Positions 1-64,000 of a stretch of DNA of 64,000 nt are shown here, piece by piece. Numbering within the stretch: position 1 is the stretch's first letter; each line of letters begins with the position of its first letter. The translations under genes were made by a program, and so were the position numbers. Below the pieces are notes generated by a model. The model did no database searches. It was not told the origin of the DNA and saw only the letters and a list, made by a program, of their open reading frames with translations. Origin of the DNA: Ordospora colligata OC4 (Eukaryota > Microsporidia > Ordosporidae); NCBI RefSeq assembly GCF_000803265.1, contig NW_014575403.1, positions 186,001 to 250,000 of the forward strand. Direction: 5' to 3'.

Positions 1-2
1 TT

Positions 3-3000
3 GACGCACTTGAGATGAATGAGATGATGAATGGAAGGATGTCTGAAGACATGGAGTTTGCAGTGATGAGTCTGATAGATGTGTTGATTTATTATGGAGT
101 TGACTTTTTGAAGGTTTCAGTGGCACTTGGATTGGACGATGTGAAAGGTCCATTTTATTGCAGGTATTCAGCAGGGTTGAATGAGAAGGCATTTGAAAGA
201 CATATGGTTTTTTTTGTGAGCAATGCGCTTGTTTTAAACCAGAAGGCGCGGTATTTGAAGATGGATGTGTTGATGGAATGCGTTGAAGTTTTCAGACAGT
301 GTAGAGCAGATGTTAGATATCACATTCTAAGATCATTAAAGATGTACTGTAAAGAGCCTAGATCAAGGGGACTTTCTGAGTTTATTTTAAGAGGTGGAAT
401 TGCGATGTTAGAAGGATATCTGAAAGACAGCTGGCAATATGGGATAAATGAGAATGTGAATGTAAGGTATGCAGTGAAGGTTCTTGGTGAGATATACATG
501 CAGGATTGGAGAGGCGAGATAGGTGTTAGAGGATTTGAGGAAAGTGAGTTTCTTGACATATTGGTGAGCATGATACGAAGGCTGTATTCTGTGGATATTC
601 GAACTGTGTGTGTTTGCATGAGGGTTCTATCGTGCTTTGCATTTGGAGATCCTTTGAGCATAGGGAGACTTGTTGAGAGGGGAGTTATGATTGTGTTTGA
701 GAAGATGTTAATGGCTGAATTGACAATTGAATGTTTTTCTGAGATGGTGTCATGTATGGATGCGTTTTCACTGAACCTTGATGCACAAAGAATGATTTGT
801 GATTCTGAGTATTTATTTAAGTTGCTGTTTATGCTTAGAGAGGATGAGTTTTTGAAGACTGTGAGTGGAAGTAGTAAGGTAATGTCGCTTTTGAATGTGC
901 TTATTATGCACCATCCTGTATTCAGAGACGATTTAGTGAAGTTCTATGTGACATACATGCAATGCTTGACAAGTGTATTTGAAATGCAATCTAAGGATGC
1001 ATTTGTGGTTGATGAGTGGAAGGTAAATGTGATGAATAACTTTTTTGGATTTATTGGAAAGATGCAGGTATATCCAGATGCAGAAGAAGCATGTATTCTT
1101 TTCCGTAAGGTCTATGATTTTTTTGTAGATGTAAATTATGCGTGTAGGATGCACAATCCGATGAAGGGGATTGTTGTGGGGATGCTTCGGAATATTTACA
1201 GCATGATTGATGGAGATGTAGGAATGATACAAATGTTCATAAGAGACAGCAAGATGATGGCTGATTTATTGTGCAAACGAATGCATGATGGGGTGATTAA
1301 TGGATATTCATGGACAGATGAAGAAGAAGAAGATGATGTAGTTGACAAATTGATGTTTTCGTATAGCAACCATGCTGCATTGATGTGCATACTGATTGAT
1401 GATGTTTTGCAGAATAAGGATTACATTTTGGCGACTGATCTTGAGATGGTGCCAGAGAGTGTTGGCATGAAAATGCTTTTAGAAATGTTTGATGGAGTTG
1501 AAGAAATGTATATGAGATTGTCTGAACTCTCTGGTGTATTTTTGGATGTACCTGATGCAGATATGTTTGTATTGTTGTGTAAGGCTGTGAGTGTAGATCT
1601 TGATGTTGATATTTCTAAATGCAGTGTGCGCCTGTGTTTAATTAGATCGATTTATTCGTGTGTGACTTATCTTGTACGATCTGTGTGGAAAGTTTTAGTA
1701 GAAGTGGCGCCTGTGCATGGTGTTAAGTTTTTACAGAAAGCAGTGAATACTTGTTTACAGGACAATGGAATGTCTGTGGTGATGATGACACGGCTATTCA
1801 AGAAGCTATGTCCATACTTCAGGCCTGAGCATTGTGAAGTGGTATCTGGGTGTGAATTTGCAAAGCAGTTACTTGGGATTCGTGGAGAGCATTCTAAGGT
1901 TATTGCAATTGTGAATTTTATTATAAGTGAACTTTTGTACACAATGAGAGAGGATAATGAGTTGAGACATAGATTTCTGCAATATTTGCTTGATATTGAT
2001 ATGATAGATGGCAGTTTAAGTAGTATTGATGATAACCAGCGTAACTTTACATTGAGTAATCTTATTATTGATGCAGTTCAAAGCATATTTGATGAAGAAG
2101 ATGGCGACAAGATTCAAATGCTAGAATATGACATGAATATGGTTATGTGCATATATGAGAAGTTTTATATACCACCTGAATGCAAAAAGATTAAAATTGA
2201 AAGACTTGTAAGATCACCAATTTGTTTGAAGGGATTGATGAGAATCAAGGCTTACTCATCCATTCGATGTTTTGTAATGAGATATAGAAAGGTTTATGAG
2301 TATGTTTGTGCATCTATTGCTAATTTTGAATATTCTGATGAATTTGTTGAAATGGCAGGAGATGTTTTTCTATCTGCAAGTGTTGGGATGTGTCCACACT
2401 TGATTGATGTGAAAATGATTGAGGAGAGTATTCCTGTGTTGATTGAATCTGATGTATCAGTGTCTAAGACACTTTATTTTCTCAGGATGTATTTCCGGCT
2501 ACTAACTGTTTTGAGAATGCCAATGCCTTACAACTTTGATCTTGAGAAGCTGATGATGCGGATTAGGACATGCAGCGAGATGATGGAGATGCGGATGCTT
2601 TTGGGATATGCGATTCGGCCTGGTATTCAAGATGTATTGGGAAATGTGGCGTTTCCTAAGCAAATGTCAGGTTTAACAGATGCAGATGAGTTTTTGAAGC
2701 CTTTGTGTTTTTTAATGTACAGAGACTATGGAATGTTTGTGAGAAAATGTGTAGAGGCTATTGCAAAACGGAATAAGATGAACTGTACAGAATATGACTA
2801 CTGTAAGACAGATAGTGTTTGTAGTAATGCAGATGAAGAAGTATGCAGTAATGCAAATGACGAGGTGCATGATTATGAAGAGGTGTATGTCAGGAAGCTT
2901 ATTATACTACTTGATTCACAAAAATGCATGAACAAAGCGATTCAATTTCTTTCTGAAATAATGATGAATCATGCATCGCTTCTTGGAAAGATATGCACAC

Positions 3001-6000
3001 CTTCTGTGTTGAACAAGGTTTATGAGAAATGCATTAGAGATGGGGAACTTTCGCCGAGACACGGACATGATAAAGAGATAGAGCGTGGTGTTTGTTTATT
3101 TGCAGCTGGATTGTTGGCTGAGTCACGAGTTGTGAGTGAAGAGATGATTCTGGAATTTAATGAAGGGATGGCTAAAGTGGATGCATATAAGATGCCAGTG
3201 TGTACATTTCTGATTTCGAAGGTCAGGGATGAGGATGAAGAAGCATTTATGCGTGCAGTGTATATAATTGGAAGGTGTTTAGTGCCACAGGTAGTTTTGA
3301 AGCACGAGCGTGAGGATGATAGATCGAAAGAAGATCTTCGAAGATGTTCTTTGTTTTTAAGTGCATCAGGGATATTCAGTGAAATTATCAAGAGATTAGC
3401 ATGTATGGAAGAAAGCAGCAGTATTTATGAATTATGCGTGCACTATGGAATGGATTGCCTGAACAGGATGTACTCGCATTGCCATGGAAGTGTTGTGAAT
3501 GCAATTGAAGATTATGAAAATGAATCGAATGATGAATATTTCAGCATTGGGTCTGACGAGCAAGAGTTCAGCGAGAGTGGGATATCTGAAGAAGGTTATT
3601 TTGAAGATATGCCGTTCCATGGAATAGAAGTAGAGGATGAAGCGATTGATGATAGCATGAGCAGCGAAGAATCAAGATCGGATGATGTAGTTGTTATAAA
3701 GAGTATTGAAACTGAGTATGAGATGCCTACTGCGATGTACACGATGTGCATGGAATATAACGGGCTGTGTTCTGAAGTCAAAGATGATGTTGAAGGAATC
3801 ATGTGCAGGAAGTTGTATGAAGATTTAGTGCAGAAGGAGATGAAGGAGATGAAGTGCTGTGAGAATAAAGCGACTGATGCATTGCATGTCTCTGCATGTG
3901 TATTGAATTGTGTGAAAGATGGCGACTATGTTCAGCGTGTGGATCGAAGTGGAAGTGGAAATGTAAATATGGATATGAATGAAAGTGTAAATAATGTGAA
4001 TGATGAAGAAAGTATAAATAATGTGAATGATGAAGAAAGTTTAAAGAAGAATATTGTTGAGAATATGGAAGATGTTGTTGAAGTAATGACATGGGATGAG
4101 TGGTGCAATGAATTGTATGCATGCAATAGTGTGTCTGAGATGCATGATGAAATTGATATAAATGATTTTGAGTGCACATCTACACAATATGAATATGAAG
4201 AAGGATCTTCAGAGTCTGATTTGGGAGTAGTTGGTGGAGAAATACCTATGCTTGAGGCATCTACACTCAATGCGATGGAGATGAGTGATTTGATAGAATA
4301 TTTAGACAGCTATTTTATTGATAGACGTGCAAAGTCGATGGATTATGCAGGACTAGCAGTTGAGTTCTACGAACAGCTCTCTAATGAGGTTAGAGTTATT
4401 TTTGAAGAGAAAGAGAGAGTGTATAGAGAGAGTTTTTTCAGGCATGAGACAGAAATTGAGAGCAATAAGGATGTGTCTGATTCTGTAATGAGTGTGGAAG
4501 AATGTGTTGAAGTAGATGAGAATGTGTTTTGTATGTTTGTAAGCAAAGTGATTACTGAAAAGGAGATCATTTTTTTGAAAAGCAGGAAATTGATAGAAAG
4601 AATGTGCACGAGCACTAAGATGAGAGATGCTGCCTTTAAAGCTGTAAATGATGCCATTTTATCTATATATGTGGACAATATGAATGAAGCCACAGAATGC
4701 AAGTTTAGAAGATGCCTTTTACTGCTGGTGAGTATGATTAAAAGGCCCTGGAAAGATAGATGCATTGTGAAGAATACAGTACTCGTGTGTAAGGTATTTG
4801 AGGTGATGAGTAAAATCAAGATGACTGAGGAGATATTGAAGCTTGTGGCTGAATTCAGTTTTATTTTCAAAGAAGATAAAAATAAGATTCTTGGTATTGA
4901 TATGAATCTTGATGGAGTGATATGTATGTTTGTAAAAGAGATGAAATGTGGATGGTTTACACATGTTGAAGTGCTTGTAGAAAACACATCTATACATTTT
5001 GGATCAAGATATATGGATGTTATATTTGAAGAGATAAGGAAGAAGATGAATGAGTTTAAGAGGATTATTGACGATGGGAGATGGATTGGAAGGTATACAA
5101 ATGCACAAAGAGGATTTGTGCGTCTTTGGAAGCTGGCTACGAATGTGTTTGCAAAGGTTTATGAAGTTGAAAGCATACAAGATGAAGTTTTTATGGAGTT
5201 GGTTACTGATCCATTCTGGACGATGTTTTTTGAACGTCAAGATGGAAAAGTATGTGTTGAGGACCTGATGAATGTTTCTGATATTTTTGAGTCATTTTTT
5301 GCAGTTGGAAAGGCATTTGAATCAAGAAAAGGATTGGAAGAAGACATGTCTTTTAAAGAGTTTTATACGAATGTACTTGAAAAGCAATCGAAACAAATCA
5401 ATCTGCTTGTTGAGGAGAGGCCAGAAAGGTTTTTTAAGAGCTTTAATAGGCTTATCAATAGATCGATATTGACTTTCAGCAACAAGAAGAAGTATTTATG
5501 TAGGAAATTGCGAGTGGAAGGGACAGACAAGTTGTCTGTGTTCTACAAGGTATATGTTGACAGAGATGATGTTCTTCGTAGTTCGTACTTCCAGGTGATG
5601 GCAAAAAGCCCTGAAGATTTTCGTACGAAGCGATTTGAAATCAAGCTTGCAGGAGAAGAAGGATTAGATTACGGAGGAATAACAAGAGAGTGGCTTTTAC
5701 TGCTTGCAAAGGATCTGCTTGACCCAAACTTTGCATTGTTTGAGTTTTCAACAGAAGATAAAACAGTTGCAGTTCCATGCAAGAATAGCCACGTGAATCC
5801 TGAACATCTTTCATATTTCAAGTTTGTAGGAAGAATAATGGCAAAGGCCATCATGGAAGGATACTTCTTGAATCTACAGCTACCAAAGTTTGTGTATAAA
5901 CATATTCTTGGTAAGACATGTGGTTTAGATGATCTGAAGTCTGTTGACAATGAGTTTTACAAATCACTCATATGGATACGAGATCACAGTGTTGATGAAT

Positions 6001-6620
6001 CACTTGGATTGATGTTTTCATTCACTGAGGTGAGTTTTGGTGTGAATATAACAACCGATCTGATTGATAATGGACGAGATGTATTTGTTTCCGAGAGTAA
6101 CAAGAAAGAATATGTGCGGGTTGCTGCATGGCATAGGCTTTTCAACGGAATAGAAGCACAGCTCTCTGCATTGAAAGCAGGGATATTTGAGATCCTTGGA
6201 GAAGATGCATTGGATATGTTTGATGAAAATGAGCTTGAGCTGCTTGTTTGTGGTATTCCTGAGATAAATGTTGATGACTGGAAAAGTAATACTCTTTATT
6301 ACGGATACACTGAAAGCTCAAAGACAATCATTTGGTTCTGGAAAGCTGTTAAATGTCTTGATTCAGTTCAGAAAGCAAAGCTGTTGCAGTTTGCCACAGG
6401 AACATCAACATTACCATTCGAGGGATTTTCTCATTTACAGGGAAATAATACCATACAGAAGTTCTCAATCCACAAGATGCCTGATAGAATGGACAGCTTG
6501 CCTACGGCACACACTTGTTTCAACCAACTAGTGCTGCCTTCGTATTCATCGTATGAAACAATGCTGAAATGCCTTACAACAGCAATCAATGAATGCTCTA
6601 CAGGATTTGGATTCATATAA
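3..6620 (+). CDS. TOM1: HECT-type E3 ubiquitin ligase, Tom1/HUWE1-like (5' end outside window)
   Basis: Giant E3 ligase that would transfer ubiquitin from an E2 through a cysteine thioester. The last ~360 residues form a complete HECT domain, with a DYGGITREW core and the LPTAHTCFNQL loop; the catalytic Cys is residue 2168 counted from the ATG at 15 (codon 6516-6518). The preceding ~1,800 residues are helical, Cys/Met-rich and repeat-like, with long acidic stretches around residues 1150-1420, as in the HUWE1/Tom1 class. The frame is open from base 3 with no upstream stop, and Tom1 relatives exceed 3,000 residues, so the ATG at 15 is probably internal. Residues near 1325-1342 contain an exact duplication of a nine-codon unit. 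The gene converges on the Exo70-like gene with a 12-bp gap. Family assignment is secure; Tom1 orthology is inferred from size and architecture. Confidence 0.9.
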   Translation, partial: DALEMNEMMNGRMSEDMEFAVMSLIDVLIYYGVDFLKVSVALGLDDVKGPFYCRYSAGLNEKAFERHMVFFVSNALVLNQKARYLKMDVLMECVEVFRQCRADVRYHILRSLKMYCKEPRSRGLSEFILRGGIAMLEGYLKDSWQYGINENVNVRYAVKVLGEIYMQDWRGEIGVRGFEESEFLDILVSMIRRLYSVDIRTVCVCMRVLSCFAFGDPLSIGRLVERGVMIVFEKMLMAELTIECFSEMVSCMDAFSLNLDAQRMICDSEYLFKLLFMLREDEFLKTVSGSSKVMSLLNVLIMHHPVFRDDLVKFYVTYMQCLTSVFEMQSKDAFVVDEWKVNVMNNFFGFIGKMQVYPDAEEACILFRKVYDFFVDVNYACRMHNPMKGIVVGMLRNIYSMIDGDVGMIQMFIRDSKMMADLLCKRMHDGVINGYSWTDEEEEDDVVDKLMFSYSNHAALMCILIDDVLQNKDYILATDLEMVPESVGMKMLLEMFDGVEEMYMRLSELSGVFLDVPDADMFVLLCKAVSVDLDVDISKCSVRLCLIRSIYSCVTYLVRSVWKVLVEVAPVHGVKFLQKAVNTCLQDNGMSVVMMTRLFKKLCPYFRPEHCEVVSGCEFAKQLLGIRGEHSKVIAIVNFIISELLYTMREDNELRHRFLQYLLDIDMIDGSLSSIDDNQRNFTLSNLIIDAVQSIFDEEDGDKIQMLEYDMNMVMCIYEKFYIPPECKKIKIERLVRSPICLKGLMRIKAYSSIRCFVMRYRKVYEYVCASIANFEYSDEFVEMAGDVFLSASVGMCPHLIDVKMIEESIPVLIESDVSVSKTLYFLRMYFRLLTVLRMPMPYNFDLEKLMMRIRTCSEMMEMRMLLGYAIRPGIQDVLGNVAFPKQMSGLTDADEFLKPLCFLMYRDYGMFVRKCVEAIAKRNKMNCTEYDYCKTDSVCSNADEEVCSNANDEVHDYEEVYVRKLIILLDSQKCMNKAIQFLSEIMMNHASLLGKICTPSVLNKVYEKCIRDGELSPRHGHDKEIERGVCLFAAGLLAESRVVSEEMILEFNEGMAKVDAYKMPVCTFLISKVRDEDEEAFMRAVYIIGRCLVPQVVLKHEREDDRSKEDLRRCSLFLSASGIFSEIIKRLACMEESSSIYELCVHYGMDCLNRMYSHCHGSVVNAIEDYENESNDEYFSIGSDEQEFSESGISEEGYFEDMPFHGIEVEDEAIDDSMSSEESRSDDVVVIKSIETEYEMPTAMYTMCMEYNGLCSEVKDDVEGIMCRKLYEDLVQKEMKEMKCCENKATDALHVSACVLNCVKDGDYVQRVDRSGSGNVNMDMNESVNNVNDEESINNVNDEESLKKNIVENMEDVVEVMTWDEWCNELYACNSVSEMHDEIDINDFECTSTQYEYEEGSSESDLGVVGGEIPMLEASTLNAMEMSDLIEYLDSYFIDRRAKSMDYAGLAVEFYEQLSNEVRVIFEEKERVYRESFFRHETEIESNKDVSDSVMSVEECVEVDENVFCMFVSKVITEKEIIFLKSRKLIERMCTSTKMRDAAFKAVNDAILSIYVDNMNEATECKFRRCLLLLVSMIKRPWKDRCIVKNTVLVCKVFEVMSKIKMTEEILKLVAEFSFIFKEDKNKILGIDMNLDGVICMFVKEMKCGWFTHVEVLVENTSIHFGSRYMDVIFEEIRKKMNEFKRIIDDGRWIGRYTNAQRGFVRLWKLATNVFAKVYEVESIQDEVFMELVTDPFWTMFFERQDGKVCVEDLMNVSDIFESFFAVGKAFESRKGLEEDMSFKEFYTNVLEKQSKQINLLVEERPERFFKSFNRLINRSILTFSNKKKYLCRKLRVEGTDKLSVFYKVYVDRDDVLRSSYFQVMAKSPEDFRTKRFEIKLAGEEGLDYGGITREWLLLLAKDLLDPNFALFEFSTEDKTVAVPCKNSHVNPEHLSYFKFVGRIMAKAIMEGYFLNLQLPKFVYKHILGKTCGLDDLKSVDNEFYKSLIWIRDHSVDESLGLMFSFTEVSFGVNITTDLIDNGRDVFVSESNKKEYVRVAAWHRLFNGIEAQLSALKAGIFEILGEDALDMFDENELELLVCGIPEINVDDWKSNTLYYGYTESSKTIIWFWKAVKCLDSVQKAKLLQFATGTSTLPFEGFSHLQGNNTIQKFSIHKMPDRMDSLPTAHTCFNQLVLPSYSSYETMLKCLTTAINECSTGFGFI
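3989..4042 (+). repeat. 27-bp tandem duplication inside the HECT ligase gene
   Basis: Two head-to-tail 27-bp copies (3989-4015 and 4016-4042) differ only near their ends. They encode two copies of an Asn/Asp/Glu-rich nonapeptide (NNVNDEES core) in the acidic linker. The reading frame is kept. Confidence 0.85.
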
Positions 6621-6632
6621 GCAATAAAAGAT

Positions 6633-8117
6633 TTATGTATGAGGTTGTGAATATAGTTTTTTGATTTGATGATACAATTTTGTGGTGTTTCCCATGTATT
6701 TCTTTGTGCTCAGTGCTTTATTAACTATGGTATCTATTTGCTCCACAATATTTGTTCTGTATGCTTCAGGTACAAAGTGCCTGTTTTGACTCTCAATGTT
6801 CTTATCAAGAAATACTGTTATGTCTTCTTCACTTCTTTTTTCAAGTTCATGCTTCCACACATTTACAATGTCATCGATGTTGATGCTGACTATCTGTTCT
6901 ATTGAAATATTGTCAACATGCTTCAGGTGTCCATCAAATACATGTGCATTGTTCAGCACATACACACTCTTAGATATTCCTTTCAGTGTCTCAGCAAGAA
7001 GTAGAATCTTCTCCATAGATTTTCCACTGAATACCTGGAACATGTCCTGTGGCTCTGTAAGCCCAAAACTCATTCCATATGTTTTCACAAACACTTCTAG
7101 TATGTCCTTATGGTCATAAAAAGAATCCAATATACTTCTCATGTCCACACACAAACTTTCTGCATCACACTTACTGTTTGCATTCATTACCATATCCAGG
7201 TCTTCAAAATACCTAGACATGCAATTACAGATAACCTGATTTATTCTATCCTTAAACACAAAAAGTTCTTCCATTGCTCTAGTCCTTCTGTTTCCAGAGT
7301 GCCTGAGTTTCGAATTCAACTCCACAAGAAACGGAATGCTACTTATCCCTTCTTCCTTCTCCATCCTCATCAGGTTGTCTATAATCTCTCTTCTCAATCC
7401 AATCACAAGCATCTTCTGCAATCCAATCGTTACCTCCGGATGCTCTTTTCCAATTACACTGTCGTTGATGTCTGCAATCTCCAATAGTGTATGGCTCAAC
7501 CTACTTGTTCGTTCTAATAGCATATTGTTGTCTGATCCAACACCATCAAAACCAAACTTCGAGTACATCATGTCTGTATACCTGCTTATAGTCCGTTTTC
7601 TATCGACATGTGCAAGCAGAAATACCGCAAATTCTTGTATTTCAGGTTCCAGCTTTGGGATCTTTGAAAGAGAAGCAAAAAACGATTCCTCAACTACACC
7701 AATAGCTCCCTTAATGATTTCATCCAAACTAATCACTTCCACTTCCACTACTATAACTCCATTGTATTCCACCAGGTTTTGGCGTACATCCATCAGCCTC
7801 TGTATTGATCCCATCACATCATTTTCTTTAAGCGTTTCAAGCTTGCATGTAAACGAAGCATTGTTCATTCCCCCAAACTGCTCTTCTAGGCTGCTTTTCT
7901 CTTGATTGATCACTGCTTTAGATTGCATAAACATGTTGTAAAACATCAAAAGTTTGTCAATGCCTTTCTTTGGCTCAATATACGACTTGAACTCATCAAT
8001 TATGTCTAAATTCAACTTACTCATCAATGAGTCCAATGCTCTTGCACGGTTGTCTATTTCTATACTAACATCATTATACCTTTTGAGCTTTGCAAGGATG
8101 TTTGGATCTTTCAGCAT
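6633..8117 (-). CDS. EXO70: Exocyst complex subunit Exo70-like
   Basis: Probable Exo70, the subunit that tethers secretory vesicles to plasma-membrane phosphoinositides and Rho GTPases. The 494-residue protein is all-helical. An ISRYTDMMYSKFG segment near residue 180 resembles the conserved Exo70 'Y..iR...i..SL' region. Further on, a VYVLNNAHVFDGHLK segment resembles the family's 'LNN..y' motif, and the C-terminus is basic (KYMGNTTKLYHQIKKLY), as in Exo70 lipid-binding tails. It is shorter than yeast Exo70 (~620 residues). The ATG follows CCCTGGCCG, matching the start signal seen across this window. An Exo84-like gene at 56.6-57.9 kb supports a retained exocyst. The assignment rests on pattern recognition; another exocyst or COG rod subunit is the alternative. 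Confidence 0.6.
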   Translation of the reverse strand: MLKDPNILAKLKRYNDVSIEIDNRARALDSLMSKLNLDIIDEFKSYIEPKKGIDKLLMFYNMFMQSKAVINQEKSSLEEQFGGMNNASFTCKLETLKENDVMGSIQRLMDVRQNLVEYNGVIVVEVEVISLDEIIKGAIGVVEESFFASLSKIPKLEPEIQEFAVFLLAHVDRKRTISRYTDMMYSKFGFDGVGSDNNMLLERTSRLSHTLLEIADINDSVIGKEHPEVTIGLQKMLVIGLRREIIDNLMRMEKEEGISSIPFLVELNSKLRHSGNRRTRAMEELFVFKDRINQVICNCMSRYFEDLDMVMNANSKCDAESLCVDMRSILDSFYDHKDILEVFVKTYGMSFGLTEPQDMFQVFSGKSMEKILLLAETLKGISKSVYVLNNAHVFDGHLKHVDNISIEQIVSINIDDIVNVWKHELEKRSEEDITVFLDKNIESQNRHFVPEAYRTNIVEQIDTIVNKALSTKKYMGNTTKLYHQIKKLYSQPHT

Positions 8118-8279
8118 CGGCCAGGGCTGTTATGCATGATCAAATACATTCAATTCGTAGTAAACATAAATACAATTGGAGTGCTTATGCGCATAAATAC
8201 CAATCATTTATATCCCGAGAATGCATTCGATAACATTATTTAGATTAGCATCAGTACAAGAATTCATCCCCTACGACGC

Positions 8280-9962
8280 ATGCTTGATATGAACAACCTC
8301 AAGAAAACATTGCTAGCAGGATTCGTACTGCTCGCATACACAGATATTCTGAACAACAGGTCTTATGATCTTGTTGGTGTAGATAAGGGATATACAAATC
8401 TCAAAGGATACCACTACGATAAAGATAAAGACATGTACGATGAAGTTTTCAGCTACAAGCATGAACAGAAAATCCATCTTGTCATTCCTGCAGATTTCAA
8501 TGGAAGTGGAATAGTAAGTTACGTGCTTGTAACAAGGAAGAATGATGGAACATTTGACAATCACATATACTTCCGTGACAGAGATGAAACAAAGCATATT
8601 GGAGAATCCTTAGCCACTCCACTGCTATTTACATGCCCCGATGATCTTAGACCTCAACTGCTTATCCAATACAGCGATGGTCTGAAAAAGGTTCGGATTA
8701 GTGAAGATGGAGAACTGAAAACAGAGGATGTTGATGATTATGGACGATTACACAATGAGCATACTTCTGCATTTGTTGAGCTTGATGGGAGTATGAAGGC
8801 ATGCCTGTGCCTAGTCATTGACAACGGGAATGGGAAAAAATCACTGAGGGTATTCAATAATAAGGATGGAGAATATGTGAGGTACTTCGAGATGGACCTT
8901 CCAGATGAGATAGGCCCAATTGTATTTGGAGACTTTAATGGAAACGGTATGAACGACATGGCATTTATACAACGAAGCGGGACAAAGTATGTTTTGAAGA
9001 TATACTTCAACTCAACGTCAAGAGTTGGAAATACCAACAAGCTTCTTGGTGGATTTATCCCGACACAGATCAACTCAACTGTGTTTTCTGAGGGAGATAT
9101 GGAGATAGTGGATCTAAGCTTGATGTTTCCGAATTGCACGCCAATCCTTAAATCTGAAGAACATTTTGGTGGGATGCCATATGGAATATTCTCTGCTGAT
9201 CTGAGAGCAAAAGGTAAAGTGGACTTCTTTATTGTGATGAAGGACATTGATGGCAGCACAAGAGTTGGAGCCCTTGAAAACCATTCTGAACCTGGCAAGG
9301 CATTATTTGAAAAAGCAGAGTATCACGATGATATTCACAAACTGAAGAATGTAATATCCATAAGCTGCTGTGACTATAACAGCCGAGGAAGAGAAGCCGT
9401 GTTTGTGAATCGTGTTGTTGACAACGAAGCTGTTCTTGAAGTGTATGAAAACAACCTTTCGAAAGAGAATCTCAAGCTGAGTCTCTCAGCAATCTATCCA
9501 AGGCATGAAGCATATGGATGCGCTATTCCTGGCGTTTCTTATCTGATATCTTACTGTGACGGAGAGAAGGTGCATATTTCGAGTCAGATGGCCTACAGCA
9601 CGTATGTGCACCTAAAACATCACGTGGCATATATTGGGCTTGGCACAATGAATCTGATTGTTGATATACTGATGATAGGGACGCCTGGAAGCAATACAAG
9701 TCCATATGCAGGACCATATGCCATTAATTCAATTGCAATCCCAAACACTGATTTAGTCGTATACCTTCAAGAAAATGGCAACTACACGGTGGAGGCACAT
9801 TTTATTGTTGGAGAGCACTTTAAGACAATAATAATTGCTCTCTTTGGTGTTGCATTTGTCAATCTGATATTCATAGTTCTACTCCGACTCAAGGATATAC
9901 GAAGAATGAAGATGGCAAACAGCAAAGATGCACTACGTCCACTGTTTTCTACACTTAAATAA
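8280..9962 (+). CDS. LINKIN/ITFG1 (TIP)-like type I membrane protein with FG-GAP repeats
   Basis: Single-pass membrane protein of 560 residues. It has a hydrophobic N-terminal signal segment (residues ~8-22), a long lumenal or extracellular domain and one C-terminal transmembrane helix (~515-538) followed by a short basic tail. FG-GAP, integrin-alpha-like calcium loops are visible: ADFNGSG near residue 72, GDFNGNGMNDMAF near 218 and CDYNSRGREAVFV near 365. This is the layout of the T-cell immunomodulatory protein/LINKIN family, whose members act in adhesion and at the cell surface. In a parasite it could sit in the secretory pathway or at the surface; that is inference. CCCC lies 8 bp before the ATG. 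A second ATG at codon 4 could also serve. Confidence 0.75.
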   Translation: MLDMNNLKKTLLAGFVLLAYTDILNNRSYDLVGVDKGYTNLKGYHYDKDKDMYDEVFSYKHEQKIHLVIPADFNGSGIVSYVLVTRKNDGTFDNHIYFRDRDETKHIGESLATPLLFTCPDDLRPQLLIQYSDGLKKVRISEDGELKTEDVDDYGRLHNEHTSAFVELDGSMKACLCLVIDNGNGKKSLRVFNNKDGEYVRYFEMDLPDEIGPIVFGDFNGNGMNDMAFIQRSGTKYVLKIYFNSTSRVGNTNKLLGGFIPTQINSTVFSEGDMEIVDLSLMFPNCTPILKSEEHFGGMPYGIFSADLRAKGKVDFFIVMKDIDGSTRVGALENHSEPGKALFEKAEYHDDIHKLKNVISISCCDYNSRGREAVFVNRVVDNEAVLEVYENNLSKENLKLSLSAIYPRHEAYGCAIPGVSYLISYCDGEKVHISSQMAYSTYVHLKHHVAYIGLGTMNLIVDILMIGTPGSNTSPYAGPYAINSIAIPNTDLVVYLQENGNYTVEAHFIVGEHFKTIIIALFGVAFVNLIFIVLLRLKDIRRMKMANSKDALRPLFSTLK

Positions 9963-10095
9963 ACTGTTTACTTGCATTGATTGATGCATTTATTGAAAAT
10001 AACGCCATGTAGCGATGCTAGATGTGAACAGTTAATAGCGCCATCAAATAATTGATTCATATTCAGATGTATATTCTATCTTTAGTTCACATCTC

Positions 10096-11682
10096 CTACA
10101 TTTCATCTTCTACTCCACTGGCCGACCTGTTATTCAATCCAAGCGATTGCTTTAGATTCAGGTACGAAAGAATACCTATCAGTACCAGCGAGCATGCTCC
10201 GATTGCAAGGATATACACTTCCACACTGTCATATGAGCCATCGCCTGTCGCAAGAAACGCCACCGCTATCGGAGAAAAAGTAAATGCAAGGTTGAGGATA
10301 CAGTATATGGTGGCAAATCCTGTGCCAAGAGACTCATCAGATACAAGAGAAGGGATGCATGGCCAATAGCATGCTATAAGAGGACTCGAAAGCCCAAGCA
10401 TTACTGCAGATAGATGTGGAGACATCAATCCAAAGTATATTCCAGAATGCCCCACAATAAAAAGCATACAACCTGCTGCAATAAACCACAGCTTCATTCC
10501 ATACATGTCCGTTATTGTACTTGTAAAAATAACCAACACAAGCGAAATTCCTTCGATTATTGCAAGTATGTTGCCTGATGAGATTGCAGATAACCCATAT
10601 CTCTTTTGGAATAGCATTGGTGCGACAGAATAGAAAGGCGCCCATACCAAAGCGAACAGAAATGATATAGCAACAAGAACATAGAATGCAGAATGGCAGG
10701 CATTCTTTCCCTCAATCTTTGGCTCGTAGAAAAGAGTACCTGATTCCTCAAATAGTATTTTTGGATCTGACTTTTCAAGTCTGCTTTTGACTGTTGTCTC
10801 CTCAGCTGTGTTTTTTGCCCATGGTAGAAATGGGTTTTCAGAAAGAATTGGATTGGAAGCCGAGCTTATTACTGAGGAGCTATTATAGTCTGTATCGCCA
10901 TAATCATGGAAGAATGACGTTCCATATGCTCCATCAATACCTTGAATGCTTCTATGAGGTGCATATTCGTAGTACTTTGGTGAAGAAAGCATGTTGCCAG
11001 CATCATCATCAAACACCGGTTTGACACACTCATCTTGCTCCTTGGATGCATTACTAACCTTCTGTATTTCCAGTAGTCTCTGCTTCAGTATCTTATGCGA
11101 TCTTCCAGAATGATTGATCCTGAAGCATATCCAAAGACCTAGAAATGTTAATGCAACACCCATAATGCATGGAAGCATTCTACCAAACATGTCTGCAAGC
11201 AGCGGTGTGATAAGGAAGTTCGCAACCGTCCCCAATCGTGCAATACTTGAAAACAACCCCATTGCAAAGCCTAACTCTTTACCTTTGAATTCATAAGAGA
11301 TCAGTTTGTTCTGAATAACAGCGAAGCTCTCGCCTCCAATTCCAAATATAAACCTGCCAATAAGCATAGCTTTGAAGTTACGATACCAAACACCAGCTGT
11401 AAACATCAGATGACCCACGAACACAAATGCACACAGCAGTTTCGCAAGTGTGCACTTCTTGATCTGTGTTATCCATCCAAAGAACAGCGGCACAACTATA
11501 TTCGGCAGTGAATACACCGAGTAAAGTAAGGTTATTTTATACTCAACCTCATCTTCTGATTCAAACCCTACATGATGGCTCAGTGCCGACGGAATGTCAT
11601 ATGCAAAGTAAAACGAAAAGAGGACTGTGCTTGACAGCAACAGAATCTTGTGCCGTTCTTTCATTATACAGGTTATCAGCAT
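10096..11682 (-). CDS. Major facilitator superfamily transporter, MFSD1-like
   Basis: Polytopic transporter of 528 residues with about twelve hydrophobic helices in two halves, separated by a hydrophilic loop (~residues 195-325) rich in Ser and Asp. The first half carries YDIPSAL, LLYSVYSLPNIVVPLFFGW and GRFIFGIGGESFAV, which are hallmark segments of the MFSD1 group of lysosomal/vacuolar MFS proteins. Human MFSD1 exports dipeptides; the substrate here is unknown. GGG lies 9 bp before the first ATG, and another ATG six codons in is possible. The gene heads a run of minus-strand genes; Rpt5 ends 74 bp upstream of it. Confidence 0.75.
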   Translation of the reverse strand: MLITCIMKERHKILLLSSTVLFSFYFAYDIPSALSHHVGFESEDEVEYKITLLYSVYSLPNIVVPLFFGWITQIKKCTLAKLLCAFVFVGHLMFTAGVWYRNFKAMLIGRFIFGIGGESFAVIQNKLISYEFKGKELGFAMGLFSSIARLGTVANFLITPLLADMFGRMLPCIMGVALTFLGLWICFRINHSGRSHKILKQRLLEIQKVSNASKEQDECVKPVFDDDAGNMLSSPKYYEYAPHRSIQGIDGAYGTSFFHDYGDTDYNSSSVISSASNPILSENPFLPWAKNTAEETTVKSRLEKSDPKILFEESGTLFYEPKIEGKNACHSAFYVLVAISFLFALVWAPFYSVAPMLFQKRYGLSAISSGNILAIIEGISLVLVIFTSTITDMYGMKLWFIAAGCMLFIVGHSGIYFGLMSPHLSAVMLGLSSPLIACYWPCIPSLVSDESLGTGFATIYCILNLAFTFSPIAVAFLATGDGSYDSVEVYILAIGACSLVLIGILSYLNLKQSLGLNNRSASGVEDEM

Positions 11683-11756
11683 CAGTTTTATCCCTTCTGT
11701 TTGAAACAGTTATCCACTGAAACACATCCAAAACATCCAATAGAACTCTTTATTCA

Positions 11757-12956
11757 TTATGTGAAATACTGCAGTTTGGACTTCTTCCTGCAAAGAACCT
11801 CCTGAATCCCATCCATAAAGTCATTCTGCGAAATACTTGCTTTGTTTTTCCTTAGTGCTGACATTCCTGCCTCCACACATACAGCCTTACACTGCGCACC
11901 GTTGAATCCCTCTGTGCTTCTTGCTAGCTCATCAAAATTCACATCTTCTCTGGTGCTCATCTTCCTTGCATGGATCTGCAGAATTCTCTTCCTTCCTGCA
12001 GTGTTTGGTAATGGAAATTCTATCTTTCTATCCAGTCTCCCACTCCTCAGCAATGCTGGATCAAGAATATCAACTCTGTTAGTTGCTGCAATTATCTTCA
12101 CCTCATCAACAGACGAGAATCCATCCAGTTGATTAAGAAGCTCCAACATCGTTCTTTGCACTTCCCTATCTCCAGTATGATCAGAGTCCGATCGCTTTGC
12201 TCCTATTGCATCAATCTCATCGATAAAAATAATCGTGGGTTTCTTCTCCTTTGCAAGTGCAAATGCATCTCTTACAAGCCTTGCTCCATCTCCAATGTAC
12301 ATCTGCACCAGCTGTGGTCCAGCCAGTTTAAGAAACGTCGCATTTGTCTTGCTTGCACATGCACGCGCCATAAGTGTCTTTCCTGTTCCTGGCGGCCCAT
12401 ACATCAAAACACCCTTCGGCGGTCGGATATTCAGCTTCTCAAACCTTTCAGGATGTGTAAGTGGAAGCACAATTGCCTCGTTCAGCTCCTCTATTTGCCT
12501 CTCAAGTCCTCCAATATCCTCATATGTCTCGTCAGGCTTGCCATCAAGCTCCATAGCCTTTACCTTCACATCATAATCTGCCGGAAGCTTCTCAAACACT
12601 ATGTTCGTGTCCTTGTGTAGTGATACAAGATCTCCTGGATGAAGCTCTTCGTTCGCAACAAGTCCCATCAACGGCAGGTACGACGACATCCTGGTAGATG
12701 CATTTACAACCCCACTTTGTTCATCAAATACCTCAACAACATTCCCAACAAGATAAGGTAACTGCTTGTTCAGTCGAATCCTCTCCATATTCTCTGCAAT
12801 CGCAACATTCTTCGTCGATATGTCGTGTTTAATCGTGCTTATCCTGCTTTGTAGAATTCTTGTCTCAGAATCAAGCATCCTGATCTTCTCCTTTACCATT
12901 CCCAAAAACTCCTCAGGATTGCTTTGATCCATCATCTCAAGCTCCTCAAGGCTCAT
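11757..12956 (-). CDS. RPT5: 26S proteasome regulatory ATPase Rpt5 (PSMC3)
   Basis: AAA+ subunit of the 19S base that unfolds substrates and opens the 20S gate. The 399 residues show an N-terminal coiled coil (~20-65), an OB domain (~66-130), Walker A GPPGTGKT (187-194), Walker B IIFIDEID (~242-249) and an arginine-finger segment [13 protein letters not shown]. Rpt5-type sequences include [20 protein letters not shown] and [15 protein letters not shown]. The tail ends Leu-Gln-Tyr-Phe-Thr, whereas Rpt5 usually ends in an HbYX gate-opening motif such as FYA, so the Tyr is replaced by Phe. CCCCTGG directly precedes the ATG. The beta1 proteasome subunit lies 2.4 kb away on the same strand. Confidence 0.95.
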
Positions 12957-13037
12957 CCAGGGGTTCTTCTTGATTTTTTATTTGCTTATCTCTGCCACAA
13001 CAAATCATCCATGGATCACAAATTATATACTTTGATG

Positions 13038-13207
13038 TATTAATACTCAGGTTATATAAGTATATAAGCATGTGCTTGATGTATTAATATTTAGGTTATA
13101 TAGGCATGTATTGATGTTCAGGTTATATAGGCATACTAAGAGTCTATTAATACTCAGGTTATATAAGTATATCCATGATATATTAGTACTCATATTATAT
13201 AAACATC
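13038..13207. repeat. Five imperfect copies of a 27-bp AT-rich unit
   Basis: Copies begin at 13038, 13082, 13109, 13145 and 13181. All share a TATTAATACTCAGG half followed by TTATATAAGTATA or a close variant. Copies 1 and 4 are identical over the 27 bp; the last is the most diverged. Spacing is 44, 27, 36 and 36 bp, so the array is only partly tandem. It fills the 315-bp gap between the 3' end of GCN5 and the start of RPT5 (12957-13271). Nothing else is evident in that gap. Confidence 0.85.
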
Positions 13208-13271
13208 CTATCAGCATATGCCAACACATCCTAGCATTCATTGCACATCCAACTATGCGCCTAGAATACAT

Positions 13272-14558
13272 TCATCCAATCTTATCAACCACATGCTTGT
13301 ATGTTTCCATTCTCATTTCAAAGTGCTTTAGAAGCACCTGTCCACACTTATAATACTGAGTGTCCTTTCCATTGTAGCTCAAACAGTTAGTTATCATCTG
13401 CCTTACATCCTCTTCAAACTCCCTTACACTCTTGTAAATCCCATCTTCAACCTTTTTAGCCATTTTAGATATGTCCATCGGCTTCTTTATATACTTATAG
13501 TAATTAGGCACATCATTTGCACTCACTGGCTTAAGAAAAGGCCAGGCACATGCATTCATCTTCAAATCACATATCATATACATAATAAACATCCTCATAG
13601 TTGTTTTTGCTTCAGATTCTTCACTTATTTTATCCTTATCTCCTGCTCTTTCTTCTCCTTCATTTATATCTGGTATACCTTTCATATCATTTACTCCAGA
13701 ATCAATCTTTGATATACATTTCATATTGTCTAATCCTTTATTGATACCTGGTATATCTCTTACACTCTTCACCTTAGAATAATCCTCAATTCTATGCATC
13801 TCAGAATACCCATTGACATTCCTCATCTCCTCATCAACTCTCCTTCTCATAAGCTCAATCACCTCATCTTTCCTCAGGTAATTGATCTCCCAAAACACTT
13901 TGCATTCAACAATAGTTCCTCCATCATAATCCTTGATATATCCAATCCACTTATCAAACACTCCATCTTCACAAAAACCCTGCTTCTTAAAAAACCCTAC
14001 TGCAAAAACATCTGCATATGCAATCAAATACAAACTTTGTCTTCCACTGCGATCAGGTTCATTCTCAAACATATCAAGATACTTCACTTCTTTCCTGCAA
14101 ATCCTGCACATCGCCATCACATCATTCATGTAATCATTTTCATAGCTCTTAATATCCATCTTGATCATTTCCTTGAATACATCCATCAGAAACCCTCCAA
14201 CTCCTTTCACCTGGAACTCATAATCAACAGCAAGAAACACTATCTCTACAAAACTTCTCTCAAAAAACGGCCTATAGCATATCCCTGCAACTACATTATC
14301 CTTCTCATCAACAAACATCATACATGCATGTTTTGGATCAAAAACTTGCCTCAATATGTACTCGCCCGGCATCTTAGACAATTGCCTTCCAAAAAGATTT
14401 TTGGCTTTAAAAAGAATCATAGCATCCACACATCTATCCTGCGTTGTTTCAACAACTATTCTCAATCGTCCCTCAGTAAATGCCTTGTGCAAAGCACTCT
14501 CAGACTTGCTTTTGTCTTTACCTCCAATATCCAAAGCATATCTTCGTCCTCTCATCAT
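13272..14558 (-). CDS. GCN5: Histone acetyltransferase Gcn5 (GNAT domain plus bromodomain)
   Basis: Catalytic subunit of SAGA-type complexes, acetylating histone H3 tails. The 428 residues show a GNAT domain with the NLFGRQLSKMPGEYI segment, the general-base Glu in FVEIVF (~residue 105), an acetyl-CoA loop QVKGVGG and AYADVFAVGFFKKQGF. A C-terminal bromodomain contains YYKYIKKPMD and NCLSYNG. Between the CoA loop and the AYAD strand lies an extra ~40 residues with a CRICRKEV cysteine pair, absent from yeast and human Gcn5. A low-complexity linker with Asn-, Ile- and Gly-rich repeats precedes the bromodomain. Start: a GTG eight codons upstream also opens the frame, but the ATG at 14558 follows CCCCAG and gives MMRGRRY, so it is preferred. 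Confidence 0.95.
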   Translation of the reverse strand: MMRGRRYALDIGGKDKSKSESALHKAFTEGRLRIVVETTQDRCVDAMILFKAKNLFGRQLSKMPGEYILRQVFDPKHACMMFVDEKDNVVAGICYRPFFERSFVEIVFLAVDYEFQVKGVGGFLMDVFKEMIKMDIKSYENDYMNDVMAMCRICRKEVKYLDMFENEPDRSGRQSLYLIAYADVFAVGFFKKQGFCEDGVFDKWIGYIKDYDGGTIVECKVFWEINYLRKDEVIELMRRRVDEEMRNVNGYSEMHRIEDYSKVKSVRDIPGINKGLDNMKCISKIDSGVNDMKGIPDINEGEERAGDKDKISEESEAKTTMRMFIMYMICDLKMNACAWPFLKPVSANDVPNYYKYIKKPMDISKMAKKVEDGIYKSVREFEEDVRQMITNCLSYNGKDTQYYKCGQVLLKHFEMRMETYKHVVDKIG

Positions 14559-14587
14559 CTGGGGCTCTGCAATCAGTGCCACTTGCC

Positions 14588-15346
14588 TTAAACATCTGCT
14601 GCTCGTGCTCTTACTCTAGTACTCTTGTTCTTTTGCAGCTCAATACTCCTATTGAGATACCTAAATCCAACTGCTGCTGATAATCCTCCAATCACTGCTC
14701 CTCCAATAACATCAGAAACAAAGTGCCTGTTGTCTGTAACACGGCTCATCCCAATAGCCATGGATCCAATAAATAACAACAGCCAGACAACTGCAAGTGC
14801 AACAAATCTCCATATTCTGTTGCGCAAGTGCAGCTTAAACTCTCTCCATGTAAAAAACATAAAAAAGCTTGCTCCACATACCACCATCGACATATGTCCC
14901 GACGGAAAGCTTCTTCTTCCTTCAGTAACAATCGGTTGCAGTCCTGTACACACTCCATTCACTGGCATGCATCTGCTCAAGAAGTCAGGCCTGAGCCTCC
15001 CAAACACATTCTTCATTGCTTCCGTTGCTGCAAACGTTGTGAGACATGAAAGCATAAATATCACATAGAAATACATCTTGCTGCTTCTGGATGGATTACT
15101 ATGCAACACCACATACAAACAAATCAGTGGAACAACAATCGCCAATCCTATCACCTCAACATACGAAATAGTCTCGTTTATTGCATGTGGCTTCGAAATA
15201 GACACGTCATACTCATCAAACACCCGCTCATACGGTCCCACAACATACGAAAGTATTGCTTGTGCCACATCAATCACAAACACGGCCACCAACTCACTCA
15301 CTGCATTCTTGAAAATCACGCCTCCCATGTTTTTGCAATCTTGCAT
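14588..15346 (-). CDS. PAP2-family lipid phosphate phosphatase
   Basis: Integral membrane phosphatase of 252 residues that would dephosphorylate phosphatidate, diacylglycerol pyrophosphate or related lipids. All three PAP2 signatures are present and correctly spaced: KNVFGRLRP, then PSGH within RRSFPSGHMSMVV, then SRVTDNRHFVSD (SR-x5-H-x3-D) with the catalytic His. About six transmembrane helices are visible and the active site lies between helices. The tail is basic (Lys/Arg-rich). It lies 29 bp upstream of GCN5 on the same strand. An ATG at codon 7 (MGGVIF) is an alternative start. With the PCT1 gene at 33 kb it suggests some local lipid metabolism. Confidence 0.9.
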   Translation of the reverse strand: MQDCKNMGGVIFKNAVSELVAVFVIDVAQAILSYVVGPYERVFDEYDVSISKPHAINETISYVEVIGLAIVVPLICLYVVLHSNPSRSSKMYFYVIFMLSCLTTFAATEAMKNVFGRLRPDFLSRCMPVNGVCTGLQPIVTEGRRSFPSGHMSMVVCGASFFMFFTWREFKLHLRNRIWRFVALAVVWLLLFIGSMAIGMSRVTDNRHFVSDVIGGAVIGGLSAAVGFRYLNRSIELQKNKSTRVRARAADV

Positions 15347-15382
15347 TTAATAAATACGAACCAAAATCACTTCACAAACCAT

Positions 15383-16003
15383 TTATTGTAGCACATTATT
15401 TCCATTGTAGACATACTTCTGCACCCCCGTCTCAGTAATCGACGAGATCCTTATGCATCCTCCAGACGCATTATCTCTATTAATCGCACACAAAACAGCC
15501 TCCTTTATAAACGCTATCCCTTCCCAGAGGCTCATCCCCGCTTTCCAGTTCATATCACAGTATCCATATATATAGGCCGACCCAGATCCTGAAATTGCCC
15601 ATTCTTGCTCAACTAAACTACCTCCAAGCGAAATACTGAAGATCCTTGCACTTTCATCATATCCTGCCACGATAAGACCGGCTAAAAGATCAGGATTTTC
15701 GTAAATTATCTTGCTAGCAAGCGTTGCCGCCTTCTTCACCATAGGAACTCCATCTTCAAGTCGTGTGTACATGTCTAGCGATGTCTTTACATAGTCCCTG
15801 ACTATGCCTGCATCTGCAGCACTTCCAGACATACACACAATGATTTTGTCAGAAAGCGGCGCAAGCTTACTAATCACTCTATTTACAATATAGTTCCCAG
15901 CTGACACCCTGCAATCTGCTCCAACAAGTATCCCGTCTGCATACTTGATTGCAATAATGGTTGTGCCTGTCATCACCTCACTCATTACCATCGAAGGGCT
16001 CAT
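15383..16003 (-). CDS. PRE3: 20S proteasome subunit beta1 (PRE3/PSMB6)
   Basis: N-terminal nucleophile hydrolase of the proteolytic core. A 13-residue propeptide ends in Gly before Thr14, the mature Thr1. Asp17 (residue 30) and Lys33 (residue 46) of the catalytic triad are present. GSGSAYIYGYCD and SGGCIRI identify the subunit as beta1. Remarkably, mature position 45, an Arg in canonical beta1 that gives caspase-like cleavage after acidic residues, is Met (residue 58), as in beta5. GGG abuts the ATG. The neighbours PAP2 and GlnRS lie on the same strand. Confidence 0.95.
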   Translation of the reverse strand: MSPSMVMSEVMTGTTIIAIKYADGILVGADCRVSAGNYIVNRVISKLAPLSDKIIVCMSGSAADAGIVRDYVKTSLDMYTRLEDGVPMVKKAATLASKIIYENPDLLAGLIVAGYDESARIFSISLGGSLVEQEWAISGSGSAYIYGYCDMNWKAGMSLWEGIAFIKEAVLCAINRDNASGGCIRISSITETGVQKYVYNGNNVLQ

Positions 16004-16143
16004 CCCTTCTCTTTGTTAAACACATCAAGAAACAAATTCAATATCAAGGGTCTATGTTTAATCAGGTCCTTCATAATAACATCCATTCACATCAACTAAC
16101 ACTATCTTCATGCAAACTATCAATAAACAACTCATCACATCCA

Positions 16144-18288
16144 TTAAACAGTGTTCTTCAAAGGAATAGTAAGGTTAACCACTACCTTCTCCTCACTTGT
16201 ATCAGGATCAACACAGAAATATCCTATCCTTTGGAATTGCAGCTTGTCTTCAATCTTTGAATCAAGAATCCGCTTATCACACTTTCCTTTGTATATCTTC
16301 AAGCTCTCCTTGTTCATCTCATTCATGTAGTCTCCCTCGTTAGGGTTGAATGACGTCCACAGCGCTGAATACATTCGCATCTCCACATCAACACAATCCT
16401 CAGAAACCCAGTGTATAAACTTCTTTGGCACTGCATCACTCATCTCTGCAATTAGACCATCATCCGTAACCTTCACCATCTTGATTGAATACAACATGTA
16501 AAGTCCAACAGGCTGATCAAGCGTAAGCCTTTCAAATCCTTCCTCTCCAATATCCTGGAAGTCGGATTTTTCAATATACACCACAGGCGTAAAACGTACA
16601 TCCCTATACTCAGAGCTTCCAGGAAAATCTGGAATTCTCACCATGCATTCAGGTACTCCAACAATAGTCACCTTCAATGGATCCCTAACACACATCACTC
16701 TTCTTGCAGTCTTGTTCAGCTCAGCCCTGACAAAATTCTCCAGAATCCTCACATCAACTGTTGTCTCTGCATATGTGTATCCAACACTCCTGCAAAACTC
16801 ATTGATCGCACTCGCTGGAAATCCTCGTCTTCTCATCCCCTTAATTGTAAATAATCGGGGATCATCAAGAGATATTCCATACTTCTGCAGTGGAACAAGC
16901 TTCCTCTTGCTCAGCACTGTGTTACTTATATTCAATCTACTAAACTCCCACTGCACAGGCTTGTATATCTCAAGCTGATCAAGCAGCCAATTGTAGCTCT
17001 CTTGTCGTGTGTAAAACTCCCTTGTACAGAAAGAATGTGTCACATCTTCTAGACTATCAGAAACACAAAGCGCAAACTCATATGTCGGATACACATGGAA
17101 ATTCACCTTCTTCACAGGATGCACTTCGTCAACTATTCGCATCGCAACAAGATCAAGCATTAATGGATTTTTGCTATCAACATCCATCTTGAAGCGCAAG
17201 CACGCCTCTCCTTCTTTCCACTTTCCATCAATCATCTCCTTAAAAATTTGCATATTCTCTTCAGTACATCTATCTCGATATTTGCTTAGATACTTCCTGT
17301 CTCCTCCTCCTTCAGAAAAATACAATCTTCTTCTTTCACACATCTCATCTTGGCTCAAGTGACACACATATGCCTTTCCCTTCTTTATCAAATCAAATCC
17401 AAACTCCATCATCCTTCCAAAATAATCACTCGATGCAGTCACTTTGTATGGCTCAAATCCAAGCCACTTCACATCCTCATAAATCGACTCAAAATACCCT
17501 TCCTCCTCCTTTCGAGGATTCGTGTCATCATATCTCAGATACGTATATCCTCCATTCCTTCTTGCATACTCAAAACTCAGGTTCATTGCCTTTGCATGTC
17601 CAATGTGCAGTATCCCATTCGGTTCAGGTGGAAACCTCGTAACAACCTTTCCTCCTGTTCTTTTTAGGTGCTCCTCCATAATCTTCTCATTAAGCTGTGG
17701 ATTCTCCCCAGGCTTAAATAGCTTCTTTAACTCACCCTCCTCTAGCCAGTCTGCATTTGTTCCTTTGTTCTTCTGTTCATCATCCATTTTCATACAATTA
17801 TCCTCAATCTTACTTATCTCTTCAAAAACCAACTTAAAATTCGCACAAGGCATTCTTCTTCTCATTTCCATCATCATCTCTTTCTTCTTCACTCCTTCAT
17901 TTGCCATCTTCTCTATTTCTTCACATATCCTATCCTGCCCAACATCATTCTCTTCAACAAACTTTTGAAGCTCCGCTTCGCTAACACCGATTCGCTCTGC
18001 ATACTTCATACACTCTTTCAGCATGCTTTCGTGTTTAATCACTCCATTATCAACCAAATCAGCTATCTTTACAATATCAATCTTTCGAGATGCTGTGCAT
18101 GCAAGAGCATACAACAGTTTATTAGACATGTCTCTTCCAGAGTACACTTCTTCCAAATTGCTCATTATCTGTGTTTTCCTCTTTAGCTGCGCTTGCTTTT
18201 CATCCGATATCTCCAGTCTTCTAAAAACCTCATCAGGATCAAACATCAAGGGTTCAGCAAAATTCATCAAATCATTCATCCGCATCAT
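16144..18288 (-). CDS. GLN4: Glutaminyl-tRNA synthetase
   Basis: Cytosolic class I synthetase that charges tRNA-Gln. The catalytic core contains RFPPEPNGILHIGHAK (HIGH at ~228-231), the YLRYDDTNPRKEE segment, SSDYFG, and VLSKRKL in place of KMSKS. These are GlnRS rather than GluRS features (TNP, SSDYF). The ~200-residue N-terminal helical extension matches the non-specific RNA-binding domain of eukaryotic GlnRS, and the C-terminal half is the beta-barrel anticodon-binding region. At 714 residues it is slightly shorter than the yeast enzyme. No CCC triplet lies right before the ATG, which overlaps the end of a 57-codon ORF by 17 bp. Confidence 0.95.
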   Translation of the reverse strand: MMRMNDLMNFAEPLMFDPDEVFRRLEISDEKQAQLKRKTQIMSNLEEVYSGRDMSNKLLYALACTASRKIDIVKIADLVDNGVIKHESMLKECMKYAERIGVSEAELQKFVEENDVGQDRICEEIEKMANEGVKKKEMMMEMRRRMPCANFKLVFEEISKIEDNCMKMDDEQKNKGTNADWLEEGELKKLFKPGENPQLNEKIMEEHLKRTGGKVVTRFPPEPNGILHIGHAKAMNLSFEYARRNGGYTYLRYDDTNPRKEEEGYFESIYEDVKWLGFEPYKVTASSDYFGRMMEFGFDLIKKGKAYVCHLSQDEMCERRRLYFSEGGGDRKYLSKYRDRCTEENMQIFKEMIDGKWKEGEACLRFKMDVDSKNPLMLDLVAMRIVDEVHPVKKVNFHVYPTYEFALCVSDSLEDVTHSFCTREFYTRQESYNWLLDQLEIYKPVQWEFSRLNISNTVLSKRKLVPLQKYGISLDDPRLFTIKGMRRRGFPASAINEFCRSVGYTYAETTVDVRILENFVRAELNKTARRVMCVRDPLKVTIVGVPECMVRIPDFPGSSEYRDVRFTPVVYIEKSDFQDIGEEGFERLTLDQPVGLYMLYSIKMVKVTDDGLIAEMSDAVPKKFIHWVSEDCVDVEMRMYSALWTSFNPNEGDYMNEMNKESLKIYKGKCDKRILDSKIEDKLQFQRIGYFCVDPDTSEEKVVVNLTIPLKNTV

Positions 18289-18445
18289 GGCGTATGGTCT
18301 TTCTTTTCTTAATCCTCAACTCATATGAGTAATCATTTGCTACTCGGATTTCCTCAACAATCGCCTTCCTTCTCTTCTCTGCTCGCTTCAACAAAATATT
18401 CACTGTCTCAGTTATCTTCTTGATTCTCCTGTGTTCTTCATTCAT
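18272..18445 (-). CDS. Small basic coiled-coil protein (57 aa), unrecognised
   Basis: This 57-codon ORF starts at an ATG preceded by CCCTG, the start signal shared by most genes here, and ends in a TGA inside the first codons of the GlnRS gene (17-bp overlap, different frame). The predicted product is highly charged, helical and basic; it begins MNEEHRRIKK, has Leu/Val at heptad-like spacing and ends with a KKRKT cluster that could act in nuclear import or RNA binding. I recognise no family. Support: the start signal, freedom from stops in an otherwise large gap, and coding-like composition. It could instead be a chance frame in the GlnRS leader. Confidence 0.5.
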   Translation of the reverse strand: MNEEHRRIKKITETVNILLKRAEKRRKAIVEEIRVANDYSYELRIKKRKTIRHDADE

Positions 18446-18644
18446 CAGGGATGCGTTATTCTCTATTTAACTCATTTCCATACACAATCAACTATTTAAC
18501 TCATTTCCATGCATAATCATACATAATGATCCACTTAAGTCACAATCCTCATGCATACACACAATATTCATGTGCACCACCTTTAAAATACCAAAACACT
18601 CCATCTCGCATAGAACCATTTTAATAGAAAATAAAACCATTAGA

Positions 18645-21338
18645 TTAGTACTGTAAAGCCACTCGCACCACATAACAATCTGCCATCCAGTCAATCTTAC
18701 TCAAGTCATGCTTCGTAACTCCCATAAGAGCTTCACAAACCCTCTTCTCATACTCAAGATCACTTACTCCTCGTAGATAGCTCTTCCATATCCCTTCTCC
18801 ATATAGCCCAAAATTCTTCTTCCTCTCCTCAAAGTGCATCATTACTGCACTTCTAAACTTCTCAAACTCCTCGTCTTGCATTTCTGCAAAATATCCATTC
18901 AGGTCACCAATAAACTTTTTGACTCTGCCCTCCAAATACTCCACTTCTCTCTCGCTCTGCACCACAAATGTTATATACTGCTCGTCTTCAACATACGCCA
19001 TCCTACAGTATACAATATATCCAAGTTCCTCTTTAGTTCGGAGCTGATCAAAAAACATTCCCTTGCATGCATGCTGCACAAAGTTGATCACCGCTGTCTC
19101 CTTACTGTCTGCATACTTGCCTCCATACAAATATATCGCACATGCATTGCTTGCAGGATCCTCCGTATGCACATCGCATTTCCTGCTCAAATCCATTAAT
19201 TTGCTCTTCAGATTCACACAATCTCCATGCTGCCTCAGGCAAACACTTTCAAACACATTAACCGCCCATTCATGCTTTACATTCCCAACTACAACCATAT
19301 CTGCAAAAAAACTTCTTGGTATCATCTTCTGCACATCAATCTCCTTCACCATCTTCATCTTCTCCTCAGGAAGCATGTATCCATCAACTTTCATCTTCAT
19401 CATTCCATGCATACACAATGCATAAGGATTCTTGGTCCTTTCTTGCTCCAATACATTCATCATCTCCTGCATTATCATCAAGTTCCTGCCTTCTCCTTCA
19501 CTTGCTTCCTCAAACAGCACATTAAAGAAAACCTCAAATGCATTCTTTACCACATTAGTAAATCCTTCCGCAACAATCTCTATTCCACCCAAGCATACAT
19601 GCGCATCAATACTCACATCTGTTGCATACACCAGCTTTCCATACTTCTTTAAAAACACATCCTTTGCTTTATTAACCAAAAACATAAAATCTAACACATC
19701 TTTCCTCTCATACTCAAACTTCAACACACACCCAACAAACACTTTAGGAACCTTATATGACTCATCAAACAAATACAAAAGCTTTCCACCGTCTTTCTCA
19801 ACTTGTTTCATTTCATTACGCATATCTTTATCAATGGCCATCATTCTGATCTCATCCAATCTAGCAACACTTATCTCATACGCTGATTCTGCAAATACCT
19901 GCTTTCCTACTTCATATCCTATTCCATATATCTCTTCTCTCTCCTTGTACTTCCTTTCATTCTCACTACTTATCTTGTCATAATCAAAATTTATATCAAA
20001 CACTAGCCATTGCGATACATCACACATCTTCGATATCACTCCTCGTATCTCGCCTTCATCAAATCCTTCAAAACAGTATTCATGGTTCAATACATTCTCA
20101 ATCGGATAAAATTGCATGCTCCTTACAATATTGCTCACTTGTTCAGTCATCTCCTGTCGTTCACTGTATCTAAATACACTCTCATTCCTCCTCTTCAATT
20201 CCTCATACTCTTCTTCGTTCACTTCTATTCCCCTCAGATACCGCACAAAACCTTCCAGCACTTCCTTCATTTTTCTTGTACCTTCTTCAGACACAAAGAT
20301 ACTAACAACAAACAGAGAATAATCACTATAGTCCTGCACTTCCACATCTATAGATAATACAAGCCCAAGATCCTTCATTCCGCAAATAAATCCTCTCTCA
20401 TCGCTTCGCTCAAGCATGCCTAGCACATATCCATACGAATTCTTCCTAAACATCTTGTATCCAGATGGAACCGTAATCGTCACCATAACCTTTCTCACTT
20501 CTGCAAAAGATTCTATAGTGATCCATTTATTCAAGTATTCGCTCTTAAACACACTCCTTTTCTCTTCTTGCTTAATACTTAATTCTTGTATGCCATCAGA
20601 TACCTCAGATGCTGTTCTTCTCTGTACTCCCTCAAATTTGCTCAGGTATCTCTTCATATCTTCAATGCTCTGGTTTCCGTATATCACTACACATATCTTC
20701 TCACTACTATAGTGTCTTGTCCAGAACTCTCTCGCTTCATCCCATATTCCATCATGATCTAGTGTTTTATAATTTCCAACACTGAACTTCTTCAACGGCT
20801 CTTCATCACTACAGAGAACTTCAATCATCCTCTGTATCCTCCACTCATCTCTATTCAGTCCATTCACAAACTCTGCATTCACCGCAGATATTTCTCTTTT
20901 AACTGCATCTTGACGTAGCAAAGGCGCCTTGAAAAAGTCTGCAAATCTATATACTCCCTCCTCAAATGCATCTGGTGATATGTCAAAAAAATACTCTGTC
21001 ACTTCTCCCCATGTAATTGCATTGAACGATCCGTTGTTCTGGTTCATAAAACAATCAAACTCATTCTCTCCAGGATACTCCTCCGTTCCCATAAACAGCA
21101 TATGCTCCAGAAAGTGTGCAAGTCCTAAAGCATATTCAGGATCACTAAACGATCCAACCTTAACAGACACCGCACAACTGCACTTATCCAATGCAGGATC
21201 TGATGCAACAATCGCCTTTATGCCATTAGATAGTTCCACGTATTCATACTCCGCCGTATCTACCTGGCTTTTCAAAATCTCTTTCTTCATTGTTTTTTTC
21301 ATTCTTTGTATAAGGAGCAAAAAAATGTTTTTATGCAT
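18645..21338 (-). CDS. STE23: Insulysin-like M16 zinc metalloprotease (IDE/Ste23 family)
   Basis: Zinc peptidase of the cryptidase type that degrades short peptides and in yeast helps mature a-factor. The inverted zinc motif is HFLEHMLFMGT (His75, Glu78, His79) with the third ligand at Glu156 (IDE spacing of 81 from the first His). The 897 residues hold the expected four M16 domains; human IDE has about 1,019. The N-terminus offers three in-frame ATGs (21338, 21302, 21290) with no CCC/GGG near any of them, so the start is uncertain. The Met/Lys-rich leader is not a convincing signal peptide. A 199-bp gap separates its end from the 57-codon gene. Confidence 0.92.
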   Translation of the reverse strand: MHKNIFLLLIQRMKKTMKKEILKSQVDTAEYEYVELSNGIKAIVASDPALDKCSCAVSVKVGSFSDPEYALGLAHFLEHMLFMGTEEYPGENEFDCFMNQNNGSFNAITWGEVTEYFFDISPDAFEEGVYRFADFFKAPLLRQDAVKREISAVNAEFVNGLNRDEWRIQRMIEVLCSDEEPLKKFSVGNYKTLDHDGIWDEAREFWTRHYSSEKICVVIYGNQSIEDMKRYLSKFEGVQRRTASEVSDGIQELSIKQEEKRSVFKSEYLNKWITIESFAEVRKVMVTITVPSGYKMFRKNSYGYVLGMLERSDERGFICGMKDLGLVLSIDVEVQDYSDYSLFVVSIFVSEEGTRKMKEVLEGFVRYLRGIEVNEEEYEELKRRNESVFRYSERQEMTEQVSNIVRSMQFYPIENVLNHEYCFEGFDEGEIRGVISKMCDVSQWLVFDINFDYDKISSENERKYKEREEIYGIGYEVGKQVFAESAYEISVARLDEIRMMAIDKDMRNEMKQVEKDGGKLLYLFDESYKVPKVFVGCVLKFEYERKDVLDFMFLVNKAKDVFLKKYGKLVYATDVSIDAHVCLGGIEIVAEGFTNVVKNAFEVFFNVLFEEASEGEGRNLMIMQEMMNVLEQERTKNPYALCMHGMMKMKVDGYMLPEEKMKMVKEIDVQKMIPRSFFADMVVVGNVKHEWAVNVFESVCLRQHGDCVNLKSKLMDLSRKCDVHTEDPASNACAIYLYGGKYADSKETAVINFVQHACKGMFFDQLRTKEELGYIVYCRMAYVEDEQYITFVVQSEREVEYLEGRVKKFIGDLNGYFAEMQDEEFEKFRSAVMMHFEERKKNFGLYGEGIWKSYLRGVSDLEYEKRVCEALMGVTKHDLSKIDWMADCYVVRVALQY

Positions 21339-21579
21339 TCATTACCTCAAGCATCTAATTAATTATTGATTACAAGTATTATGCATCAAAACCTGTATAA
21401 GCAAGCGGTAAGATGCCATGCATTATATGAGATAATAAACAATAAGGTATAATTTATAAAAATGCATCAAAATACCATTAAATACTCTTAAATCTATAGC
21501 ATAAATCTAACATAAAGGGATTGGCATAAAAATACATGCCATGTCATGCGCATTATTTGCATGAGAGCTTGGCTTGCCC

Positions 21580-22032
21580 ATGCAAAACCTACCGCATTTT
21601 GTTTCGTTCCAGATGAACGAGATGAGGAACAGTTATGTCGATGCAAACAATAGGATAATCGAGAAAATGGACTTAATGGCTGAGGAATTCGTGAATGAAA
21701 TGGGCATGCTACCTGAAATATCAGAAGGCGTAAAATCGTATATTGAGGATTGCATAAGGCACATGCGAGAGATTGTTGTTGACCATGTGGGAATGGCAAT
21801 ATGTGAGTTTAAGGCTGCATATAATCCATGCGAAGAAAGCACAAAATCAAGAAGGTTTCCAAAGTTCATCACTGACGAGCTTGAGAGAAGCTTCGAGGCC
21901 GATTAGTATCCATCTGATCACGAAAAAGCCAAGCTCTCGAAGATTTGCAAGCTGTCTATCAAGCAAATAAACAACTGGTTCACAAACAAGCGAAATAGAA
22001 ACAAGGGACATGAGGATTACCGAGAGTATTGA
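21580..22032 (+). pseudogene. Classical (60-residue) homeodomain protein interrupted by an in-frame TAG
   Basis: The frame opens at an ATG directly preceded by CCC (21580) and runs 108 codons to a TAG at 21904-21906. It then continues in the same frame without indels for 41 codons to TGA at 22030-22032. The homeodomain straddles the TAG: RRFPKFITDELERSFEAD lies before it and YPSDHEKAKLSKICKLSIKQ plus the NNWFTNKRNR recognition helix after it. Trp48, Phe49, Asn51 and Arg53 are intact. The stop falls on the residue before Tyr-Pro in the helix1-helix2 loop, so spacing matches a typical, non-TALE homeodomain. A single substitution in a sense codon such as AAG or CAG would explain it. Options: a recent null allele, readthrough, or a sequencing error. 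The TALE homeobox gene follows 248 bp downstream. Confidence 0.85.
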
Positions 22033-22280
22033 GAGCCATCAAGAGTGTGTAGTATTTTTCATGGACATCCAGATATCTTTGGCTACACAAATGGCCACAG
22101 GTAATCATAAATTGTACAAATATTCATTTGGTTTTGAATTTCGTATTTAATTGGATTAAGTATTAGTAGAATTTGATTCTTACCAAGTATTACAAGAGCT
22201 GTGCTAGAATTAAATTACCTCACCAAATACGATTAATTAGTATGATCAGTGCTAGATAAACATTGATAGGAAGGGGAGCA

Positions 22281-22835
22281 ATGGATATTCTCAATCAATT
22301 AGTAGTAGCTGAAGAAACGTATTTTCTAAGTGGAGGAAATAGAGAGTGCCTTCTGGGCCTAGTAAGACAGTTGAGAAGCAAATACCAGTCTATGAAAATG
22401 TCTGAGTGCGATAAAAGATATATCATGGCGATTTTAGTTGTCTTGAGAAGAATTAAGCAGACAATTATTCTTGAGGACAGACTTATTGAGATGGTTGACT
22501 CTGAAACTTCATGCATCAAGAGCACAGTGAAGAGGCTTCTATCTGAGACAGTCAGTGCAGGTTGTAGGTACAACGACGATGGAAAGACGAGCAACCATGA
22601 GAACGAGCAGAAATATGCTGTCCCAAAAACAAGGATCAACTTCCCCATGGACATCTCTCAGTTCCTAAGGACCTGGCTTAGAGATAACATGGATAATCCA
22701 TATCCTTCTGATGCAGAAAAGGTGTATCTGTGCCAGAGCACAGGCCTTGGACTTGCACAGATCAATAATTGGTTCATTAATGCCAGGCGAAGAATCTTGC
22801 CATTCATGAAAGGTGAGTGTGCCAACTTTAAGTAG
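22281..22835 (+). CDS. TALE-class homeodomain transcription factor
   Basis: Nuclear DNA-binding protein of 184 residues. The C-terminal homeodomain (~residues 117-180) has the three-residue loop extension (seven residues between the helix-1 Leu and Tyr-Pro, ending NPYPSDAEK) and the TALE recognition helix INNWFINARRR. The N-terminal ~100 residues are helical, with no motif I recognise; in fungal HD1 proteins this region mediates dimerisation. The start is the ATG at 22281, seven bp after GGGG... (GGGGAGCA); a TTG six codons earlier also opens the frame but is less plausible. Together with the classical homeobox gene just upstream it forms a typical/TALE pair reminiscent of fungal mating-type HD loci. 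Confidence 0.92.
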   Translation: MDILNQLVVAEETYFLSGGNRECLLGLVRQLRSKYQSMKMSECDKRYIMAILVVLRRIKQTIILEDRLIEMVDSETSCIKSTVKRLLSETVSAGCRYNDDGKTSNHENEQKYAVPKTRINFPMDISQFLRTWLRDNMDNPYPSDAEKVYLCQSTGLGLAQINNWFINARRRILPFMKGECANFK

Positions 22836-23122
22836 GTAACAGTGTAGCGAATAGATGCCTTGACTAAGCTCGAGTAGTTCAATCAAAGCCATAAATAGTA
22901 GCTAAGCCAAGAGTGTTTTGGTAAACTTCTTATACTTTTTATTCCAACATTTGGTAATTTATGTATTTTGTTAGTTTATGCATCAGGTGAGTTACGTATA
23001 CATTGAATATAATCAAATCGTTGAGCATTCATGTTTGTAATTTTATGTTTATTACAGGAAGCCTTTGGAATGCAAGACAATACAATTAAAGTCGTTTGGT
23101 TAATCAGCATCGAGTTATTTGT

Positions 23123-24262
23123 TTAATCAATCTCAAATCGTATTCCTCTTGACGTCAGTCTCTTGACAATGTCAGTGTTGAATAGAACACATCCTGGCGT
23201 TATTACTCCACCTTTGAAGTGCATTACACCTGTATTTTCGGCCTGCAAGTCCAACGCATTCAAGAACGCAATTGCCACTTGTGTCAGGCATATAGATGTT
23301 GTTATATATGATGGATCAGGTCCTGATATAACAAGTCTTTTGGTACATGCACGCCCATTTATTTCTCCTGTACCATTCATCTTTATTGTGAACTTTGCTT
23401 TGTGCACCTCATCAACACTTGGATTCTTTTTCACAACACCAAATGTAAGAACTCTGTATCCATGCATCAGTATCCATCTTCCAGCCCTAGAACCTGATAA
23501 AATCCATAGTATCCCAACCATGATCCAGTAACCAATCACTCCAAACATGCCATGCAGCTGTAAGTATGCAGAGAATCTTGCCTTTTGCAGTCCAACCTGG
23601 CTCAATAGCTCCTGACTTCTCCTGATAACAAAGTAGTCAGAGCCTCTAAAAATCACTCTGTATGGCACACTAGGTTTCTCATGATGCATCTTTTGATTTT
23701 TATCACTTGAACGTTCCTCCTTCTTACGCAATGCCTTGGAATTCCTAAGAATTGACACAGAAACAATAAGAGACTCCCATGTGGTTTTGTTCAGAACCAA
23801 ATTGCTGATATTGAGTGTGCTTTCAATCTCCGCCTTTTCAAGCATGCTGCTCAAATACATCACGCCAATGTCCGTAGGAACTGAATCAAATCCACAGCAG
23901 TTGATGATGTAAACACCGTTCCTGACTGCTTCTTCATGGTATCTCTTAATAAGCAATTCCACAAAGCATGTTTCTCCAGTAATGTCCATATAGTGTGTTT
24001 TGTTTCTTATACATGCTTTCACTACATCCTCTCCATGATAATAATAAGGTCCTGCACAATTAATCAACACTCTTGCTTTTGCAGCAATATTATCAATACA
24101 ATCCACCTGGCATTCATATTTTGGAAGATCAGTGTCTACGATCTTACTGATGTCTCTTGCTGCAAGTGCAAGCCTTACGTCTTCTTTCTTGAAGAAATCA
24201 ATAACATAGGCTGCTGTGTATCCAGATGCGCCGTAAATGATGAAGTCGTATTCTCTTTGCAT
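23123..24262 (-). CDS. Saccharopine-dehydrogenase-like oxidoreductase (SCCPDH family)
   Basis: The N-terminus is a Rossmann fold with a GASGYTAAYV dinucleotide loop, then NCAGPYYYHG and THYMDITGE segments, all diagnostic of the SCCPDH/trans-acting enoyl reductase group rather than true lysine-pathway saccharopine dehydrogenase. A hydrophobic stretch near residues 243-260 (FGVIGYWIMVGILWILSG) suggests association with membranes or lipid droplets. The substrate is unknown. The 379-residue length suits the family. CCCTGA precedes the ATG. A 279-bp gap separates its start from the divergent Ser-rich gene. Confidence 0.85.
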   Translation of the reverse strand: MQREYDFIIYGASGYTAAYVIDFFKKEDVRLALAARDISKIVDTDLPKYECQVDCIDNIAAKARVLINCAGPYYYHGEDVVKACIRNKTHYMDITGETCFVELLIKRYHEEAVRNGVYIINCCGFDSVPTDIGVMYLSSMLEKAEIESTLNISNLVLNKTTWESLIVSVSILRNSKALRKKEERSSDKNQKMHHEKPSVPYRVIFRGSDYFVIRRSQELLSQVGLQKARFSAYLQLHGMFGVIGYWIMVGILWILSGSRAGRWILMHGYRVLTFGVVKKNPSVDEVHKAKFTIKMNGTGEINGRACTKRLVISGPDPSYITTSICLTQVAIAFLNALDLQAENTGVMHFKGGVITPGCVLFNTDIVKRLTSRGIRFEID

Positions 24263-24541
24263 TCAGGGCATTGTAAATCTACATATTAACTATTTGGATC
24301 CTAAAATCTAGATTAGCTGATGCCTGATAATGTCAACAAATGATTCAATCCTAGTAAATCATGTAGCAAGAATACATCAGTGGAAACTACGATGCCTTAC
24401 ATGTTTGAATCAATGTTAGTGTGAACAATGTTACATACAACGGAATGTTGTGATTGGACACTTGTGTGCATGATTTAAGCATAAACCAATTAGAGCAGTA
24501 CTCAAGAATGTGATTGGTTTTCATGCAAAGACCATTTGGAT

Positions 24542-26140
24542 ATGTATGTGCGAGCATGTCTTCGTAAGATGGATGGAAAGCCTGACAAGGAAACCATCGA
24601 GGATCAGCATGCAACTGACAGTGACTGGAGCAATGCAATGCACACGGCAAGAGAAGAGTTTGCATCGAGCACTGAATCTCCATCGGAGTCAAGCATAATG
24701 AAGCATGTACTTGGCGCTGCATGCATGCTGAGCCATGAAAACAATGACGATGAGCAGGACAAGGTCTCGAAGTTTGATGTTTACATTGTGAATGGCAGTG
24801 GAAAAGTGAATGGATATGAGCTGAAGCACATCAGCCCTATTGAAGATCTTGAGTCTGAAAGTCTTCAGGGAGACTCGTTTGTAGATGGCATAAGATCGTT
24901 CCACTTTGATAGAAAGGACAGGAGTGTGCCACCTAAGGAGTTATATGGAAGACGATCGCGTGGCTCAGCTGTGAAGAGCGATAGTAAAGCCACTCTTGCA
25001 TCCAAAGGTAGCCATGATCCCATCATCCTTGAGATTTCTGACATATCCAGTGCATATAATGCTGATGAGTCAGAGGAGGAGCCAAATATACATCAAGCAC
25101 ACACAAAAGATCAGAAGTACCGGAAGAACAAATCTGATCGCATGAATAATGTGATGTACTTAAATGATATGCATGATGAATTTCCACTGCCGCAACTCGA
25201 TAATGAAGAAAGTGACTCATTAAGTACTAATGATAGTTATTGCTCAGTTAATGGAGTTTTATGCGATATGCTTGAACACACCATAAGTCCATGCGATTCA
25301 AGCTGTCGTTCGTCAAATAAGAATAACTCATCTGGATCAAGTTACTGCTCATTGAATAAGAGCAACTCATCATCATTGGAAGAAAAGACTATTTGTGATA
25401 GTAGACATAATCATGAGTTCAAAGGACCTACAAGCGTGAATCTTCTATCTGAAGGATTGAAAATACCGGTGGAGGGAGAAGTTGTTATTATCAACCAGGG
25501 TGCAGATAAAGATGTATTGCGAGAGCTTGGGATTTCATCTACATGCAAGCTGATGCAAGGTCCGTACGATATAATGGCGGATTCAAGCAAATCTACGAAT
25601 GGATTCAATATGACGCCTGATAATACAAATGGCAGCGATACTAACGAGCCTAATGCGATCAGGGATGCAATTAGTGAAATACAAGCGCAGGTGTTTGGAG
25701 GCACTACAGCAATCAAGAAAATCGGATTGAACAATCCTAGTCAGTCAATACTGAGCGGAGGGAAACCCACACCAGACTTTGGTTGTGTAGACAGAGAGCT
25801 GAAAACTGCTCTGCTTGCTGCATTTATTCCTTCAATTGATGCTCCAAGTGACACATGCTCTAGTAAAGCATCCTTTGTTGAGACAAGCTTTACAAGGCGA
25901 GCCAATGAAGACGAGCTGAACGAGGTACGAGCACAGATTGAAAGCGAAAAGCAACTGGCCAGTAATCAAAAAGCAAGCTCAGATGTAAAGGAAAATGAAA
26001 ACATGATTCTTTTTATTGAAGTAAAGGACTCAGCAGACAAGAAGCTGAATGCGTCGTTCACAAGGAATAACCGTGTTGGAAAGCTAGTCAAGTTCTTTGA
26101 AGAGTTGGGAGAGGATAATGAAGAAAATAAACTTGATTAA
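24542..26140 (+). CDS. Ser/Asn/Asp-rich protein, probably largely disordered; unrecognised
   Basis: About 530 residues, acidic and Ser-rich, with long low-complexity stretches (for example SSNKNNSSGSSYCSLNKSNS near residue 260). There is no signal peptide or membrane segment. The last ~200 residues are less biased: a VEGEVVIINQGADKDVLRELG region and a helical segment around IRDAISEIQAQVFGG, then a charged helix and a C-terminal KLVKFFEELGED segment. I recognise no family. The start is uncertain: ATGs at 24542 and 24569 are both in frame, and no CCC/GGG lies nearby. CCAAT-like pentamers occur upstream. The reading frame is clearly coding; no function is proposed. Confidence 0.75.
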   Translation: MYVRACLRKMDGKPDKETIEDQHATDSDWSNAMHTAREEFASSTESPSESSIMKHVLGAACMLSHENNDDEQDKVSKFDVYIVNGSGKVNGYELKHISPIEDLESESLQGDSFVDGIRSFHFDRKDRSVPPKELYGRRSRGSAVKSDSKATLASKGSHDPIILEISDISSAYNADESEEEPNIHQAHTKDQKYRKNKSDRMNNVMYLNDMHDEFPLPQLDNEESDSLSTNDSYCSVNGVLCDMLEHTISPCDSSCRSSNKNNSSGSSYCSLNKSNSSSLEEKTICDSRHNHEFKGPTSVNLLSEGLKIPVEGEVVIINQGADKDVLRELGISSTCKLMQGPYDIMADSSKSTNGFNMTPDNTNGSDTNEPNAIRDAISEIQAQVFGGTTAIKKIGLNNPSQSILSGGKPTPDFGCVDRELKTALLAAFIPSIDAPSDTCSSKASFVETSFTRRANEDELNEVRAQIESEKQLASNQKASSDVKENENMILFIEVKDSADKKLNASFTRNNRVGKLVKFFEELGEDNEENKLD

Positions 26141-26172
26141 ATTATTACCATAGTCTTTGTGAACATGTATTA

Positions 26173-26526
26173 CTATTTCAAGGTTGACTTGAATTGCACA
26201 GTCTCATGTTTTTCGCTTATGAGATTGCATATCACATCATCTGAGAATGGGCCATGTGAGAAAGAGCAATCTTTCTTGTTGCAGTTGTTATTCAGATAGT
26301 ACATTCTGCATGGAAACTTACTTGTTTCATGAGAATAAGTACAGTTTTCGCCGTGCCTGCAAGAGTTCATCAAAAAAAATTTACAAAGGACTGTACGATG
26401 GTTGATTGAAGATCTGCTATCTTCCTGATGGGGATGCTGGGCAGGCTTTGAGATGGCTTTATGCATTCTGTGCTCAAGCAGATACTCTTTTCCAAGACGT
26501 GTGGGAACATTCATTTTTGGAAGCAT
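26173..26526 (-). CDS. Double CCCH zinc-finger protein, ZC3H4/6/8-like
   Basis: Small 117-residue protein with two adjacent CCCH fingers: C-x7-C-x5-C-x3-H (CKFFLMNSCRHGENCTYSH) and C-x8-C-x4-C-x3-H (CRMYYLNNNCNKKDCSFSH), separated by six residues (ETSKFP). The finger spacing and the SHxxxxFPC linker followed by CSFSHGPFSDD resemble the fingers of ZC3H4/6/8 and Suppressor of sable, nuclear RNA-binding proteins that restrict aberrant transcription. A CPSF30-like role is a less likely alternative. The ~45-residue N-terminus is basic. CCCC lies 9 bp before the ATG. The gene converges with the Ser-rich gene, 32 bp away. Confidence 0.8.
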   Translation of the reverse strand: MLPKMNVPTRLGKEYLLEHRMHKAISKPAQHPHQEDSRSSINHRTVLCKFFLMNSCRHGENCTYSHETSKFPCRMYYLNNNCNKKDCSFSHGPFSDDVICNLISEKHETVQFKSTLK

Positions 26527-26731
26527 TTGGTTGATGGGGTTGAATGAACTGAGTTTATATGTTTATGTGAATGAAGTGAGGAGATATCTCATTAGTGTGA
26601 TTACTTTGTTATTCATCTATCATTAAGTATGATTATGGTGGAATGGATTTACTGTTATTTATGCATCTACTGTTCTGTTATGCATAGGATCGATGAATTG
26701 CATAGAAAAAGCAATGCAGCACAGGGGCCCA

Positions 26732-27202
26732 ATGCGAATTGAGAAGTGTTGGTTCTGCTCGTCAAGCATATATCAGGGGCATGGAAGTGTGTATGTGAGG
26801 AACGACTCGAAGGTGTTTCGTTTCTGTAGGTCGAAGTGCAGGAAACTATTTGAGAGGCGAGTGAATCCGAGGAAGGTGAGGTGGACGAAGATCTCAAGGA
26901 AGGTGATGTGTAAGGAGTTGTGCAACGACCGTGTGCTTGAGTTTGAGCACAGACCTGCAGAGCTGAGAATATATGATCGTGAAGGACTGGAGAAGACACT
27001 GGCGGCAATGCCGAAGATAGCAGCAGTGAGGAAGCGCAGAGAGGACTACTTTATCAAGGACAGGATACTGAGTGGACAGGAGGTAAACAAACAGAGCGAT
27101 CTGGAGTATATTGAGAGGCACAAGCAGCTACTGTGTGAAGAGACAGATGGCGAAAGAGAAGCATTCAGTAATGTGAAGAAGAAGGCGGCACAGATGAACT
27201 AA
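26732..27202 (+). CDS. RLP24: Ribosome biogenesis protein Rlp24 (L24-like)
   Basis: Pre-60S factor that occupies the eL24 site and is released by the AAA ATPase Drg1. The N-terminus MRIEKCWFCSSSIYQGHG followed by FVRNDxKxFRFCRSKC-like sequence gives the four zinc cysteines, and the NPRKVRWTK motif is diagnostic of Rlp24/eL24. The charged C-terminal extension (156 residues in all) matches Rlp24 rather than eL24. Start: an upstream in-frame ATG at 26693 would add 13 residues, but the ATG at 26732 gives the conserved MRIEKC start and sits one base after GGGGCCC. Confidence 0.95.
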   Translation: MRIEKCWFCSSSIYQGHGSVYVRNDSKVFRFCRSKCRKLFERRVNPRKVRWTKISRKVMCKELCNDRVLEFEHRPAELRIYDREGLEKTLAAMPKIAAVRKRREDYFIKDRILSGQEVNKQSDLEYIERHKQLLCEETDGEREAFSNVKKKAAQMN

Positions 27203-27665
27203 CAGTAGAATGTGGAGGAGTGTGTGAATGAGGTTATGAAGTAGATGTGGTAGTTGGCAAATGGAGGAGGTTATGAAAGAAAATATGAAGAACAAAGGAT
27301 AATAGCATTGATTAAAGTGGTAAAGAGAGCATAAGTAGAGCATGATGTGATAATACAAGAAGTATTTGATAATTCATGATAATTGTTGATGCGTGATAAT
27401 TATTCATCATGATTGAAGACACATGATAATGATGGAATCCAAGACCAATTATCAATAAACGTATAATAAAGTATGGATGAGTATTTAATAACACATCCAG
27501 TGAACATTCACACCATGCTATTGAATGGAAGATGATAGGCACTAATGATATTATTGGAATATTAACGTAAAAATATTAAATATTCGATTTATTATAAAAT
27601 TTTATATGAACAACAATCACAGTATCTAATTTTAGAATATTTGTGTACAGTTGCTCACCCTTGAT
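27203..27665. other. 463-bp AT-rich intergenic region with TGATAAT repeats
   Basis: Gap between RLP24 and the ABCG gene. It contains scattered TGATAAT/CATGATAAT words (about 27345-27430) and a very AT-rich tract at 27565-27610 just upstream of the transporter. I see no tRNA, conserved ORF or inverted repeat. It probably holds the transporter's promoter. Confidence 0.5.
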
Positions 27666-29678
27666 ATGACTGGAAAATATCTGGAGTTGAGAAATGTTGC
27701 ATTGAAAGTCGACAACAAAGACATGAAGCGGAGTGAGAAGCAGATTATGCTTTTGAACGGAATGAATGTGAATTTTATGTCAGGGAAGATTACTGCGGTA
27801 ATGGGAGCAAGTGGAAGCGGAAAGACAACGCTTATGTCACTTATTGCTGGATATGTACACTCGAACTCGCTGACGTGCGGAAGCATCTTGCATGAGGAAA
27901 AAGAAAGGGGATGGAACTCATGGTTGAAGAAGATGGTATATCTTGAACAAGATGATTGTTCAATTCCAAAACAAACAGTTGGTGAGTTTATGCAGAATGT
28001 TATTAGAATGCGAACAGGCAAGACCAAAAACGAGACGGATATGGAACACAAAGTGGTCAATGATGTGATGAAAAAGCTGCACATTGATAAAATCAAGGGA
28101 ATGCTGATGGAAGCGATATCTGGAGGAGAAAGGAAGAGGGTGATGATAGCTGCAGAGATGGTTGTTGGAGCAGATGTACTACTGCTTGACGAGCCAACAT
28201 CTGGTCTTGATTCACACCTTGCACTAAATCTGATTATGGGCATCCGTGACTACGCCAAGGAGCACAACAAGATAGTGATTGTAACCATACATCAGCCTGG
28301 ACCAGGACTGTTTGATTTGTTTGATGACCTGCTGTTTATGAACAAAGGATCTGTTGTGTACTTTGGACAAGTAAGTGAGTGTGATGAATTTCTGAAGAAG
28401 AATGGAGTAGAGAGAAAGGGTAAGCTTTCGCTGAGTGAGTTTTTGTTTGAGCTGTTTTCTGAAGATTCAATGATTCCTGAGGTAGTTGATAACAAAGAAA
28501 AAATTCAAGAGATTGCAAAGGCAGCAGCAGCAAGGGGAGAAGAAACCATCAAAGGCAAGGACATGACAACAGGAACGAGGTACAAGGTTTGTTTGCTAGT
28601 TGAGCCTAAAAAGTCGCTGCAGATTGCATTGAGACACATGGCCATTGAGTGGAGAACATGGGAGTTTTTGAGGAGTAGGGCTGTTGAGATGCTCTTTCTA
28701 TTGTTTATTTTCGGATTTCTACCGTATTTTGTACTTGGTAACATTATGGCGGGAGCTTATGTTGAATATAATCACCATAATGATTTTAAAGCGGGCCTTC
28801 CTATAAGAAATACCAAGTTTATTTATGATATGAATTTTAAGGAGATTATTGAGTTGTATAGACAGGATGTTGATCCGTCTTTACACAGCAACATGCTTGA
28901 GACTCCTCTTGTTGAATATCTTGGGTTTAATACAAATATATTTGGACTGATGCCTTGCACCTCGATGCTGGGAGACCTCAGCTATATCACAAGGGAGGTA
29001 AAGAAGGGAGCATATGGGATTCTGACATTGTACTTGTCGGTGTTTATTGCAGAGATTCCGCTTATTGTGTACCGATGTTTTGCCATATGCATGATTTACT
29101 TTGGAATTGGAATGGGAGAAGGAGTTACGTCTTATTTTGTCATAAGACTGTTCATAACATTCATTTTTATGCTCATGACGAATGTTATGCTGAGATGCAT
29201 GTTTTCACCAAAAAACAATGCAGTGCTTTATAGCGCTTGTAATTTGATCATTCATACCATAATGGCAATTACAACAGTACCTATTACTCTGCACATGCTT
29301 AGTTGTTATCCATGCTTTTCGTACTTCAAAAATGCTATATACTTCGTTCTTCTATTCTGGCCATTCAAGTTTTTTAATTCGCTGATGGAAATCGAATACG
29401 TCAAGAAGGTTTGGAACGATGAGATTATTAATAACGAAGAAAACATTCCATACAAGTATTTCTTGAAAGTATTCTTTTTATGGGAACCGGATGTTCAAGT
29501 CATGACCCATAAAATCCTTTTTACATATTCTGCTGAGGCCATTAATGATGATGAGGCCATTAATGATTATGCTATGTGGATGTATGGATGTGCCGGTATT
29601 GTGATGGTGGTTGGAGTTAGTTTGTTTTTACTGGGAAGGAGAGTAAGTCCGCAAATGCGTTTGAAGTTATCTAAATAA
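27666..29678 (+). CDS. ABCG (White-type) half-transporter
   Basis: Membrane ABC transporter in reverse order: nucleotide-binding domain first, six-helix membrane domain second. Walker A GASGSGKT (~47-54), signature ISGGERKRV (~151-159), Walker B VLLLDEPTSGLD (~171-181) and the switch-loop His in TIHQPG are intact. The membrane half begins near residue 330 and ends at the C-terminus (LFLLGRRVSPQ). It must dimerise to function. ABCG proteins move lipids or xenobiotics; the substrate is unknown. The start is the ATG at 27666, preceded by CCCTTGAT; a TTG five codons earlier is not needed. The 670-residue length fits a half-transporter. Confidence 0.93.
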   Translation: MTGKYLELRNVALKVDNKDMKRSEKQIMLLNGMNVNFMSGKITAVMGASGSGKTTLMSLIAGYVHSNSLTCGSILHEEKERGWNSWLKKMVYLEQDDCSIPKQTVGEFMQNVIRMRTGKTKNETDMEHKVVNDVMKKLHIDKIKGMLMEAISGGERKRVMIAAEMVVGADVLLLDEPTSGLDSHLALNLIMGIRDYAKEHNKIVIVTIHQPGPGLFDLFDDLLFMNKGSVVYFGQVSECDEFLKKNGVERKGKLSLSEFLFELFSEDSMIPEVVDNKEKIQEIAKAAAARGEETIKGKDMTTGTRYKVCLLVEPKKSLQIALRHMAIEWRTWEFLRSRAVEMLFLLFIFGFLPYFVLGNIMAGAYVEYNHHNDFKAGLPIRNTKFIYDMNFKEIIELYRQDVDPSLHSNMLETPLVEYLGFNTNIFGLMPCTSMLGDLSYITREVKKGAYGILTLYLSVFIAEIPLIVYRCFAICMIYFGIGMGEGVTSYFVIRLFITFIFMLMTNVMLRCMFSPKNNAVLYSACNLIIHTIMAITTVPITLHMLSCYPCFSYFKNAIYFVLLFWPFKFFNSLMEIEYVKKVWNDEIINNEENIPYKYFLKVFFLWEPDVQVMTHKILFTYSAEAINDDEAINDYAMWMYGCAGIVMVVGVSLFLLGRRVSPQMRLKLSK

Positions 29679-29740
29679 AGCTGACTAAGCTATGTTGTAT
29701 TGTAAATTTGAAGGTAATTACTACAGACCCTGTGCTCTGT

Positions 29741-30073
29741 ATGATTGGATGTATGAGATGGAACAAAAGAAGTGTACATGGATTGAATAAGTATCCAAAA
29801 ACGATACTTGTGGTTGATATGTATGGAACAACAACCAATTTAATGAAAGATTTAGTTAGGTGCCAGGTTAATGGTACCCAAATCGACTTTGAAGAAACAC
29901 AAACACATTATTCGTTGGTGATTGTTTGCAACAACAGGTTCAAATTCAGAGTGGATAATCCGCTTTCGCTTGTGGACTGTGAGATCTGGTTCAGTAGAAA
30001 AGCATTTTCACTAGATGTGTTTATTGATGCACTCCATCATTATTCAGAGTGTGAAATACGTAATGGCGTGTAA
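29741..30073 (+). CDS. Small unrecognised protein (~110 aa)
   Basis: An ORF of 110 codons between the ABCG transporter and the E2 gene, all on the plus strand. The predicted protein is a mix of beta-type segments (KTILVVDMYGTTTN, YSLVIVCNNRFKF) and a C-terminal helix with several Cys and His. There is no signal peptide or membrane helix. I recognise no family. The ATG at 29741 lies 10 bp downstream of CCC; a second ATG at codon 5 is possible. It ends 40 bp before the E2 start. Confidence 0.65.
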   Translation: MIGCMRWNKRSVHGLNKYPKTILVVDMYGTTTNLMKDLVRCQVNGTQIDFEETQTHYSLVIVCNNRFKFRVDNPLSLVDCEIWFSRKAFSLDVFIDALHHYSECEIRNGV

Positions 30074-30113
30074 CAAGGGCAGGATGCTGGTATAGATAGA
30101 GCCCCTGGTGATT

Positions 30114-30599
30114 ATGAAGCATGAATGCATGAATGATTCTCGGCAAAAAGGACACAAAGCATGTTTTGCACAATTCAGACTACAGAATGAACTTGATTCT
30201 CTGCACCATCTTTCTGCAACAAAGCTATTAATGGTTGATGCAGACGATGGATGGTGTGCACAATTTGAATACACAATGATGGTTTTTGAGGGAATATATG
30301 AAGGAAGAGTATTAAGGTTTATGGTGAAGATCCCCTGCGAATATCCATTTAAATCACCAAAGGTGATATGCCTGGATCGTGTATTTCATCCTAATATAGA
30401 TGAAAATGGAAATTTGTGTATGGAAATTCTAAGGTTGGGATGGAAACCTATTTATGGACTTGAATGTATACTTGCAAACCTGCATGTGATATTTGTTGAT
30501 ATATCTGCAGAGGATGCATTGAATACATGTGCAGGGCGCTTACTAGATTCTGATTATGACAAATTCGTAAGAATTGCAAAGGGATCTGAAGATCCTTAG
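30114..30599 (+). CDS. UBC12: Ubc12-like E2 conjugating enzyme (probable NEDD8/Rub1 E2)
   Basis: A 161-residue UBC-fold protein. The HPN motif (HPNIDENGNLC, ~92-102) and the catalytic Cys at ~102 are present, followed by MEILRLGWKPIYGL, which matches Ubc12 (C..ILR..WKPV..L) better than ubiquitin E2s. The N-terminal ~20 residues may be the extension that Ubc12 uses to grip its E1, although the sequence is not conserved. This would place a cullin-neddylation branch in the cell. Divergent positions after the core (VDISAEDALNTCAG) still fit the family. A GTG two codons upstream was ignored; CCCC lies 8 bp before the ATG. Confidence 0.8.
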   Translation: MKHECMNDSRQKGHKACFAQFRLQNELDSLHHLSATKLLMVDADDGWCAQFEYTMMVFEGIYEGRVLRFMVKIPCEYPFKSPKVICLDRVFHPNIDENGNLCMEILRLGWKPIYGLECILANLHVIFVDISAEDALNTCAGRLLDSDYDKFVRIAKGSEDP

Positions 30600-30633
30600 T
30601 GTATTCCAAACGATACAGATCAGATATCTTATT

Positions 30634-30939
30634 TCAACTTGATTTTTGTATGATTGCCACATACTCCATCTGTTTGGATTCTGGGATTTCCTTTATGATA
30701 AAGTCGAATGGAAAGCAAATTTGATTGCCACTTGCAATAATAAACACCGATCCTTTTGCAATCTTCTTATTGATTGTACTTTCAACAAGTTCATAAGGTA
30801 TATTTTGTGGAATCACTACTGCAGAAATTCCATTTGGGCATGTGTAAGTTTCTATATAGCCATACTTCTCCTGAACAAATATCCTCGATGGTGTTCCTCT
30901 ACTTTCAACATTTTCCCATTCTTTAATTCTAGCCTTCAT
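30634..30939 (-). CDS. Small unrecognised protein (101 aa)
   Basis: An ORF of 101 codons whose product looks like a compact beta-rich domain: alternating hydrophobic strands (SRIFVQEKYGYIETYTCP, AVVIPQNIP, GSVFIIASGN) and a final strand EYVAIIQ. No signal peptide, membrane helix or known motif was seen. An in-frame TAG lies immediately before the ATG, which fixes the N-terminus unless it is spliced; no convincing donor or branch site was found upstream. No CCC/GGG start signal is present. It converges on the E2 gene, 34 bp away. Confidence 0.6.
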   Translation of the reverse strand: MKARIKEWENVESRGTPSRIFVQEKYGYIETYTCPNGISAVVIPQNIPYELVESTINKKIAKGSVFIIASGNQICFPFDFIIKEIPESKQMEYVAIIQKSS

Positions 30940-31356
30940 CTATAGAAGGCTTTTCTTCTTCAGTTTTTTCAACACTTCATTCAAGTAATATTGAGCTATG
31001 TGTCGCTTAACAATATTCAGCTACTAAGTCAGCAGGGAATCACTTAACAACATCCCATTGTTATCTAATAATGCATTACTCAATTATTATTCAATTGCTA
31101 TTCAACTTAATCATAACTCAACATTTCACTTAACTAATACATTCAGCTAATGCACCACTCAACTAATATTCAACTAATACATTCAGCTAGTGCGTCATCT
31201 TAAGGTTCATCATCCAACACTGATAATTCATCATCACTCATTAGCAAGCACAAAATTCTTATACACTCTCATTAGCAATCGTATAGCGTGTAATCCCAAA
31301 TCAACCTCCTTTCTAATCAAAATCACAAGATATCAAAAATAAATTCATAACACCTC
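30940..31356. other. 417-bp intergenic region with short direct repeats
   Basis: AT-rich gap downstream of the eS24 gene. A near-exact 22-bp direct repeat, AACTAATACATTCAGCTA followed by A or G and TGC, occurs at 31132-31153 and 31172-31193, and shorter versions of ACTAATATTCAACTAAT surround it. I see no tRNA or protein-coding potential. Confidence 0.6.
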
Positions 31357-31785
31357 TCATTTATTGCTCCTCTTCTCAGCCTTCCTCGTGTTCCTCCTAA
31401 GAGTACCAAACATCTTATAGCTCTTCTTCCTCTCATCCTTCCTAACCCTCCTGGCCTTGATCTTTATCTCTGTTCTTGTCATTTTTGCAACAATGTTCTT
31501 CTTCTCAATTTGTGTCAGCATATCTGCAGATGCATATATCCTTGCATTCATCATCGACCTGTGCGTCCCATACCTGTTATTCATCCCTGCAATCACAATG
31601 TTCTTCTTGTTTGTCTGATACAGCTCCGAAATCTTATCCCGCACCTCTTCCTTTGACGGACATGCCATTCCTGGATGATGCGCAACTACCTCAAGCTCCT
31701 TTCTTGACAAAAGCTTGTTATCTCTCATACCTGTGATCTCAAGCTCCAAACTCTACAGTTAAACTTCTTCAAAGGCACCTACCAT
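31357..31785 (-). CDS. RPS24: Small-subunit ribosomal protein eS24, with a 5' mini-intron
   Basis: Component of the 40S body. Exon 2 encodes LELEITGMRDNKLLSRKELE followed by HPGMACPSKEEVRDKISELY and the basic tail typical of eS24. The conserved N-terminal strand lies upstream of the first ATG in that exon, so the start must be further up. Excising 31753-31782 (minus-strand GT...AG, 30 nt) joins an upstream ATG at 31785-31783 to AGT-TTG-GAG in frame, giving an MSLELEIT start and 132 residues. CCC lies 7 bp before this ATG. The divergent eS30 gene starts 73 bp away and has the same arrangement. Confidence 0.92.
31753..31782 (-). other. 30-nt spliceosomal intron directly after the RPS24 start codon
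   Basis: On the minus strand it begins GTAGGT and ends TTTAACTGTAG. It lies between ATG and AGT without shifting the frame. Branch-type TTTAAC is 5 nt before the terminal TAG's end region, like the intron in the neighbouring RPS30 gene. Without splicing, the frame following the ATG hits stops at once. Confidence 0.85.
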
Positions 31786-31858
31786 TTTGTAAGGGATAAT
31801 TTTTTCCAGCATGATGTTGCATCCACGATATTTTTTCAAGAGATGCAACCCCTTTGAA
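31786..31858. promoter_or_regulatory. 73-bp shared promoter of the divergent RPS24 and RPS30 genes
   Basis: All upstream signals of both genes must fit in 73 bp. Each edge carries the same signal facing its own ATG: CCCTTACAAA before RPS24 and CCCCTTTGAA before RPS30. The middle contains AT-rich TTTTTT and ATATTTTTTC tracts. Confidence 0.7.
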
Positions 31859-32086
31859 ATGGTAAGTGAGACCTTGCAAGCATTCAAGGAGCAAATCTAA
31901 CTTTAGGCAGGCGCTATAACTATCAACAAGGCAGGTAAAGTCAGAAACCAGACACCAAAGGATCCAGTCAAGGACAAAGAACGAAAAGTGTGCGGACGCA
32001 GTAGACAGAGATTGAGATTTGAAAAGAGATCAGAAATTGGATACTTCGATGCAAACGGAAAGATGAAGCTGAATGCTCAGTCTTAA
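31859..32086 (+). CDS. RPS30: Small-subunit ribosomal protein eS30, with a 5' mini-intron
   Basis: Too short to stand out as an ORF and missed unless spliced. Exon 1 is only the ATG (31859-31861). After removal of 31862-31906, exon 2 (31907-32083 plus TAA) reads in frame as AGAITINKAGKVRNQTPK followed by a Lys/Arg-rich middle (KERKVCGRSRQRLRFEKR) and an Asn-Gly-Lys-rich tail. The AGKVRxQTPK core and RxxxRxxFxxR segment are the eS30 (FAU) signature. The 60-residue product has no ubiquitin-like fusion. CCCC lies 6 bp before the ATG. A Cys in the basic core is unusual. Confidence 0.92.
31862..31906 (+). other. 45-nt spliceosomal intron directly after the RPS30 start codon
   Basis: It starts GTAAGTG and ends TCTAACTTTAG, the compact donor and fused branch/acceptor expected of microsporidian introns. 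It interrupts the gene immediately after ATG. Splicing restores a full eS30 frame; unspliced, translation from the ATG would give an unrelated peptide. Confidence 0.9.
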
Positions 32087-32272
32087 GAAATGATAAAATA
32101 AAATCGTTCTTGATCTTTCTATATTGTTAAAGCCTATCAGGCAAGAGTAATAACAAAAAATATTTCTGCCCCTATGCAACCTTCGAAGCTTTCTGGTTAA
32201 TGCCTGGATTGTCAAGTGGATGCATATACAAATGCTAACTATCATATAATTGATAAAGGCATACATTTTAAT

Positions 32273-32683
32273 CTAATTGTACGGTTGCTGTTCTGAATCT
32301 GCAGTGTTCCTCAATTGCTGTTTGTCTTCACTCTGTGACTCATCAATCGTCTTTTGTGCATGTGATGCAGATCCTACTCCACTTGCAACCAGTACCACAG
32401 TGTCTCCCCGAACAAACACATTGCCAAGTCTTCGACTCACTTGCTTTCTTCGTTTTTTTGCTCCCTTGTTCTTACTGCCAGTAACTCCTGTCTCTACTGC
32501 ATCCATAAGTATCATGTTGTAATGCCTGTCATAAGCCACAACACAGCCTATCACCTTCCTATTATTCCGCAGGCTCACAATCACAGGTTTCTTAGTAACC
32601 ATACATCTCCGGATAAGCATAAGAGGCCCCTTCATCTCCATTGCCTCCTTTTCACCAGGACTAGCATTGGTTGGGAGAAACAT
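32273..32683 (-). CDS. SMD2: Spliceosomal core protein SmD2
   Basis: Sm-ring subunit of the spliceosomal snRNPs. Sm1 (GPLMLIRRCMVTKKPVIVSL, RNNRKVIGCVVAYDRHYNM) and Sm2 (NVFVRGDTVVLVAS) motifs are intact. The basic insertion GSKNKGAKKRRKQ between them is typical of SmD2. A polar, Gln-rich C-terminal tail of about 30 residues is extra. The start is the ATG at 32683, three bp after CCC; a GTG three codons upstream was ignored. Its presence fits the introns found in the adjacent ribosomal-protein genes: the genome keeps a splicing machine. Confidence 0.93.
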   Translation of the reverse strand: MFLPTNASPGEKEAMEMKGPLMLIRRCMVTKKPVIVSLRNNRKVIGCVVAYDRHYNMILMDAVETGVTGSKNKGAKKRRKQVSRRLGNVFVRGDTVVLVASGVGSASHAQKTIDESQSEDKQQLRNTADSEQQPYN

Positions 32684-32728
32684 AATGGGCACAAAGCCAA
32701 TATTAAAATACTTGGAAATACTTGTTTA

Positions 32729-33580
32729 TTACGAAACAGCAGGGCAAGTCTTCTTGTGCTTCACAAACCCAACCAAGCGATTAAGAAACTTGTTCGATGT
32801 CTTGTTATGGTAAAAGCTGTCAATAAACCCAGAAATGACTTCATTTGATATCTTCTCCCAATACTTCATTGCAATCTTGATCTCCCACCTGATGTCATCA
32901 AGCTCCTTCTGTATATCAACATTCTTGATTATCTCATCCATCTTCTTACTCATCCTCATTCTTTTTACCTGCAGATACGAAACATTCAGCTCTTTTGCAG
33001 ACATCCCTCTTTCAAGATTCCTTCGCACATACATGTCATAGTTTCGTACTATGTTTGCTATGATTCCGCTTGTGCTCACCCCAAGTGTCCTTCTGGTCGG
33101 CAAAAACATTCCTTGATCCTTCACAAACTTATATATGTCGTCCATCCCCTCTCCCTTGTATGGAACATCATCATGTGCAACAAAGTCAATCTTGTGCTTC
33201 TTTAAAAAGTCCATGGTAAGAACCCAGGGTGCACTTGTTATCACCTCATCCACATATCTACAATGGTATAATCCTTCCGCACGCTCATTCTCATTCATCA
33301 CGAGATTTCCTTTCAGCCTTACTGTTATGTCATCATCTGTCACCCCAACAACCAAGTGAACATTTGGAAACAAATTCTTGGCCTGCTTGAGACTTCTTGC
33401 ATGTCCATAATGAAACAAATCATACACTCCGTCACAGTATATCCTCACCGGTCGATTTGTAGGAACTCTGTACTTAGCAGGTTCCGTATTTATCTCCTCA
33501 TACTCAAATACATTTCCATCTGGATAAGTAGGCGCCATCATAACATATTCCTCATTCACATCATCTGCTCTATCAATCAT
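32729..33580 (-). CDS. PCT1: CTP:phosphocholine cytidylyltransferase
   Basis: Rate-limiting enzyme of the Kennedy pathway, making CDP-choline. The nucleotidyltransferase core shows YCDGVYDLFHYGHARSLKQA (HxGH), then GVTDDD, YHCRYVDEVI and FVAHDD. The second signature, usually RTEGIST, reads RTLGVSTSGII, with Glu replaced by Leu. A helical region follows (~residues 185-245), resembling the membrane-binding amphipathic helix, although it is short. The 283-residue length is below yeast Pct1 (424). The start is the ATG at 33580, preceded by CCCTGT; an upstream TTG is not used. SmD2 follows 45 bp downstream. Confidence 0.92.
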   Translation of the reverse strand: MIDRADDVNEEYVMMAPTYPDGNVFEYEEINTEPAKYRVPTNRPVRIYCDGVYDLFHYGHARSLKQAKNLFPNVHLVVGVTDDDITVRLKGNLVMNENERAEGLYHCRYVDEVITSAPWVLTMDFLKKHKIDFVAHDDVPYKGEGMDDIYKFVKDQGMFLPTRRTLGVSTSGIIANIVRNYDMYVRRNLERGMSAKELNVSYLQVKRMRMSKKMDEIIKNVDIQKELDDIRWEIKIAMKYWEKISNEVISGFIDSFYHNKTSNKFLNRLVGFVKHKKTCPAVS

Positions 33581-33686
33581 ACAGGGCCAATTCTTCAACA
33601 AATAAATAAACCATGCAATCTCTAATCAAATTGCATTCAAATCAAATGATCAAATCATAACCATTTACTTCAAACTCATGCATAAG

Positions 33687-34298
33687 TCATTGGATGTAAT
33701 CAAGATCGTTTGGAATCGCAAATCCTGCATTGAAATCAGTCTTATCCATTGAAAACCTATTGCAAACATAATCCTGCACAACAAAGATGTTATCGATTAT
33801 CTTATTGCATTGATCAACAACACTTTCCTTATCTGAAATAAGCTTTTTATATGCCTCGGGATCAACATCTTGAAACTTGTCTAACTCTCTCCTCAGATCC
33901 TCATCGATCTTCATCAACATGTTTAGCGTCTGTTCAAGCTCATTTCTCTCCTCAGTATACTTCTTAATCTTCTTTTCTTTCTCAACATACATCCTCTTGT
34001 TGTTTATGTTTTCTTCTAAGCGTTCGCATTCCTCTACCAACTGTTTGCATCTCATCCTTTTCTTCTGTGGTCCATCCGATGTAAAAGACCAGTATAGACT
34101 GTTTATGCCAACCTTCTCGTTGAAAATTAGTCCATCGTCAACAAGCTGCTGCAATATATCTTTAATGGTATTGGTAACTATTCCCTTTTTTGATCCTATT
34201 GTCTCTAATTCTTGCAGCTTAAAGAATGATTTGCTCTCCCGTATCATCTCGAGTAAGATTGTCTTCTTCTGGTCAGATTTCATTCTAACTGTTGCCAT
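33687..34298 (-). CDS. MND1: Meiotic recombination protein Mnd1
   Basis: Partner of Hop2 that stimulates Dmc1/Rad51 strand invasion in meiosis. The 203 residues follow the Mnd1 layout. A winged-helix N-terminus has FKLQELETIGSKKGIVTNTI and LVDDGLIFNEKVG, then SLYWSF. A long coiled coil (~85-145) follows, then DNIFVVQDYVCNRFSMDKTDF and a C-terminal IPNDLDYI. The IPxDxDYI ending and the 'GxxxxTxxxxKDxLQxLVDDG' pattern are diagnostic. CCC lies 6 bp before the ATG. It diverges from the next gene with 62 bp between ATGs. It indicates meiotic capacity. Confidence 0.93.
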   Translation of the reverse strand: MATVRMKSDQKKTILLEMIRESKSFFKLQELETIGSKKGIVTNTIKDILQQLVDDGLIFNEKVGINSLYWSFTSDGPQKKRMRCKQLVEECERLEENINNKRMYVEKEKKIKKYTEERNELEQTLNMLMKIDEDLRRELDKFQDVDPEAYKKLISDKESVVDQCNKIIDNIFVVQDYVCNRFSMDKTDFNAGFAIPNDLDYIQ

Positions 34299-34360
34299 CT
34301 CTAAGGGCTTTTATGCCATGTTGCATTAACATATAACCAAAGTCAAAACATGCAACACCC

Positions 34361-35656
34361 ATGAAATCACTTGAGTTAACGGTAGACAATATCAATGCTG
34401 TGTCAATTGAAATGGCAAGGAACAAGGAAATGCTAAGGGAAAATGTAAACCATCTGATAGGATTTATGCTGCAGAGCTTTCCAGAAAAGAATGAACTTCT
34501 AAGCAAGATCAAGGTGTTGAATATGTATCACAAAGCATCCAAGCAGATAGACACCGAGCTAGATGTGATGGATCAGATCGCATTGAATGTGTTTACAGCG
34601 AAAGACATAATAGGAAAAGAGTTTAATGCAAGTATGATCGAGTTGTTTAAGGACCCGAGTACATTCTCAAGAGCATTTGTTATATACTTTTTTAAAAACT
34701 GGAGTGCTAAGCAAGAAAGAATTGATCAAGCCATGAATGCTCTTTCAGATCTTATTCTTTCAGAAACAGGACTTAAAAGTAAATTCTACGGGTTTATGTC
34801 TGAGTTTGAATTTACAGAAGAAAATGCAGAATGTGAATACGAAGATTCTATTGATGATATCAATACAAGTGACAGCCACAGTGATTCAAATATTCAGGTG
34901 GATTGTGAAAATCACATGAATGATGAGCACACAGATGCTTTTAATAGTGAAGATAGTGAAGAAATCAATAAGGTAAATCAGAATCTGTCTGTGATTTTCA
35001 AAAATATGAAGAAGAAGATATCATCAAAATCATTGGTAACGTGTGTCAAAGTTCTTGATGCAATTGAAGCAATTATTGAAAATAACGTATCATGTAAGTA
35101 TGATATTGCTCCGGTTCTTATGTTTATTTCTTGTCACACTCATATCAGCTTAATATTTAAAAGATCCATGAAGCTCATGAAGATTGTGTTCAAACATAGA
35201 GAGTGCACAGACAGGACACACTTATTTGAAATGTTTTGCAGCTTACTACAAGAAAACGAGGACATGGTAAGAATGACAATGCTTATTATTGATGTGTGCA
35301 AAGAAGAATTTGACTGGACTGTGTTCTTCAGATGCACTGAGACAAACAAAAAGATAGATCTTGGACTGATAGACAGGAAGTATTTCTCTCCTGCCTGCTT
35401 CTATGAATTCTTGATTTTCACAGAATTTCCAGAAAGATACCTGAAGTTGGCCAAGCTCATCATCAAGAATGAATCGGACATTGAAATTCTCAAGGCCCTC
35501 AAATGCTCAGTAAGAAGCAATCTTGCTCCGCAATACAATCAACCACTCATACAGGTTATAACATTCAGGATTAATTGTCTTACTCAAAGTAGTAACGGTA
35601 CAGATATTGAAAGCCCAGAAAAACGAATCAAATCAGAATACAATAACACTAATTGA
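34361..35656 (+). CDS. Helical protein with acidic centre (431 aa), unrecognised
   Basis: Predicted all-helical protein in two blocks (residues 1-145 and ~190-410), linked by an acidic, Ser/Asp-rich segment (~150-185). The tail (ESPEKRIKSEYNN) is polar and could hold a nuclear signal. The helical blocks look like degenerate HEAT/ARM-type repeats, but I cannot name a family; a nucleolar or chromatin scaffold is possible. The ATG directly follows CACCC. It is divergent from MND1 and convergent with PCF11 (80 bp). Confidence 0.7.
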   Translation: MKSLELTVDNINAVSIEMARNKEMLRENVNHLIGFMLQSFPEKNELLSKIKVLNMYHKASKQIDTELDVMDQIALNVFTAKDIIGKEFNASMIELFKDPSTFSRAFVIYFFKNWSAKQERIDQAMNALSDLILSETGLKSKFYGFMSEFEFTEENAECEYEDSIDDINTSDSHSDSNIQVDCENHMNDEHTDAFNSEDSEEINKVNQNLSVIFKNMKKKISSKSLVTCVKVLDAIEAIIENNVSCKYDIAPVLMFISCHTHISLIFKRSMKLMKIVFKHRECTDRTHLFEMFCSLLQENEDMVRMTMLIIDVCKEEFDWTVFFRCTETNKKIDLGLIDRKYFSPACFYEFLIFTEFPERYLKLAKLIIKNESDIEILKALKCSVRSNLAPQYNQPLIQVITFRINCLTQSSNGTDIESPEKRIKSEYNNTN

Positions 35657-35736
35657 AGTTTATTTTATTTTATATTCTATTTATATTTGACCAACTGTAT
35701 AGGATCACTAATCTTTGATATGCCTCATACACCGAG

Positions 35737-36702
35737 TTATAAAACACATTTTCTATGACAGAAGTTCGTCTGTCCTGCCTTTTCAAGTGGCACTGCATCC
35801 TTAAGCATCCATGTATCTTCATTATCATCCCATTCAACCTCAATTCGGCTGTGGCATACACCACAGAACACGGCTCCTCCAGAATGAGCAATTTTCTCCA
35901 CTTTCTCCACCTCAAGCTTCAGCTTAATCTTCTCAATGTTTTTTGTCCATGCTTCTAGAGTAGGGAAAAACTCCCTGCTAACACAGTCCTTTTCTCCCAT
36001 TACCCTTGCCTTTCTTCGATGCTCCTCAATATGTATTCCCATCTGTTCATCTCCTTTCTTTGAATTTTCATATCTCAATCCACATAGCTTACATTGGTTT
36101 GGAAGGTACAGTATGAATGGATCTACAGTCTCCTGCAGATATTCGTTGCTAAGAGTCCTGGTGTCTCCATTCTTTCGACCACCTGTATTCTTAACCACCG
36201 CTTCTTCAAATACACTTTTTTCTTTCTTTGCAGATTGAGTGTCTTTACTTTTCTCATTCTTTGCAGATTGCACATCCTTGTTTTTCTCAATTTTTACAGA
36301 TTGTGTGCTTTTGCTTTCCTTCTTTGTCTTCTCTACATCTGCAATACCTATCTCGTCATTATAATTTCCGCATCCAATAATATCGCTAGCATCTGTATCA
36401 GTCTTGACTCTCTTGCTTCCGCTGTTGTCTTCTCCATAAAGCAGCTTTAAAAACTCATGATCTCCTGAAAACTCCCTTCTATGTTGCATGAAAAAATCAA
36501 GATATCTTATATCTTTGCTGCATAAAAGATGCAAAAAATCCAAAAGAGCATCTGTGTTGCTGTGTTCCCTGTATTGCCTCAACAATTCTTCTCCAACAAC
36601 ATCTTCTTTGTACCTAAATCCTTCGGAAATCATAAACAGCACGTTCTGTACAATCTTGTCGTTCTTCTTAAGAACTGCAAGAAGCGAAACAAACTCGTCC
36701 AT
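35737..36702 (-). CDS. PCF11: mRNA 3'-end processing factor Pcf11
   Basis: Subunit of cleavage factor IA that binds the RNA polymerase II CTD and helps termination. The N-terminal ~95 residues are a short, diverged CTD-interacting domain. A Lys/Ser/Glu-rich linker follows, with three imperfect KxxKDxQSAKxEK repeats. The C-terminal third has the paired zinc-finger region: CKLCGLRYENSKKG, HIEEHRRK, SREFFPTLEAW, then CGVCHSRIEVEWDDNEDTW and FCHRKC, which is the Pcf11 Clp1-binding/zinc module. It is 321 residues versus 626 in yeast. The start is the ATG at 36702, after CCCTGG; an upstream GTG was ignored. Confidence 0.85.
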   Translation of the reverse strand: MDEFVSLLAVLKKNDKIVQNVLFMISEGFRYKEDVVGEELLRQYREHSNTDALLDFLHLLCSKDIRYLDFFMQHRREFSGDHEFLKLLYGEDNSGSKRVKTDTDASDIIGCGNYNDEIGIADVEKTKKESKSTQSVKIEKNKDVQSAKNEKSKDTQSAKKEKSVFEEAVVKNTGGRKNGDTRTLSNEYLQETVDPFILYLPNQCKLCGLRYENSKKGDEQMGIHIEEHRRKARVMGEKDCVSREFFPTLEAWTKNIEKIKLKLEVEKVEKIAHSGGAVFCGVCHSRIEVEWDDNEDTWMLKDAVPLEKAGQTNFCHRKCVL

Positions 36703-36843
36703 CCAGGGCTCGCACACATCTTTTATGATAAATCACAATATTCAATAAAAATCATCTAATAGCTCAACACATATAAAAGACCTTAAACATATACTGTAAT
36801 AAATCACAACCAGTACATTAGAATCCCACATTAAATTACATGC

Positions 36844-38019
36844 TCAAAATCCTCCGCGTCTCCTCTCTACATACTTTACTTTCTTCTTGTTTTCCTTCTT
36901 AGCTGTCGCTTCTTCATCCTTCCTGAATACGGTCCTCAGCATCTCATGGAACTTCTTGTTTACATTGCCCGGCTCAAATTTCTCTTTGACTTTTCTATTA
37001 AATCTATGCCATTTCTTCAACTCTTCCATATTATCTGGAAACTCAACTCTATAATCCCCAGATTCGTCATCTACTAATTCTGATACATTCATCCCATCAG
37101 CGCTCCATTTAACTATCCTGTTATTAAACAAAAAATAACACTTATCTCCACAAAAAAAGAATCCAAGAAATTCATGCGCATCAATATCATACATCATGCC
37201 GTGTGAGTTTATCAGGTCAAATCTGTCGCAAAAAATAAACTCTCCATTTGTGTTATACAATGCAATCATCGTGTCCCCAACTGCAATTTTCAGGTGTCTG
37301 CCTGTGTATATGGATTCAGACGTTCTTTCCTCAATGTTTAAAGAGGTCATCTTGTTTGTCTCTGCAATATACAGTCTGTTTCGGAAAACACTGGTCTTTA
37401 TCGGCGATCTCGAGCAATACAAAGTACTTACAAATCCTGTGTTAAGATTCAAATGGAACACCGTGTTCTCATTAACAACAATAAGCTCCCTGAACAGATA
37501 GAAGTGTATATGTGTAGCATTTCCATTATATTCATACTCCTCTTTAGCTCCCTTCTCATTAAATATCAGGATCTTGGATGCTGTTAGTACAAATATCTCA
37601 TTAAACGGAGAAGTTACAAGATCAAGTGCATCCATTCTCAGGATCTCTACATTCATGCGGTTATACACATATAAGTGATTACTTGTCAGAATAAATGCCT
37701 TTCCATGCCCAACAACAAGTCTCTTGCATATTTCATTCACACTAAATGCAAACTCTTCTTTCCCAACAATTTTGAAAACCCGCCCATTGAGCGAGTATAT
37801 CAATGTGTCACTGTCGATCATCTCAAGAAAGATTCCTCTTTTCGATCTTTTCAGACAAATCGTGGTTTTTGAACGAGCAAAAATATCAGGGACATGCAGC
37901 TTCTTCCTACCAAATTCAAACATGCCATTGTATTTCGGAGACCCAAGCATACTGACATTCAATATTCTTGTGCACATATATAAACTGCGATCATCCTTCA
38001 CATCTGGAAAATCTATCAT
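36844..38019 (-). CDS. Probable beta-propeller protein (391 aa), unrecognised
   Basis: Repeating short beta-strand segments (HLYVYN, IFVLTASKILIFN, HIHFYLFRELIVVN, VFHLNLNTGF, RLYIAETN) suggest a WD40-like propeller over residues ~60-320. A basic helical tail follows (WHRFNRKVKEKF to the Lys/Arg-rich VKYVERRRGGF end), suggesting a nuclear or nucleolar RNA-associated role. No WD dipeptides make a firm family call possible. The ATG directly follows CACCC; the GTG four codons earlier was ignored. The 141-bp gap to PCF11 shows nothing notable. Confidence 0.7.
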   Translation of the reverse strand: MIDFPDVKDDRSLYMCTRILNVSMLGSPKYNGMFEFGRKKLHVPDIFARSKTTICLKRSKRGIFLEMIDSDTLIYSLNGRVFKIVGKEEFAFSVNEICKRLVVGHGKAFILTSNHLYVYNRMNVEILRMDALDLVTSPFNEIFVLTASKILIFNEKGAKEEYEYNGNATHIHFYLFRELIVVNENTVFHLNLNTGFVSTLYCSRSPIKTSVFRNRLYIAETNKMTSLNIEERTSESIYTGRHLKIAVGDTMIALYNTNGEFIFCDRFDLINSHGMMYDIDAHEFLGFFFCGDKCYFLFNNRIVKWSADGMNVSELVDDESGDYRVEFPDNMEELKKWHRFNRKVKEKFEPGNVNKKFHEMLRTVFRKDEEATAKKENKKKVKYVERRRGGF

Positions 38020-38321
38020 GGGTGAACACACTCATTCAAATCATATCATTTAATATAATACCTTAAACTCACTTGGCTTTTATAACTTAAACATAGCTTA
38101 AATTCACTTGAATTTCATAACTTAAACATTATTTCACTAAAATAACTTAAAATCACATCATTTAAACATCACTTAAGTATCATTTGCTTACAATTCACTT
38201 AAACAACACTTAATCACTGCACTTTCATCACTTAAATATCATATACAAAATGCATTTACAAAATACTTCTTTAATCTTTATTATCATCTGATAAACATTT
38301 CCATTCATATCAGTCATTCTA
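38020..38321. repeat. 302-bp intergenic tract with dispersed CACTTAAA/ACTTAAAC words
   Basis: From about 38060 to 38255 the words ACTTAAA(C), CACTTAA or CTTAAA recur roughly a dozen times at irregular spacing in a low-complexity AT-rich background. No ORF, tRNA or clear inverted repeat was seen. The tract separates the start of the propeller gene from the end of the HEAT-type gene on the same strand. Confidence 0.6.
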
Positions 38322-40388
38322 TCATAGCTTTTCACTTTGCTCTTGAATGGCACTCACACGCCTCGCTTCTACTTCATCTTCTTCTTGCTTCATATCCAAT
38401 GCAGTCCTTCTGACAGCAAAAACTCGATCCTTGGCAAACAACTCAACTATCCCACTATCCTTAAATATCAAAGGATGCATCTTACAACAATGTAACAATG
38501 CCCTTCTATATCGCCAATCCTCATCATAATTACTACACAATACCTTAATCACTCTTGTTCGGAATTCCTCATCAAAGTTTTCAATAACTCCTATCTGCGA
38601 TAAAAACACCTTCTTATCGCACTTGCATATCTCCAGAATCCTTTCCTTCAGCTTGTCTCTTACAAATGCCTCAGATGCTTCATTGCATTTTATCCCTTCA
38701 AAAATTATTTCTTCTTCATTATTTTCATTGCACTTACTGCAATGTGCTTCTTGATGTGCTACATTGCAATTCAGATCATCAGAAGCACATGCACCATTAA
38801 CTACACCCTCACACTGTTCATCATCTATAATAATACAGCTCTTCAACTTATCAACACCATCATCTATCTCATTGTTACTTTCATACAAACTCAGAATCAT
38901 CTCAATTATCTCCTTCAGATCATTCGCAAGATGCTTCCCCACCGAGCTGCTTATTCTCTCAACTCGGCTTCCACATATTCCATCAAATACAAAAAACATC
39001 TTTCTATGCCTAAACACCCTTAGAAACCGTGCATACAGTTTGCTGATTTCCAAATAATCATTCATCGACTGCGTCGATATCGATTCAAATGTCTCAGCAC
39101 ACCATGCAACATACATCTTTGCAGTAGCCAAAGAAACAACAAGACTCTCAGCCATCAGTATCTCCTTCCTCATATCGCTCATCTTACAAACCATCTGCTC
39201 TAAAACACTGGCCTCCACCGTCTTCATTCTAAAAAGATTCATCGCACACACTCCTCGATATTCAGTGTTAATATATTTGCTAAACATATCAAGCAGGTCC
39301 TTGTCGAATGTAAAAGCAAGATACAATGCTGCATTCTCAATAAAAAACTTTGCTGATGCCAATTCAATCTCCAGAAGATACTTTTTTGCTTCATCTAGGC
39401 AACGGCGCTCTTCCGATTGATCATATGCTTTGCATTTACACTCTGCATTCACAATCAATGTGCCAGATCCATGGCTTGTGAGTTCCAAACTATCTTTAAA
39501 ATCATTAACTATCGTCTGCTTGCAATCACTCAAACACTCTTGCGCATCTTCAACCTTGCTACTACTCTCTTCATGAGAATCCTCAGAAAAAGGCCTGTCC
39601 TGGCAGAGCTCCAGCCCATCAGGCTGCTTTTCCACACTCATTGACTTGCATCTCTCAAACTCATCCATTGCATAAAAATCAGTTCTAACTATTTGTTCTT
39701 TATCACTTTCAATTTCAGATTCATTAACACGCATGACATCGTTCTCAACATTAGTTGCTGTGTTATTGCCAGATATCTTCAATGCCTTTATGTAATCTTC
39801 AATTGCATCACTTTCCATTCTCTGTGCTCTGCATTTCGTGCATATGTATTTTGCACTTCTCTCTCTCATCAGTCGTACCTTCAAAAGATGTAACTCTGCC
39901 AGAACATCCTTCTTGCCTGTAAATATCTCAAATAAATCATCAAATTGTGCAACAGTAGTCCTAGTAAATAGAAATGCAACTATGTCAACAACCTGCTTAG
40001 TAAAGAGCCTCGACAGCGGTAATACAAGCTTGTAAACATAATCTGCACACCATTCAAGTGGCATATTGCCCCTATCTCCAAGATCCACTCCGCATTTATC
40101 AATCACAAACATAATCTCCTCATCAATTACATTCTTTCCAAAGCATGCATGCATCACATTCCCAATCTCCTCCAAAATCATCAGGCCTGTGTTGAAATCA
40201 ATTCCTTTCTGCATTGTCAGCATTCCAACAATCTTGCCAAAGTCAGCTTTAGAATGCCTGTATACACTGTCAATATGCTTATATGCCCAAATCACATCTT
40301 GCATATTATTCATATCAAGCCTATCCACAACTGCCGTCAATCCTTCACTGCAATGCAACATGTCCTCTCCATTCTCTTTGATTTCCAT
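38322..40388 (-). CDS. Large helical protein with a C-terminal HEAT repeat, possibly PP2A/PP4 scaffold-like
   Basis: 688 residues, mostly helical, with an acidic low-complexity insert (~210-310) and a Cys-rich region (~555-590). The C-terminal repeat (FRTRVIKVLCSN, DEDWRYRRALLHCCKMHP, FAKDRVFAVRRTAL) resembles PP2A A-subunit/PP4R1 HEAT units, which carry 'EWRYR' and 'VxAVRxxA'. An internal ICTKCRAQRM could be half of a zinc site. The resemblance covers one repeat only, so a phosphatase-scaffold role is tentative. CCCC lies 6 bp before the ATG. Confidence 0.55.
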   Translation of the reverse strand: MEIKENGEDMLHCSEGLTAVVDRLDMNNMQDVIWAYKHIDSVYRHSKADFGKIVGMLTMQKGIDFNTGLMILEEIGNVMHACFGKNVIDEEIMFVIDKCGVDLGDRGNMPLEWCADYVYKLVLPLSRLFTKQVVDIVAFLFTRTTVAQFDDLFEIFTGKKDVLAELHLLKVRLMRERSAKYICTKCRAQRMESDAIEDYIKALKISGNNTATNVENDVMRVNESEIESDKEQIVRTDFYAMDEFERCKSMSVEKQPDGLELCQDRPFSEDSHEESSSKVEDAQECLSDCKQTIVNDFKDSLELTSHGSGTLIVNAECKCKAYDQSEERRCLDEAKKYLLEIELASAKFFIENAALYLAFTFDKDLLDMFSKYINTEYRGVCAMNLFRMKTVEASVLEQMVCKMSDMRKEILMAESLVVSLATAKMYVAWCAETFESISTQSMNDYLEISKLYARFLRVFRHRKMFFVFDGICGSRVERISSSVGKHLANDLKEIIEMILSLYESNNEIDDGVDKLKSCIIIDDEQCEGVVNGACASDDLNCNVAHQEAHCSKCNENNEEEIIFEGIKCNEASEAFVRDKLKERILEICKCDKKVFLSQIGVIENFDEEFRTRVIKVLCSNYDEDWRYRRALLHCCKMHPLIFKDSGIVELFAKDRVFAVRRTALDMKQEEDEVEARRVSAIQEQSEKL

Positions 40389-40741
40389 TCAAATGGGGTC
40401 AAAAATCACTTTGTATTTCCAAAAGGACTACACTGTCTTCTCTTGTACTCTCTCAGTGTCTCTATCACACAGTATTCTTATATAAAATCACCTGTACATA
40501 TGTGCATCCACATTGCAATTCTGCTGCATGTCATCTGTTTCATCACTATTCGTGATTAATGCAATCAATACCCTAATCACAATAAAACCTTAATCGATTT
40601 AATCTCCACATGTGCTATATGGCTCAGATCTGCAGACTTCTGATTAATTACATGTCTCTAAAATAAGTAAAAGAACATCCCATAGAACACATTCTCAACA
40701 CCACAAACATATAAATATCTGATAGCACAACATTGTCAACT
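40389..40741. promoter_or_regulatory. 353-bp divergent intergenic region with a TATA box for the secreted-protein gene
   Basis: TATAAATA at 40710-40717 lies 24 bp before the ATG of the Ser-rich secreted protein, an ideal distance if the 5' leader is very short. A CCC (about 40678) and another TATATAAAA-like word (about 40481-40489) lie upstream. No other gene or RNA was seen here. Confidence 0.55.
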
Positions 40742-41944
40742 ATGGCAAGACTTTCATTGATCCTGAGCGTCATGGGCTTCAGCTCAACTATTGCCAATAC
40801 ATATGCATTCAGAAACGACTGTGGTACTTGTGAGGTGCCTAAGAGGGACGTCATAAATTTCATGGGGAAAAAACGCCATTGCGAGTCATCTTCAAATGAA
40901 ATGGACTCCAGCAGCAGGTCTGATTGCGGAATCTCAGATAGTAGTAGTGATAGAAGCAACAGAAGGAACAGATGCGCAGATTCATCTAATTCCGACAGTG
41001 GATACAGCGGCGATTGCTCTGAATCATACTCGTCTTGTATGTCATCGTCTAGCAGCTCGTCATGCGCATCAAACAGCGAGCAATACAAAGGCAAGTGTGC
41101 AACAGAGCTTGAGATCCCACTTGAGAAGATGAAGAACACCTTGTTCACATACTTGATCGGATTCGAAAAGCAGTACAAGGAAAGCGTAGTTGCATTCTTG
41201 CAAGGACAAATTTCACAAGCATCTGTAATAAGCTCTGCATACGTAAGCACACAATACACTGCTCTGCTGGCAGCACTTGCAGATCTTGGATTTGTGATTC
41301 CTGCAGATGTTGTGACACAACTCAAGGCATGGGACACAGCTGAGGCAAGTGCTCTTGCACGAAGCATACAAGAGACTGCAGTGAAGGTCCTGAAGGATCT
41401 CCTGTGCAGAGTCAATAAGATGTGCCACTCCGATCTTATGGGTCTTATTGACAGTGGTCTGTTTTCAAGCCAGGTCTTGAGTGCATTCTCTAACATGCAG
41501 CCTCTGATTAACTCATATGCAGATGAATTGTTTGCAAAGCAGATGGCAGTCTTTGAAAGCTTGAACATTGAGTTCACCTCACAAGCAATTGATGCAATAG
41601 TGATTGGACTACATCTGAATGGCACTGACTTCATTGCATTCTTCACAGCACAGGTCTGTGCTCAACAAGTGAGTGCTCAGGCAGACTTGGCTCAGCTATA
41701 CCTGTACCTTGATATAATGATTACTGCATCATCCACAGACTTCCAGGCAATTGCATTGTTTGAGATTCAATCAATCATGAACAAAGTGTTTGGAACAGCG
41801 ATAGTACCACCTGCATCAACCAATACACCAGTAACTACGCCGCCAGCAACAACTACGCCGCCAGCAACAACTACACCACCAACACAGCCAACACAGCCAG
41901 AACAGCCAACACAACCTGTGTCCCCTCTACCTGGAAGTGTTTAG
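40742..41944 (+). CDS. Secreted Ser/Cys-rich protein with Thr-Pro repeats; candidate spore wall or polar tube protein
   Basis: The 400-residue product begins with a clear signal peptide (MARLSLILSVMGFSSTIANT), with likely cleavage near residue 20. Residues ~45-110 are Ser/Asp/Cys-rich, with runs of Ser. The middle (~115-355) is an Ala/Leu-rich helical domain with few charges. The last ~45 residues are a Thr-Pro-Ala then Gln-Pro-Thr repeat, with an 18-bp unit at 41833-41850 repeated at 41851-41868. Such composition is typical of extracellular spore wall and polar tube proteins, but I match no named one. A TATA box sits upstream, suggesting high expression. The start is the ATG at 40742; the TTG three codons upstream is ignored. 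Confidence 0.8.
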   Translation: MARLSLILSVMGFSSTIANTYAFRNDCGTCEVPKRDVINFMGKKRHCESSSNEMDSSSRSDCGISDSSSDRSNRRNRCADSSNSDSGYSGDCSESYSSCMSSSSSSSCASNSEQYKGKCATELEIPLEKMKNTLFTYLIGFEKQYKESVVAFLQGQISQASVISSAYVSTQYTALLAALADLGFVIPADVVTQLKAWDTAEASALARSIQETAVKVLKDLLCRVNKMCHSDLMGLIDSGLFSSQVLSAFSNMQPLINSYADELFAKQMAVFESLNIEFTSQAIDAIVIGLHLNGTDFIAFFTAQVCAQQVSAQADLAQLYLYLDIMITASSTDFQAIALFEIQSIMNKVFGTAIVPPASTNTPVTTPPATTTPPATTTPPTQPTQPEQPTQPVSPLPGSV

Positions 41945-42124
41945 CACAACCAGACATGTAGTAAAGTTGTAAACACTATGTTGTTGTAGTAAAGGAGCGG
42001 ATGCTTCATGCAACTGTATAGCCAAGGTATATGATGGCAGTTGTAAAATACAATTGCTTTTTCGAGGCTGTAAATAAAGCGATTCAAAAATGGTATATGT
42101 ATATGTTAACTGTTTGCCACCCCA

Positions 42125-43504
42125 ATGGAGTTTTCCAGTCTTAAGATAGACAATAGCATAAAAAAGGGACTTCGAGAGCATGGATTTGTTGAAATGACAG
42201 AGATACAGCAGAAGGTCATTCCTGTTGGTCTTGAAGGAGGTGATGTAATTGGATCCTCGCAAACAGGAAGTGGAAAGACACTTGCATTTGTTATACCTAT
42301 GCTTCACCGCTTGAAGGAGCTTCAGTGGAACATGCAGGACGGTCTTGGGTGTCTGGTTGTGACGCCAACACGTGAGCTTGCTCTACAGATATTTGATGTA
42401 CTGGGTAAAGTAGGTAAGTATGCAGGATTCAGTATGGGACTGGTCATGGGAGGCATGGAGGCAGAAAGCGAATCTGAAAAGATATGTGGAGTAAACATTC
42501 TTGTTTGTACGCCTGGGAGGTTTATACAGCATCTGCACGAAAACACATACATGAACACTGGAAATGTTCAAATTTTGGTGCTTGATGAGGCAGACAAAAT
42601 GATTGAAATGGGATTCAGAGAAAGCCTTGTGTCTATTCTTGGGCATTTGCCGAAGAAGAAGCAGGTGATGTTATTTTCTGCAACTCCAAAGGCATCTGTT
42701 GCAAGGATTCTTGAACTAGATGATCCAAAAATTGTTTGTGTGTACAGAGAAGAAGGATTTCCATCACGGCTGCAGCAGTACTTTTACATGATGAAAATCA
42801 AAGACAAGATAAACAATCTTTATGCATTTTTGAAGAGGAATGCAGATATAAAAGCAATTGTATTTTTCAGCACATGCAAAGAAGTGAAGTTCCACTATTT
42901 GTTATTTGGGAGGCTCAAGTTACGCAGCAAAATTTTCTGCTTGAGCGGTGGAATGACACAGAAGCAAAGGATTGAAGTGTTTACAAGATTTGTAAAGGAA
43001 AATAACGGATACTTGTTCTGCACAGATTTAGGATCTAGAGGACTTGACTTTCCCAATGTTGATGCAGTGCTGCAGTATGACTGTCCATGCAACATAGAAA
43101 CATATGTTCATCGTGTTGGAAGGACTGCAAGAAATAATAATAATGGGAAATCATACTTGTATCTCGTGCATGGCGAGGAAAGAATTCTTTCAGATATACA
43201 GAAAAGAGGATGGGTTCAGAAGAGCAAGGAGCCTGAATCAAAAGATACTTCACCATTAGATGACATATCCGAAGGACCCAGGATCGAGGTAAATCCAATA
43301 GATAGAAATGTTCAGGGTCTTATTAAGCATAATGAAGAAATCGGTGAGTATTGCAAGAAGTATCTTGTGACATATGAAAAGTTTATTTCAATGAGTAGCA
43401 GGAAGTATTCGGATTGTGTAATACAAAAGATGCCGTCTTTATATAACTACTTTGGGATTGAAAGAGACACAAAGCATAAAGGTAGAGAGGACGATTCTGA
43501 GTGA
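42125..43504 (+). CDS. DBP4: DEAD-box RNA helicase, Dbp4/DDX10-like
   Basis: Nucleolar helicase needed for small-subunit processome dynamics (release of U14 snoRNA in yeast). All motifs are present: Q motif (FVEMTEIQ), SQTGSGKT, PTREL, GG, TPGR, DEAD (VLDEADKM), SAT (FSATPK), then C-terminal TDLGSRGLDFP and HRVGRTAR. The SRLQQYF segment after the first domain and DRNVQ with a following helical stretch are Dbp4-like. At 459 residues it lacks the long C-terminal extension of yeast Dbp4 (770). CCCA immediately precedes the ATG. Confidence 0.88.
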   Translation: MEFSSLKIDNSIKKGLREHGFVEMTEIQQKVIPVGLEGGDVIGSSQTGSGKTLAFVIPMLHRLKELQWNMQDGLGCLVVTPTRELALQIFDVLGKVGKYAGFSMGLVMGGMEAESESEKICGVNILVCTPGRFIQHLHENTYMNTGNVQILVLDEADKMIEMGFRESLVSILGHLPKKKQVMLFSATPKASVARILELDDPKIVCVYREEGFPSRLQQYFYMMKIKDKINNLYAFLKRNADIKAIVFFSTCKEVKFHYLLFGRLKLRSKIFCLSGGMTQKQRIEVFTRFVKENNGYLFCTDLGSRGLDFPNVDAVLQYDCPCNIETYVHRVGRTARNNNNGKSYLYLVHGEERILSDIQKRGWVQKSKEPESKDTSPLDDISEGPRIEVNPIDRNVQGLIKHNEEIGEYCKKYLVTYEKFISMSSRKYSDCVIQKMPSLYNYFGIERDTKHKGREDDSE

Positions 43505-43576
43505 GTATTCAATGTTTAATGCAATAAATGTTCGTTTAATTGATTATGCTTTTATTGCAAACATATTTTGGTTTTG

Positions 43577-44824
43577 TTACACATTATGTCTGTTTTCATT
43601 CAGTCTGAGTAATTGATTGTACTTTGCAACTCTTTCTCCACGGCATGGTGCACCTGCCTTAATGTATTCTGCGCCAACACCAACTGCAAGATCACTGATG
43701 AAACAATCTTCGGTTTCCCCACTTCTATGTGATACCATTATTTTCATGTTGTGCATTCGTGCAATCTTTATTGCCTCAATCACCTCACTCACTGTTCCAA
43801 TTTGATTTGGCTTTACCAAAAGCACATTGCATAACCTCTTTGCCCCTGCATCATCAACAAGACGAGAATTTGTAACTGTCAGATCATCTCCAACTATATT
43901 AACACTAGCACCGGCATTTTGAGTGAGCCATTTCCATCCCTCATAGTCGCCTTCGTTGAAAGGATCCTCAAGGCTGTATATCTGTGGATAGCTCGCAAGT
44001 ATTCCAAGATACTTCTTTCCTAGCTCAGAGGTGGAGTATTCATTTCCATCAAAGATGTACTTCCCATCTCTGTAGAACTCGTTGGCTGCAAAGTCAATGG
44101 CAAACCTAAAGTTTGTTCTTCCACACATCTCTGATGCTTTTATTATAAGATCAAGTCCTTCTTCAATGCTTTTTATTGGAGGCGCATAGCCTCCCTCGTC
44201 TCCTACAGACACATAAAGACTTCCGTACTCTTCTGCGATAAGCTTTCTCAAAGATTCGTAAAGTACACATACAGATTCGATGTTTCTTTCTAAATCATCA
44301 TACTGATACGCAACCATGATCTCCTGAACACTCATTCCATTTCCAGAATGTGCCCCACCATTCAGGAGATTGAAGTGTGGAACAGGCATTTTCCTATCAA
44401 ATCCACTAGTAATTGATAAATACTCATCAACACGCATACTAGAAAACGCTGCACACATCTTACAAAATGCCATAGACAGTGCAATCATTGTATTTCCACC
44501 AACATTCGATTTGTTTGGGCTGCTATCGAGACTCAAAAGATAGTTGTCTATGCCATTTATATCTGTGGCATTGCATGAAAGCATCATTAAATTTTGTTCC
44601 ATTACATTAATTTTTTGTATGGCGTGCTTCACTCCTCTTCCATTGTATTCATCGTCTCCGTCCAAAATCACCATAGCCTCCTTAGATCCGGTGGATGCAC
44701 CAGATGGACAGGATGCCCGGAATGTTCCCATTGATGTCTGAAGATCAACCTCTATTGTCGGATATCCTCTGCTCGTCAATATTGACCTTGGCACTATCTT
44801 TGTCAGCACGTCCTTAACCTTCAT
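43577..44824 (-). CDS. ENO1: Enolase
   Basis: Glycolytic enzyme converting 2-phosphoglycerate to phosphoenolpyruvate. Active-site elements are intact: GASTGSKEA loop (Ser39 equivalent), GGAHSGN (His159), SVGDEGGYAP (Glu211), metal ligands in AIDFAANEF, SLEDPF and GDDLTVTN, catalytic Lys in LLVKPNQIGT, and SHRSGETED. At 415 residues it is about 20 shorter than yeast enolase because of a trimmed C-terminus and loops. CCC lies 12 bp before the ATG. It diverges from RPR2 with 56 bp between ATGs. Confidence 0.97.
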   Translation of the reverse strand: MKVKDVLTKIVPRSILTSRGYPTIEVDLQTSMGTFRASCPSGASTGSKEAMVILDGDDEYNGRGVKHAIQKINVMEQNLMMLSCNATDINGIDNYLLSLDSSPNKSNVGGNTMIALSMAFCKMCAAFSSMRVDEYLSITSGFDRKMPVPHFNLLNGGAHSGNGMSVQEIMVAYQYDDLERNIESVCVLYESLRKLIAEEYGSLYVSVGDEGGYAPPIKSIEEGLDLIIKASEMCGRTNFRFAIDFAANEFYRDGKYIFDGNEYSTSELGKKYLGILASYPQIYSLEDPFNEGDYEGWKWLTQNAGASVNIVGDDLTVTNSRLVDDAGAKRLCNVLLVKPNQIGTVSEVIEAIKIARMHNMKIMVSHRSGETEDCFISDLAVGVGAEYIKAGAPCRGERVAKYNQLLRLNENRHNV

Positions 44825-44880
44825 CTGTGTTTGTTAGGGATGTAATACAAAATGCTGAATTCGAATCCTCATATAAGTGG

Positions 44881-45171
44881 ATGCACAAGGATTGTGAAGA
44901 GCACATGAAGTATCTGTATGCAGTTGCAGTGGAGGCGATCAATCTCGAGGATTTACATCGTAGAAAAATAAAGAAGATGAGGACGATGTCTAACAAGTAT
45001 CAGATTCGACTTGCAAAGCAAATAAAAAGAACAATGTGCATGAAGTGCAACACAGTCATGATTCCAGGAGTCAACAGTGTGTCAAGGATACTCAGACGTG
45101 AGAACGGACTGTGTCTTGCGACAAAATGCAGATGTGGGATAGAAAAGGTGATTGTGATGAGAGGAAGGTAG
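44881..45171 (+). CDS. RPR2: RNase P protein subunit Rpr2/Rpp21
   Basis: Small zinc-ribbon subunit of RNase P (tRNA 5' processing). The 96-residue protein has the family layout: an N-terminal helix pair (KDCEEHMKYLYAVAVEA), basic KQIKRTMCMKCNTVMIPG with the first zinc pair, and TKCRCGIEKV with a second pair spaced C-x-C rather than C-x2-C. The human Rpp21 region 'KDREAFQRLNFLYQAA' aligns with the N-terminus from the ATG at 44881, so this start is chosen over a GTG 54 bp upstream. No CCC triplet is close to this ATG. Confidence 0.85.
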   Translation: MHKDCEEHMKYLYAVAVEAINLEDLHRRKIKKMRTMSNKYQIRLAKQIKRTMCMKCNTVMIPGVNSVSRILRRENGLCLATKCRCGIEKVIVMRGR

Positions 45172-45227
45172 CAGCCATCTCCGAAACTTATTCATCATGT
45201 TTCACGGTTTGAATATAAACAAAAATC

Positions 45228-47132
45228 ATGGCGAGTATAAAAATTATGGACTTGCTAATTGAGAAAATCAACGAGCTGCAAGACATATGCATGGAAAATA
45301 ACATAGCAAGCAGGATGGATCTTCCACAGATAGTGGTTATCGGAAGTCAGAGCTCTGGAAAAAGCAGTGTTTTAGAGAACATTGTTGGGAGGGACATACT
45401 TCCAAGAGGAACCGGAGTTGTTACAAGAAGGCCATTGATTCTTCAACTCATCCACAATAGCACAGAAGACTATGCTGTTTTTAACCATGCACCTGACACA
45501 AAGTACACTAATTTTGAAGAAGTTAGAAGGGAAATAGTAAATGAAACCAGCAGAATCCTTAAGTCCAAGAACGATGTATCGCCACTGCCAATCACATTGA
45601 AGTACTACTCTCCAAAGGTTTTGACACTAACACTAGTTGATCTCCCAGGCTTAGTAAGAGTGCCCACGAATGATCAGCCAAAAGATATATGTGCCAAGAT
45701 ATCTGAGATATGCAGGAAGTATGTATCGAATAAGAATGCATTGATACTTGCAGTATCATCTGCAAATACTGATATATCAAATTCTGATGCACTTCAGCTT
45801 GCCAGAGAGGTTGATCACGGATATGAAAGAACAATCGGCGTCCTTACAAAAATTGACCTGATGGATAACGGTACTGATGTTGTTGATGTATTGGCAGGTC
45901 GTGTGATATGCCTTAGACTGGGATTTGTTCCTGTTGTAAACAGAAGTCAACTAGACATAGAGAGAAGTAAAGGCATTCAACAGTCTCTGGATGACGAAGA
46001 GGAGTTTTTTGCAACACATGAATCATATAAGAGAAACAAAGCATATTGTGGAACGCGATATCTGATATCGAAGTTGCACAATATTCTTCATGAACATATA
46101 AGACAGTGTCTTCCTGAGCTTCAAGAAAAGATATCTAATGGGATTGTTCAGGCACAGGCAAATCTTCGGGATCTCGGAAATGTACCTTTGAGTCCTAAAG
46201 AGAACGTAATGAGGATAATTAATAGCATTTCAAGGCGGTTCAGTGACATTCTTTGTGGAAATCTTGAGTCTAAGGGAAGTGAGCTAATGGGAGGTGCAAG
46301 ACTCAGCTATGCATTTAATCACCACTTTGCAAGGTTCATAAGTAAACTAAATGCATTTGACAACATCCAGGACGATCAGGTAAGAACACTGTTATACAAT
46401 TCAAGTGGATCGTCATCAGTGGTGCTTTTTGGACATGGAGCATTTGAGAAGCTTGCGAAGCAGTCTGTTGAGTCATTTAGAATGCACAGCCTGAAGCTTG
46501 TGAGTATTGTATTTTCAGAGCTTGTAAGAATGATTAAGCATATTGTTAGTGTGTCTATAATGGCAAGATACCCGGTCCTTGGCGAGAAGATAATCAGCAG
46601 TGCTGTTGCAATGTTAAAGGAGCGAAGCGATGCAACGCATCGGCTTGTGGAGTCATTCATTGACTGGAATACTGCGTACATCAGTACAAAGCATCCTGAC
46701 TTCATCAAGTGGAGTGAAATGCTACCAAAGGAATATGAAGGTGCAGTGGAAAGCAGGAAAGCAGAGAAGATAGACTTTTACAAGGGAATGGACAATAAGA
46801 CAGTTCTTGATTCAATTCCAAATGTACTTAAGATTAGAGATGGACTGAGTGGACAGGAGGCAATGGAAATGAATATTATCAAATCAATGGTAGACTCCTA
46901 TTTCGAGATTATCAAGAAAACTGTTATTGACCAGGTTCCAAAGGCAATTATGTGTGAGCTCGTCAGGAAGTCAGAGAGCCAAATACAGGAGATGCTTTTC
47001 ATGGAAATATACAATAGAGACGATCTGGATGAAATAGCATCTGAGTCAGAAACAATCAAGACAGAAAGAACCGGGGTTGAAATGACACTTAAGGCTCTTA
47101 AGCAGGCATATGATATAATATGTTCACTATGA
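45228..47132 (+). CDS. VPS1: Dynamin-related GTPase, Vps1-like
   Basis: Membrane-scission GTPase of the vacuolar-sorting/peroxisome type. The GTPase domain has G1 GSQSSGKSS (39-47), the switch-I Thr in GVVTRRPL, G3 DLPG (~138) and G4 TKID. Middle and GED helical regions follow; there is no PH or proline-rich domain, as in Vps1/DLP1. At 634 residues it is somewhat shorter than yeast Vps1 (704), lacking most of the insert B region. The leader before the ATG is AT-rich with no CCC. It lies 56 bp downstream of RPR2 on the same strand. Confidence 0.95.
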   Translation: MASIKIMDLLIEKINELQDICMENNIASRMDLPQIVVIGSQSSGKSSVLENIVGRDILPRGTGVVTRRPLILQLIHNSTEDYAVFNHAPDTKYTNFEEVRREIVNETSRILKSKNDVSPLPITLKYYSPKVLTLTLVDLPGLVRVPTNDQPKDICAKISEICRKYVSNKNALILAVSSANTDISNSDALQLAREVDHGYERTIGVLTKIDLMDNGTDVVDVLAGRVICLRLGFVPVVNRSQLDIERSKGIQQSLDDEEEFFATHESYKRNKAYCGTRYLISKLHNILHEHIRQCLPELQEKISNGIVQAQANLRDLGNVPLSPKENVMRIINSISRRFSDILCGNLESKGSELMGGARLSYAFNHHFARFISKLNAFDNIQDDQVRTLLYNSSGSSSVVLFGHGAFEKLAKQSVESFRMHSLKLVSIVFSELVRMIKHIVSVSIMARYPVLGEKIISSAVAMLKERSDATHRLVESFIDWNTAYISTKHPDFIKWSEMLPKEYEGAVESRKAEKIDFYKGMDNKTVLDSIPNVLKIRDGLSGQEAMEMNIIKSMVDSYFEIIKKTVIDQVPKAIMCELVRKSESQIQEMLFMEIYNRDDLDEIASESETIKTERTGVEMTLKALKQAYDIICSL

Positions 47133-47204
47133 AGTGTAATATAATTTAATAGTGTAGCCTATTGGGCCAAGAGCTAGTCTTTGACGCACTGATTTGTTTT
47201 TATT

Positions 47205-47993
47205 CTAAATATCTCTTTTTATAACATGCATATCTCTTTTGTAGTATTCTGGATAGTTCTGAAGGTTGTGTAAGACATCATGGAATGGAATTGATATTGC
47301 TGAGGAAGCAATTCCTTTATGAATAATGTTAATATTTATGATGTGCAAGTGCAGTCTGAAGTATGTTGGCCTGTAATGAAAAAACAGAAACACATCAGGC
47401 TCACCAAGTCCAAAGTACGTTGCTAGTGTGTTTAGTATGTTTTTGTGTGCTCTTATCAGAATGTCTGGACTATTTAAATCTCTTATTGTTCTAAGGTTTT
47501 GATCCTTGAATATTGCCAAGATGTGCAGTGTTGCTTTTGATTCCAAGTTCCATTTGTAATCTGGAACTATCATTATTTCACTATCTTCATAAAGCACTCG
47601 TTCGTTCATATTTTCTCCGCTTTTATTAACAAGGTTTGCCATCCAATTCGAGCTGATGTGTGAATTATTTTCAACATAATGCAGGTATTCGTTGTATGTC
47701 TCAACGATGTGTTTGTTGACAGAGCGATACTTGTTGAGATGCTCCTCAGTAGCTGGATAGATAACTCTGAAGTGGATTTCCATTGGCATGCAAACCTTAT
47801 ATGAATAGTAAATGTCGTTTGATTGTGTTATTTGTTTAGGAAGATGCAATATTTGGTGGAGCAGATGGGCAGAGACGTTTTGGCTCTGTAATATAATGAT
47901 AGCTTTCAGTTCATCAATCCTTCCGATGTATATACTCTCCCCAAGCTTTGTAATGCTTTCTTCAAGAACAAATTCATGAATTACCTTATCCAT
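47205..47993 (-). CDS. DCS1: Scavenger mRNA decapping enzyme DcpS
   Basis: HIT-family pyrophosphatase that hydrolyses cap dinucleotides left by 3'-5' mRNA decay. Family segments visible: VIYPATEEHLNKY, IMIVPDYKWN, LHILAIFKDQNLRTIRDL and the C-terminal FFHYRPTYFRLHLHI. In the HIT triad (human YHLHVHF) the first His is Arg here, while the H-x-H pair with the catalytic His is kept. At 262 residues the N-terminal swapped domain is shorter than in the human protein (337). GCCC directly precedes the ATG. Converges with VPS1 (72 bp). Confidence 0.88.
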   Translation of the reverse strand: MDKVIHEFVLEESITKLGESIYIGRIDELKAIIILQSQNVSAHLLHQILHLPKQITQSNDIYYSYKVCMPMEIHFRVIYPATEEHLNKYRSVNKHIVETYNEYLHYVENNSHISSNWMANLVNKSGENMNERVLYEDSEIMIVPDYKWNLESKATLHILAIFKDQNLRTIRDLNSPDILIRAHKNILNTLATYFGLGEPDVFLFFHYRPTYFRLHLHIININIIHKGIASSAISIPFHDVLHNLQNYPEYYKRDMHVIKRDI

Positions 47994-48195
47994 GGGCAGG
48001 TATTTTATAAATGTTATATGGCACAGGTAATAAAGTGCTTGTAGTTATTTATGCATGTGCTAATAATTTTATTATGCACTAATACATTTGCTTATAATTG
48101 TAAGAGCACCAATGGTTTGTTGTTTCTCCTTTTAATCCATCAGTGATCTTGCTGAACCAAAGAATAAAAATAAAAACTCATCCCTATGCATTATC

Positions 48196-49008
48196 ATGGC
48201 GATCAGGCTTACGATTAGATACCGGGCAAATGCAATTGAAGCAAATGTTATGGGAACAGACACGCTAGAGATGCTAAAGATTCAAATACAGGAGATGACG
48301 GGCGTTTCTGTTGAGTGCCAAGTACTTTTGTTCAATGATAGGGTTCTTAATGACAATAACAAGGAGCTCAAAGAGTTAGGTGTGAACACAGATTGCGTTT
48401 TGTATCTGAAGAAGAGGATGGAGATGCAGAGTGGAGGCAAAAAGGAAAATTTCAGTGCATCTATGATGAAGAACCCGCTTGTGAAGAACTTCATGAAGAA
48501 CCCTGATGCAATGAAAAGTATCATTGAGATGTTTCCTGGGCTCAAGGATGAAATTGAAGCGAATCCTGAGATTCGGATGATGATGAATAGTTCCAGTCTT
48601 CAGGAAGAGCTGGAGATGCTTTCCATGAATCCTGAATACATGAACACACAGTTGAAGAATCTCGACATAACCATGTCAAAGCTTGAGAACATTCCAGGAG
48701 GAATTAATATGATCAGCAGTATGATTAAGGATGTGCAAGATCCACTATCAGCATCTCTCAAGGACGGAATCATTGGAGGATGCAAGGTTAAAGAGGGAAG
48801 AAAGATCGACAGCCCCATCCATGAGGCGATTCCAGGAGGAGGCATGAAGGCAGAAAGCCAGCTTGTAAAATATAGAGAGAAGCTCGCAGAGCTTAAGCAA
48901 ATGGGATTCAGAGGCACAAGAAGGAATCTTGATGCCCTTATTGCATGCAATGGAGACTTGGAGGGGACTATAATGCGCCTAGGTAAGGAGGATGGCAAAG
49001 CATCCTGA
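48196..49008 (+). CDS. DSK2: Ubiquilin/Dsk2-type proteasome shuttle factor
   Basis: Delivers ubiquitylated substrates to the proteasome. Domains: ubiquitin-like (1-75; IRLTIRYRANAIE, LKELGVNTDCVLYL), STI1/ubiquilin-type Met/Asn-rich helices (~90-180; MMKNPLVKNFMKNP, MLSMNPEYM) and a C-terminal UBA (~225-265; LKQMGFRGTRRNLDALIACNG) with the Met-Gly-Phe loop. The 270-residue length is below yeast Dsk2 (373) because the central region is cut. CCC lies 11 bp before the ATG. Functionally linked to Rpt5 and beta1 in this window. Confidence 0.92.
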   Translation: MAIRLTIRYRANAIEANVMGTDTLEMLKIQIQEMTGVSVECQVLLFNDRVLNDNNKELKELGVNTDCVLYLKKRMEMQSGGKKENFSASMMKNPLVKNFMKNPDAMKSIIEMFPGLKDEIEANPEIRMMMNSSSLQEELEMLSMNPEYMNTQLKNLDITMSKLENIPGGINMISSMIKDVQDPLSASLKDGIIGGCKVKEGRKIDSPIHEAIPGGGMKAESQLVKYREKLAELKQMGFRGTRRNLDALIACNGDLEGTIMRLGKEDGKAS

Positions 49009-49113
49009 GATACAAACACAGATATACATGCTTTATTATTAGCCAGAAACTAGATTTTATATGAGGTAGTAAAAAGCATTGTTGTTTTGTAGCGAAAGGT
49101 TTAATCAATCAAG

Positions 49114-52100
49114 CTAGCCTTCACATCCAACATATTTGGAGTTCATGAGATCAATAAATCTACATACACTGAAAGAACATATTCCTGCTATGTCACAAAT
49201 TGTATTTCCATTTTTCCTCAACTTAAGGAGATCATCAAACCTAAACGAAACAGGATGTGAAACCAGTATGTTCTGGACATACACTTCAATGCTGAAAAGT
49301 AGCGGCGAATCAGAAAGGAATAGAAGGAATATCTCAGACATGTCCAGGCACTCGTACATCTGCGCCAACACTCCCATGCTCATCAACCTCTCTGCACTAT
49401 ACTTGTATGTCCCATATTTTGAATCCCTTACCATTTCATCTGTTGAACTGCTAAATGCAAAAAATGGCCTCTTCTTAATAGCGAGCTTTGTTATAAACGA
49501 TTCCAAGTAGTTCTGATATAGCTCAATCTTGTTTGACAGATAATCATCTCTGTAGCACAAGTTGTCATAGCTAAGCTTGTTAATCCTTAACTCTTTGCTA
49601 CGCTCCTCAGACATAAACCTCAGAACAACAATGTCATGTGCCAACATGCACAGCATCTCAGAATACAGACTATGTCTTGTTGTGATTCTCCTGCCTTCCA
49701 AAAAGTTCAGATCATCAATTATAGACTCTTTTAAATGATCAATAGTCTCATACTGCACAGGTGGATACACTCCCATAGGCTCTCCATCATTCTTCACAGA
49801 CTTTTCATTCTTGCGCAGCTCCATATATGCATTCTGCTCTTCTTCGTCAGATTCCTTCACAAGCATCTCAATCAGGTTCCTTCCCTTGCATACTGATATC
49901 GCATATATCAGCTTCTTCTTCAATCCCCTTATGAAGTTATCAAGTGCCATCTTTTCAGAATCTTGAGAACACAGCCATTCAGGCCCAAAAATCATAAATG
50001 AGAGTGTCTTATTCTTGTCATCTGGAAACAAGGGCAAAGTATCCAAAATCTCACACATCTCAGGATCAAGTAGATTTGTGTTGTTCATAAGCAGAGTTGT
50101 GAGCTGATTAGCCGTACTACTCGGCATATACACTGTTGCCTTTTTGACTCTTCCAATATCATTCATGGATTCAAACTGGAAATAATTGTCGAGACTACTC
50201 ACATTCGTAAGTCTTCTCAGGATCTCGACATATCTCTCACGGCACTTTTTGAAAAACGGATACAAAGGAGAATAGAACTTCAATTCAAAGCTTCTTTTCT
50301 CATTTTCAATGTCATTCATGCATGTGTCGACCTCTTCATCTCTCATTCCCTCATCTCCGTAATCCGATTCTTCAAATACAGTAACCTCATCTGTCACATA
50401 CCCAAGAACCTTAGATACAATAAAGCACTTGTTCCTCAATGCCTTGCTGACAACAAAAGACTCGATGAATGCATCAGGTGCCAAAATAAACGGCATTACA
50501 AACTCAGAATAAAACATTCCAGATCCATAAAGCTTAAAGAAATATCTTAGAATGTACGAGACAGACTCCACATTCGACTCAAGGAAGTCAAGAACAGACG
50601 TAACCACTCCACGTATCACCATCAATCTTGTCTGGACGGTTTCTCTTACTCTTTCGTTCTCCAATGCCTTATCAACTAGCACATCCTGGTTGAACAGCAC
50701 TCTGTATATAAGCATCGGATTTGCATCCAGTTCAATATTCTCCAGGTTCCTCACAATGCTAAGAATCCCATCTCGCATTGCAAAGCTGCTATTTGCAACC
50801 CTGAAATAGTTCACCATCAATCTATGACATGCCGAGCTTGCTGGTAATTCATGCTGAATAGGAAGCTCAATCTCCTTAAACACCTCGAGTGAAAAAAAAG
50901 CACTAGAATGCATCCCAAGTGACATGTCTATAAACACAAACTTGCTGATATCAAGTCCTTCATTCAGAAGCTCCTTACGGAATGTCTCCAACACTAGGCT
51001 CACAAACATATATTCCTCCTTCTTCGAACACACATTTGAAAATATCGGAATTACTATGGATACCACAAATGCATCCAGGTCAGAAACATGCATAAGCAAT
51101 CCAGAGAGATACTTTGGATTATTTCTTAACAGCATCAACACCTTCTCAAACACCTTCGTGTCAATATCATCGCTTATTGGGCTCTTGACTATAATATTAC
51201 CTACCTCCATCCTGTTCTGTATCATCAGCTTTATCCTCATCTCAATGTCCTTGATCTGCATATCCTTCTCATAGATGCTATCAAACATCTTCGATATCTT
51301 GTAGTGCAGGTTCTCAATCTGGTTCTCTTTGCCCATCTCAGGTGAGACGCCAAAAAACAAAAATGCAAGCTTCTTTATAGAAAAGAAAGATGCGTCCTTC
51401 CTGAAATATATGTCATCAAAACACTTCTTGTACAGAAATGTTTTTAGAGTCAACTTCACTATCTCAACATACTCTCCACACATACTCATATCTTCTGAAA
51501 AAAAACTGCATTCGTTGTCTTCAATAATTGCATCGTATTGCTCCACATCACTCTCAGCCTTTGCTTCATTGTTCTCGTGCTCCATTTCCTCCTTCTTCAA
51601 ATTCTCCCATAACTTTTCTCCAATCTCATCAAATTTAGGCATCAGCATGTTCTCAACTTGTACATCCGCCCTTGCCATATCATCCTCTGAAAACACCATT
51701 CCCCTTGCACTTTTTATGCTTCTCGATATTCCCTTCGAACTCAAAAAGTGTGCAAGCGCATGAACACAATATATCACTTTTGCAAAATTCTTCCCTTCAT
51801 ACAAATCAATCACTTCAAAATGAAAATGTTTAGGCAGTCCCACCTGCACAATCCCATCCAGAAAATAGTTGATGTTGTCTGTATGTCTATACTGAAGAAT
51901 GCTTCCATTAAACACGCTCTTGACACATCTTGGAGCAAATGCTCTGCACACCTCTGCCAACACCATTCCTCGCTTCATCTCATCCTCAAACTCTTCAAAT
52001 GTTTCAGGTACATTTACAAATTCTCCTATCCATGTCTTTGCCTCCTCCAGTCTACAAAGATACTCATATGCTTTTGTGTTTCTTCTTTCCATATCCATCT

Positions 52101-52185
52101 CCTCTGATGTCACGTGGACATCTGTTCCAAGCCTTTGATGCACATTGATGCTATTTCTCTTAAGCTCTTGCTTCCTATTTTCCAT
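49114..52185 (-). CDS. IQG1: IQGAP-family actomyosin ring scaffold
   Basis: 1,023-residue scaffold linking actin, formins and Rho GTPases at the division site. A CH domain spans ~38-150 (YEYLCRLEEAKTWIGEF, YRHTDNINYFLDGI, VIYCVHALAHFL), matching IQGAP CH domains closely. A RasGAP-related domain starts near 255 and a RasGAP C-terminal domain (TIDHLKESIIDDLNFLEGRR) near 815. Only ~100 residues separate CH and GAP regions, leaving little room for IQ motifs. Start: the frame is open 100 codons further up, but that stretch lies over the divergent gene; the ATG at 52185 follows CACCC. Confidence 0.9.
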   Translation of the reverse strand: MENRKQELKRNSINVHQRLGTDVHVTSEEMDMERRNTKAYEYLCRLEEAKTWIGEFVNVPETFEEFEDEMKRGMVLAEVCRAFAPRCVKSVFNGSILQYRHTDNINYFLDGIVQVGLPKHFHFEVIDLYEGKNFAKVIYCVHALAHFLSSKGISRSIKSARGMVFSEDDMARADVQVENMLMPKFDEIGEKLWENLKKEEMEHENNEAKAESDVEQYDAIIEDNECSFFSEDMSMCGEYVEIVKLTLKTFLYKKCFDDIYFRKDASFFSIKKLAFLFFGVSPEMGKENQIENLHYKISKMFDSIYEKDMQIKDIEMRIKLMIQNRMEVGNIIVKSPISDDIDTKVFEKVLMLLRNNPKYLSGLLMHVSDLDAFVVSIVIPIFSNVCSKKEEYMFVSLVLETFRKELLNEGLDISKFVFIDMSLGMHSSAFFSLEVFKEIELPIQHELPASSACHRLMVNYFRVANSSFAMRDGILSIVRNLENIELDANPMLIYRVLFNQDVLVDKALENERVRETVQTRLMVIRGVVTSVLDFLESNVESVSYILRYFFKLYGSGMFYSEFVMPFILAPDAFIESFVVSKALRNKCFIVSKVLGYVTDEVTVFEESDYGDEGMRDEEVDTCMNDIENEKRSFELKFYSPLYPFFKKCRERYVEILRRLTNVSSLDNYFQFESMNDIGRVKKATVYMPSSTANQLTTLLMNNTNLLDPEMCEILDTLPLFPDDKNKTLSFMIFGPEWLCSQDSEKMALDNFIRGLKKKLIYAISVCKGRNLIEMLVKESDEEEQNAYMELRKNEKSVKNDGEPMGVYPPVQYETIDHLKESIIDDLNFLEGRRITTRHSLYSEMLCMLAHDIVVLRFMSEERSKELRINKLSYDNLCYRDDYLSNKIELYQNYLESFITKLAIKKRPFFAFSSSTDEMVRDSKYGTYKYSAERLMSMGVLAQMYECLDMSEIFLLFLSDSPLLFSIEVYVQNILVSHPVSFRFDDLLKLRKNGNTICDIAGICSFSVCRFIDLMNSKYVGCEG

Positions 52186-52279
52186 GGGTGAAAAAAACCT
52201 GTGACATTTATGCAGGTACGCCTTTAATCCATCATGTACACATGCATTACTTTCAATTCCATCCGTCAATGCCCTTGAC

Positions 52280-54136
52280 ATGCAGGAGTTACTCAAAGGT
52301 TTGATCAGCTCAATATTCAAGAGTGGAAGAGTGACACCTTCGCCTCTTCTTGTTGAAAGTGCACTGAAACACACACGCATATCCAATAGAACCATTGATG
52401 AAACATACCTCGAAAGACTCATCAAGGCAAGATCATATAATGCATATCTGATGTATCGAAGAATGTGCAAAACTGATGCTGACAAAATAATGTTCTACAT
52501 AATCATAAAGATGTCAAACTCTCAATCTTCAATTGTTGATGAGTTGAATAGAAACCTCAAGAAAGGTGCATTAGGATTTGAAACATCATATTTTACAGAT
52601 TGTGGAATTGGATATCTTAGAGATAAGATAGATCTACACACATGTACAATTGTTTTCCAGGTGTACCAGAATGCATGCATTTACAAAAAGTTGAAGTGTT
52701 TACAATCGTTCCATTCAAAGGCGCATTCTCAATTCTATAAGGTTGTTAGAGAAGAGCTTGAGAAGTATGAATGCGCTGTAATGGCTCAGGAAGATGAACT
52801 ACTTGAGTTCTATTCAGGAATGTATTCTGCATATATAAAGCTGCAGATCATTCATCAACTCAATGAGTGCTTCACAGATTATCCAAAGATGCCATTTGAG
52901 TTTTTGAAGCCTGATATGTATTCAGGTCGTGATTTCTATAGAAAAGTGCTTGAATCGAGCTTTTTGCACATCAACAGGTGCTTGAATTCATTTGTGTTCC
53001 GAGGTGAATTTAGTGATGATACAAACGAGTTTTTTATTTGTAGAAGCATGTCTGTGAATCCATGGGACGAGTTTACGGTTGATTTTGGCCTTGTTCCTAG
53101 ATTTGTGCCCAACAGTGTGGTTGAGAAAATACTTTATATAGGTAAATGTGCATTGCTTGTTAGAAAGTATAATGCTGACAGTATAGATAAGATACATACA
53201 TCTGAGATTGATAGTTATGCCGAAACAAAAGGAAATCGCATGTTTGGAATTGAAAATATGTCTGTAGATGGTGCCTGTGATACACATGAAGGTTTGTACA
53301 AACATGCTTGTCTTGACATACTCAGCCCTGGTTTAGCTGATGATGTTGATTTGGCTCTTGATATATCCAACAAGCAAGTAGAAAAAAGGTTTTTGAGAGA
53401 CATGAGAATCTGGAAGCATATAGATGGAGCAAGAAATTGCTTTCTTTTTGGAAGAGGCGACTTTATAGAAACGCTCTTCATGTATTTAAAGGATAGTAAA
53501 AATCTTAGCAGCAAGAGTTTCAGCTATATTCTTGACATGGCTGTTAGGAACACATATGGACAAGTAGATGAGTTTGCATCTGGTCTGGGCGTGTACATTG
53601 CTGATGAAAAAAATAGATATGAGAATTTTGCGCTATTTAGCCACGTGGAGTATCCTGCAAATATGGTTATCACAAATGAGTGTGTATTGAAGCTTGTGAT
53701 GATTTTTCAGTTTCTTTGGAAGCTTAAACTTGTTGAGCATCTTGTTCTGAAGTTATCGGCGATGGAATTGGAAAAGCCCACAAGGATAAGAATTGCATTG
53801 TATACAAGTTTGGTGTATAAGATAAGTTATTATGTATTTGAGGAAGTTATTTCGTTCAGGTGGAGATTTTCATTGGCTGGTGGAGAAATGCCTTTGAATG
53901 ATTTGAGAAGAGGTGTGGAAAAAACACTTGATGCGATTATTTGCCAAAGCCAGATTGAAGGAGGAATAGAACGAGTTCTTGATTCACTGAAAGATTGTTT
54001 GATGGATGCAGGCACAAGAGTGTGTTTATTTGATGACTCGAAGATACAAAATGTGCTTTGTGAAATGGTTGAGAAGTCAGGGAATGTGTTGATTGGAACA
54101 TCACTGTCAGATCTTAGGAAGTATGTGATTGTGTGA
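52280..54136 (+). CDS. Gamma-tubulin complex component (GCP/Spc97-Spc98 family)
   Basis: 618-residue helical GRIP-type protein of the microtubule-nucleating complex at spindle plaques. Diagnostic stretches: GEFSDDTNEFFI, PRFVPNSVVEKILYIGKCALLVRKY, DMRIWKHI..NCFLFGRGDFIETLF (GRIP1/GRIP2 junction) and LKLVMIFQFLWKLKLVEHLVLKL. It is shorter than yeast Spc97/Spc98 (~820-850), so the GCP2 versus GCP3 assignment is open. CCC lies 5 bp before the ATG. It diverges from IQG1 with 94 bp between starts. Confidence 0.85.
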   Translation: MQELLKGLISSIFKSGRVTPSPLLVESALKHTRISNRTIDETYLERLIKARSYNAYLMYRRMCKTDADKIMFYIIIKMSNSQSSIVDELNRNLKKGALGFETSYFTDCGIGYLRDKIDLHTCTIVFQVYQNACIYKKLKCLQSFHSKAHSQFYKVVREELEKYECAVMAQEDELLEFYSGMYSAYIKLQIIHQLNECFTDYPKMPFEFLKPDMYSGRDFYRKVLESSFLHINRCLNSFVFRGEFSDDTNEFFICRSMSVNPWDEFTVDFGLVPRFVPNSVVEKILYIGKCALLVRKYNADSIDKIHTSEIDSYAETKGNRMFGIENMSVDGACDTHEGLYKHACLDILSPGLADDVDLALDISNKQVEKRFLRDMRIWKHIDGARNCFLFGRGDFIETLFMYLKDSKNLSSKSFSYILDMAVRNTYGQVDEFASGLGVYIADEKNRYENFALFSHVEYPANMVITNECVLKLVMIFQFLWKLKLVEHLVLKLSAMELEKPTRIRIALYTSLVYKISYYVFEEVISFRWRFSLAGGEMPLNDLRRGVEKTLDAIICQSQIEGGIERVLDSLKDCLMDAGTRVCLFDDSKIQNVLCEMVEKSGNVLIGTSLSDLRKYVIV

Positions 54137-54225
54137 GTTTATGGACTATAAAGGATGGATACACTAATTGAATTGGAGTGTCTCTGGTTCATAATAAAAG
54201 ATAATATTATACTTAGATTGATTTA

Positions 54226-54903
54226 TTAAAGCTCTGTAGGCTCTCTGTTGTTGTTTATGTCTAGCTCAATTCGTGTATCCTCAGGTAGTGGCTTAATCCC
54301 TGATTCGATTATTGTGACTTTATTTCTTGGTTCATTTGTTTTCCTGTCGATGGAGACCAGCTGTTGAATTTCCTTCAGAATATCGAAGCTTTCTTGCCCA
54401 ATGATTCTGCCAAATGCAGTGTGCTTTCCATCAAGATGCTTCTGTTGTCCAAAAGTAATGAAAAATTGTGATCCATTTGTATTTGGGCCTCTGTTTGCCA
54501 TGGAAAGAACACCTGCTGTATCATGTAGTATTTTTGAGTTCTCGTCTTCAAATGGTATCCCGTCTTTATATGTTGAAATGGAACCTGTGCCATTGCTGTT
54601 GACAATATCACCTCCTTGCATCATGAATCCAGGAATGATTCTGTGGAAGATGCTGTTTTTGTAATGCAAGGGAATCTTATTGAATTCTTCTCCTCCTTTT
54701 ACAAGGTTATAGAAGTTTTCTGCAGCAAGTGGCGTGTTTTCAAAATCAAGAATAAACTGCATCTGCTTCTGTCGAATCTCTTCATTTCCATTCTCATCAA
54801 CGACTGTATATTGTATGTTGAAATAAGGCGTGCCTTTATACAATGATGAGGATGCACAGACGATGGAGAGCATTGATGCACCTAAAATAATCATTATGCG
54901 CAT
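54226..54903 (-). CDS. Secretory cyclophilin (peptidyl-prolyl isomerase)
   Basis: Cyclophilin-fold isomerase with an N-terminal signal peptide ([20 protein letters not shown]), so it should act in the ER or outside the cell. Catalytic-site segments [14 protein letters not shown] and NGSQFFIT are intact. The cyclosporin-contacting Trp of the WLDGKH segment is His ([11 protein letters not shown]). A C-terminal extension of ~25 residues is acidic and Asn-rich. Start: the frame opens further upstream, overlapping the divergent aminopeptidase, but the ATG at 54903 follows CCCATTA and gives the clean signal peptide. 73 bp separate the two divergent ATGs. Confidence 0.93.
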
Positions 54904-54976
54904 TAATGGGCTAAAACCTGGATATTGCATAAATAAACAATGAGGTAATTTAATTTTTTTGTTTGTTGACACCCAA

Positions 54977-56443
54977 ATGGCAGAGCTCTTAGGTTACGAG
55001 AAGTTGGCTGTGCTAAATGAGACAAGCGCAGATTCAGCAAAGGCGATGCTGGTGTTGTTCAGCAAAGGGAAGGATGGTGTTAAGGTACACATGGACAGTG
55101 TTGATTCCAAATACATGGATTTTCTGAATGGAGTTGGAGCCAAGGGAGCAGCAGGGGAGACTTATGTGTATCTTGGAGAAGACAAGAAGATGGTGGTATT
55201 TGTGGGGCTTGGATCGATTGATGAAGCTGAAGATGAGCTTGAGGTAAAGAATGTGTCCAGGAAGGCAGGCGCACTTGCATACAAGGCTGTTTCGCATCTG
55301 AAGGATGTCGAGATTGCACTGAGTTCTGAAATGATGTGTAAGGAGGTTGTGTCTGGGATAGTTCTTGCATCATATAAGTACGACTTTTTGGACTCTGAAG
55401 AAAATAAAGGAAAGAAAGTAGCGATCAATTGTAAGTGCCCGAAGATTGAAAAGGCAATAACGATTGGAAATGCTCAAAACTTTGCAAGGTTTCTGGGAGA
55501 CACGCCTGCAAATCTTATGAATCCAACGCTGTTTGTTGAGTATGCAAGTAAGTACCTGAGTCAAAAGAAGAATATAAGGATGGAGGTGTATGACCAGAAG
55601 TTCATGAAAGACAGTGGAATGAATCTATTATTAAGTGTGGCACAGGGATCAGTACAGGAGCCAAAGTTTTTGGTTGCAAAGTATCGTGGACGAGGAGGAG
55701 ATTCAGTAGATGTGTCATTAGTGGGTAAGGGAGTATGCTTTGATTCTGGAGGGATTTCATTGAAGCCATCACCAAAGATGAACCGAATGAAAGGAGATAT
55801 GCTGGGAGCAGCATCTGTGCTGAGCGTGATTGGACTTGCATCTGACCTTGGGATGAAGATCAATGTGGACATTGCAATACCTCTTGTGGAGAACATGCCG
55901 AGTGGCACGGCTACTAAGCCTGGAGATGTGTATGTTGGAATGAATGGAAAGAGCGTTGAGATTGATAACACTGATGCGGAAGGAAGGCTTATTCTGGCAG
56001 ATGCACTTGTATATGCACAAAAGGCAAATCCATCGTATATATTTGATGTTGCAACACTAACTGGAGCGATTTGTGTAGCTCTTGGTGACACATACATGGG
56101 ATACTTCACAAAGGATGATGAGCTGTCAAACATGATATACCAAAGCGGTATTGAGGCAAACGACCCTGCATGGAGGATGCCGCTCTCTAAGTTCTACTTG
56201 CAGCTGATGAAGTCAAATGTGGCTGATTTGAAGAATACTGGGGAATCTAGGGAAGCAGGGTCATCAACAGCAGCAATTTTCCTGAATGAGTTTGTTGAAA
56301 AGAAGTTTAAGTGGGCACATTTTGACATTGCAGGAGTTTCTGAAAGCAACGGGAATAAGGCAGTGTTTGGAGAAAGCATAACTGGATGCTCTGTCCCAAT
56401 TCTGATTGAGATTATTGAGAAACTGTCTCAGAAAATCAATTAA
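54977..56443 (+). CDS. LAP: Leucyl aminopeptidase (M17)
   Basis: Two-zinc exopeptidase removing N-terminal residues from peptides released by the proteasome. All M17 metal and catalytic residues are visible: [11 protein letters not shown] (Lys, Asp), ISLKP (catalytic Lys), MKGDMLGAA, and the signature NTDAEGRL (Asp, Glu and Arg). An ~150-residue N-terminal domain precedes the catalytic half. The 488-residue length is typical. The start is the ATG at 54977, two bp after CACCC; the TTG six codons earlier is ignored. Confidence 0.95.
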
Positions 56444-56609
56444 AATCTTGATTCTAAATATACTTAAATCAATGTATTTGTATAAGATATTATACACTGT
56501 AAATCACTTTATAAATCATGCATTCAATGAACAAAGGTTATAGGAAATGTGTTTAATTAATCCTTTTGGATTTGAAATGCATAAACAATGTTTTAATCCT
56601 ACTTCATTT

Positions 56610-57881
56610 TTATTCCATAATTATTGACCTGATGATTTTCTCTATTTCTTTCATTGCATTTTCTATGCATCGTAGCTTGTAGTCTTCATTTTTCTGAACG
56701 AAGCTGTCCATGAGATAGCAGAAATTGCATCCTGAGAATTTAAGGTTCTGGACAACAAGCTTTATGTAATGATCTGCTTGATTCGAATTGAGCGATTTAT
56801 TGAATATCCTGTGCTCAAATGCCTTGAAGCACTCAATCAACTGTTTTTCTATTAATAAAGTGACTCCACTTCTCCTTATGCTCGAGATTGTTTCTAAGTC
56901 TCTTATTAGTTCATCCTGCTCATCAAAAAACTCCTTGAAATATGCAAACACATCTGCAATCAATCCATCAAGGGTTTGTATTTGGTTAATCTTGCGCATT
57001 CCATCTTTAAATCTGCTTTCAAGAAAGGAATACAAACACACCGATGCATCGTGTTTGGACTCTGTAAGCACAGAAAGATACTTTACAATCTCTTGCTTGC
57101 TGTAAAACATCATTTTTGATGGACAGCCTCCAGCAAACTCATCTGGATTCAGAAGTTCGTACTGCTCTGTAAATGCAAGATATTCAATCATTTCTTGATC
57201 AACGATCGTTTTACCTGTATCTTCATGCTTCTTTTTATACTTGTATGTTAACTCTTCAAAAACCTTGAACGTCTTTTCGACGCTTTTTATACTGCTGCTA
57301 AATTCATATGTTGTGGGATCCACCCTTACTCTAAGAATGCCATCCTTGATGTCCATGCGCACAATTGTATAGCTGTATGCATTGAGCAGTCTGTATTTCC
57401 TGAGTCCCTGCTGCAGTATACCTATTAAAAGAATATCGTTCGTAAGAACCAATATACACTTCTGCCCACACTTTTCCTTAAATGTGTTAAAATGAACAAG
57501 AAATCGCTCATCGGTGGCAAATACGCCAGCATCCTCACTGAAGCTCTCAATAATAGCCCTGAATTTGTTGACCTGCTCCTTGTCAACAATTACGTCTTCC
57601 TCGCATACACTTAAACGGGATCTAAGGAGCTGTTTTGAAAGATCAATCATGTTTGAAATGACCACGTATGACTCTTCATATGCATCAAGAATATCGAGTA
57701 GAGCGTTGCTATTCACTAGGAATATCTTCAGTATCTCAGTGTCTATCTCATGATGGACTTTGGATGCCTTGTATTTTTCTGCTTCAAGTAGAAACTCCTC
57801 ATATCTCTGTATTGTGTTGTTCAGGTATGTTTCTAAATCTAATGACTCATACCTTGATATTCTTGAGACCAGATCATTCAT
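56610..57881 (-). CDS. EXO84: Exocyst subunit Exo84-like, with PH-type domain
   Basis: 423-residue protein: an N-terminal coiled-coil stretch (~1-95), a PH-like beta domain (~135-210; KCILVLTNDILLIGILQQ, KYRLLNAYSYTIVRMDI) and a helical C-terminal half (~225-423). This order matches Exo84/EXOC8. Exo84 tethers vesicles with Exo70. It is shorter than yeast Exo84 (753). CCC lies 4 bp before the ATG. Adjacent GRS1 diverges with 64 bp between starts. The family call rests on layout and PH sequence style. Confidence 0.65.
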   Translation of the reverse strand: MNDLVSRISRYESLDLETYLNNTIQRYEEFLLEAEKYKASKVHHEIDTEILKIFLVNSNALLDILDAYEESYVVISNMIDLSKQLLRSRLSVCEEDVIVDKEQVNKFRAIIESFSEDAGVFATDERFLVHFNTFKEKCGQKCILVLTNDILLIGILQQGLRKYRLLNAYSYTIVRMDIKDGILRVRVDPTTYEFSSSIKSVEKTFKVFEELTYKYKKKHEDTGKTIVDQEMIEYLAFTEQYELLNPDEFAGGCPSKMMFYSKQEIVKYLSVLTESKHDASVCLYSFLESRFKDGMRKINQIQTLDGLIADVFAYFKEFFDEQDELIRDLETISSIRRSGVTLLIEKQLIECFKAFEHRIFNKSLNSNQADHYIKLVVQNLKFSGCNFCYLMDSFVQKNEDYKLRCIENAMKEIEKIIRSIIME

Positions 57882-57945
57882 ATAAGGGTTTAAAGCTCAT
57901 ACGACCGATTTGTTTAATATCATTCATTCATGCAGTATCCCTTAA

Positions 57946-59682
57946 ATGAAAAAGTTTGATCAACAGCTAATTGAGCATATTCTTAAGAAGAGGTTTTTCA
58001 TAGCACAGTCTGCACACATATATGGTGGAGTGTCAGGTCTCTATGACTTTGGACCACCAGGATTGTCATTGAAAGCAAACATGTTGTCTTTGTGGAGAAG
58101 ACATTTTGTGGTTGAAGAAGACATGTTGAAGATAGACACAACGGCAATGCTGCCATACAGTGTCCTGAAAGCGAGCGGACATGTGGATAAATTCTGTGAC
58201 ATTCTTGTGTTTGATGAAGAGTCTGGAGAGTGTTTCCGTGCAGACCATTTGATTTCTGCAGTGTTGGAGAAGATGGAGCAAACCGATGAGGTTATTAGTG
58301 ACTTGAGAAGAGTAGATTGTATGACTTGTGAAGAGGTGGATGCAACAATTGAGAAATATGACATTAGAGGTACTTCTGGAAACAAACTCAAGCAGTCTCA
58401 GCAGTTTAATCTTATGTTTGGAACAAAGATAGGATATAAGGGAGACCAATGGGTGTTTTTACGACCTGAGACAGCACAAGGGCAATTTTTGAATTTTAAG
58501 AAGCTTTATGAATATAACAATGAGAATCTACCTTTTGCATCTGCATCTATTGGAAGAGCGTATAGAAACGAGATCAGCCCAAGGGGTGGGCTAATAAGAG
58601 TGAGAGAGTTTGAGCAAGCAGAGATTGAACACTTTGTACTAGAGGATGAAAAGAATCACCCGAAGTTTGCATCGGTTGGAGGCCTTGTGTTAAGACTTCT
58701 TTATGGAGACAAAGATGTAGAAATGGCATTGGGAGATGCAGTGAGACAGGCAATTGTGTTTAACGAGACTATTGGATATTTTATTGGAAGGACAGCGCTG
58801 TTTTTCAAGGATCTCGGGATGGATATGAGCATGGTTAGGTTCAGACAGCACAAGAAAGATGAAATGGCACATTACGCAAAGGACTGCTGGGACGCAGAAA
58901 TATACACTTCTCATGGATGGGTTGAATGTGTTGGAATAGCAGATAGGTCTTGCTATGATCTTAAGTGCCATGAGGAGATGTCTGGCATTAGCCTGAGGAG
59001 CAAGCGAAGATTAGCCGAACCCAGGGAAGTTGATGAATGGGTACTGAAGTTGAACAAAAAGGAATGGGGCCCTAGAATTCGAGAAAAATTTGGAGAGTTT
59101 GAGGAGATTGTTTTGTCGACCTCCCAAGAGTTTATTCAGAAAAATTTGGTTTGTTCAGAAGGAAGATCATATGTTAGATTTCAATATGACGGACATGATG
59201 TTGATGTGGAATGCTTGAGAAGTAAGAAGATGGTGCATGTTGAGAATGTAATTCCAGATGTGGTAGAGCCTTCGTTTGGAGTTGGGCGCATCCTTTATGC
59301 ATTGATAGAGCATTCTTTCTATTCAAGAGAAGATATGAAGCCTGTATTTAGATTCAAACCAATGGTTGCGCCTATCCAATGTGCTATTGGATATTTGATT
59401 TATTCTGATGAATATTATGAACATATTATAAGGATAAAGAAGTATTTGTCTGAAAAAGGATTTGTAGTGCAGGTTAATGAGCGTTCATGCAGCATTGGCA
59501 GAAAGTATGCATCATGCGATGAACTTGGGATTCCGTTTTTCATTACTTTTGATCCTGGATTTGCAAGCGATAGGATGGTGACGATCAGGGAAAGAGATAG
59601 CATGAAGCAGGTAAGAGTCGATGTTGATGACTGCCATTTGATTGTTGAGGGATACATCAATGGGAAAACCAAATGGGATTAA
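57946..59682 (+). CDS. GRS1: Glycyl-tRNA synthetase
   Basis: Class II synthetase charging tRNA-Gly. Class motifs: FGPPGLSLKANM (motif 1 region), FLRPETAQGQFLNF, SIGRAYRNEISPRGGLIRVREF (motif 2) and EPSFGVGRILYAL (motif 3). The C-terminal anticodon-binding domain ends with FVVQVNERSCSIGRKYASCDE. The 578-residue length is below yeast Grs1 (667) through loss of inserts. CCCTTAA precedes the ATG. No mitochondrial targeting leader is seen, in keeping with an organism lacking mitochondrial translation. Confidence 0.96.
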   Translation: MKKFDQQLIEHILKKRFFIAQSAHIYGGVSGLYDFGPPGLSLKANMLSLWRRHFVVEEDMLKIDTTAMLPYSVLKASGHVDKFCDILVFDEESGECFRADHLISAVLEKMEQTDEVISDLRRVDCMTCEEVDATIEKYDIRGTSGNKLKQSQQFNLMFGTKIGYKGDQWVFLRPETAQGQFLNFKKLYEYNNENLPFASASIGRAYRNEISPRGGLIRVREFEQAEIEHFVLEDEKNHPKFASVGGLVLRLLYGDKDVEMALGDAVRQAIVFNETIGYFIGRTALFFKDLGMDMSMVRFRQHKKDEMAHYAKDCWDAEIYTSHGWVECVGIADRSCYDLKCHEEMSGISLRSKRRLAEPREVDEWVLKLNKKEWGPRIREKFGEFEEIVLSTSQEFIQKNLVCSEGRSYVRFQYDGHDVDVECLRSKKMVHVENVIPDVVEPSFGVGRILYALIEHSFYSREDMKPVFRFKPMVAPIQCAIGYLIYSDEYYEHIIRIKKYLSEKGFVVQVNERSCSIGRKYASCDELGIPFFITFDPGFASDRMVTIRERDSMKQVRVDVDDCHLIVEGYINGKTKWD

Positions 59683-59745
59683 ACAATCTTTTTAGATTCT
59701 AATCAAAGTGAAATAATGTTTTGGATACAGTCCCATTGATAAATC

Positions 59746-60777
59746 ATGGCGCGAAAGCATAAAATAGTAGCGGTCGTATTGTTGCTTATAGCGCTAGTGA
59801 TAGGGACGTGCATTGCAATAATAAGCTCTGCAAAGCTGGACAACAAGGAAATGCATGCTGACGAGAGTTCATCTGTGTATGAGTCAGATCTACATGATTG
59901 CAGATATAATTTGATACATAATACAAAAATAGATAATGAAAATGCAAATGCAAAACCATTCAATCTGTACAGAAACATTGAGGAAGAATACAGCATAGAA
60001 GCGAGAGAAAATCCAGAATGCAGGGAGAGCCATCAAGAGATACCTGATAAATATCCTGATTGTCAATCAGAGAATCATACATCCGAGATGGCTTGGGAGG
60101 ATCAATTAATATCAAGAAGGAATCGACTGATTTCATTTAATACAAGCAAAGGCACGTACGGAGAATTTCTATTCGTAAAGCTGCGAAGTGTTATCAAATC
60201 GATTATTAATGCTAAACCATCAGAAGAAAGATGCAAAATGCATGGTATTAGTTATGAGCAAGGCACTCTTATTTGTCATTATCTAAAGCATTTACAGTTA
60301 TTTGTGCAGAAACCTATGATTGCATACGATGATGCATTGAATCCAATAGGAGTCTACGATATATATGCCACTGCGATAGATTGCTTTACAGGACATAAAC
60401 TTACACAATATCACAAAAAAAACAAATTAAGCAATTCAGAATATTCATATTTTGCATACTTGCAATCTTTTGTAGATGAAAGATTTGATCGGATCCTTGG
60501 AGCATATACAAAGAGTCCAAATACAGATATAAGTCTTCGTAGCCATATTGTCTACGTATTGCTTGATTACATATGCAATTTCTATACAAATGCAAAGAAA
60601 ACACTCAATCTTCTTCAGGCAAAGATAGATATCGAGAAAAGATATGCAAAAGGAGAAGTCCCAAATGGATTCGAACAATCAAGAAACTATTTATATGAAG
60701 ATATTTTCGATACTGTCAGGCCAATCCATTTTGTCAATAACAATGCAGAGATAGTAAAGCCAAGCCTGCTTTCTTGA
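59746..60777 (+). CDS. Membrane-anchored or secreted protein (343 aa), unrecognised
   Basis: It starts with MARKHK followed by a long hydrophobic stretch (~7-28), so it is either a signal peptide or a type II anchor. A polar, acidic region (~30-125; Asn/Glu/Asp/His-rich) and a helical, Tyr-rich C-terminal domain (~130-330; GTYGEFLFVKLRSVIKSI, YDIYATAIDCF) follow, with several Cys. No family was recognised. Such lineage-specific secreted proteins are common in microsporidia and may face the host cell; that is inference. CCC is 15 bp upstream of the ATG. Confidence 0.7.
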   Translation: MARKHKIVAVVLLLIALVIGTCIAIISSAKLDNKEMHADESSSVYESDLHDCRYNLIHNTKIDNENANAKPFNLYRNIEEEYSIEARENPECRESHQEIPDKYPDCQSENHTSEMAWEDQLISRRNRLISFNTSKGTYGEFLFVKLRSVIKSIINAKPSEERCKMHGISYEQGTLICHYLKHLQLFVQKPMIAYDDALNPIGVYDIYATAIDCFTGHKLTQYHKKNKLSNSEYSYFAYLQSFVDERFDRILGAYTKSPNTDISLRSHIVYVLLDYICNFYTNAKKTLNLLQAKIDIEKRYAKGEVPNGFEQSRNYLYEDIFDTVRPIHFVNNNAEIVKPSLLS

Positions 60778-60828
60778 TGTATATTTGATATAATAAACCA
60801 ATATTTTAAATATTAAATTCTGAGCTAT

Positions 60829-61830
60829 TTAGCTAATATCAAACTTATGCATTGAAGATGATGAATAAAGTCTGCACAGGTCCTCTATGCTCTGTGGATC
60901 TAGAAGAGAATTTTTGCTTGTATGAACAGCCCGAAGGGCGTTCAAAGAAACATCTATGATGTGCTCCTCGCCATTAATGTGCCAAGCGTTCCATCCCATC
61001 TCCTTGGCTTTATTCACATTGCTCTCAGAATCATCAAAAAAATGAATATTCTCAGGCATATCAATGCCTAGGACACGCATGACAAACTCATAAGATACAT
61101 ATTTTGGCTTACAACAGAACGTAGAATCATACTTTCCTATGCATATTACAGCTTCAAAGCAATCAAGAAGACCCATCTTCGTAAGAATGTTCTCTGCCCT
61201 ATCTCTTGGTCCATTTGTAAAGCAACATCTCCTCACATTGCTCATAGACAACAAAAAACTTCTCAAACTTGGATCAGGAGAAACATACTGTAAATAATCA
61301 AACTCAGAAAGCATTTTCCAATACTCTTCAAGAGAGATGCCTCCATATTCATTAAACATATGCGAGTAGAGATAAGACATCGACATATACTTCTCAAATA
61401 GATCATACGTTACTCCTTCTTTCAAAGAAACATACTTCTGTTTCAAAAACATTCTTTCCTCCTCTTGAAGCCCATTAGATCTATGATACAGCGTATCATC
61501 AATATCATACAAAAACAGCACTTCTCCACCTATTCTTTTCAATCCAAGGCTATTAACTTCTTGCCCCATTTCTATAAAAACAGGCATGCTAAAGCTTCTA
61601 GCATTCATGATTTCATATTCCACGGGTATATCCTCATGCATCACTCGATCATTAATTACCTCCTGTTGCCCACACTTACTCTCACATTCTTCATATTCTC
61701 CAGAATAAATGCACTCACCGACATCGCCCTTTCTTCCTTTGATAATAAACCTCGTTCCTTTCTTCAATTTCTTTACTCCATTTCTAATCACTTTACTTGC
61801 TGCACGCGTGATCCTTCCAACCACGCCCAT
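60829..61830 (-). CDS. HAD-superfamily pyrimidine 5'-nucleotidase-like (Sdt1/Phm8 family)
   Basis: 333 residues; the catalytic HAD core occupies ~105-310. Motif I is YDIDDTLYH (nucleophile and acid/base Asp), motif II FTNGPRDRA, motif III Lys in CCKPKYVSYE, and motif IV HFFDDSESNVNKA. The helical cap (LEEYWKMLSEFDYLQYV) fits Sdt1/Phm8 enzymes that dephosphorylate nucleotides or lysophosphatidate. An extra ~100-residue N-terminus starts with a basic amphipathic segment (MGVVGRITRAASKVIRNGVK) that may bind membranes, followed by an acidic Cys-containing region. CCCC lies 4 bp before the ATG. Confidence 0.85.
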   Translation of the reverse strand: MGVVGRITRAASKVIRNGVKKLKKGTRFIIKGRKGDVGECIYSGEYEECESKCGQQEVINDRVMHEDIPVEYEIMNARSFSMPVFIEMGQEVNSLGLKRIGGEVLFLYDIDDTLYHRSNGLQEEERMFLKQKYVSLKEGVTYDLFEKYMSMSYLYSHMFNEYGGISLEEYWKMLSEFDYLQYVSPDPSLRSFLLSMSNVRRCCFTNGPRDRAENILTKMGLLDCFEAVICIGKYDSTFCCKPKYVSYEFVMRVLGIDMPENIHFFDDSESNVNKAKEMGWNAWHINGEEHIIDVSLNALRAVHTSKNSLLDPQSIEDLCRLYSSSSMHKFDIS

Positions 61831-61891
61831 CTATGGGGTATCAAAATCAGTTCAACTCATATCAACAGCAAAAAATACACAAGACATTCAT

Positions 61892-62485
61892 TTATTTGTC
61901 TTTAGACTTACTATCCACATCCATAAACGATCCGCTCCGCCATTTAAGCCCGGCTTCAGACACAGCCTTATCTTCATTGACAGAAGTCGAGTCAATCGCA
62001 GAAAACCCAGACTCTTCCACATCTCCTGCATTCTCTTCTTCCTTCAATTGCTCTCCAGCCTCTTCATCTACGATTTCAGCCTTTGTCTTTGTGTCTTTGC
62101 TTATATAGCATCTTTTATGTGCCTTGCCATAACATTCACTGAAATATCTAGACACAACCTTCTTTACATTCTCAACCATCTCATCAAGTCGGCTTTCATG
62201 CTTGTCCAAAAAACCTTGTATATAAAATTTGTATACAAATACTGCACCTGTGCATGCTGGGATCGACATCCAGACAACAACCATTAGTTTAAACAGCTGG
62301 TAAAACGGAACAATGTTCAAAACAAACGAAAACATGTTGTCAATCACAAGAAATACAGAAATCATCATAAAGCACTTGCTGTATCTTCTAGAAAGGCTCT
62401 TGTCATTCTTAGAGGCTTTGAAAGCCTGAAGAACATTGTGAAAAACAACTAATGCCACGCAGACATTAACTATTTGCTTAATCAT
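61892..62485 (-). CDS. YOP1: ER-shaping reticulon-like protein Yop1/REEP
   Basis: TB2/DP1/HVA22 family protein that bends ER tubules. Hydrophobic hairpins (~4-22, 38-95) include the family stretch LNIVPFYQLFKLMVVVWMSI and ACTGAVFVYKFYIQGFLDKHE. The C-terminal ~85 residues are acidic and Ser-rich, probably cytosolic. The 197-residue length is normal. CCCC lies 4 bp before the ATG. It sits 61 bp upstream of the HAD gene on the same strand. Confidence 0.88.
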   Translation of the reverse strand: MIKQIVNVCVALVVFHNVLQAFKASKNDKSLSRRYSKCFMMISVFLVIDNMFSFVLNIVPFYQLFKLMVVVWMSIPACTGAVFVYKFYIQGFLDKHESRLDEMVENVKKVVSRYFSECYGKAHKRCYISKDTKTKAEIVDEEAGEQLKEEENAGDVEESGFSAIDSTSVNEDKAVSEAGLKWRSGSFMDVDSKSKDK

Positions 62486-62740
62486 CTTTGGGGCTCTGCA
62501 TATTTGTTTTTAAATACACACATCGTGCCATTCCATATTGACTCCTCTTCTTAATCCATCCCGTCGCTTCGTTGAAATACACAAACAAATCACATTATTT
62601 ATCAGGTTACACACAATCAATTAGAAAACGGCTACACTTTGATTAGTTGTGCAGAAATCATATGTGTTGCTTCATTCAATAAAATTGATAGGGCACCTAA
62701 CACTCACATTAAACATATAAGATACTCAATTCAGGTATCT

Positions 62741-62905
62741 ATGGACAAAAAGAAATTCCAAGAAATCAAGCAACATCTTGAATTGCTCCTCACGCCAGAG
62801 CATTTCAGAAATGAGCTTCCTCAGAATAAGAAATGGACAATCGACTCTTCAAAAATGCCAGAAGACACAAGAAAACGGTTAGAATCCCGTACAAACAACA
62901 TATAA
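62741..62905 (+). CDS. Mini-ORF (54 aa), charged helical protein; unrecognised
   Basis: 54 codons from the only ATG in this frame (62741) to TAA. The product is charged and helical (MDKKKFQEIKQHLELLLTPE) with a polar C-terminus. No family was recognised and no CCC/GGG signal is near. The frame is open upstream to 62639 without an ATG. It may be a real small gene or chance; it lies between YOP1 and the ABCF gene. Confidence 0.4.
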   Translation: MDKKKFQEIKQHLELLLTPEHFRNELPQNKKWTIDSSKMPEDTRKRLESRTNNI

Positions 62906-62932
62906 ATCAAACAAATTTAAATAAAGTCAAGA

Positions 62933-64000
62933 TCAGTCACCCAGCTTTTGCTTGTATTCAATCACATCTCCATAAAACCTCTTAATGCTGCCTGATTCGC
63001 ACACATACACTTCTTTGAATACCGAGCTTACAAAATTCAGATCATGGCTTACACACACTACACACCCTTCAAACCTTCTGAGGGCATCAGCCAATGCATC
63101 AATAGACTCCATATCCAAGTGATTTGTAGGCTCGTCAAGAATTAGTAGATTTGGTTTCATCCCATTTACCAATGCAAATCCAAGACGACTCTTTTGTCCT
63201 CCAGAAAGAGTTCCAATTCTTTGATTGTCAACATTCAGTCCAAAAGATGCCAGTGCCTTTTTACTCTCTCCTAGAGTATAGCTTTTCATCATCAGATCCA
63301 ACACCTTCTCATTTACGTCAAAATTATCCACGTGATGCTGTGCAAAGTATCCTACCTTCAAATGCGAGTTCTTCACTACACTTCCTTCAGCCTCCTCGAG
63401 CCTTCCTGCTAGTATCTTCAAAAATGTACTTTTACCTTGTCCGTTGCTACCTACAATCACAATTCGTGAACCTGAATCAATCTTCATGTTCAATCCAGAA
63501 AAGATCATTTTTGTATCGGCTGAGATTGGCTTACCATAATGAAAAGAAACATCCGAAAACTCAACAAGCAGTCCTTGGCACGGCGTTGATAAAAACGAAA
63601 ACTTTATCACAGGGTCTTGCTTAGGCGGTACCAGCACAGGCATCTTTGCAAGTGCCTTTATCTTGCTTTGCGCAAGTGATGCTCTCTTTGCATTATATCT
63701 GAATCTATCAATAAATGATTGCATATGCTCTCTAACCGTAAGCTGATTCTCATACTCTCTCTTTATTGAGGCTATCTTTTCACTTCTTTGCTTCACAAAG
63801 CTTTCATAATTTCCTTTATATACATCTATCTTCAAATCATTCAGATGCATAATCATTTCCGTGGTGTTGTTCAAGAAATTTCTGTCATGTGATACAATAA
63901 TAACTGTTTTTAGCTCAGATATCTTCTTTTCAAGCCAGTTCAGTGCCTTGATGTCCAGGTAGTTTGTAGGCTCGTCAAGAAGCAGAAGATCAGGATTCAT
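62933..64000 (-). CDS. ABCF ATPase, Gcn20/ABCF3-like (5' part beyond window end)
   Basis: Soluble twin-ABC protein that engages ribosomes. The visible 355 residues begin inside the first ATPase at Walker B (LLLLDEPTNYLD) and include the linker with FRYNAKRASLAQSKIKAL, then a full second ATPase: Walker A GSNGQGKST, signature LSGGQKSRL and Walker B LILDEPTNHLD, then the switch His in VCVSHD. The linker sequence resembles Gcn20/ABCF3. The Met at 63998-64000 is internal (a conserved spot in the first domain), so the gene continues off the window. Confidence 0.92.
   Translation of the reverse strand: MNPDLLLLDEPTNYLDIKALNWLEKKISELKTVIIVSHDRNFLNNTTEMIMHLNDLKIDVYKGNYESFVKQRSEKIASIKREYENQLTVREHMQSFIDRFRYNAKRASLAQSKIKALAKMPVLVPPKQDPVIKFSFLSTPCQGLLVEFSDVSFHYGKPISADTKMIFSGLNMKIDSGSRIVIVGSNGQGKSTFLKILAGRLEEAEGSVVKNSHLKVGYFAQHHVDNFDVNEKVLDLMMKSYTLGESKKALASFGLNVDNQRIGTLSGGQKSRLGFALVNGMKPNLLILDEPTNHLDMESIDALADALRRFEGCVVCVSHDLNFVSSVFKEVYVCESGSIKRFYGDVIEYKQKLGD

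Follow-up and report, generated by a model that had tools for sequence, protein, structure and literature searches.

The window analysed here is a 64,000-base stretch of the Ordospora colligata OC4 genome (contig C5, positions 186001-250000), taken from a surveyed assembly of 2,279,121 bases in 13 contigs. Two homeobox genes, HD-1 (21580-22032) and HD-2 (22281-22835), lie in tandem on its plus strand and are separated by a 248-bp intergenic gap (22033-22280, plus strand). The original prediction had placed two homeobox genes on the same strand at this distance, and its coordinates, spacing and frame all proved correct. The pair sits between an insulinase-type M16 peptidase gene (18645-21338) and a saccharopine-dehydrogenase-like gene (23123-24262), both intact and on the minus strand; protein searches returned an O. 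pajunii protein 86% identical to the latter. The ATG of HD-1 is directly preceded by GCCC, a CCC motif (upstream segment 21555-21579, plus strand), and that of HD-2 by GGGG at the end of the intergenic gap. A CCC or GGG within 15 nt 5' of the first ATG occurs in 27 of 37 window genes versus 372 of 3489 ATGs, and we take it to be a likely start signal. Neither gene was recovered as a named protein in our protein searches, despite the open 184-aa frame of HD-2, and both are perhaps unannotated in public Ordospora genomes.

HD-1 begins with the ATG at 21580 and closes with a stop whose last base is 22032, giving 150 residues when the position of an in-frame TAG (21904-21906, plus strand) is counted as residue 109. 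The piece before this TAG (21580-21903, plus strand; 108 codons) holds an N-terminal helical region and homeodomain helix 1, and the piece after it (21907-22032, plus strand; 41 codons) holds helices 2 and 3, the latter being the recognition helix (NNWFTNKRNR), and ends in a natural TGA. These helices were assigned from a model of P0002, an intact HD-1 relative (mean pLDDT 77.9, pTM 0.38), in which the homeodomain helices span 95-107, 113-123 and 127-146. The TAG thus falls in the turn between helices 1 and 2, and the stub that it leaves is without the recognition helix. Fold comparison of the relative returned homeodomain folds only (best E 0.0019, none at 0.001 or below), and no match was found for its N-terminal part.

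The homeodomain continues across the TAG. Taken alone, the piece after the stop exceeds the curated cut-offs of both Pfam models (Homeobox_KN 50.3 bits, Homeodomain 32.9), whereas the piece before it matches no Pfam family above its curated cut-off, and a whole-genome search recovered HD-1 as a single homeodomain of 47.6 bits with one TAG within it. With 41 open codons and both sides aligning to relatives, this continuity is beyond chance. It is homology rather than composition that proves the piece after the stop, because its dicodon coding score is weak (0.124, on a scale where held-out genes have a mean of 0.276 with an sd of 0.515 and the wrong-frame 95th percentile is 0.157). Indeed, frame, Pfam matches and alignment all bear out the earlier claim that one in-frame TAG interrupts the first homeodomain. 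HD-1 carries no other damage, and the frame 3' of the TAG contains no Met codon.

The partner gene HD-2 (22281-22835, plus strand) is intact, encodes 184 aa and itself terminates with TAG. Its homeodomain exceeds both Pfam cut-offs (Homeobox_KN 72.0, Homeodomain 23.8), and its nearest matches in both sequence and fold are Meis and TGIF. The pair therefore consists of one homeodomain of normal spacing (HD-1) and one TALE homeodomain (HD-2), as had been proposed. The description of HD-1 as classical holds for its spacing but not for its sequence, which is TALE-like: the solved chains closest to the HD-1 family profile are the TALE proteins Extradenticle and PBX, to which it aligns with a gap of three residues. 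N-terminal helices are present in the models of both HD-2 and the intact HD-1 relative.

Protein searches identified 15 relatives of HD-1, every one of which has a sense residue at the TAG site, and 24 relatives of HD-2 at E 1e-5. Fourteen of the HD-1 relatives were aligned together, while the 15th was omitted for its length and compared singly. Both sides of the TAG align to the 14, the homeodomain is gap-free, the residue at the TAG site is identical in nine of them and both Pfam homeobox models match them all; the 15th likewise aligns over the TAG without a gap. The nearest relative, P0002, is an intact protein of 150 aa that is 95% identical to HD-1 and lies on an 826-base contig. Its differences from HD-1 number 5 in the 108 residues before the TAG and 2 in the 41 after it; since divergence is equally low beyond the stop, constraint on HD-1 appears to have persisted until recently, and the change to be young. 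A branch test of relaxed constraint, which had few informative sites, placed no change on this branch and one on that of P0002, with six unclear. HD-2 and its own nearest relative differ at 22 of 184 residues.

We think it probable, though far from settled, that the TAG has recently created a loss-of-function allele of HD-1, the normal-spacing member of a conserved homeobox pair whose HD-2 remains intact. A fresh null allele was one of three options raised in the original prediction, and it emerges as the likeliest of them because all 15 relatives are open at the site and divergence from P0002 is low on both sides. Fungal HD pairs act as heterodimers, and by analogy the HD-1 and HD-2 proteins would pair in the same way. 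The 108-residue product, which would retain the N-terminal helical region and the first homeodomain helix but lose helices 2 and 3, is predicted to be unable to bind DNA, and the want of a Met codon after the TAG would leave no in-frame restart of translation. This isolate would then have lost HD-1 function. If the heterodimer is the normal state, only the TALE half would be left, and the HD-1 stub might still sequester HD-2. An argument against a null allele may be drawn from other HD proteins, including Sxi1alpha, in which C-terminal truncation is described as leaving function intact (PMC3236058, excerpt).

The main rival to the null allele is a base error in the assembly: the organism would have an unbroken HD-1, and the TAG would reflect a single wrong base. 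We regard this as rather unlikely, but it has several points in its favour. A single substitution would account for everything, HD-1 is otherwise undamaged, and its divergence gives no sign of relaxed constraint. Moreover, the earlier O. colligata genome is called a short-read draft in the paper on a newer assembly (PMC12449221, excerpt), and a second split gene turned up in our sample. This came from a coding-score scan for split ORFs over 175,271 bases (37 stretches), which at a strict threshold gave two candidates and missed HD-1 itself, and at a lax threshold gave five, HD-1 included. Three of the other four look like chance by eye, and one looks like a real split gene from its Pfam matches: on contig C11 (L026:1545-2636) an EPL1-type piece and a PHD/zf-HC5HC2H piece share one frame and are split by an in-frame TAA. 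Such a split could mean assembly errors or general decay. Weighing against a base error, no stop was found inside 156 matches to four control families (0/32 kinase, 0/19 AAA, 0/28 Helicase_C and 0/77 WD40), a set that spans only about 16,000 codons and in which 19 of 38 AAA candidates were scored. In addition, among the eight homeodomain matches scored in the whole-genome search only HD-1 has a stop inside it, the other seven being clean. Six of these seven are further homeodomain genes on C3, C4 and C2 (L005-L009, L011), all of them open; no two are adjacent, and even the nearest two, on C4, are separated by about 11 kb. The assembly yielded no further copy of HD-1.

Published population data also bear on whether the stop is real. 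Between two O. pajunii strains, 8 of 2,666 SNPs are nonsense (PMC11237803, excerpt), showing that such variants segregate within Ordospora. O. colligata was haploid-like in 8 of 10 samples (PMC9997559, excerpt), which makes it unlikely that heterozygosity provides cover for the HD-1 TAG.

TAG is an ordinary stop in this genome. In a sample of non-overlapping ORFs of at least 120 aa (175,271 bases, 37 stretches) it terminates 20 of 122, HD-2 among them, and within the window it terminates 7 of 39, including the gene ending at 41944 that had been cited as an example. No CTA anticodon occurs among the 44 typed tRNAs of at least 45 matches (63 of 122 candidates scored), in a set that is incomplete, as tRNA-Tyr is absent from it, and this limits the negative for a suppressor tRNA; the 45th match (L046) is interrupted and has the anticodon UAU by eye. 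Reassignment of TAG to an amino acid was rejected on the ORF count and the typed tRNAs, in line with the earlier exclusion of a changed code.

Readthrough, in which the TAG is real but a fraction of ribosomes pass it and yield some full-length HD-1, had been another of the options and is weakened by our results; we hold it to be improbable. One feature of readthrough, coding conservation past the stop, is present, given the strong conservation of the piece after the TAG (2 of 41 residues differing from P0002), but another, conservation of the stop itself, is not, the TAG being shared by none of the 15 relatives. The codons that follow it (TAT CCA) are unlike known readthrough contexts such as CTA and CAR-YYA. 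The RNA 3' of the TAG folds no better than shuffled sequence (z 0.11, with 105 of 200 shuffles folding equally well or better), and none of the 44 typed tRNAs reads TAG, nor does the 45th as judged by eye, within the incomplete set described above. On the favourable side, a tRNA-Gln with a CTG anticodon is present (L035), and a variant form of the yeast tRNA-Gln(CUG) is able to misread UAG (PMC7277083, excerpt). We give next to no credence to removal of the TAG by an intron. The TAG might provide a 3' AG, but all 15 relatives are contiguous over the site with no insertion, and an intron would excise conserved homeodomain residues; it was rejected on the gap-free homeodomain alignment.

Full-length relatives of both proteins were found in Encephalitozoon (sharing 57-61% identity with HD-1 and 55-58% with HD-2), again a normal-spacing and a TALE homeodomain protein, which supports the predicted link to the homeobox loci of that genus. 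Unlike the O. colligata gene, with its stop in the homeodomain, the HD-1 copies found there are whole. Five HD-1 relatives lie on contigs longer than 30 kb, and four of them match an HD-2 relative in having longest contigs of equal length (P0005/P0020, P0006/P0021, P0007/P0018 and P0008/P0022, but not P0004), a comparison in which distances between genes were unread. Relatives of the saccharopine-dehydrogenase-like neighbour lie on contigs equally long in two cases (P0043 with P0007/P0018, and P0047 with P0004). These matches suggest that HD-1 and HD-2 relatives lie together in four other genomes. Judging by the numbering of a neighbour (M970_101420), the Encephalitozoon counterpart is probably the chromosome X pair of E. 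cuniculi. Three HD clusters of that species (ECU03_0600/0610, ECU04_0970/1030 and ECU10_1470/1480) have been put forward as candidate mating-type loci (PMC2866331, excerpt). Paramicrosporidium saccamoebae, a relative of microsporidia, also has adjacent HD1 and HD2 homologues, but there both genes are unbroken; its organisation was likened to basidiomycete loci and described as lacking conservation among microsporidia (PMC5701793, excerpt). Contrary to that statement, our comparison suggests that the organisation of the pair is conserved within Encephalitozoon and Ordospora. No report of a broken HD-1 was found in the Ordospora homeobox literature searched, which left out the O. colligata genome paper.

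The original prediction had also likened the pair to fungal HD mating-type loci, and this analogy stands in part. As in the basidiomycete HD locus (Ustilago b, Coprinopsis A, Cryptococcus SXI), the genes are a linked pair of one TALE class (fungal HD1) and one normal-spacing class (fungal HD2). However, the O. colligata genes are in tandem on the plus strand whereas the basidiomycete genes are divergent, and the O. colligata proteins are only 150 and 184 residues long. Two published statements count against the analogy: that such an organisation lacks conservation among microsporidia (PMC5701793, excerpt), and that isolates showed no distinct alleles or idiomorphs at the three E. cuniculi clusters (PMC2866331, excerpt). 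A parallel to the break itself comes from red yeasts, where premature stops likewise affect the normal-spacing class (HD2) and the TALE class (HD1) is free of them (PMC3236058, excerpt). There, HD2 has premature stops in two strains and is broken by an inserted repeat in a third, and the stops were attributed to lost sexual competence. Unlike the single O. colligata stop, which lies within the homeodomain and in one assembly, the red-yeast stops are N-terminal and found in several strains (PMC3236058, excerpt).

Genes of possible relevance to sex were recorded elsewhere in the assembly. TP6A_N, a meiosis-type family, has one match, which is open. On contig C7 (29764-32080, L058), a Helicase_C match is accompanied by two ORFs, one of 185 aa judged HMG-like by eye and one of 189 aa carrying two consecutive HMG boxes; the arrangement recalls part of the sex-related TPT-HMG-helicase locus described in PMC2866331 (excerpt). 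With TP6A_N and the HMG boxes intact, further components of a putative sexual programme persist.

A mating-type- or population-specific state, in which isolates with HD-1 whole or broken persist as balanced types, seems very improbable to us. It would fit a paired HD locus with one half broken and the other intact, and in Cryptococcus each mating type carries one HD class (PMC2866331, excerpt). However, the E. cuniculi clusters speak against it through their uniformity between isolates, and no sign of an idiomorph is seen nearby, since both HD-1 pieces and both neighbouring genes are ordinary orthologues. The bolder claim that the HD locus exists as two standing types, whole HD-1 versus the TALE half only, and that the TAG identifies one of them, such that loss or restriction of sex could be read from one base, is a long shot. 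If true, this would be the earliest known functional difference between alleles at an HD pair in microsporidia.

The existence of sex in microsporidia and the locus that would govern it are open questions, and HD pairs have been proposed as candidates, yet the isolates compared so far are uniform. The broken HD-1 represents a variation on an already known locus, and it would gain importance only through differences among isolates. Should the TAG be genuine and vary between O. colligata populations, existing data could link the locus to the presence or absence of recombination. If instead it is fixed, the HD pair would be dispensable in O. colligata, which argues against an essential mating-type role.

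Two duplications were noted in passing. An L24e-type ribosomal gene in the window (26596-27412) has a perfect 817-bp duplicate (100%) on contig C2 (13184-14000); raised diversity has been published for L24 (M896_051540, contig 05) of O. colligata (PMC9997559, excerpt) and could arise from this duplicate. AAA-domain matches at C5:1439-1840 and C9:206655-207056, both near contig ends, have equal scores and frame lengths and are possibly another exact duplicate.
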